A stretch of 32,869 nucleotides of DNA, from positions 1 to 32,869 of the forward strand of contig JANYCT010000063.1 in assembly GCA_025360105.1 (NCBI GenBank). Direction: 5' to 3'. Positions 1 to 32,869 of this stretch are shown here, piece by piece. Both the position numbers and the translations under genes were made by a program. The notes under the pieces are model-generated. The model saw nothing but the letters and a program-made list of their open reading frames with translations, did not search any database and was not told the DNA's origin. Within the stretch, counting starts at the first letter, position 1, and every line of letters begins with the position of its first letter. Source of the stretch: Actinomycetes bacterium (GTDB lineage: Bacteria > Actinomycetota > Acidimicrobiia > Acidimicrobiales > Ilumatobacteraceae).

Positions 1-1
1 C

Positions 2-1105
2 ACCTACCGGCAACTCATCGCGATCTACGGGGTCGCAGCATCAACAACACTCACCCCACAAAACGGGATCACCGAACGCATCGACCTCAACACCACCGGC
101 GGCGGAGCGAAAACCCTCGCCATCGACGACCGCCCACTCACCACCAGCGGTGCAGCGGGAACAACCACAGCCACGTCAGGTGTAACCGGTTTGGGTGCGC
201 ACATCACCGTTGCGCTACGACCACAGGTCACCACCACCGTCGATCACTATTTTGGTGGCGCTGTCCTTGACGTCACGAACACCACCGTGACTGAACGCAC
301 TGTCAGTCTCCCCGGCGGTGTGAACGTCACCAAACGCGGTGCCGGTGACGTCTGGGCATACCCCAACATCCACGGCGATATCACCGCCACAGCCAACGCA
401 GCGGGCATCAAGCAAGGCAGCAACTTCACCTACGACCCCTACGGGCAACCAACCGCAGGGATACCCGACAACCACAACGGCAACATCGACAACGCCTGGG
501 TCGGCCAACACCAAAAACTCTACGAACACGAAACCAACCTCACAGCACTCACCGAAATGGGCGCCCGACCATACAATGCGTCCACCGGACGATTCCTCAG
601 CATCGACCGCATCGAAGGTGGTAACCAAAATGACTACACCTACCCGCCCGATCCGATCAACAGGTTCGACCTCACAGGTGAGTGCGGGCGCTTCGGAGCG
701 CCATGGCACCATTGCAAGAAGGGCCGCAAGGACGCGGGACTATTTGGAGGTGTATTCACCTACACGTATCGTCATGTTGTCATTGGTTTCAGCGGATGTG
801 TCTATGTGTGCGTCGGATTGTCCCTCCAAGGTGGAAACTTGTCGTATCTCTATGGAGGTAGCGGAGTCGTAGGGCGAGGCTGGAGTGTTGGTTGGGCGAA
901 TAAGAAAGCTTCGCAAAGGCAAACATGCTCCTATTCTGCAGCTGCGGCGTACTACGGGGCGGGAGCGACCGGATCCGTGGGGAGAAAGGCAGATGGGCAT
1001 CCGGATTGGGGCGACTGGGAAATGGATGTATTCGTGGTTGAAGGAGCAATGGCCGGAGTGATCTGCTCCAGACACATCTACTCCTTCGATTTTCTACCGC
1101 ATTAA
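2..1105 (+). CDS. RHS-repeat polymorphic toxin, C-terminal part (5' end outside window)
   Basis: The reading frame is open from the left edge, so only the last 367 codons are present. The first two thirds are Thr-rich RHS/YD-type sequence ending in the RHS-associated core: a YDPYGQPT-like repeat, then [22 protein letters not shown], the [18 protein letters not shown] signature ending near base 680. In this family the core forms the closing plug of a large secreted shell, and everything after the core is a variable effector tip. Here the tip is about 145 residues, begins [12 protein letters not shown], and is rich in Gly, Ser, Tyr and Cys. I do not recognise its fold or activity. Base composition turns visibly more AT-rich after the core, as expected for tips exchanged by recombination. 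The stop codon overlaps the ribosome-binding site of the next gene. Confidence 0.85.
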
Positions 1106-1117
1106 GGAGTAGATCTC

Positions 1118-1393
1118 ATGCATGGTCACTCCCTTGGGCTGATAAAGGACGGGTTAGTCCTTCTTGGCGTACTTGGACTCCCTAGTCTGGTGGCGGCGAA
1201 ACTTCTGGGACGTCCCATTTTCAAGCTGAGGTGGCGCCCAGTAGAACCCAATTTCCGTGATCCGACCGACGTTAAATTGCGCGTTCAAACCCATCAGAGA
1301 AACTCGCTATGGTGCTTTGGATGGGGTTTTTCAATTTTCGGTGCAGTTGCAGTGCTTTCGGGAATAGCCCGGCTCGTGCTCATTGGAAAGTGA
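1118..1393 (+). CDS. small two-helix membrane protein, candidate immunity protein for the RHS tip
   Basis: Ninety-one residues with two hydrophobic segments, roughly residues 9-28 and 68-88, separated by a basic polar loop. An AAGGAG ribosome-binding site at 1104-1109 shares bases with the TAA of the RHS gene and lies 8 nt before the ATG, so the two genes are almost certainly cotranscribed and probably coupled in translation. Small membrane proteins directly after an RHS tip are often cognate immunity proteins; that role is inferred from position only. No family was recognised. The region has the same lower GC as the toxin tip, so the two may have moved together. Confidence 0.6.
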   Translation: MHGHSLGLIKDGLVLLGVLGLPSLVAAKLLGRPIFKLRWRPVEPNFRDPTDVKLRVQTHQRNSLWCFGWGFSIFGAVAVLSGIARLVLIGK

Positions 1394-1508
1394 TTTGTGC
1401 GAAATAGCGTGAACTGCGACCCAATATTTTAATCGCCGGGGCGTCGGTGGATGTCCGACATGGGGCAGGGGCAACGTCAGGCTTTGTCGCGTAAAAGCGA
1501 ACGATAAC

Positions 1509-1535
1509 GGGCGCTTCGGATTTCACGGTGGGGTG
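1509..1535. repeat. possible terminal end of the decayed ISL3-like element
   Basis: A CGCTTCGGATTTCACGGTGG segment lies just past the transposase C-terminus, where the right inverted repeat of an ISL3 element should be, and looks like the terminal repeats of actinobacterial ISL3 elements as I remember them. The matching left end was not found, which fits a truncated element. Low confidence. Confidence 0.3.
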
Positions 1536-1552
1536 AGTTGGTCGAGGAGTGA

Positions 1553-1876
1553 CTAGTTGGGTTTGCCGGCGTAGAGGAGGGCGCGGATGCGGTAGTGCTA
1601 GGACCGGCGGAAGAACCCGAACGCTGTTCGCTTCACGCGCTTGACCAAGTTGTTGATCGCCTCGGTCGGCCCGTTCGACACGTGCGCCTGATGCCAGGCC
1701 ACGATCTGATCGCGCCACGTGCCGATCGTGCGGCCGCCCGAACGATGGCAGGTACGCCAGCAGCACCTCGCGTTGACCGTGATCCCACGCCACGGTCCCG
1801 CAGCCCGCACCGTCCGGTCGCGGCGAGCGAGTCTCGACCTCGACACGCAACCGTGACACCCACCCAGCCTTCAACG
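1553..1876 (-). pseudogene. ISL3-family transposase, C-terminal remnant
   Basis: Read on the minus strand, WRDQIVAWHQAHVSNGPTEA followed by INNLVKRVKRTAFGF is the typical C-terminal DDE region of ISL3 transposases, containing the last acidic catalytic Glu (the E of NGPTEA). The gene is broken. An in-frame TAG at 1598-1600 separates this block from HYRIRALLYAGKPN, which is the normal C-terminus and ends at 1553. The upstream part appears to change frame near 1735, and nothing recognisable lies before about 1876. Only some 100 of roughly 400 expected codons remain, so it cannot make an active transposase. Confidence 0.75.
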
Positions 1877-1941
1877 CGTAGAGCCCGTTTGATCTGGTGG
1901 TACGTAGTTCAAGAACAGCGCGGTTAGGTCCACTGGAAGAT

Positions 1942-1956
1942 CCCAGCTCAGCTGGG
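1942..1956. repeat. short perfect palindrome in the intergenic region
   Basis: CCCAGCT, one base, AGCTGGG. A one-base loop makes it unlikely as an RNA hairpin; as DNA it could be a protein-binding site. It lies between the transposase remnant and the promoter of the small membrane-protein pair. No other support. Confidence 0.3.
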
Positions 1957-1992
1957 GCCTTACTGCGTTGTGGGAATTCCTGCTGCGCTGAG

Positions 1993-2017
1993 GCAGTCTG
2001 CGTGAGACTGCTAAACT
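1993..2017 (+). promoter_or_regulatory. promoter with adjoining inverted repeat for the small membrane-protein pair
   Basis: A perfect inverted repeat GCAGTCT-N5-AGACTGC (1993-2011) is immediately followed by a TAAACT -10 box (2012-2017), which lies 9 nt before the ATG at 2027. There is no Shine-Dalgarno site, so the transcript would be leaderless or nearly so. The inverted repeat sits where a regulator would block or recruit RNA polymerase. The -10 call rests on the same TAnnnT-start spacing seen at several other genes in this window. Confidence 0.45.
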
Positions 2018-2026
2018 GTCCGAGTC

Positions 2027-2224
2027 ATGAAACCTGAACGCATCTTGAAAGCCACGTTTCTGGTCGCTGCCTTCGCCAGCTTCCTGCTCAGCATCAGTAT
2101 CTATTTCCGTGCGGGCGACGTCACCAATGATCGACTCAACGGCATCTACGTCGGCATCTGGGTACCGTCGATCCTGGCGTTGGGAGCGTTTGTTCTCGCC
2201 CACGGGAGGCCGCGCGGTGAGTGA
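2027..2224 (+). CDS. small two-helix membrane protein, unknown
   Basis: Sixty-five residues beginning MKPERILKATFLVAAFASFL, with hydrophobic segments at about residues 8-26 and 41-59. No family recognised. It starts 9 nt after a TAAACT -10 box and has no ribosome-binding site, consistent with leaderless translation. Its last 8 nt overlap the start of the next small gene, which makes the pair a probable two-gene transcription unit. It could be an accessory gene brought in with the neighbouring RHS/IS region. Confidence 0.5.
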   Translation: MKPERILKATFLVAAFASFLLSISIYFRAGDVTNDRLNGIYVGIWVPSILALGAFVLAHGRPRGE

Positions 2225-2360
2225 AACAGGGCTGTTCATCGCCGGCGTGGCTGTGTCGGGCGTGGTATTCACCGGCGTATTCCTCTATGCGATGTTCAGT
2301 TTCGTTTGGTGGGCAGACCGCGATGACGCAAAGTCTCCGCCCCGCCCAAAGCAAGGTTGA
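2217..2360 (+). CDS. 47-residue single-pass membrane protein, unknown
   Basis: A GTG start is chosen because a GGGAGG ribosome-binding site (2204-2209) stands 7 nt ahead of it, inside the upstream gene. The product has one hydrophobic helix (about residues 5-30, ending FSFVWWADR) and a short charged, Pro-rich tail. It overlaps the previous gene by 8 nt, which indicates translational coupling. The layout resembles small paired subunits of a membrane complex, but no family was recognised. Confidence 0.45.
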   Translation: MSETGLFIAGVAVSGVVFTGVFLYAMFSFVWWADRDDAKSPPRPKQG

Positions 2361-2386
2361 CCATCTTCGAACGCAGCGCGTGCGTG

Positions 2387-2836
2387 TCAGTTCGTGAGCA
2401 TATGGATCACGATCACGGCAACGATGACCCCTCGGATGCTCCAGCCGACGGTTCGAATCCAGTTCGTTCGAATCAGGCGTCTCACACGTAACGGGTCGTA
2501 GCCGCTGGCGAGGGCACCGTGTTGCGGAACCTGCAGGAACACGGTGCTGGTGTGAATGACACCAAGGACAGCGAGCCCGAGCAACGGCCACGCACGAGAG
2601 ACTCCGTCGGGCGGGGCAATCGCCAGCCACAGCGCGGACACTCCCTCAGTAGCCATCAACGGACCGACGACGAACGACGTGAGCCGCTGATGCACCGCCT
2701 CGTATGCCGCGAATCCCTGGGCCCCTACCGCTGCGAAGAGCGGGTAGTGGACCACCTGCACGAACCAGATGAGTCCCACCATGGTTGCCGTGGCGAACAG
2801 GTGGGTGGTCAACAGGACTGCTTCGGTTGTATCCAT
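2387..2836 (-). CDS. four-helix integral membrane protein, photolyase-cluster type
   Basis: With an ATG start at 2836 the product is 149 residues and almost wholly hydrophobic, with four predicted membrane helices and short loops. The segment GLIWFVQVVHYPLFAAVG and the following FxxYExxHxRxT pattern match a widespread uncharacterised bacterial membrane family that I associate with light-response/photolyase gene clusters; this association is from memory. The gene is divergent from the SDR and photolyase genes, which fits. An upstream in-frame ATG at 2863 is possible, but a TATAGT box 9 nt before 2836 favours the shorter form. Function unknown. Confidence 0.7.
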   Translation of the reverse strand: MDTTEAVLLTTHLFATATMVGLIWFVQVVHYPLFAAVGAQGFAAYEAVHQRLTSFVVGPLMATEGVSALWLAIAPPDGVSRAWPLLGLAVLGVIHTSTVFLQVPQHGALASGYDPLRVRRLIRTNWIRTVGWSIRGVIVAVIVIHMLTN

Positions 2837-2845
2837 TGGCTTGCC

Positions 2846-2851
2846 ACTATA
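2846..2851 (-). promoter_or_regulatory. -10 box for the four-helix membrane protein (leaderless)
   Basis: Read on the minus strand the box is TATAGT, ending 9 nt before the ATG at 2836. No Shine-Dalgarno site is present, so transcription probably starts at or next to the start codon. If this is the real promoter, the ATG at 2863 lies upstream of the transcript and is not used. Confidence 0.4.
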
Positions 2852-2932
2852 TTTATCGCTCATGGTGACAACTACGGGTGCCCCAGAATCAATCCTCGGC
2901 GTCGGGATTGTCGGCCTCGGGATTGAACGCTG

Positions 2933-3622
2933 GTGAGCGCAAACCATCCGCTAACTGGATGTTCAGCGCTCGTCGCTGGAGCAACCGGCGGGCTCGGCCG
3001 AGCTATCGGTACCGAGCTGGCGCGCCGAGGTGCGGTTCTCACGCTCGTATCTCGCAGCGTCGAACGGCTCGGCGAGCTCGGTCTACCCGGGGCGCGTGCC
3101 GTGCTCGATCTGCGGTCGCCCGAAGCCTGTGCTGCGGCGGTGGCCACGGCCGTGGACCACTGCGGGCGCCTCGACGTGGTGATCAACGCTGTTGGTGTGG
3201 TGGCGTTCGGTCCGGTGGACGAGCTATCGATCGACACGATGGAAGAGCTGTTCCTCACCAACACGTTCGTGCCGATCATGCTCGCTCGGGCGGCGCTACC
3301 CGTGCTGCAACCGGGCGGAGCGCTGGTCAACATCTCGGGCGTGATCGCCGAATCGAACCTCCCCGGCATGGCTGCGTACGGCGCGTCCAAAGCGGCTGTC
3401 CGCTCGTTCGACCAGGCATTCGCACGCGAAGCCCGTCGGCGCAATGTTCGTGTTCTCGATGCCCGCCCGCCGCATACCGAGACCGGCTTGTCTGAGCACC
3501 CGCTCGCGGGCTCTGCGCCGCGCATGCCGTTGGGGCTCGCTCCCGAGCACGTTGCCACTGTGATCTGTGATGCTCTCGAATCCGGTGCCGGTGACCTGCC
3601 GAGTACGGCGTTCGCGTCCTGA
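2933..3622 (+). CDS. SDR-family NAD(P)-dependent oxidoreductase
   Basis: A classical short-chain dehydrogenase/reductase of 229 residues. The nucleotide-binding GATGGLG motif is at residues 16-22, NAVG at 85-88 replaces the usual NNAG, the catalytic Ser is at about 135 in NISG, and the Tyr-x-x-x-Lys pair is Y149/K153 in YGASK. Substrate cannot be told from sequence. The GTG start has no good ribosome-binding site. The photolyase-like gene follows 13 nt after the stop, so the two are probably cotranscribed; SDR genes commonly accompany photolyase-related proteins in light-regulated bacterial clusters. Confidence 0.85.
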   Translation: MSANHPLTGCSALVAGATGGLGRAIGTELARRGAVLTLVSRSVERLGELGLPGARAVLDLRSPEACAAAVATAVDHCGRLDVVINAVGVVAFGPVDELSIDTMEELFLTNTFVPIMLARAALPVLQPGGALVNISGVIAESNLPGMAAYGASKAAVRSFDQAFAREARRRNVRVLDARPPHTETGLSEHPLAGSAPRMPLGLAPEHVATVICDALESGAGDLPSTAFAS

Positions 3623-3635
3623 TTCGGCCGTCATC

Positions 3636-5153
3636 GTGTCCGCAACCTCGCTTCCAACCGTTTGGGTATTCGGCGATCAGTTGAACCGTTCTCGGGGATC
3701 GCTCGCGGGGCGCATGCCCGGGCAGTGCCGGGTGTTGCTCGTGGAGAGCGACGCGCTGATCGCTTCTCGAACATGGCATCGTCAACGCCTCCACTTGGTG
3801 CTGTCGGCGATGATGCACTTCGTAGCCGAGCTGCGCGACGAAGGCTTCGAGGTCGATCATCGACAGTCAGCGACACTGCGGCAGGGCCTTCGCGACCACC
3901 TCGACGAGTTTGGTCCTCGCCGGGTCGTCGCGATGGAGCCAACGAGCTGGGATGCTCGCCTGATGCTCGAGCGTGAGGGTGTCGAGTTGGTGCGCAACGA
4001 CCAGTTCATGTGTCACTACGACGACTTCGCCGAGTGGGCCGCCGATCGCAAGCGGCTCACCATGGAGGACTTCTACCGCTGGCAACGACAACGCCTCGGC
4101 GTGCTGGTCGACGACGATGGCCGCGGTGGACGGGTGCCTGTCGGTGGCCAGTGGAACTTCGATCATGACAACCGAGAACCGCCACCGCGAGATGGTCGCG
4201 CGTGGCCCTCGATCGAGCGGTTCGAACTCGATGACATCGACCGTGCTGTGGTCGACCGACTGCCGCCGACCACCTTCGGTGCCGTCCCCGATGGCACATG
4301 GCCGGTGACGCGGGCGCAGGCCTTGATTCGGCTTGGTGAGTTTGTGGATCTGGGCTTGGCGTTGTTCGGGCCGCATGAGGACGCGATGCTCGCCGCAGAG
4401 TGGAAGCTGGCCCACTCGGCACTGTCGTCGTCGATGAACATCGGTCTGCTCCACCCGGGAGAGATCGTCGAGGCCGCCGAGTCCGCCTTTCGACGCGGTG
4501 CGGCTCCACTGAACTCCGTCGAGGGCTTTATCCGCCAAGTGATTGGTTGGCGTGAATACGTGTGGGGTGTCTATTGGTTGTGGATGCCCGAATACCGCGG
4601 CGCCAACGCGCTCGGTGCAACGCGTCCGGTGCCGCCTGCGTTCACGGGTGCGGCCGATACCGATATGGCCTGTGTTGTGAGCGTGGTCGGACATGTGCAT
4701 GATCACGGCTATGCGCATCACATCGAGCGACTGATGGTGCTCGGCAACCTGGCCCTCACGGCTGGCGTAGATCCGGCGGCGATGACCGACTGGATGCGGG
4801 CGAGCTTCGTCGATGGAGCGGAATGGGTGATGTTGCCCAATGTGATCGGGATGGCGCTGTTTGCCGATGGCGGCATGATGGCCACCAAGCCGTATGCCTC
4901 GGGCGGGGCCTACATCAACAAGATGAGTGACTCGTGCCGAACGTGTCGTTTCGACCCGAAGCAGCGGGTCGGACCCAATGCCTGCCCGTTCACCACGCTC
5001 TACTGGGACTTCCTTGCCCGTAACGCCGAGGCGCTCGCTGGCAATCACCGCATGGCCCGCCCGCTTGCAGCGATGCGCGCCTTGAGCAACCTGCCAGCCG
5101 TCGGCGGCCGAGCGATCGAGATTCTGGATCGACTCGACCGCGGCGAGTTATGA
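3636..5153 (+). CDS. cryptochrome/photolyase-related Fe-S protein (FeS-BCP, PhrB type)
   Basis: A 505-residue member of the photolyase-related family that binds FAD, a lumazine-type antenna and one 4Fe-4S cluster; characterised members repair (6-4) photoproducts. The N-terminus WVFGDQLNRS matches the antenna domain. The FAD/DNA-binding helical half carries FIRQVIGWREYVWGVYW and NVIGMALFADGGMMATKPYA. Four cysteines, C346, C434, C437 and C450, have the same spacing as the cluster ligands reported for Agrobacterium PhrB (350, 438, 441, 454), each four residues earlier, so the cluster should be intact. The GTG at 3636 is chosen because longer forms run into the SDR gene and add residues not expected in the family. 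The gene meets the next one tail to tail with 14 nt between. Confidence 0.9.
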   Translation: MSATSLPTVWVFGDQLNRSRGSLAGRMPGQCRVLLVESDALIASRTWHRQRLHLVLSAMMHFVAELRDEGFEVDHRQSATLRQGLRDHLDEFGPRRVVAMEPTSWDARLMLEREGVELVRNDQFMCHYDDFAEWAADRKRLTMEDFYRWQRQRLGVLVDDDGRGGRVPVGGQWNFDHDNREPPPRDGRAWPSIERFELDDIDRAVVDRLPPTTFGAVPDGTWPVTRAQALIRLGEFVDLGLALFGPHEDAMLAAEWKLAHSALSSSMNIGLLHPGEIVEAAESAFRRGAAPLNSVEGFIRQVIGWREYVWGVYWLWMPEYRGANALGATRPVPPAFTGAADTDMACVVSVVGHVHDHGYAHHIERLMVLGNLALTAGVDPAAMTDWMRASFVDGAEWVMLPNVIGMALFADGGMMATKPYASGGAYINKMSDSCRTCRFDPKQRVGPNACPFTTLYWDFLARNAEALAGNHRMARPLAAMRALSNLPAVGGRAIEILDRLDRGEL

Positions 5154-5167
5154 AGCGGCTGTTGCGT

Positions 5168-6637
5168 TCAGCGCACCGATCGTCGGGTCGTGCGAATCAG
5201 CAGCATGCCGAATGCGCAGAACAGCAAAGCGAGCAACAGGCCACTGCCTGAGTTGGAGCCAGTCGACGGCAAGGTCACTTGGTCGGGTGTGGTCGGTCCT
5301 GGTGGCAGGGTGGTCGGAACCCCGGCGCCGCTGCCCGCTGTCGTCGTCGTGACGGCAATGGTTGTTGTGGTCGTAGTCGTCGCGGGGTCCACTGCTTGGA
5401 ATTCGTAGGCGCCGATGTCGCAGGCCGAACCCGCCGGTCGAGTGAATCCGCGCTGATCTGTTGGCGTGGTGCCGGCGCAGGCGCCCGCAGCGTCGATGGC
5501 AGAGCTGCCCGTGATGAGAGCGAGTGTGCGCGTCGGCCCGCCGTTGTTGGCGAGCGCGCCGACGGTGGTGCCGCTGTTGTTGGTGAGGTCACCGGTCTGG
5601 GTGAAGGCGGTGCACGATGTGTCGTCGGCGAGGTTGTGCCCGCCGGAGGTGATCACTCCGTCGTTTTCCACCGCACAGTTCTTCGACGTGCCGCTGACCA
5701 TGTTGTTCATGAACAACGAGCCCTCGATCGTCATCGACAGGGCGGCCGGCGAAATGAGGTTCGCGGCGATACCGAGGCCTGGAAGATTGCCGTCGGTGGT
5801 GTTGTTGGCGACCGTGATGTGTGTGAACGTGACCGTGATATCGGCCCCGCTTCCAAAGGACTCGACCAGAATGGTGCGAGCGGTCGACGCATTGCCCGTG
5901 AAGGTCGTATTTGACACGCTGCCGTTGCCGTTCATATAGAGAGCGGCGTTTCCGCCCGTCGCGGTGTTGTTGGCGACCAAGCTGTCGCGTAGGTCCAGCG
6001 ATGAGTTCTTGCCACCTGAGGAGATGGCGGATCCGGTTGAACCAGTTCCCTGAATCGGGATTGCGGAATTGCTCACGAGTTCGGTGCGCTCGACGGTGAG
6101 CGGGCCTGAGGCAGAGATGCCGGCACCGCTCAGCGCCTTGCCTCCGGTGATCACCGAGTCGCTGACCGTGAGGCTCGCTCCCGACCCGACCCTGATGTTG
6201 CCACCGGAGGTGCTTCCGACGTCGCCGTTCTCGATCGTGAGCTTCTGCAACGCGCTCGCGCCGCTGTGTAGGTCGAAGACGCGGTCGATACCGTTGGCGT
6301 TGATGATGGTCGAGCCACTGCCCGCACCGATGATGGTGATGTCGCTGTTGATATCAAGATCGCCCGTGGCGTTGGCGTCTTCGCCGGTTCCGGTGATCGA
6401 GAGCGTGTAGGTACCGGCGGGAACCGTGATCACGTCGGCGCCGGGGTTGGTGTTGGCCTGAGTGATGGCGTCACGGAGCGACCCGGCGCCCCCGTCGGCG
6501 GTTGTCGTGACGGTAATTCCGGCTGCATGTGCCGGCGTGTTCGTCGCCGCAAATGCAACGAACGACATCGCCAGTGTTGCGATACAGACGTGGGTCACTC
6601 GACGCGACGGGCTGCGTAAGGCAAAGATTTTGTGCAT
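5168..6637 (-). CDS. LPXTG-anchored secreted parallel beta-helix surface protein
   Basis: A 489-residue exported protein. A signal peptide (about residues 1-38, ending TPAHA) is followed by a right-handed beta-helix domain that starts ITVTTTADGGAGSLRDAITQ and contains many short Asn/Gly/Ser-rich turns. A Cys-containing region NNGGPTRTLAL...DQRGFTRPAGSACDIGAYEF is the 'choice-of-anchor Q' type. A Thr-rich wall-spanning linker leads to the sortase signal LPSTG at 456-460, a hydrophobic helix and a basic tail. It should be covalently attached to the wall by a sortase, which is not encoded in this window. The role may be adhesion or polysaccharide binding; no catalytic residues could be assigned. 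The ATG at 6637 is preferred to a TTG 18 nt upstream because of the promoter just ahead. Confidence 0.85.
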   Translation of the reverse strand: MHKIFALRSPSRRVTHVCIATLAMSFVAFAATNTPAHAAGITVTTTADGGAGSLRDAITQANTNPGADVITVPAGTYTLSITGTGEDANATGDLDINSDITIIGAGSGSTIINANGIDRVFDLHSGASALQKLTIENGDVGSTSGGNIRVGSGASLTVSDSVITGGKALSGAGISASGPLTVERTELVSNSAIPIQGTGSTGSAISSGGKNSSLDLRDSLVANNTATGGNAALYMNGNGSVSNTTFTGNASTARTILVESFGSGADITVTFTHITVANNTTDGNLPGLGIAANLISPAALSMTIEGSLFMNNMVSGTSKNCAVENDGVITSGGHNLADDTSCTAFTQTGDLTNNSGTTVGALANNGGPTRTLALITGSSAIDAAGACAGTTPTDQRGFTRPAGSACDIGAYEFQAVDPATTTTTTTIAVTTTTAGSGAGVPTTLPPGPTTPDQVTLPSTGSNSGSGLLLALLFCAFGMLLIRTTRRSVR

Positions 6638-6643
6638 TTGTGA

Positions 6644-6674
6644 ACTGTAGTGCAATCACCACGTACCGTGTCAA
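6644..6674 (-). promoter_or_regulatory. promoter of the LPXTG surface protein gene
   Basis: On the minus strand a perfect TTGACA -35 box (6669-6674) is followed after 19 bp by TACAGT (6644-6649), which lies 6 nt before the ATG at 6637. No ribosome-binding site is present, so the mRNA is probably leaderless. The 19-bp spacer is slightly longer than ideal. Confidence 0.5.
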
Positions 6675-6746
6675 TGGTTGGGCTCGGGCATGCGGGAGCC
6701 GCCCCGGCGGCGGGCCATACTTGGCAGACAGAGAAAGGGCGCACGC

Positions 6747-8129
6747 ATGATTTCGAAGTGGGCACAGATCCATCTGGTTGGCGACGGCCTCGTCGTGCCG
6801 TGTGTCGATGGTACCGAGCGGGCATATCTCTCGTTGGATGGAGCGGCCTCAACGAGTGCGCTTCCCGCCGTGGCCGAACGAGTGAACGAGTTCCTTCCGT
6901 GGTACTCGAGTGTGCACCGAGGTGCGGGTTACAAGTCGCAGGTGGCCACTCGTGCCTACGAGCAGGCACGGGAATCGATCATGCACTTCGCGGGGCGCGG
7001 AGCTGACGACGTTGCCATAATCTGCCGCAACACGACTGAGGCCATCAACCATCTCGCGTACCGGCTCGGGCTTGGTCGTGACGATGTGGTCGTCACCACT
7101 GTGGTCGAACATCACGCCAACCTGCTGCCGTGGGCACGACTCGCCACGTGCCGGTATGTGGAGTGCGGTATGGATGGCACCTTCACGGTCGATGATGTGC
7201 GCGTCGCGCTCGATCAACAGCCCCGTCCACGACTGCTCGCTATTACCGGTGCCTCGAACGTGAGCGGATGGCTAACGCCCATCGATGAGATCATCGCCGT
7301 CGCGCACGAGCGGGGTATTCCGGTTGCGCTCGATGCGGCGCAACTCGCTCCGCACCGGCCGATACCGACGACAGCTGACTTCGTGTCGTTCAGCGGTCAC
7401 AAGATGTATGCACCGTTCGGTGCGGGTGTACTGATCGGCCCCCGCACAGCCTTCGAAGAGGGCGATCCGTTTCTCGCCGGTGGCGGCGCCGTGGAATTGG
7501 TGGATCTCGACGAAGTGGTCTGGACCGCGCCGCCAGAGCGAGAAGAAGCGGGGTCGCCCAACGTGATCGGGGCCGTGGCGCTCGGCGTTGCGGCCGACGA
7601 ACTGTCGCGCATTGGGTGGCCGGCCATCATCGCCCACGAGTCCGAGATGTCCGATCACCTGCGTGCCGGTCTGCGCGCCATCCCCGGCGTCACCGTGTTG
7701 GGTCCGAATGCTTCGACTCCAACGCTGGCTGCCGCGGCCTTCACCGTAGATGGTCAGCCCCATGCTCTGGTGGCCGCGCGGCTCAGCGCCGAGTATGCGA
7801 TCGGGGTTCGGCACGGCTGTTTCTGTGCGCACCCGTATCTCACCCGGCTCCTCGGCTTGTCCCCGGCTGACGTCGCGCAGTTCCGGTCCGATGTGCTGCG
7901 CGGTGATCGACGTACGGTCCCCGGCGCCGTACGCGCGAGCGCGGGCCTGTCCACCAGCGCGGCCGAGATCGATCGTTTCCTCGGTGCGCTCGCCGCGATT
8001 GCTGCTGGCCGTGCCGCGCCGGTGGAGTACCGCCAGGATCCACTGAGCGGCGACTACCAACCGATCGGCGTAGGCACTGAGTGGTGGACCGATCCAAGCG
8101 CATCGCACCCGGGCTGCAGTCGAAGCTGA
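6747..8129 (+). CDS. class V aminotransferase, SufS-like cysteine desulfurase family
   Basis: A 460-residue fold-type I PLP enzyme. VVEHHANLLPW matches the substrate/PLP-contacting His region of SufS-type desulfurases, LDAAQLAPH carries the PLP-binding Asp, and K219 in SFSGHKMYAPFG is the PLP-linking lysine. The loop VRHGCFCAHP aligns with RTGHHCAxP of SufS and places a cysteine (C360) where desulfurases carry the persulfide, so sulfur transfer is plausible. No suf or isc partner lies nearby, so it may instead be a specialised desulfurase or lyase. The ATG at 6747 has an AAAGGG site about 7 nt upstream. It is divergent from the surface-protein gene and ends 35 nt from the convergent peptidase gene. 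Confidence 0.85.
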   Translation: MISKWAQIHLVGDGLVVPCVDGTERAYLSLDGAASTSALPAVAERVNEFLPWYSSVHRGAGYKSQVATRAYEQARESIMHFAGRGADDVAIICRNTTEAINHLAYRLGLGRDDVVVTTVVEHHANLLPWARLATCRYVECGMDGTFTVDDVRVALDQQPRPRLLAITGASNVSGWLTPIDEIIAVAHERGIPVALDAAQLAPHRPIPTTADFVSFSGHKMYAPFGAGVLIGPRTAFEEGDPFLAGGGAVELVDLDEVVWTAPPEREEAGSPNVIGAVALGVAADELSRIGWPAIIAHESEMSDHLRAGLRAIPGVTVLGPNASTPTLAAAAFTVDGQPHALVAARLSAEYAIGVRHGCFCAHPYLTRLLGLSPADVAQFRSDVLRGDRRTVPGAVRASAGLSTSAAEIDRFLGALAAIAAGRAAPVEYRQDPLSGDYQPIGVGTEWWTDPSASHPGCSRS

Positions 8130-8164
8130 CAGCCAGCGTGATCAGCGCAGACCGTTGCGCGGGG

Positions 8165-10426
8165 TTACAACCCGCGGGTATCGAGGCGACGGGTGGGGTT
8201 CTGCGTCACGAAGCGCAGCGCGCCACCCGGCTCGAACACGCCCTGGATGTCGACGACCACGTGGGTCGCCTTCGACACCCATACGCAGAACGATCCATCG
8301 CTGGCAACAGGGACCACGGCGAGGTTGGCTACGTTGCGACCGAGGCCACCGTTGGCATTCGAACGCAGTGGCCGCGCCGTCGCCAGCACGTCGCATCGGT
8401 CTGCCACCGCGAACATCTCGCCCGAACTGTCAGTGAGGGTGAGATTCACGAGTGCCGAGGTGCCGCGTGCACCGGTGACTCGCAACATCTGGCCGTCGCC
8501 GATCCGCACGCCGCACATCTGGCGACCATCATGATCTGCGCATTCGCGGGTATCGGCCAGGCGTGTGGGAGCGACGAGGCTGAGGCCGAGACCGGTATCG
8601 GGCACGAACGCGCCCTGGGTGTCGACGACGAGATGCGTCGAGGCTGACGGCCACATGCACGCAGAAGCAGGTGTGGATCCACCCGCTTCGGGCACGACGG
8701 CAAGGTTGGCCACGATGGCGTCAGATCCGAAGTTCACGTTCGACGATGTCGGGGCTCCAACGTTCAAACGGGCGCAACTGTCGGCGGTGAGATAGCCCGG
8801 AGCCGTGGGCGCGACCACTGTGGCGTTGAGCATCACCGCTGTTGCTCCGGCCGGGATACCCGCAAGGTCATTGAGTGCCGTTGCTGCGAGACCGGGCAGG
8901 CGAACTCCGCCCGACCGTGTATCGAGGACACGCTGCTGGTTGACATCGACGAAGCCTGCTGCACCCGGCTGGCTCGCCGGTACGAAGAAGCCCTGTACGT
9001 CGACAATGCTATGCACAGCGGTGGATTCATAGAGACAGAACTGTCCGTTGGCGTCGATGGGCACCACCGACAGGTTGGCAACGGTCTGACCGATGCCAAA
9101 GTTGCCGTTCGACCACTGCCGAACCGGTTCCGTCGCAGGGCCACAGTCCTCGGCAGTCACGTAGCCCGGTGTGGTGGCCCCGGTCAGGGTGATGTTCACC
9201 AGTGCGGCCGTTGCGCCAGCGGGTGCCTGCACCTGCACAGGAAGACGCCAACCCGCTTGTGGCATCAGCGATGGGGAGCACGTTCTGCGAGCGATACCGT
9301 CGTTGCCCACGACCGAGGTGCACAGACGGGTCGGTGTGCCATTGCGGGCAATGATTGCTCGTGCCTGGCTGATATTGCCGTTGAATTCGAAGTGCATGGG
9401 ATCGCGGGTGGTCGATGACACCCGGTCGCTCGGCGACTTGCATCCGCTCGACCACGCATAGCCTCCCCAGTACAGGCCCCAACGCTGCGCTGTTTGTACG
9501 ACCCACTGGGGAATGTCGGTCTTCATCGGCACGGCGCAGGCTGAACCGCCCGAAACCGCGGCTCGATACGAAAGCATCGGGTTCGCGTTGGTGTTCATGT
9601 CCATCGCCAGCCCCCACGCATGATTCGACAGCGAATCAGAGCCGAGTTCCGCGCAATCCTTGCGAGTGCTCGCAGTGCACCGGAACGCATATGACCCCGC
9701 GTCCTGAACGTTGTAGCCGGCCAAAGTGATCTCGGTGATGAAGCCGGCATAGAGATCCATGATGTCGTTGTTGCCCTGGAAACGACCCGCCGCGAGGGTG
9801 CCCCAGGCGGAGGCATTCCGGACCATCTTTGTTTCCCACGAAGCCAGGATCGGCGAACCGTTATATGCCCAGCCGGACCAGACGAAGCCAACGGGGGGGA
9901 ATGCTCCGGCCTCTGTATTGCTCACGCCGAGTGCGGCGGCGGTGGCAGCGTTCACGATGCCGGTGACAGCAAGTGACGACGCTGCCTGAAAGCTACTCAC
10001 GACACCGGCCGTCTGCGATCCGTAGTCGCCATCGACCACAACGTTGCGGCCCGTCGCCTTCAACGCTGCTTGGACTGCTGCGACCACGTGGCCGGTGCTC
10101 CCGATTCCGAGATCGACCCAGGCAATGGTGACGCCCGCCGAGGTCGACGGAAACGGTGGCGTACCAAAACCGCGATCGGCGGGTGAGGTGCCGTCACCGG
10201 CGAGGGTGCAGTTGGCAACGTCTCCAGTGTCAGCCAGCGCAGCCGTGCAGAGTGCAGGCATCGTTGGCAATACCCACGGCGTCATATCGAGGGCTGCATT
10301 GGCCGCTTGTGGCACCACGACCGAACCGACAGTGGACGCCACGACCGGCAACACGATCGGCAGCATGAGCATGGCCACAAGGCCATATGTCACTCTGCGT
10401 CGCTGTCCTGCACACTTCCCAAACAC
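8165..10426 (-). CDS. secreted M15 (VanY-like) peptidoglycan peptidase with PG-binding domain and surface repeats
   Basis: A 753-residue exported wall protein. After a signal peptide (cleavage near PQAANA) comes a PG_binding_1 domain at about residues 105-170 (VDGDYGSQTAG, VTGIVNAAT). The peptidase domain follows, with zinc ligands H269 and D276 in NHAWGLAMD and H345 in DPMHFEF. The D-x-x-H arrangement and the WGGYAW segment fit the M15_4/M15C type. The C-terminal half holds three repeats of roughly 110 residues built around a GYxTA-Cys, VANLxVVP and THxVVDxQGxF pattern, with paired cysteines; such repeats are common on acidimicrobial surface proteins and may bind glycans. The enzyme should cut peptide stems of peptidoglycan outside the cell. 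A GTG start is assumed; there is no clear ribosome-binding site. Confidence 0.85.
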   Translation of the reverse strand: MFGKCAGQRRRVTYGLVAMLMLPIVLPVVASTVGSVVVPQAANAALDMTPWVLPTMPALCTAALADTGDVANCTLAGDGTSPADRGFGTPPFPSTSAGVTIAWVDLGIGSTGHVVAAVQAALKATGRNVVVDGDYGSQTAGVVSSFQAASSLAVTGIVNAATAAALGVSNTEAGAFPPVGFVWSGWAYNGSPILASWETKMVRNASAWGTLAAGRFQGNNDIMDLYAGFITEITLAGYNVQDAGSYAFRCTASTRKDCAELGSDSLSNHAWGLAMDMNTNANPMLSYRAAVSGGSACAVPMKTDIPQWVVQTAQRWGLYWGGYAWSSGCKSPSDRVSSTTRDPMHFEFNGNISQARAIIARNGTPTRLCTSVVGNDGIARRTCSPSLMPQAGWRLPVQVQAPAGATAALVNITLTGATTPGYVTAEDCGPATEPVRQWSNGNFGIGQTVANLSVVPIDANGQFCLYESTAVHSIVDVQGFFVPASQPGAAGFVDVNQQRVLDTRSGGVRLPGLAATALNDLAGIPAGATAVMLNATVVAPTAPGYLTADSCARLNVGAPTSSNVNFGSDAIVANLAVVPEAGGSTPASACMWPSASTHLVVDTQGAFVPDTGLGLSLVAPTRLADTRECADHDGRQMCGVRIGDGQMLRVTGARGTSALVNLTLTDSSGEMFAVADRCDVLATARPLRSNANGGLGRNVANLAVVPVASDGSFCVWVSKATHVVVDIQGVFEPGGALRFVTQNPTRRLDTRGL

Positions 10427-10497
10427 AACAGAGGTATCGGCACAAGATCAGCCGACCTGAACCAACTTCGAAAATTGATGTGCTGAGCAGGCTCGCG

Positions 10498-10986
10498 TCA
10501 GTCGCCTGTGCGCCGTCTGCGGGTGATGATGCGCAGGAGTTCGCGTGAGCTTTCCTCCTCGAGCCTGGCGCAGTGCAACAGCTCGTCGACAACTCGAGCA
10601 TCGGAGTGGTTCGCGGCAATTCCGCGCCATGCGGCAGCTCCCTGCAGCTCGGCATCGGCTTGGATGTCGAGCTGTTCCCACGGATCGAGGCCGACGAAGA
10701 TGCTGTAGTACAACGCGCGTGCGGCGGGTAGGGGAGCGTTGAGTTGATCGTGTAACGATGCGTCGATCGCCCAGACGGCATCGACGCGATCGGCAATCTC
10801 GTCCTCTCTTCGCGCGCAGGCGACGAGCACCTCTGAGTGTTCGGGGATCTCGACTGCCCATTCTCGGTAACGTTGCGCGGCCCCGCGTTCGAGGAGCGCG
10901 AGGAATCGCGGCATGGCCTGCTGGGGGACTTGCTCGATGAATGGCGCGAGCAGCGCCCCAAAGTTCGGTGCCGTTCGCTCGCTCAT
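10498..10986 (-). CDS. helical protein of unknown function overlapping the zinc-ribbon gene
   Basis: One hundred and sixty-two residues, predicted almost entirely alpha-helical and acidic, with many Glu, His and Ala (for example DELLHCARLEEESSRELL) and a basic C-terminal tail. The Glu/His helices recall four-helix ferritin-like folds, but I see no clear pair of ExxH metal motifs, so that is only a possibility. It starts with ATGA overlapping the stop of the upstream zinc-ribbon membrane protein, so the two are translationally coupled and probably act together. No signal peptide. Confidence 0.65.
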   Translation of the reverse strand: MSERTAPNFGALLAPFIEQVPQQAMPRFLALLERGAAQRYREWAVEIPEHSEVLVACARREDEIADRVDAVWAIDASLHDQLNAPLPAARALYYSIFVGLDPWEQLDIQADAELQGAAAWRGIAANHSDARVVDELLHCARLEEESSRELLRIITRRRRTGD

Positions 10987-12227
10987 GGATGCGTCGATGT
11001 GTTCTGGATCGACTCGTTGCGGATGGCTATCGCGACGGTGGCAGTGGCGATGAGCAACAGCGCTACTAGGCCGATCGTGGTGACGATGGTGGGCTTGCCC
11101 GAGGTGGTGCCGGGATTGAAGAACGCTGGCGGCGCGGGAAGGTCGCCGAGTGCTGCGACGGACGACAGCCACTGCCATGCGTAGATGCTCACGCCACCCA
11201 ACGCCAGACCGATTCCCCATCGATCAGCGCGCAGAAAGCCCATCACCCCGCAGAGTGCCACAAGACCGATCGCTGCCAGCCGACCGCTGATCAGCAGCAC
11301 ATCGATGTTCTCGATGGTGAAGTTGCGACGAAAGCCTGCGCCATGTTGCGGGATGAGTTGGCCTCCCGCCGCAACGATGCTTGCGATCGCGCCGGCCGCA
11401 CACAGCGAACGATTGAGTGGAGCGCGACCGTCGTTGCCAGCTTGCGCCAGCGCGACCACCATTGCAATGAATGCGAGCACTGCAGCCCCGAGGAGCATAT
11501 AGAACCCAACGGTTGGTCGGGTCTCGATGAAGGTGCCAACACCTGTGGTCCGTTTGGCGACCCGCGCCTGCTCGGTGACAGCATCGGAGATCTTGGTGAT
11601 GTTGCCCCAGATGACGACGATGAACGGAGCGAGCGCCAAGCCCGCTCCTGCACCGATGCCAGCTCCGATGCGTTGACCGCGGGCTGCAAGCAGGCCGCCC
11701 ACGATCAGCAACGCGCCAGCCACGATGACACCGACAGCCAGATTGGTGCCCGAGAGCAAGCCCCCCGAACCGAACGCGGCACCCAGATCGTTGAGCTTGT
11801 AGCCGCCCACCAGTGCTGCGATGGGGGCGTCGGAGGTAACCGAGAGTTGCTTCAGCAGCGATGCAATCACCACAACGATCCCGGCGACTCCTGCGGTGAT
11901 GGCCAGTGTCGAAGTTTGCCAGGCGCTCACGGGATCGGCTTCGCCGACGGGAATCGCGATGCCCGTCGGGGTCGGGTCTTCGACGGGTACGGCGTCTTGC
12001 ACCGTGGTGGCCCAGGCGTCGGGCCACTGGTTGGGCCCCTGGTCGCCGACGGTCGTGGGCGGCGGCGTCTGCTCAACAATGTGGATAGTGTCGGCCACTG
12101 TTGGGTTAGCCAGGGTCGGAGGGGCGAAGACATCGGGGCGTGGCATGGCCTGAGCCAACGTAGCGCCGCACTCCTTGCAGAACTTTTGGTCGGGTTGGCA
12201 TCCGACGCCGCAGGCTGGACAGAGCAT
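10983..12227 (-). CDS. zinc-ribbon membrane protein, unknown
   Basis: The 414-residue product opens with a zinc ribbon, CPACG at residues 3-7 and CKECG at 17-21, then a Pro/Thr-rich linker to about residue 100 and a C-terminal domain with roughly eight hydrophobic helices. Zinc-ribbon plus multi-helix layouts are frequent in Actinobacteria and usually uncharacterised. The ATG at 12227 is chosen because AAGGGGG stands 5 nt ahead of it and the ribbon begins at once; a longer form from 12260 adds only a basic, Gly-rich stretch. The gene leads an operon with the helical protein that overlaps its stop by ATGA. Confidence 0.75.
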   Translation of the reverse strand: MLCPACGVGCQPDQKFCKECGATLAQAMPRPDVFAPPTLANPTVADTIHIVEQTPPPTTVGDQGPNQWPDAWATTVQDAVPVEDPTPTGIAIPVGEADPVSAWQTSTLAITAGVAGIVVVIASLLKQLSVTSDAPIAALVGGYKLNDLGAAFGSGGLLSGTNLAVGVIVAGALLIVGGLLAARGQRIGAGIGAGAGLALAPFIVVIWGNITKISDAVTEQARVAKRTTGVGTFIETRPTVGFYMLLGAAVLAFIAMVVALAQAGNDGRAPLNRSLCAAGAIASIVAAGGQLIPQHGAGFRRNFTIENIDVLLISGRLAAIGLVALCGVMGFLRADRWGIGLALGGVSIYAWQWLSSVAALGDLPAPPAFFNPGTTSGKPTIVTTIGLVALLLIATATVAIAIRNESIQNTSTHP

Positions 12228-12281
12228 GCCGCCCCCTTGTTTTCTGCCTCGGTGACCCAAAGGCGCTGACCGTTCTACAGT

Positions 12282-14357
12282 TTATTGCACGTCGTGCGGT
12301 GGCCAGAGGCGATGGTCGTCGGCTGCTGATGTGGTCAGCACACGGCCTTGGGTGATTCGTTCCGCCATGGAGACGTTGAGGAAACTCTCGAACTCAGAGG
12401 CAGGGAGCGCTCGCGAGTACAGGTGTCCCTGATGACGTATGCAACCGAGCGCAATCAACACGTCGGCCTGCGCCCCTGTTTCGACTCCATCGGCCGTGGC
12501 AGTGAGACCGATTTCGCGAACGAGGCTGATGATGGAGCGCACGATTGCACGGTCGTGGGGGTGGGCCGTGATGGTGTCGATCGACGTGCGGTCGATACGA
12601 ACCTCGTCGAGTGGAAGCCGTCGCAGCAGGCTGAGTGACGACACGCCGCGGGCAAAGTCGTCGAGACATACGCGCACTCCGCGGACGCGCAACGACGCCA
12701 GATTTGCAGCCGCGGCAGCAAGGTCATCGACCACGGCCGACTCGGTGACATCGACGGTCAACAGCGTTGGCTCGATCCCACCAACGAGCGTGTCGAGAGG
12801 GTTCTCGCGCCATGATCGCTCGGTGGCGCGTGGCGGCAGATTCACCCGGAACCGAAACCCGTCGGGCAACCCGAGTGTGCTCAATCGCCGAATCAGCGGG
12901 CGGGCCTGTTGCATCACGTGCTCGGTCATCCGCTCGAGAAGTCCGGCGTGCGCCGCCACTTCCAGAAACTCAGCGGCGGGCACGACCACGCCGTCGCGGC
13001 GCAGCCACCTCGCGAGCAGTTCGGCACCCACCACCTGACCCGAGGTCGCGTCAATTTCGGGTTGGAAGAACGGCACGATGTCGCCGTCGTCGAGCGCGCG
13101 ACGCAACGCCTGCTCGCTGTTGATCCGGCGGTTGAGTTCGGTCTTGACCGAGCCGTCGAATAGTTCGACGCGGTTGCGCCCGGCACCCTTCGCACGGTGC
13201 AACGCAGCATTGGCGTAGCGAAGCAGCTCGCTGGCATCGACCCCGTGAATAGGTCCGACGGCAACCCCGATACTGACCGAGGAGGGAACTTCACGCCCCT
13301 CGGCGTGGATGGGCTGGCCGAGCACCGAGGTGATGCGGCTGGCGATGGCCAAGCTGGCGCCGATGTCGCAGTTGGGCAGGACCGCGATGAACTCGTCGCC
13401 ACCGATGCGACCAGCGGTTGCTCCCGGATCGATACTGCGCGCCAGCCGGTCAGCGATCACAGCGATAAATTGATCGCCTCCACGGTGTCCGAGCGAGTCG
13501 TTGATGTGCTTGAAGCGATCGAGGTCGAGGTACAGCAACCCCACCGACGACGAATCGCCCGCAGCGGTCAGCGCCTTGTCGAGCGCGTCGATGGCGCCGC
13601 GACGGTTGAACAGTCCGGTGAGGGGATCATGCGTTGCTTGATGGGCCAAGCGTGAGTTGAGTTCCGCAAACGCGTTGTTCGCCTTGAGGAGGAGCTGATG
13701 CTCTTCGGCGAGTGTGGACATGAGTTGTTCGGATTGCCACTGCAATTCAATCGCTTCGAGCGCGCCGCGGTTGGCAATGCGATGGATCGAGGTTGCAAAC
13801 AGCAGATAGCCGAGCGCGAGCAAGCCGACCGTGAAGAGGCGGCTGTCGCGGGTGAATGCCAAGGCCAACGCCCCGGTGAGGAACAGCGGCACCTCGAACG
13901 CGACGTACAAGTCGGTGCGGGGGATGGTGAGCAACATCGCGAACGCGCTGGCGCCGTAGGCAAAGACTGCGAAAAGCAGGACGAGACTGGTGTTGTTGGG
14001 ATCAGGCACGAACAGCGAACTGCCCCAGGCGGCGCCGACGACGAAGGTGGAGAGGCGAACGAGAGGCAGCGACTTCAAGCCGGTGCCGCCACCGAGGCGC
14101 TCACGCCGATAGCTCCACGTCGCCAGCACTGCCAGCAGTTCGGTGATCACTCCGATCAGGCACCAGTAGGCAAGGCGCGGCTGTGAGACTTGATTGCGTA
14201 GGGCAACGCCGATGATGAGAAACACCGGCAAGATCGCGAGATTGCTGGGGAGCAAGAGCTTGGCGGCCTGGGCGAGCGACGCTTCGGAGACGCGCAGTGG
14301 CGGCACCACGTCCACGACCATGTCGTTCACCCTGTCGTCTCCCGCCGCAGTTTGCAT
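12282..14357 (-). CDS. membrane-bound GGDEF-EAL cyclic-di-GMP protein with altered EAL motifs
   Basis: A 691-residue protein. An N-terminal membrane region (about residues 30-195, five to six helices) leads through a coiled linker to a GGDEF domain and then an EAL domain. The cyclase signature GGDEF is intact at 319-323, with the DxDRFKxINDxxGHxxGD segment upstream; the usual RxxD product-inhibition site is not seen. In the EAL half several expected residues differ: EAL reads ELL (446-448), the ExTE motif reads DVTE, KID reads RID, and the AEGVE motif reads ADGVE (D623), although DDF and the Asn of VNL are kept. I infer an active diguanylate cyclase with a weak or non-catalytic EAL domain. 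AGGGA precedes the ATG. It is divergent from gluQ. Confidence 0.9.
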   Translation of the reverse strand: MQTAAGDDRVNDMVVDVVPPLRVSEASLAQAAKLLLPSNLAILPVFLIIGVALRNQVSQPRLAYWCLIGVITELLAVLATWSYRRERLGGGTGLKSLPLVRLSTFVVGAAWGSSLFVPDPNNTSLVLLFAVFAYGASAFAMLLTIPRTDLYVAFEVPLFLTGALALAFTRDSRLFTVGLLALGYLLFATSIHRIANRGALEAIELQWQSEQLMSTLAEEHQLLLKANNAFAELNSRLAHQATHDPLTGLFNRRGAIDALDKALTAAGDSSSVGLLYLDLDRFKHINDSLGHRGGDQFIAVIADRLARSIDPGATAGRIGGDEFIAVLPNCDIGASLAIASRITSVLGQPIHAEGREVPSSVSIGVAVGPIHGVDASELLRYANAALHRAKGAGRNRVELFDGSVKTELNRRINSEQALRRALDDGDIVPFFQPEIDATSGQVVGAELLARWLRRDGVVVPAAEFLEVAAHAGLLERMTEHVMQQARPLIRRLSTLGLPDGFRFRVNLPPRATERSWRENPLDTLVGGIEPTLLTVDVTESAVVDDLAAAAANLASLRVRGVRVCLDDFARGVSSLSLLRRLPLDEVRIDRTSIDTITAHPHDRAIVRSIISLVREIGLTATADGVETGAQADVLIALGCIRHQGHLYSRALPASEFESFLNVSMAERITQGRVLTTSAADDHRLWPPHDVQ

Positions 14358-14447
14358 GTTCCCTACTCAGTGTGTCCAAGTGACCACAATATGTCAACCA
14401 TACCGGACGCAGAGCGCGGGAGTAAAGGTTCTTGGCAGACTTCACAG

Positions 14448-15401
14448 GTGATATCTCCAACAGGGATCACTGGCGCGGGCCGCTTTGCTCCGTCTCCAAC
14501 GGGTGAGCTGCATCTGGGCAATCTGCGTACGGCGCTGGTCGCGTGGATGTCGGCGCGCGCACAGTCACTGCGTTTCATCGTACGGATGGAGGACCTCGAC
14601 CGGGTCACGTCGTCGCCAGTGCATGAGTCCGCACAACTACGCGCGCTCGAACTGCTCGGCCTCGATTGGGATGCAGCAGTGGTTCGCCAGAGCGATCGGT
14701 TTGCGCTCTACGACGCAGCAATCGGGCAGCTCGTTGAACAGGGACGCACGTATGACTGCTACTGCACGCGTCGCGAGATCCGCGAGGCGTCGAGCGCGCC
14801 GCAGGGTGCACGTACAGCTGAGGGCGTGTATCCCGGCACGTGTCGAACGTTGAGCCGACGACAACGCGCCGACTTTGTCGCGCAGGGGCGCCAGCCAGCA
14901 CTGCGTCTCGACGCCGGCAACGCAACCGTTGTGATCGAGATCGTTGACGACATCGTCGGGCCGTACGCGGCGGCCATCGACGACGTCGTGCTGCGACGCA
15001 ACGATAGGGTGCCGGCCTACAACCTGGCGGTGGTCGTCGACGACGCAGCGCAGGGTGTGGCCGAGGTGGTACGCGGTGACGATCTGTTGTCGTCAACGCC
15101 ACGTCAGGTGATGTTGCAACGTCTGCTCGCACGCCCGACGCCCCGTTACCGACACATACCGATGGTCTTGGGAGCTGACGGCGTCCGTCTCGCCAAGCGC
15201 CACGGAGCCACGACGTTGACACAACTGACTGCGCTGGGCGCGGAGCCACCGCAAGTGCTTACGATCCTGGCGGTGAGTCTGGGGCTCGCCGAGATCGGCG
15301 AGCGTGTGACTCCTCAACTACTCGTGTCACGCTTTGAGCTGGCTGCGTTGCCGAGCGAGCCGTGGGTCCTGCCGCTCAACCTGCAACGATCTGTGACATG
15401 A
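14448..15401 (+). CDS. gluQ: glutamyl-Q tRNA(Asp) synthetase
   Basis: A 317-residue truncated relative of glutamyl-tRNA synthetase that has the catalytic domain but no anticodon-binding domain. GluQ-RS attaches glutamate to the queuosine base of tRNA(Asp). The class I signature GRFAPSPTGELHLGN (HIGH equivalent HLGN, residues 22-25) and the KMSKS equivalent RLAKR (247-251) are present. A CYC...Y...C zinc-site pattern lies near DCYCTRREIREAS and GVYPGTC. The GTG at 14448 gives the expected length; an in-frame ATG at 14391 would add 19 residues of no obvious homology. The stop overlaps the next gene by ATGA. No queuosine synthesis genes are in the window. Confidence 0.88.
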   Translation: MISPTGITGAGRFAPSPTGELHLGNLRTALVAWMSARAQSLRFIVRMEDLDRVTSSPVHESAQLRALELLGLDWDAAVVRQSDRFALYDAAIGQLVEQGRTYDCYCTRREIREASSAPQGARTAEGVYPGTCRTLSRRQRADFVAQGRQPALRLDAGNATVVIEIVDDIVGPYAAAIDDVVLRRNDRVPAYNLAVVVDDAAQGVAEVVRGDDLLSSTPRQVMLQRLLARPTPRYRHIPMVLGADGVRLAKRHGATTLTQLTALGAEPPQVLTILAVSLGLAEIGERVTPQLLVSRFELAALPSEPWVLPLNLQRSVT

Positions 15402-15988
15402 CAGATCCCGACGACCTACAACGTGTTCTCGGATACGTCGACGCGATCGACGATTCCGGGGACATCACCGAGGTGGGGCCCGAGCTGTTCGTCATGTCGT
15501 TCTGGACGCCCCGGTTCTGCGCTGCAATCATCCGCGCCGCCGAAGCTGTCGGTGCGTTCGAGCCACAACCAGACGACCCGGTGCCGGGCCATGAGGTATC
15601 GCTTGGCGTGATCAGCCCGAGGCTCTTCGAATACGTGCAAGCTGATATCGGCCAACGACTCTGGCCGCAACTGCGGCGCGCATGGCCCTACATCGACTAT
15701 CACGGTCTGCGCGACGCGTTCGTCATTCGCTACGCCCTGGGCGAGCAGGAGAGTCTGCGAATTCATCACGATGTGGCTCAGGTGTCGGCGTCGATCAAAC
15801 TCAACGATGACTACGCAGGCGGCGAATTGGAGTTCCCGTTGCAGGGGGTGACCAATGCATCGGTTGCGGTCGGTGCTGCACTGGCGTGGCCGTCGTTGGT
15901 CACTCATCCCCATCAGACCAACCAACTGCTCTCGGGTGTGAAATATGCGCTCACGATTTGGTGCGAGCTGCCCTCGTACATCGAGTGA
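15398..15988 (+). CDS. 2-oxoglutarate/Fe(II)-dependent oxygenase (prolyl-4-hydroxylase-like)
   Basis: A 196-residue small dioxygenase. The iron ligands are H123-x-D125 in RIHHDVAQ and a distal His, H170 or H172, in VTHPHQT. The following Lys in SGVKYALTIW would bind the 2-oxoglutarate carboxylate, and the DDYAGGELEFP segment is typical of the P4H-type double-stranded beta-helix. The substrate is unknown. The ATG overlaps the gluQ stop (ATGA), so it is made together with the tRNA enzyme. This coupling suggests, but does not prove, a role in tRNA or translation-factor hydroxylation. Confidence 0.8.
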   Translation: MTDPDDLQRVLGYVDAIDDSGDITEVGPELFVMSFWTPRFCAAIIRAAEAVGAFEPQPDDPVPGHEVSLGVISPRLFEYVQADIGQRLWPQLRRAWPYIDYHGLRDAFVIRYALGEQESLRIHHDVAQVSASIKLNDDYAGGELEFPLQGVTNASVAVGAALAWPSLVTHPHQTNQLLSGVKYALTIWCELPSYIE

Positions 15989-16141
15989 CTGCGGCGTGCG
16001 ATGTGACCCACAATCGTCGCCGAAAAGTCACGTCTTCGTTCCCTTGGTGGCCAGCATTGGCACGGTGATCAGCAGTAGCCTGAGCTCACGGCTGTCTCGC
16101 GCAGCGACACGCACAAGCCCTCAGAACGAGCAACGATACCT

Positions 16142-20063
<3,922 letters not shown>

Positions 20064-20066
20064 CGC

Positions 20067-21608
20067 TCACTCGGCGCGGCGCACGCGCAGGTGTCGGTCG
20101 GACGCAGTGAGACACTCGCCAGTTTCGAGGTCGAAGCGCCATCCGTGCAAGGTGCACACGAGGGTGCAGTCCTCGATCTCACCAAACACGCTGAGGTCGG
20201 CCTGACGGTGCGGGCAAGCGCGCTCCATCATGTAGCCGCCGAGTTCGATCTCCTCGGAACCGTCGGGAGGGTCGAGTTTGCGGCGTGCCTCAGCCTCGGC
20301 GCGGCGCATGCGTACGACGGAGAGACTCTTGAAAAAGTTGTAGAGATACTCGTTGAACGGCCCTTCCCGCCAGGCCCGGAAGCGGCATGACAAAAACAGC
20401 GCATTGCTCCAATCGACGCAACGTTCGGCCACTACTGTCTCGACGAGTTCGCGTTGGATGTCGAAGCTGAAGCAGAACGAGTCGTCGTGGAACTCGCGGA
20501 CTTCGCCGGCGGGGAAGTCGATCACGATCGCGAGGTCACCGAACCGCATCAGGCAACTGGCGCCAACAGCATCGCGCACTGTGGGTGCCATGGCGAGGAG
20601 CGGCTCCCACCACGCCTTCAGCGTTCGCAACAGGTCAGTGGTGGGCGGATGCCACGTGGCCTTGTGGGCCGTGAGCCACGGCATCCAGTCGGCCTGATAA
20701 CGCTCGAGGTAGTTGCGCTTGTCGGTGAAAATCGCATCGACCTCAGCCACCGGAATCGGATGTTGGATCGTGTATCCATCGGGGGTGATGTCGATCTCGG
20801 TACCCGGAATGGCCAAGATGCCAGAGCGCCCGGCCGCGGTGAGCCGGTCGAGGAACGAGACCTGATCAGGGAAGATGCTGAGCTCGTCGCCGGTGATCAC
20901 ATTGAACTGGAACAGCTCGGGATCGAGGAACGCTGGCGGCCCGGCGCTGGGCACGACGGCCTTGGCGTCGATGACTTCCACGTACTTCAGCGCCCGAGCG
21001 AATTGGGCATCGACCTTGGCATCGACGAGTTCGCGCATACGTTCCGGGGTCTCGTCGTAGACCATCGGGTACCAGATCGCGCCGCTGTACTGCAGCCAGT
21101 GCAGATCGATGCGGCCGTGTGCCGCCAGCGCGTTGAGGTCGGCCGTGCGACAGTCGTTCTGATTGAGCAGTCGGGTTTCGCCATCGCTCACCACCAGCGT
21201 CGAGTCGCCTCCGGGACCGTCGCTGATGGAGGTTTCCACATGGATCGCGACGCGCATGCCGTCGAGGTCGATCTCCTCGCCGTCGACGGTACGAATGATG
21301 TTGGTGAAACCCAACGAACGCATGTGCAGCTCGAGCTCGCGCGTCGGAAAGCCGGGGATGAGCACCGTGGTGTCACGACTCATGTGATCTGTGAGCCAGG
21401 CATCGTCGAGGTGGTCGCCGTGAAGATGCGAGATGTAGAGGTAGTCGGCGTGCTCGATGCGACTCAACAGGTCGGCGGTGAGCTGATCGTTGCGCGGGAA
21501 CACGAACCAGCTCGCGAAGAACGCGGGATGGAACCATGGATCGCACGCGATTGAGCCGAACTGGGTTTCGATGAGGATGCCGGCATGGCCGATGGATGTC
21601 GCCCTCAT
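20067..21608 (-). CDS. metallo-beta-lactamase fold protein with C-terminal Rieske domain
   Basis: A 513-residue fusion. The N-terminal half is an UlaG/CMAH-like metallo-beta-lactamase fold with HLHGDHLDD at 61-69, and the C-terminus is a Rieske ferredoxin with C465-x-H467 (CPHRQ) and C485-x-x-H488 (CTLHGW). The domain combination recalls CMP-N-acetylneuraminate hydroxylase, but there the Rieske domain is N-terminal; here it is last. A central region of about 200 residues is not recognised. A redox-dependent hydroxylation or amine-type reaction is plausible; the substrate is unknown. The ATG at 21608 has GGAA upstream. The DUF2510 gene ends 27 nt before it, so they form an operon. Confidence 0.85.
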   Translation of the reverse strand: MRATSIGHAGILIETQFGSIACDPWFHPAFFASWFVFPRNDQLTADLLSRIEHADYLYISHLHGDHLDDAWLTDHMSRDTTVLIPGFPTRELELHMRSLGFTNIIRTVDGEEIDLDGMRVAIHVETSISDGPGGDSTLVVSDGETRLLNQNDCRTADLNALAAHGRIDLHWLQYSGAIWYPMVYDETPERMRELVDAKVDAQFARALKYVEVIDAKAVVPSAGPPAFLDPELFQFNVITGDELSIFPDQVSFLDRLTAAGRSGILAIPGTEIDITPDGYTIQHPIPVAEVDAIFTDKRNYLERYQADWMPWLTAHKATWHPPTTDLLRTLKAWWEPLLAMAPTVRDAVGASCLMRFGDLAIVIDFPAGEVREFHDDSFCFSFDIQRELVETVVAERCVDWSNALFLSCRFRAWREGPFNEYLYNFFKSLSVVRMRRAEAEARRKLDPPDGSEEIELGGYMMERACPHRQADLSVFGEIEDCTLVCTLHGWRFDLETGECLTASDRHLRVRRAE

Positions 21609-21635
21609 GGGCTGTTCCGCTTTGAGAGGAATCAA

Positions 21636-22220
21636 TCAGGCGACGGGCGGATCGGTGAACTGCTGGCCCGCACGCGAAACATGCTCGGTCCAGGCACCGC
21701 CATCCCAATAGCGCAGCTCGAAGCGACCAGCTGGGTCGCCGTACCAACCTGCGGGCACCGCAGGCGCGACCGCTGCGGGCGTGGGCTGTGGCTCGTACGC
21801 TGCCGCCGGAGCTGCGGCGACTTCGGCCGGAGCAGCGGCTGTCTCGGCGGCTGTCTCTTCGGGTGCGCTGGCCCAGCCGGCCGGCTCGGACACGGGCGCC
21901 GTTTCTGACGCTGGCGCGGGCTCGACGATGGCTGCCGGCGTCATCGACACGAGGTCAGCGTTGGCCGGTTCGGCGGCCGCACCGGATGCGGTCGGCTCGT
22001 CGATGGCTTCTTCGGTGTGTTGCTGGGCGGGCGCTTCGACTGGGTCGGCCTCAGTGATAGCGCCGGCCGGCTCTGTTTCGCGGCTCAAGAACGCCGTGAC
22101 ATCGCCACCGGTTGGCACAATGGCAACCACATGCCAACCCTCGGCGGCCTTCTCGGTGAGCTTGGTGGCCAAGCTGGCGGGGTCATAGGACGATGAGCTG
22201 ACGGTGATGAACTCGTTCAT
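21636..22220 (-). CDS. DUF2510 protein with Ala/Pro/Glu-rich linker
   Basis: A 194-residue protein in three parts. Residues 1-50 are a compact segment MNEFITVSSSSYDPASLATK ending near TAFLSRE that may be a small alpha/beta domain, residues 50-150 are low-complexity Ala/Glu/Pro/Thr linker, and the C-terminus is a DUF2510 motif, GWYGDPAGRFELRYWDGGAWT. DUF2510 is a short Trp-rich module common at the ends of actinobacterial membrane-associated proteins, of uncertain role. There is no signal peptide or membrane helix. The ATG is preceded by TAACGT at 7 nt and no ribosome-binding site. It lies directly upstream of the MBL-Rieske gene, so a scaffold or partner role for that enzyme is possible. Confidence 0.75.
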   Translation of the reverse strand: MNEFITVSSSSYDPASLATKLTEKAAEGWHVVAIVPTGGDVTAFLSRETEPAGAITEADPVEAPAQQHTEEAIDEPTASGAAAEPANADLVSMTPAAIVEPAPASETAPVSEPAGWASAPEETAAETAAAPAEVAAAPAAAYEPQPTPAAVAPAVPAGWYGDPAGRFELRYWDGGAWTEHVSRAGQQFTDPPVA

Positions 22221-22227
22221 GCTCTGC

Positions 22228-22233
22228 ACGTTA
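22228..22233 (-). promoter_or_regulatory. -10 box for the DUF2510/MBL-Rieske operon (leaderless)
   Basis: TAACGT on the minus strand, ending 7 nt before the ATG at 22220, without a Shine-Dalgarno site. Part of the recurrent TAnnnT-start arrangement in this window. Confidence 0.4.
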
Positions 22234-22291
22234 GTGCGCGCCACCCCGCGACTGCACAGCATCGCGAAAAGTGGTGAGGAGAACGCCTGTA

Positions 22292-23116
22292 CTAGGCAGG
22301 AGCAACCAGATCGGCGACGTCGGCGTCGTGCGGTGATCCGTCGTGTACCACTTCGCCGTCGCGCAATGCGATGAGGCGACTCACGCGCTCGACATAGGTG
22401 AGCTCATGTGTTGCGACCACCAGCGTTGCTCCATCAGCGGCGGCCTGATCGAGCAGCTCGAGCAGCGCCTTCTTTCCGGCGGCATCTAGTCCGACGAAGG
22501 GCTCATCGACGAGGAGCAGTTCAAACGGGCGCACGAAGGCGAGCGCGATCGCAGCTTTTTGCCGAAGCCCACGGCTGAATGTGTTCGGCAAGTCGTCGGC
22601 ACGGTCGTACAGACCGAGATGGCCGAGCAGATCTGCCGCGAGTTGATCCCACTCCTCGACGCCGTGGAGGCGGGCGATGTATTCGAGGTGCTCCCACAGG
22701 GACAGATCGTCATAGAACGACGGTGTGTCCGACAGGTAGGCGAGGGCGCTGCGCGCCTCGGGGGTGCCCGACGGGTGACCCATGATGTGCACGGTTCCGC
22801 CCGTTGGGTCGAGCAGACCCGCAGCCATGCGAATGAACGTGGTCTTGCCGCTGCCGTTGTGCCCGACCACTGCGACGCGCTGGGCGACAGGGATGTGCAG
22901 GGTCAGTGGGGCGAGCGCCGGTCGATCGCCGTAATCCTTGGTGAGGTCGTTCGCCGCCAGAGCTCCACCGGTGACCCGCGCTGGCGTGGTGGTGACCGCA
23001 GTCGATTTCGGCGAGGCGTCGCCTTGCTTGCGCTGCGTCGTCGCGGGGGTCTGCGAGGGTGGTTTGGGGTGACGGCTGGCCGGTTTCGGGTGCCGACTCT
23101 GCGGGCTCGGGCTCAC
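22292..23116 (-). CDS. ABC transporter ATP-binding protein
   Basis: A 274-residue ATPase. A Pro/Lys/His-rich N-terminal extension of about 50 residues precedes the nucleotide-binding domain, which has Walker A GHNGSGKT at 85-92, Walker B LLLVDEP and the H-loop ATHE. The signature motif reads FSRGLRQK instead of LSGGQxQ, a variation also seen in ABC-2 type exporters. The GTG at 23116 lies 2 nt after the permease stop and is preceded by AGGAGA, so the two are one operon and one transporter. The substrate cannot be deduced. Regulation probably follows the permease promoter. Confidence 0.88.
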   Translation of the reverse strand: MSPSPQSRHPKPASRHPKPPSQTPATTQRKQGDASPKSTAVTTTPARVTGGALAANDLTKDYGDRPALAPLTLHIPVAQRVAVVGHNGSGKTTFIRMAAGLLDPTGGTVHIMGHPSGTPEARSALAYLSDTPSFYDDLSLWEHLEYIARLHGVEEWDQLAADLLGHLGLYDRADDLPNTFSRGLRQKAAIALAFVRPFELLLVDEPFVGLDAAGKKALLELLDQAAADGATLVVATHELTYVERVSRLIALRDGEVVHDGSPHDADVADLVAPA

Positions 23117-23118
23117 GA

Positions 23119-24774
23119 CTATCTCCTCGACGTATCCACTTTGGCGGCGCGCTGTTGCGCAGTGACCTGTTTGCCCTCGGATAGGAAGGCATTGAGCTTG
23201 ACCTTCCAGTCGTCGCGGCGCCGAACCCACCAACCAACGAGTGCACACAACAGGAGCTGTGCCACCGCCATGCGGATGGCCGTGGCCAACTCAGATGTTC
23301 CGTGATTGTGTGCCGATCGAACGGCAAGCACGCTCACGCTGCCGATGATCGACACGACGATGGGGATCAGCATGCGCAGAATTGTCGTCATACCGCTCAT
23401 CTCCGGGGGCATCATCGACTGCTCGACGACGGAGGTCATCAGGTCGGGGGCGTCTTTGACAATGCTGATCACAGCGCCCGCTGCGCCTGCCCAGATGGTG
23501 GGGAGCGCGAGGACCGCGGCAACAGCGGCGGCTCCGCCTGCGCCGTGGTGTCGTTCGAGCACCGCAACGGTGCCAACGGCGATCGCGGCGAAGGGAAGTA
23601 GAGAGATCATCGGCGCGAGTGTGTGGCGCAGCAGCAACTCGCCGCGCTCGTGCGGCAGAGATGCCATCCGATCGGGCTGATCGATCTCCTGCGACAGCGG
23701 CTCCATCGCCTCCATGCCGAGCAGGAACAGCAAACCACCGCTCACGAGGAACATCGCGCTACTGCCGTTGTACGCCGCGACCTGGCAGGCGGCAGCGCCG
23801 ATGGCAAGCACTGACATGCGCAGCAGACGCGAAACGGGAAAGCGCAGCAGGCTGTGCCAGCCTCGCCGCCAGATAGCCGCTGAACCACCGCTGCGGCGGA
23901 GCCGGATCCACGGTTGGGCTCGCGTGTTTTCTTGGCTCAACTGTCGGCGTAGCAGCATCACGGTGCGTAGATCCTGCATCGTGACGGCAAAGTGCAGTTG
24001 CGCGACCAGCCCACTACGGCGGGCGAGTGCATCGAGCGACGTGCGCCGCAGCAGCAACAGCCCGACCGCCACGAACGCCACGGTGACTGCGACGGCGATC
24101 AGATCGATGCCGCGTTGGCGCATGCCCCACAAGGCGAGGCTGCCGTGCAGGTTCGCGGGACCGACGACGTGTTTCACGATTGCGGCGCCCTGCCAACCGA
24201 TGAACAGCGCGCCGATCACCGATGCCAACCATCGCGGGATCTTTGAGGCGTGGGCCACGAGTGCTGCGCCGACGAACAACACGCTGAGGCTCGCCCCGAA
24301 TACGGATCCCGTGAAGGTCCACGCAGCGTCGGATCCGGGCAGCCGTCGGCCGGCGAGTTCGCCGGCGAGGGCACCGACGATGAGGCCGGAGAACGCCGCT
24401 GATCGGGCTCGTTGCGAGGCTGGGCGAAGCAGTGCAGTTCGGCGATCCACCGGCGAGAGCAGCACGTGACGAACGTCAGCTTCTTCAATGGCCAACGGCC
24501 CGCCTCGACTGCCGCTGCGAATGCCGGCTGCGAAGGCGACAACGGCGAACATGCCCATCACCGCTGGGCCGTAGCGATAGATGTCGGCAACAGTGGCGTC
24601 GGAGACTTTGGCGTCTTTCACGAATCCGGATAACCACAACGCACTGCCGCCGAACGCGAACGCGACGAGATATACGCGGTATGCCGCCTCGAACCAGTCG
24701 AGTTCGGCGAGCCGATTCTTGCGGCGAGCCCGACGGAGATCGCCGAGGGCATCGTGTTCTGTGGCGGTGTGCAT
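23119..24774 (-). CDS. ABC transporter permease, large multi-helix
   Basis: A 551-residue integral membrane protein with about eleven hydrophobic segments; the first is near residue 30 and the last around 505-522, followed by a charged tail. A cytoplasmic-looking basic region at about 225-320 divides the protein into two halves, the usual layout of bacterial ABC-2-like permeases of unknown substrate. It directly precedes the ATPase gene, leaving 2 nt between stop and start. A possible TAGCGT -10 box lies at 24784-24789, 9 nt before the ATG. No transported substrate can be named. Confidence 0.8.
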   Translation of the reverse strand: MHTATEHDALGDLRRARRKNRLAELDWFEAAYRVYLVAFAFGGSALWLSGFVKDAKVSDATVADIYRYGPAVMGMFAVVAFAAGIRSGSRGGPLAIEEADVRHVLLSPVDRRTALLRPASQRARSAAFSGLIVGALAGELAGRRLPGSDAAWTFTGSVFGASLSVLFVGAALVAHASKIPRWLASVIGALFIGWQGAAIVKHVVGPANLHGSLALWGMRQRGIDLIAVAVTVAFVAVGLLLLRRTSLDALARRSGLVAQLHFAVTMQDLRTVMLLRRQLSQENTRAQPWIRLRRSGGSAAIWRRGWHSLLRFPVSRLLRMSVLAIGAAACQVAAYNGSSAMFLVSGGLLFLLGMEAMEPLSQEIDQPDRMASLPHERGELLLRHTLAPMISLLPFAAIAVGTVAVLERHHGAGGAAAVAAVLALPTIWAGAAGAVISIVKDAPDLMTSVVEQSMMPPEMSGMTTILRMLIPIVVSIIGSVSVLAVRSAHNHGTSELATAIRMAVAQLLLCALVGWWVRRRDDWKVKLNAFLSEGKQVTAQQRAAKVDTSRR

Positions 24775-24786
24775 TTCGCGTCGACG

Positions 24787-25635
24787 CTAGCGGTCGGCAC
24801 CCAGTTCTACAGTGCGCGCCGTGTCGGCCGACCAGCCGCTCCAACTCGCCACGTACAAACGTGCAGGCGCGAGGCCGGCGTGTTCCATGGCCAAAATATT
24901 GACGCACGCCGACACTCCGCTGCCGCAATAGGTGATCACGCTTTCGCTTTCGCTTTCGCTGACTCCGAGTTCGTTGAAGTGCGTGCGGAGTTCGGTTGCC
25001 GATCGAAAGCGTCGGGTGCTCGGGTCGAGCGTTGCGGCGAACGGCGCACTTGCGGCACCCGGCACATGACCGGGTCGTGGGTCAATGAGGGCGACCTCAC
25101 CGGTGTATCGCTCGAACGAGCGTGAGTCGAGCACGAGACCGTCGCCGCCCTGCGCAAGCGCCGCAGTGTCGTCTGCCGTCGCGAGGCGCTCGATCGGCCA
25201 CTCGCACACGGTAAAAGGCAGCGGCTCGCGGGTGTTGCCGGCGCCGGTGGTCAGCTCGCCGCGCCAGGCAGCGATTCCACCATCGAGTACCGCGGCGTTG
25301 CGCCCGATCATGCGCAGCATCACGACCAGGCGTGCAGCGGTCATACCGCCGGTGTCGTCGTATGCGATGACCAGGGTGTCGTCGCCGATCCCCAGTGCCC
25401 CCATCGCCGCAGCGAACGCTTCTGGAGCCGGAAACGGATGACGGCCCTCGGTTGCCGGTCGGTCGTGTGCTGCCAACTCATTTTCGAGATCGACGAAGAT
25501 CGCACCGGGCAGATGGCCGCAGTCATATTCGGCATAGCCATCGCGGCCATCGAGATACCAGCGCACATCGGCCAAGACCGCATCAGGGAAATCAGCCAGT
25601 TCGTCGACAGAGACAATCGGTGCTATCGAGGTCAT
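24787..25635 (-). CDS. sulfurtransferase, 3-mercaptopyruvate type (two rhodanese domains)
   Basis: A 282-residue tandem rhodanese. The N-terminal domain (about 8-130, LADVRWYLDGRDGYAEYDCG) is the inactive one. The C-terminal domain has the active-site loop CGSGVSA with C237; CGSGVxA is the mercaptopyruvate-sulfurtransferase form rather than CRKGVT of thiosulfate enzymes. It moves sulfane sulfur to acceptors such as thioredoxin or cyanide. A hexanucleotide repeat encodes SESESES just before the loop. The ATG at 25635 has GGAAGGA about 9 nt upstream; the upstream in-frame start at 25710 is not used. The 5' neighbour is the decayed lar region. Confidence 0.88.
   Translation of the reverse strand: MTSIAPIVSVDELADFPDAVLADVRWYLDGRDGYAEYDCGHLPGAIFVDLENELAAHDRPATEGRHPFPAPEAFAAAMGALGIGDDTLVIAYDDTGGMTAARLVVMLRMIGRNAAVLDGGIAAWRGELTTGAGNTREPLPFTVCEWPIERLATADDTAALAQGGDGLVLDSRSFERYTGEVALIDPRPGHVPGAASAPFAATLDPSTRRFRSATELRTHFNELGVSESESESVITYCGSGVSACVNILAMEHAGLAPARLYVASWSGWSADTARTVELGADR
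24941..24958. repeat. CTTTCG hexanucleotide repeat, three copies, in the sulfurtransferase gene
   Basis: Three tandem copies of CTTTCG encode alternating Ser-Glu on the minus strand, six to nine residues before active-site C237. Being a multiple of three, changes in copy number would keep the frame and only lengthen this linker. Confidence 0.7.
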
Positions 25636-25739
25636 TCGAATGGTCCTTCCAGGGCCCCAGCCGAGCGAGCCGGTTTCGGCAACGAGTACCGACGCTACAA
25701 GCTCGCTCACGGCCGGCTCGCACAGCGCGTGCGTGCGCG

Positions 25740-26515
25740 ATCACCTCGCCGGTTGCATCGTTGAGGTTCACGTCCAGTAATCGCATTGGCTGGCCGGTAC
25801 CGGGCGCCGCTGATGTCGTGTCCTCGACCCCGACCACGACCTGCACCACGTTCGGACGCTCCGGCGCGCACGCGCATTGCACCGAGGGGCTCGAAGGCGT
25901 CGGCCAGAGTGGTCATCAGCGCCACGCCCGTTGCGGTGGCGATCTCCTTGCGGGTGTCGATGCCGAACGCGGGGGCACCTACCCGGGCTAGCTGCCCCGT
26001 GACGGCTGGTGCCGGATTGGGGAGTTCGCCGTGAGCTGCGTGCACACTGCCCCGCCCGAGCGCGATCGGACTGCACACGACGCGGTCGATACCGAGCACC
26101 TCAAGTGCTGCACAGGTACCCACGATGTCGACGATCGCATCGAGCGCGTCGAAGGTCGCAAGGACCCGGTTGCGAACGCGGGTGGGGAGATCGCAAGCGA
26201 GCAGGAGATCGCGGATCACGCGGTAGGGACGATGCCCATGTCCATTCCCGCGTTCACGTTCATGTTCATGTTCATGTTCATGTCGGGGCTCGTGTCCGTG
26301 TCCGTGTTCGTGTTCGTGGGTGTTCACCACGACGATGGCGTGAGTGGCTGGACGCCGCAGCGCAGCACGGGTTCGAAGGTGAGCGCGTAATCGTCGATCC
26401 CGAGACGGCCAACGATCTCGGCGACGGCGATGGGGTCCGCGCCCGCATCGATGAGCGCGCCGAGTGACATGTTGCCCGCAGTGCCCGCAAAGCAGTGGAA
26501 CCATGCAGTGGTCAT
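25740..26515 (-). pseudogene. larC: larC remnant (nickel insertion for the nickel-pincer cofactor)
   Basis: Pieces of LarC can be read in three frames. Frame A (from the ATG at 26515) gives MTTAWFHCFAGTAGNMSLGA and ends LTFEPVLRCGVQ near 26350. Frame B continues ATHAIVVV, a His-rich loop (HEHEHEHE), PYRVIRD, then DAIVDIVGTCAALEVLGIDR, HAAHGELPNPAPA and TATGVALMTTLADAF down to about 25875. Frame C gives RPNVVQVVVGVEDTT and NLNDATGEVIAHA, after which homology stops. About 20-25 residues including the conserved HFHEVG stretch are missing between FDAL and DAIVD near 26140, and GISGDM reads GTAGNM. LarC normally places nickel into the pincer cofactor of lactate racemase-type enzymes; this copy cannot be functional. 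Confidence 0.75.
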
Positions 26516-26571
26516 CGCGCGATGCGAGCAAGCAGTCAATGGAGGCCGGCAACTCCGACATCTATGAGCCG

Positions 26572-26827
26572 TGTCGGTGCGAAACCCTACGCCGACAGTG
26601 TGCACGCAACTCCGTAGTGATGCGGGTGCTCTGCTCCGATGTCTTGCCGGGGTCATACACCGCATCAGGAATGCCGTGGCGTGGCGCGCGATGGTGATCG
26701 ACCAACGCATCGCCGATGTCGGCAAGGGGCGGCCGGACAAGTGTGCGACGGCGTCGTCGGGGGTGAGCGCGCCCGACCGAACGTCAGTCAACAACTGACG
26801 AATATCGGCTTCGTTCACGATGTGCAT
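26572..26827 (-). pseudogene. larB: larB remnant (pincer cofactor synthesis), N-terminal fragment
   Basis: The ATG at 26827 starts ADIRQLLTDVRSGALTPDDA, the LarB N-terminus. Near 26725 the frame is lost in a run of C bases; the continuing LarB sequence DIGDALVDHHRAPRHGIPDA, VYDPGKTSEQ and TTEL is in another frame and stops at 26572. The rest of the gene, the PurE-like catalytic domain of about 170 residues, is absent. LarB carboxylates and hydrolyses nicotinic acid adenine dinucleotide at the start of pincer cofactor synthesis. The fragment directly precedes the broken larC, so the ancestral order was larB-larC. Confidence 0.7.
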
Positions 26828-26884
26828 GCTGCCACGAGGCTGCGCGAATCAGATGAAATCGGCGTGAGAAAAGTGGCTGTGGCG

Positions 26885-26890
26885 TAGCCT
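26885..26890 (+). promoter_or_regulatory. -10 box for pheA (leaderless)
   Basis: TAGCCT ends 6 nt before the ATG at 26897, with no Shine-Dalgarno site between. This matches the leaderless arrangement of several genes in the window. Confidence 0.45.
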
Positions 26891-26896
26891 GACGAC

Positions 26897-27835
26897 ATGA
26901 GCAACAAGCTTCGGGTGGGGTTCTTTGGCCCCTTTGGCACCTTCACGGAACAGGCACTGCTCACGCAGGCCGACCTGGCCGACGGCGAGCTCATTCCGTT
27001 CCGAACCGTTCCCGACGTGCTCGATGCTGTTGATTCGGGTGATGTTGACCTGGGCTTCGTGCCCATCGAGAACTCCATCGAAGGCACCGTCAACTTCACA
27101 CAGGACGCGTTGGTCTTCGATCACGAGTTGCTCATCCAGCGCGAGGTGGTGCTCGATATCGAACACTGTCTGCTCGCCGCGACGGGAACGTCGCTCAAGG
27201 ACGTCAAGGTGGTGTTGTCTATTCCGGTGGCCACGGCGCAATGTCACCACTATCTGCGTACCCAACTGCCAGCCGCTGAGATTCAGGCGGCCACGAGTAC
27301 TGCCGAAGCTGCGCGCATCATTGCCGAGCACGCATCACTTGGCGTGGCTGCCATTGCACCGCGCAACGCCGCAACGCTGTACGGCCTCGAGGTCCTAGCG
27401 GCCGGCATTGCGGACCATGGCTCGAACCAAACACGCTTCGTGTTGGTCGGCAAACAACACATTCCGCCGCCCACCGGTCACGATCGCACCGCGCTGGTTG
27501 TCTATCAGCGGGCCGACCAGCCGGGCAGCCTGATCAGCATCCTGCAGGAGTTCGCGGCGCGGCGCATCAACCTGTCGAACCTGCTTAGCCGGCCGACCAA
27601 GCGCGGCGGTCTGGGCGACTACTGCTTCATCGTCTACGCCGACGGCCACGTGGCTGACGAACTGCTGGCCGATGCGATGCGATCGTTGCATTCGAAACAA
27701 GGTGCCGTAAAGTTCCTCGGCTCGTACCCCGCTGCCAGCGAGCATGCGCACAGCGCCCGCGAACACGCCGATACCCGTTGGCGAGAGGCCGACGACTGGG
27801 TCGAATCATTGCGCGCCGACATCGGTCCGAACTGA
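26897..27835 (+). CDS. pheA: prephenate dehydratase
   Basis: A 312-residue monofunctional enzyme that converts prephenate to phenylpyruvate in phenylalanine synthesis. The periplasmic-binding-like catalytic domain has FGPFGTFTEQA at 10-20, VPIENSIEGTV at 55-65 and the catalytic Thr in SNQTRFVLVG (T179-R180-F181). A C-terminal ACT domain, about 198-275, with the LLSRPTKRGGLGDYCF segment (ESRP equivalent), should bind phenylalanine for feedback inhibition. The first motif has Pro-Phe in place of the usual Pro-x-Gly spacing but is otherwise normal. It stands alone, with a TAGCCT box 6 nt before the ATG. The nearby genes are not aromatic biosynthesis genes. Confidence 0.95.
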   Translation: MSNKLRVGFFGPFGTFTEQALLTQADLADGELIPFRTVPDVLDAVDSGDVDLGFVPIENSIEGTVNFTQDALVFDHELLIQREVVLDIEHCLLAATGTSLKDVKVVLSIPVATAQCHHYLRTQLPAAEIQAATSTAEAARIIAEHASLGVAAIAPRNAATLYGLEVLAAGIADHGSNQTRFVLVGKQHIPPPTGHDRTALVVYQRADQPGSLISILQEFAARRINLSNLLSRPTKRGGLGDYCFIVYADGHVADELLADAMRSLHSKQGAVKFLGSYPAASEHAHSAREHADTRWREADDWVESLRADIGPN

Positions 27836-27862
27836 TCATCAGGCCGATGTTTCAGGCCGTAC

Positions 27863-27895
27863 TCTCACCTGTTTCTTACGCTCATCCAGTACACA
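27863..27895 (+). promoter_or_regulatory. direct-repeat operator and promoter ahead of the response regulator
   Basis: TCTCACCT (27863-27870) is followed exactly 11 bp later by a weaker copy TCTTACGC (27874-27881), then a TACACA box (27890-27895) that ends 7 nt before the GTG at 27903. Two half sites on an 11-bp period are typical of OmpR/PhoB-family binding. The same half site occurs, as a perfect pair, before the secreted-protein gene at 29941. Confidence 0.5.
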
Positions 27896-27902
27896 TGTGG
27901 CC

Positions 27903-28595
27903 GTGGGCGCAGCGATTCGCGTAGTCATAGCCGAAGACGAACGGGCAGTACGTGAGTCCCTCGCGAGGGCACTCACGCTCGAGGGCTACGACGTCACCGC
28001 GGTTTCCGACGGCGCACAGGCCCTCGAGGTGTTGCGTGCCGAACCCGCCGACGTGGTGGTGCTCGATGTCATGATGCCCATTGTCGATGGCCTCACGGCG
28101 TGTCGGGTGTTGCGCAGTGAAAAAAATCGAGTGCCGATTCTGTTGCTCACTGCGCGTACCGAAACCTCCGATCGGGTTGCCGGTCTCGATGCCGGGGCCG
28201 ACGACTATCTTCCCAAACCGTTTGCACTTGCCGAGCTGCTCGCCCGCCTGCGCGCCCTGTTGCGCCGCGCTCAACCCGATGACGATTCTGAAGCCTCGTC
28301 GTTCAGCGTTGGCGACCTGCGCGTCGACAGCGCCGCTCGGCGCGTTTGGGTTGGCGATGGTGAGATCGAATTGTCCAAGACTGAGTTCGACCTGCTCGAA
28401 CTCCTGGTGCGCAACTCGGGCATCGTGTTGGATCAGACAACGATCTACGAGCGCATCTGGGGATATGACTTCGGCCCTGACTCGAAGAACCTCGCGGTCT
28501 ACATCGGCTATCTGCGCCGAAAGATCGATATCGAGGGCCGTCAACCGCTGATCCACACCGTGCGCGGCGTGGGCTACACCGTGCGTTCGCGATGA
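27903..28595 (+). CDS. OmpR/PhoB-family response regulator (MprA-like)
   Basis: A 230-residue two-domain regulator. The receiver domain has the acidic pair in IAEDE, the phospho-acceptor D55 in VVLDVMMP, the conserved Thr in LLTAR and K in LPKPF. The C-terminal winged helix ends in the HTVRGVGYTVR signature of DNA-binding OmpR-type domains. It is most like the MprA group of actinobacterial envelope-stress regulators. A GTG at 27903 is used; another GTG two codons earlier is possible. The stop overlaps the histidine kinase ATG (ATGA), so the pair is coupled. Direct repeats upstream suggest autoregulation. Confidence 0.9.
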   Translation: MGAAIRVVIAEDERAVRESLARALTLEGYDVTAVSDGAQALEVLRAEPADVVVLDVMMPIVDGLTACRVLRSEKNRVPILLLTARTETSDRVAGLDAGADDYLPKPFALAELLARLRALLRRAQPDDDSEASSFSVGDLRVDSAARRVWVGDGEIELSKTEFDLLELLVRNSGIVLDQTTIYERIWGYDFGPDSKNLAVYIGYLRRKIDIEGRQPLIHTVRGVGYTVRSR

Positions 28596-29950
28596 CACTG
28601 CGCGCGAAACTCGCTCTGGTTCTCGCGGCCCTTGCAGCGATGGCCGCCGTGGGCGTCGGCTTGCTGAGCTACGACGCGACGAGCACGCGCATGCTCGCCG
28701 AGATCGATCGCACGCTGGCCAACTCAGGCCGCGCCCGCAACGATGGAGATGGCGACACGCTCGCCGGTGGTCAAGCAGGTAATCCTCCGAGCGGAAACCG
28801 ACCCGGTCGCATTCCGCTCGGTGGGCTCGAGGTGATTCAATTGCTCGACTCCACCGGAGCGATCGTGGTGGTCACCAATGGTGTGACGCTGCCCATCAAT
28901 GCCGCCGAGCTCGCTGTTGCGACCACCGGTTCGGGCAGCGTGCTGCGTTCGGTCACTGGCTCGGATGGCCGTGAGTTCCGCGTCAGCACGCAGCCGATCG
29001 TCGGCGGCGCGCGCCAGTTCGGCCGCGATCTCACGGAAATGAACCGCGTGCTGCACGACCTCCGCGCGCGCATCTTGCTCGTTGGAGCAGCCGCTGTTGT
29101 GATGGCAGCGTTCGCCGGTTGGCTGGCTGCGCGCGGACTGACCAAGTCACTCAGCGCGCTGACACTGGCCGCCGGTGAAGTCTCGACCACGGGTCGGCTC
29201 GATATCGATGTCGACGCATCCGGACACGACGAAGTCGGCCGCTTGGGTACGGCGTTTTCGACCATGCTCGCAGCGCTCAATCGATCGCGCGAGGAACAAC
29301 GTCGCTTGGTGCAAGACGCCGGACACGAGTTACGTACGCCCCTCACGAGCCTGCGCACCAACGTCGACGTGTTGCGGCGGCACAGCGATCTCCCAGCCGA
29401 CATGAAGGCCAGGGTCCTCGATGACCTCGACATCGAAGTAGCGGAACTCTCGGCATTGGTCGAGGAAGTCGTCGCGGTTGGGTCCGGGCACAACGCAGAC
29501 GAATCGGTCACGCGCGTTCAGCTCAGCGATGTTGTCGAATCTGCTGCGGGTCGAGTCGGTCGACGTACCGGGCGCACCATCGACATCGCCGCGGATTCGT
29601 CCGTGGTGACTGCGCAACGGGCGTCGCTCGAGCGCGCAATCACGAACCTGTTGGACAATGCCGCCAAGTTTGACCAGAGCGATCAACCCATCGCGGTCAC
29701 GGTCGAAGCCGGCCGGGTTGCGGTTCGTGACCACGGGCCCGGTATCGCCCTCGACGATCTCGAGCACGTCTTCGACCGCTTCTACCGGGCCGTCGCAGCT
29801 CGTTCGCAGCCTGGCTCCGGGTTAGGGCTGTCTATCGTCACCGAGGTCGCCGTGGCCCACGGTGGTACCACGTTCGCCGAGAACGCCGCCGATGGCGGCG
29901 CAATCGTCGGCTTCACCCTTCCCATCTCGGCCGCGAAGCCTCTCACCTGA
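28592..29950 (+). CDS. sensor histidine kinase (MprB-like), partner of the upstream regulator
   Basis: A 452-residue membrane kinase. TM1 is at about 5-27, an extracytoplasmic region of some 130 residues contains a disordered Asp/Gly/Pro-rich stretch, TM2 is at about 160-182, then a HAMP domain, the HisKA domain with H245 in QDAGHELRTPLTSL, and the ATPase domain with N-box NLLDNAAKF, G1 DHGPGI and G2 GSGLGLSI. It overlaps the regulator by 4 nt, which marks them as a cognate pair. The last codons overlap the first TCTCACCT repeat upstream of the next gene. Confidence 0.92.
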   Translation: MTLRAKLALVLAALAAMAAVGVGLLSYDATSTRMLAEIDRTLANSGRARNDGDGDTLAGGQAGNPPSGNRPGRIPLGGLEVIQLLDSTGAIVVVTNGVTLPINAAELAVATTGSGSVLRSVTGSDGREFRVSTQPIVGGARQFGRDLTEMNRVLHDLRARILLVGAAAVVMAAFAGWLAARGLTKSLSALTLAAGEVSTTGRLDIDVDASGHDEVGRLGTAFSTMLAALNRSREEQRRLVQDAGHELRTPLTSLRTNVDVLRRHSDLPADMKARVLDDLDIEVAELSALVEEVVAVGSGHNADESVTRVQLSDVVESAAGRVGRRTGRTIDIAADSSVVTAQRASLERAITNLLDNAAKFDQSDQPIAVTVEAGRVAVRDHGPGIALDDLEHVFDRFYRAVAARSQPGSGLGLSIVTEVAVAHGGTTFAENAADGGAIVGFTLPISAAKPLT

Positions 29951-29959
29951 CTCTCACCT
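29941..29959 (+). promoter_or_regulatory. perfect direct-repeat operator before the secreted-protein gene
   Basis: Two exact TCTCACCT copies at 29941-29948 and 29952-29959 lie on an 11-bp period, as expected for one OmpR-family dimer. The first copy overlaps the kinase stop codon. The same half site is found upstream of the regulator at 27863, which implies that the regulator controls both its own operon and the secreted-protein gene. Confidence 0.55.
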
Positions 29960-30062
29960 CGTTGGGAACGGACTCATACGTTCGACCCGCAAGCTACATA
30001 CATCGGAACAACGACATCGGATCCCCCCGCCGATGTCGCACGATCAACAAGGAGAACATGAC

Positions 30063-30713
30063 ATGAAACAGAAAAGACTGGCAATCGCAGGAATGACTGG
30101 TGCACTGCTCCTCGGCGCAGGTACCGGCGTGGTTCTGAACCTTCCCAGTAGCGCTGGTGCGAGTAGCAGCGTCGTTGCTGCGGCCACCACGCCGACCGAC
30201 CCGGCGGCCCCCGCCGATTCGGGCACGGGCACACCCACCGGTACCGATGCCCACGGACCCGGAAAGTTCCTGAAGGACTCCCTGGCAGCATTGGTCACCA
30301 GCGGCACGATCACTCAGGCCCAGGCCGATGCAATCACCGCTGCTGTCGATGCCAACCGCCCAACCGGTGGACCCGGCGTCGGTGACGGCGACGGCGATCA
30401 CGCTGGCCGCGGACCCGGTGGACCCGGCATGGGTCGTCATGGCGGTCGCGGTGGTGCCGGCCTCGATGCGGCTGCAACTGCACTCGGCATGACCCCTGCT
30501 GAACTGCGCACCGAATTGGAGTCGGGCAAGACCATCGCCCAGGTCGCAACGGCCAAGAGCGTCGATGTGCAGAAGGTGATCGACGCACTCGTCGCCGAAG
30601 CCACCACCCGCATCACCGACATGGTGAACGGTGTGAAGCCGGCCGCGCCCGCTGACCAGACGGCGCCAGCCGATCCGGCCGCAACACCGTCGAGCACAGC
30701 TACGAACGGCTGA
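30063..30713 (+). CDS. secreted protein with repeated helix module, probable target of the two-component system
   Basis: A 216-residue exported protein. A signal peptide (about 1-40, hydrophobic MTGALLLGAGTGVVLNL) is followed by Pro/Ala/Thr-rich sequence, a helix pair KDSLAALVTSGTITQAQADA at 71-90, a Gly/Asp/His-rich linker (100-135), a second helix module LGMTPAELRTELESGKTIAQ that continues into VATAKSVDVQKVIDALV (141-177), and a Pro/Ala-rich tail. This helical module recurs in actinobacterial secreted proteins encoded beside MprAB-like systems; its role is unknown. The Gly/His/Asp linker could bind metal. The ATG at 30063 has AAGGAG 8 nt upstream. A strong terminator follows. Confidence 0.75.
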   Translation: MKQKRLAIAGMTGALLLGAGTGVVLNLPSSAGASSSVVAAATTPTDPAAPADSGTGTPTGTDAHGPGKFLKDSLAALVTSGTITQAQADAITAAVDANRPTGGPGVGDGDGDHAGRGPGGPGMGRHGGRGGAGLDAAATALGMTPAELRTELESGKTIAQVATAKSVDVQKVIDALVAEATTRITDMVNGVKPAAPADQTAPADPAATPSSTATNG

Positions 30714-30754
30714 TCGCTCGATCAGAATCCCCTGACAGAATCCCCCCAACAATG

Positions 30755-30800
30755 GGGCCCGTGGTGCGTCTCCCAGCACCACGGGCCCGTTTTGTTTTCT
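30755..30800 (+). terminator. intrinsic terminator after the secreted-protein gene
   Basis: A perfect 13-bp stem, GGGCCCGTGGTGC (30755-30767) pairing with GCACCACGGGCCC (30776-30788), encloses an 8-nt loop and is followed by a T-rich run TTTTGTTTTCT. It ends transcription 40-90 nt after the secreted-protein stop codon and insulates the downstream SDR gene. Confidence 0.93.
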
Positions 30801-30835
30801 GCGCTCCGGCGGACACGGCTCTGGGCGCCAACGCG

Positions 30836-30841
30836 TACTGT
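30836..30841 (+). promoter_or_regulatory. -10 box for the second SDR gene (leaderless)
   Basis: TACTGT ends 7 nt before the ATG at 30849; no ribosome-binding site is present. It lies just beyond the terminator, as expected for an independent transcription unit. Confidence 0.45.
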
Positions 30842-30848
30842 TGCGTTC

Positions 30849-31721
30849 ATGTCCCAACCTGTTGCAGTTGTGACCGGAGCCAACTCCGGTATCGGTAGAG
30901 CCACCGCCATCCACCTCGCCACGAATGGATACACCGTCTTTGGCACCGTTCGAAGTATCACCAAGGCCACGAAGTTGTTGGCGATGGCCGAGGATCACGG
31001 CGCCGAGTTGCGCCTGATTGAGCTCGACATCGGCTCTGACGATTCCGTGCGCGTTGGTATGGCGCAGGTGCTCGACGCCGCGGGCCGCGTCGACGTACTC
31101 GTCAACAACGCTGGAGTCGGTGGCAACGCGGTTGCCGAGGAGTGTCCGCCCGCGATGTACCTCGACGTGATGAACACGAATCTCTGTGGTGCCGTGCGAT
31201 GCATTCAGGCCGTGCTACCGCAGATGCGCGAACGGCGAAGTGGTTGCATTGTCAACATCACCTCGATCGCAGGCCGCATGGCGGCGCTCGCGCAATCGCC
31301 CTATGTCACCTCGAAGTGGGCGCTCGAGGGACTGTCAGAGGGCCTGGCTCAAGAGGTTGCACCGTTCGGCATACGCGTGGCCATCATTGAGCCGGGTGTG
31401 ACGAAGTCGGCGATCTTCGCGAAGAACATCGACGCTCCGAATCAAAGCGGGGCGTACGACCCCCAGTACCGACGGCTGTTCCAGTTCTACGCCACGGGGA
31501 TGGCGAACGCCACTGATCCGTTCGAAGTGGCCGCGCTGATCCTTCACGCCGTCACGACTGATTCACCGCAGTTGCGCTACCCGTGCAGCTGGGGAGGTGC
31601 TGCGTTGATCGATGGTCGGGCCCGGCTGAGCGACGCTGATTGGGTGGCAATGGGTCGGCTCGAGGACGACTCCGACTACTACGCGGCGTTCAACGATGCG
31701 TTTGGACTGGACCTGTCGTAG
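30849..31721 (+). CDS. SDR-family oxidoreductase
   Basis: A 290-residue classical SDR. The cofactor motif TGANSGIG is at 9-16, NNAG at 86-89, the catalytic Ser at 139 in NITSIAG, and Y152/K156 in YVTSK. The C-terminal region with FQFYATGMANATDPFEVAAL resembles retinol-dehydrogenase or cyclohexanone-type SDRs, but the substrate is not identifiable. The basic residues after the first strand (TVRS) suggest NADP(H) preference. It has its own leaderless promoter after the strong terminator. A weak GC inverted repeat after its stop does not look like a terminator. Confidence 0.88.
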   Translation: MSQPVAVVTGANSGIGRATAIHLATNGYTVFGTVRSITKATKLLAMAEDHGAELRLIELDIGSDDSVRVGMAQVLDAAGRVDVLVNNAGVGGNAVAEECPPAMYLDVMNTNLCGAVRCIQAVLPQMRERRSGCIVNITSIAGRMAALAQSPYVTSKWALEGLSEGLAQEVAPFGIRVAIIEPGVTKSAIFAKNIDAPNQSGAYDPQYRRLFQFYATGMANATDPFEVAALILHAVTTDSPQLRYPCSWGGAALIDGRARLSDADWVAMGRLEDDSDYYAAFNDAFGLDLS

Positions 31722-31786
31722 GTTGCGCTGCGCCTGGCAACGCGGAACCTTTTCGTCCCTCGGCGCATTCCCCTGTGAAAATGCGC

Positions 31787-31792
31787 TACAAC
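31787..31792 (+). promoter_or_regulatory. candidate -10 box for the acyltransferase gene
   Basis: TACAAC ends 7 nt before the GTG at 31800. The position agrees with the other leaderless promoters here although the last base is C rather than T. Confidence 0.3.
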
Positions 31793-31799
31793 GTGATGC

Positions 31800-32801
31800 G
31801 TGAGTCTTTCGCAGAACGCCCTGCAACGACGACTGGTCACCATCCCTTCGCTCATCGCGACGATGGTGTTGCTCACTGTCCTCATTCCAGTGTGGGTGCC
31901 GCTCGCGCTCATCGCTGATGCCGTGCGCTTACGCTTGCGATTTCCCATGGCACGACTTCTTGCGTTCGGTGTGTGTTGGTCCTGGCTCGAAACCATCGGT
32001 GTCGCCGCCGCGTTTGCTCTGTGGATCACCGGGCAGGGCCGCAATCAATCGATGCATTACGCGCTGCAACGTTGGTGGGCGTCACACCTGCTTGCTGCGT
32101 TGGGCGTCAGCTGCGGCATCAGCGTCGAGACCGAGCAGGCCGACATGTTCAAGCCAGGCCCGACCGTGCTCTTCGTGCGACATGCGAGCCTGGCCGATTC
32201 GCTGGTTTCGGCGTATGTGATCACCTCGCTCGCCCAGATGCATCCGCACTATGTGTTGAAGCGCGAGTTGCTCGTGGATCCATGTCTCGATGTCGTCGGC
32301 CAGCGCGTTCCGAACTATTTCCTCGATCGTGGTGCGAATGACTCTGCGCCAGAGCTGGCTGCGGTCGAGCGTCTAGCCAGCGGGCTCGGTGCCGCCGATG
32401 TCGGCATCATCTTCCCCGAGGGCACACGCGCAAACTCGCGCAAACGTGCTGCCGCGCTGGCCAAGATCGGCGAGCGCGATCCCGCGCGTTCGGCCAAACT
32501 CGGGGCGCTGCAACACCTGCTTCCGCCCCGACCGAGCGGTGCGGGCGCGATGATGCGCGGCGCCCCCACAGCCGATGTGGTCGTGGCATGGCATGTTGGC
32601 TTCGAGGGACTCGACACCTTCGGTGGAATCTTGAAGGCATTGAATCGACCGTTCGCGCCCATTCAATTTGTTGCGAGACGGGTGCCCAGGGCTGAGGTTC
32701 CGGCTGGTGCCGATTTCGCTGAATGGCTCGACGATCAATGGTTGCAGATAGATGCTGAAGTTGGGCTGGCGCTTGCTGCCCGAAACGAAAGGAAGCACTG
32801 A
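31800..32801 (+). CDS. PlsC-type membrane acyltransferase (1-acyl-glycerol-phosphate acyltransferase family)
   Basis: A 333-residue acyltransferase. Two N-terminal membrane helices (about 12-40 and 52-76) precede the acyltransferase core. Motif I HxxxxD is RHASLADS (H128, D133), motif III FPEGTR is at 205-210, and a Pro/Gly-rich region follows. It should transfer acyl groups to a lipid or glycolipid on the cytoplasmic face. The protein is longer than housekeeping PlsC and has a divergent C-terminus, so the acceptor could be other than lysophosphatidate. A GTG start is used. The stop codon overlaps the next gene by one base. Confidence 0.85.
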   Translation: MSLSQNALQRRLVTIPSLIATMVLLTVLIPVWVPLALIADAVRLRLRFPMARLLAFGVCWSWLETIGVAAAFALWITGQGRNQSMHYALQRWWASHLLAALGVSCGISVETEQADMFKPGPTVLFVRHASLADSLVSAYVITSLAQMHPHYVLKRELLVDPCLDVVGQRVPNYFLDRGANDSAPELAAVERLASGLGAADVGIIFPEGTRANSRKRAAALAKIGERDPARSAKLGALQHLLPPRPSGAGAMMRGAPTADVVVAWHVGFEGLDTFGGILKALNRPFAPIQFVARRVPRAEVPAGADFAEWLDDQWLQIDAEVGLALAARNERKH

Positions 32802-32869
32802 TGGGTCACGCCATGCTGGTCTCGGCCATTGCAATTTTCGCCCTGATGCTGAGCACCTGGGTGCTGAGC
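32801..32869 (+). CDS. membrane protein, N-terminal fragment (runs off window)
   Basis: Only 23 codons are visible: MGHAMLVSAIAIFALMLSTW and onward, one hydrophobic helix. AAAGGAAG lies about 6 nt before the ATG, whose A is the last base of the acyltransferase stop (TGATG overlap). The two genes are therefore cotranscribed. Function cannot be judged from this length. Confidence 0.6.
   Translation, partial: MGHAMLVSAIAIFALMLSTWVLS

Follow-up and report, generated by a model that had tools for sequence, protein, structure and literature searches.

A phased CTYACC repeat as the candidate operator of a compact two-component circuit in an Ilumatobacteraceae genome

Genes and repeats of the locus

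The window, that is, the whole stretch of 32,869 nucleotides that was analysed (contig JANYCT010000063.1 of an Ilumatobacteraceae assembly), contains adjacent genes for a response regulator (RR), a sensor histidine kinase (HK) and a secreted protein (SP), with a prephenate dehydratase gene upstream. The features on which the analysis is based are the following.

26897-27835, prephenate dehydratase gene, upstream of RR
27864-27880, + strand, candidate RR operator, half-sites CTCACC (27864-27869) and CTTACG (27875-27880) in 11-bp phase
27890-27895, + strand, putative -10 hexamer TACACA, nine bases past the second half-site
27903-28595, + strand, RR, OmpR/PhoB-type response regulator (Response_reg and Trans_reg_C), GTG start, predicted to be leaderless
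28592-29950, + strand, HK, sensor histidine kinase (HAMP, HisKA and HATPase_c)
29942-29980, + strand, candidate SP operator, three half-sites: CTCACC (29942-29947), CTCACC (29953-29958) and a weaker CATACG (29975-29980)
29990-29995, + strand, putative -10 hexamer CAAGCT (family pattern CAnnMT), nine bases past the third half-site
30063-30713, + strand, SP, secreted protein with a signal-peptide-like N-terminus, a Gly-rich middle and a helical C-terminal part
30755-30788, + strand, terminator-like hairpin of 13 pairs downstream of SP, followed by GTTTTGTTTT

The domains recognised in the RR product (PF00072, E=3.1e-31; PF00486, E=4.5e-24) agreed with the OmpR type assigned to it in the initial annotation; its nearest solved structure was M. 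tuberculosis PrrA (1ys6), followed by PhoP and then by 1kgs and RegX3. The combination of a receiver with Trans_reg_C and of direct-repeat operators in approximately 11-bp phase, the latter judged from sequence only, is that of an OmpR/PhoB-type regulator. The domains of HK are those of a two-component sensor kinase, and its 452 residues include no cysteine. No NCBIfam equivalog above its own cut-off was found among the best 25 of 98 matches for RR and the best 25 of 72 for HK.

At the curated cut-offs SP matched no Pfam family, with DUF2680 as a weak match (E=0.016), and its predicted structure (mean pLDDT 57.4, higher in the helical stretches) was too weak for a fold search. SP has a normal leader, with a ribosome site, AAGGAG, at 30049-30054. 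Homologues of SP were present in 126 of 200 family genomes, and in 37 family genomes the co-occurrence of HK (counted as present at E below 1e-60) and SP was moderate (22/7/2/6; Fisher p=0.013, uncorrected for relatedness); RR and HK were present in the genome G002, in which SP was not found. The terminator scan gave two matches in the window, which is equal to the shuffle mean of 2.0. Farther upstream, a LarC-type nickel insertion gene (PF01969; 25707-26827, - strand) with a His-rich stretch occupies two overlapping reading frames instead of a single one, and this split could be a frameshift of the LarC1/LarC2 kind, a known one, or else decay or an assembly error.

The repeat had initially been described as an 11-bp direct repeat, forming a perfect pair before SP and a perfect plus a weak copy before RR. 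The exact-word and mismatch searches bore out these positions: 27863, 29941 and 29952 are all the exact TCTCACCT copies in the whole window on both strands, and the copy at 29941 overlaps the HK stop codon (29948-29950). The figure of 11 bp holds for the period, whereas the repeat unit itself is 8 bp. At least three TCTCACCT copies were also obtained in 3 of 100 shuffles, so that the single word is only mildly unusual. At the same time, the paired form TCTCACCTnnnTCTCACCT, which occurs without mismatches at 29941-29959 and with three at 27863-27881, had only these two window matches at ≤3 mismatches, and two or more matches were obtained in 0 of 100 dinucleotide shuffles. The half-site was redefined as CTYACC, recurring in 11-bp phase, instead of TCTCACCT, and the better form of the motif is CTYACC-N5-CTYACS together with its spacing to the -10 hexamer. 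The half-sites before SP have offsets of 0/+11/+33, the perfect pair being the upstream part of the array; the third half-site and its distance to the -10-like hexamer are additions to what had been annotated.

Conservation of the arrays and geometry of the promoters

Matches to HK were obtained in 61/61 genomes searched, with many paralogues, and 30 loci were read. In many relatives CTCACC-N5-CTTACG, or the same with CTTACC, is located upstream of RR, and in several the gap between HK and SP contains CTCACCT-nnn-(t)CTCACC. Most of the 31 SP upstream regions (30 loci from the search for SP homologues and L120; seven genera, with 13 regions from g22 and 8 from g1) carry CTYACC-like half-sites at 0/+11/+33, followed by nine bases and a CAnnMT hexamer. 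The repeat shared by the regulator and the secreted protein, as originally pointed out, is kept upstream of both genes in relatives, as the initial interpretation would predict, and the array persists at L089, L090 and L120, in which SP and HK are not neighbours.

A region was marked as significant when at most 3 of 300 dinucleotide shuffles of that region reached the observed score. The mark was reached by 19/27 RR promoters (11/19 genera), 28/31 SP regions and 5/18 regions upstream of a further operon, FRE, which is described below. The SP regions below the mark were L098 (214/300), L107 (5/300; g10, the one genus of the seven that falls short) and L110 (23/300), and the RR regions below it numbered 8/27 (L021, L025-L028, L032, L037 and L038, of which L028, at 9, and L032, at 14, were borderline). 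RR is preceded by an SP homologue in L027 and L028, so that the operon there may be served by the SP operator; the array was found in the genome of L028 (L102).

The spacing of half-site pairs, scanned from 6 to 60 bp, was 11 bp in 28/31 SP regions, 22 bp in 19 and 33 bp in 20, with no other spacing exceeding 6, and 11 bp in 19/27 RR promoters, the next being 17 bp with 4; on the reverse strands no spacing was seen more than twice. Some of the tested loci had also supplied the consensus and geometry, which makes both the shuffle and the spacing tests partly in-sample. A more independent test is the gene-blind search for the triple array in 101 family genomes, which yielded 34 matches against 7 in the reversed controls, with RR, HK or SP detected by tblastn at 22 of the 30 fetched loci. 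The SP array of the window was missed by the triple pattern at one mismatch because its third half-site carries two. Phased triple arrays followed by hairpin-like sequence (by eye), with no obvious protein start, were observed at L202 (G026:C95) and L203 (G083:C51), where a short transcript under the same control is possible.

The alignment of RR- and FRE-type promoters comprised 23 sequences, namely 17/27 RR and 6/18 FRE promoters (L128-L132 and L134, with L132 placed by hand at the position found in the shuffle test); the RR promoters left out were two near-duplicates (L011, L017) and the eight below the mark, in which there was no clear pair. In 20 of the 23 an in-frame ATG or GTG is located 38 or 39 bases past the first C of the operator, the chance of which is ~1e-21 if a crude 1/16 per promoter is taken and relatedness is ignored. 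The FRE start codon obeys this distance of 38 or 39 bases, and in the window the GTG at 27903 is 39 bases from the first C, with an alternative in-frame GTG at 27897; such an earlier start, at 32 or 33, is present in six of the 20, including the window. A start codon fixed in this manner suggests that the RR and FRE mRNAs are leaderless.

The sole well-conserved column of the RR/FRE -10 hexamer is an A at +29 (20/23 promoters), and 9/18 hexamer columns of the FRE/RR type are weakly conserved apart from this A; the -10 assignment in this set leans mainly on one column. The SP hexamer pattern is clearer, since an A at +49 and a T at +53 are shared by 18/18 aligned promoters, which were hand-picked from the 31 regions to thin near-duplicates and poor rows. 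A sigma-70 consensus scan detected no promoter in the locus region.

A second target and the size of the regulon

The repeat had been expected to provide a motif for the whole regulon, and this holds only in part: one conserved target was found outside the window, whereas a search of the complete genome (3.89 Mb) with TCTCACCTnnnTCTCACCT gave 11 matches against 10 in the reversed control, so that the exact motif alone is no regulon marker. Two of the 11 are the window sites, and L002 and the L005/L051 site lie in open frames. Exact CTCACCN5CTYACC had 15 matches in the genus; the three of them that lie in the present genome away from the locus (L049, L051, L053) are all inside open frames and were taken as chance. 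When nine same-genus genomes were scanned with CTYACC-N5-CTYACS plus the -10 hexamer at ≤2 mismatches, 103 matches were obtained against 112 in the control, and this lack of a bulk excess argues for a small regulon; the best match to the RR-type pattern was the RR promoter in 9/9 of these genomes (0-1 mismatch).

This same-genus scan with the -10 hexamer included did reveal a second recurring site, shared by G000, G006, G007 and G008. The gene behind it encodes a 461-residue protein with Ferric_reduct, FAD-binding and NAD-binding domains, and is followed by FMN_bind and ApbE genes (Pfam). The products of these genes appear to export electrons from the cell. This FRE cluster, which lies outside the window, unites PF01794, FMN_bind and ApbE and is in this respect MsrQ-like: a PF01794 membrane protein with an NAD-binding domain, FMN_bind and ApbE make up the MsrQ-like flavinylated electron-transfer cluster, which is described as broadly conserved in Actinobacteria (PMC8238504). 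Close FRE copies (at least 80% identity) are present in the genus only in the four genomes named, all of them with the box; G001 and G003 had no match, and G002, G004 and G005 had distant matches only. The box was also found in G026 (12/12) and, in a weaker form, in G019 (9/12, with 42/300 shuffles as good). It was not significant in 13/18 FRE loci, the five significant regions all being within the seven closest FRE homologues.

An SP homologue is located upstream of the FRE operon in G035 (L137), and an FMN_bind homologue downstream of the kinase in G040 (L036), so the parts of RR, SP and FRE are linked by neighbourhood too. The SP-FRE locus of G035, an AT-rich genome, has CTTAAG, CTTACT and CTTACA in 11-bp steps before SP, possibly as a variant of the operator. 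Two contigs of G008 (C175 and C193) contain similar, non-identical FRE promoters and FRE genes, representing either a duplicate gene or a mixed assembly.

The phylum-wide scan for the array gave 24 matches against 2 in controls, with 21 new loci. RR or SP homologues were found at 5/18 parsed loci (L206, L208, L209, L223 and L224, with L217, L218 and L225 outside the count), and 13/18 lie in open frames, which is weak evidence of coding at high G+C. Similar arrays are located beside other RRs elsewhere in the phylum; CTYACC is hence not exclusive to this RR, and OmpR-type regulators of Actinobacteria may use CTYACC in 11-bp phase more broadly. L223 and L224 each have a 0/+11/+33 array with a divergent RR on one side and an HtrA-like protein on the other (trypsin and PDZ domains confirmed at L224 only); this arrangement recalls mprAB-pepD. 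At L209 the array is flanked by a divergent RR, of another type, and by a secreted-looking protein, behind which comes ApbE.

The proposed circuit and its relation to known systems

Very probably the repeat is a genuine and conserved binding site of the neighbouring regulator. This OmpR/PhoB-type RR would form a compact autoregulated circuit over RR, SP and FRE. CTYACC half-sites in 11-bp phase would bring RR protomers head to tail onto one face of the DNA. In the RR and FRE promoters the pair would cover the -35 region and spacer, at -26/-15 from the first -10 base, with transcription starting at or beside the start codon, and in the SP promoter the pair would be at -48/-37 and the third half-site at -15. 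The phosphorylated RR most likely activates its target promoters, since the -10 hexamers are non-consensus with no visible -35 box and since the SP pair is located upstream of -35, the usual place of an activator. Such activation would result in positive autoregulation and in the induction of SP and of the flavocytochrome/FMN-binding/ApbE operon. The conservation, the 11-bp phase, the start-codon spacing, the -10 pattern at SP and the identity of the genes behind the sites come from the sequences themselves; binding and activation by RR, and the kind of signal, we infer.

The segment SKNLAVYI[GS]YLRRK, near-unchanged in most of the box-bearing RRs printed (slightly different in L018, L019 and L034), should be the DNA recognition helix according to its position and its LRxK motif (cf. 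PMC4867592). The targets suggest envelope or extracytoplasmic redox as the signal. More speculatively, the whole could be a two-component regulon not yet described, in which the condition of the cell envelope or the redox state outside the cytoplasm is sensed and flavin-based export of electrons is switched on in response. The three-site operator and the leaderless start would set the response, and SP, as a small secreted helical protein, would either feed back on the kinase or serve the flavoprotein outside the membrane.

The same sites could also be used by RR as a repressor, its own gene included, because at -26/-15 they overlap the core promoter and would block RNA polymerase. Repression is possible at the RR and FRE promoters, but as a general account we consider it rather doubtful: the strong SP pair lies at -48/-37, upstream of the -35 position, where activators are usually placed, and no -35 consensus was seen beside the weak -10. 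The overlap with the -35/spacer region does speak for it, as does the CutR site located 17 bp upstream of a start, which accompanies repression (PMC12802291). It is unlikely that another OmpR-family regulator with the same half-site reads these boxes and that the local RR and HK are merely neighbours. Similar arrays do occur beside different RRs in other families, but the array sits on the promoter of RR itself and also accompanies this RR in L091, L092, L103, L109 and L113, whose adjacent kinase is a match of no more than 29-35%.

The boxes resemble PHO boxes in their 11-bp direct-repeat design, and the S. coelicolor unit GTTCACC has TCACC in common with them (PMC4415409), so a reading by the PhoP/RegX3-type phosphate regulator of this genome had to be weighed. 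We regard it as very improbable, given that the half-site has a C in place of the T of GTTCACC, in 18/18 first and second SP half-sites and in 22 and 23 of the 23 first and second RR/FRE half-sites, and that the GTTCACC pairs form a separate set in the genome (65 matches at ≤2 mismatches against 19 in controls), with none on the contig of the window. A functionless tandem duplication that arose by chance at the kinase stop codon, with an unrelated similar word before RR, would agree with the lack of enrichment of the exact motif in its own genome and with the partly coding first copy. It is strongly disfavoured, to the point of being hardly credible, by the footprint, that is, conservation at fixed spacing over several genera, including SP genes away from HK.

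A one-line repeat thus becomes a base-resolved candidate operator with defined phase, -10 distance and start codon, which is directly testable with one purified protein. MsrQ-like flavinylated electron-transfer operons also gain a candidate regulator, and there is now a handle on the SP family, which occurs in 126 of 200 family genomes and of which the copy in the window matched no Pfam family at the curated cut-off. The observation in the initial annotation is thus confirmed and its meaning was right in outline, the motif being longer and better defined than was stated. The circuit is clear and testable, though not new as a category; it comprises a small regulon, to which an electron-transfer operon is added as the extra member.

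The mycobacterial MprA box has an 8-3-8 layout, and the neighbour of MprAB is pepD, encoding an HtrA/PepD protease; no such neighbour was found here, SP being in that place. As here, MprAB of Mycobacterium and Corynebacterium is an actinobacterial RR-HK pair; in C. glutamicum its autoregulation is positive, and it has binding sites upstream of genes for the envelope and for secreted proteins (PMC12113857). The complement, KTTCTTAAMA, of the loose C. glutamicum MprA motif TKTTAAGAAM (PMC12113857) resembles by eye a CTTAnC half-site, although the motif itself differs. CutRS of Streptomyces is similar as an actinobacterial RR-HK control of secreted proteins, where CutR reads TAWATAAA and the sensor CutS has two conserved cysteines (PMC12802291). 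A CutR reading was rejected, as TAWATAAA matched at one mismatch in the window only at 2848 and 5931, none near these promoters, and as HK has no cysteine against the two conserved in CutS.

PHO boxes consist of 11-bp direct-repeat units, at least two per promoter, read by an OmpR/PhoB-type winged-helix protein, with GTTCACC as the S. coelicolor unit (PMC4415409). The PhoB/PhoP boxes of E. coli and Streptomyces are thus alike in direct-repeat architecture, but their units are CTGTCAT or GTTCACC, whereas those of the present locus are CTYACC, with SP and FRE as targets. Membership in the PHO regulon was rejected, the window sites not being among the 65 GTTCACC-type matches. The sole perfect GTTCACC repeat (L227:1501-1518) is located just past a polyphosphate kinase gene, ~1 kb before phoU, and is likely a PHO box.

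In the titles and abstract beginnings that were searched, with papers on the mycobacterial MprA box outside the scope, no description of this operator was found. Since the PHO-box and CutR readings do not fit and the likeness to the MprA motif is loose, the operator is best said to work like PhoB/MprA-type operators, whether or not the pair belongs to MprAB. The FRE operon has the same gene content as the MsrQ-like clusters, for which no two-component regulator is named in the available part of PMC8238504, and at FRE a predicted two-component operator is added to that content.
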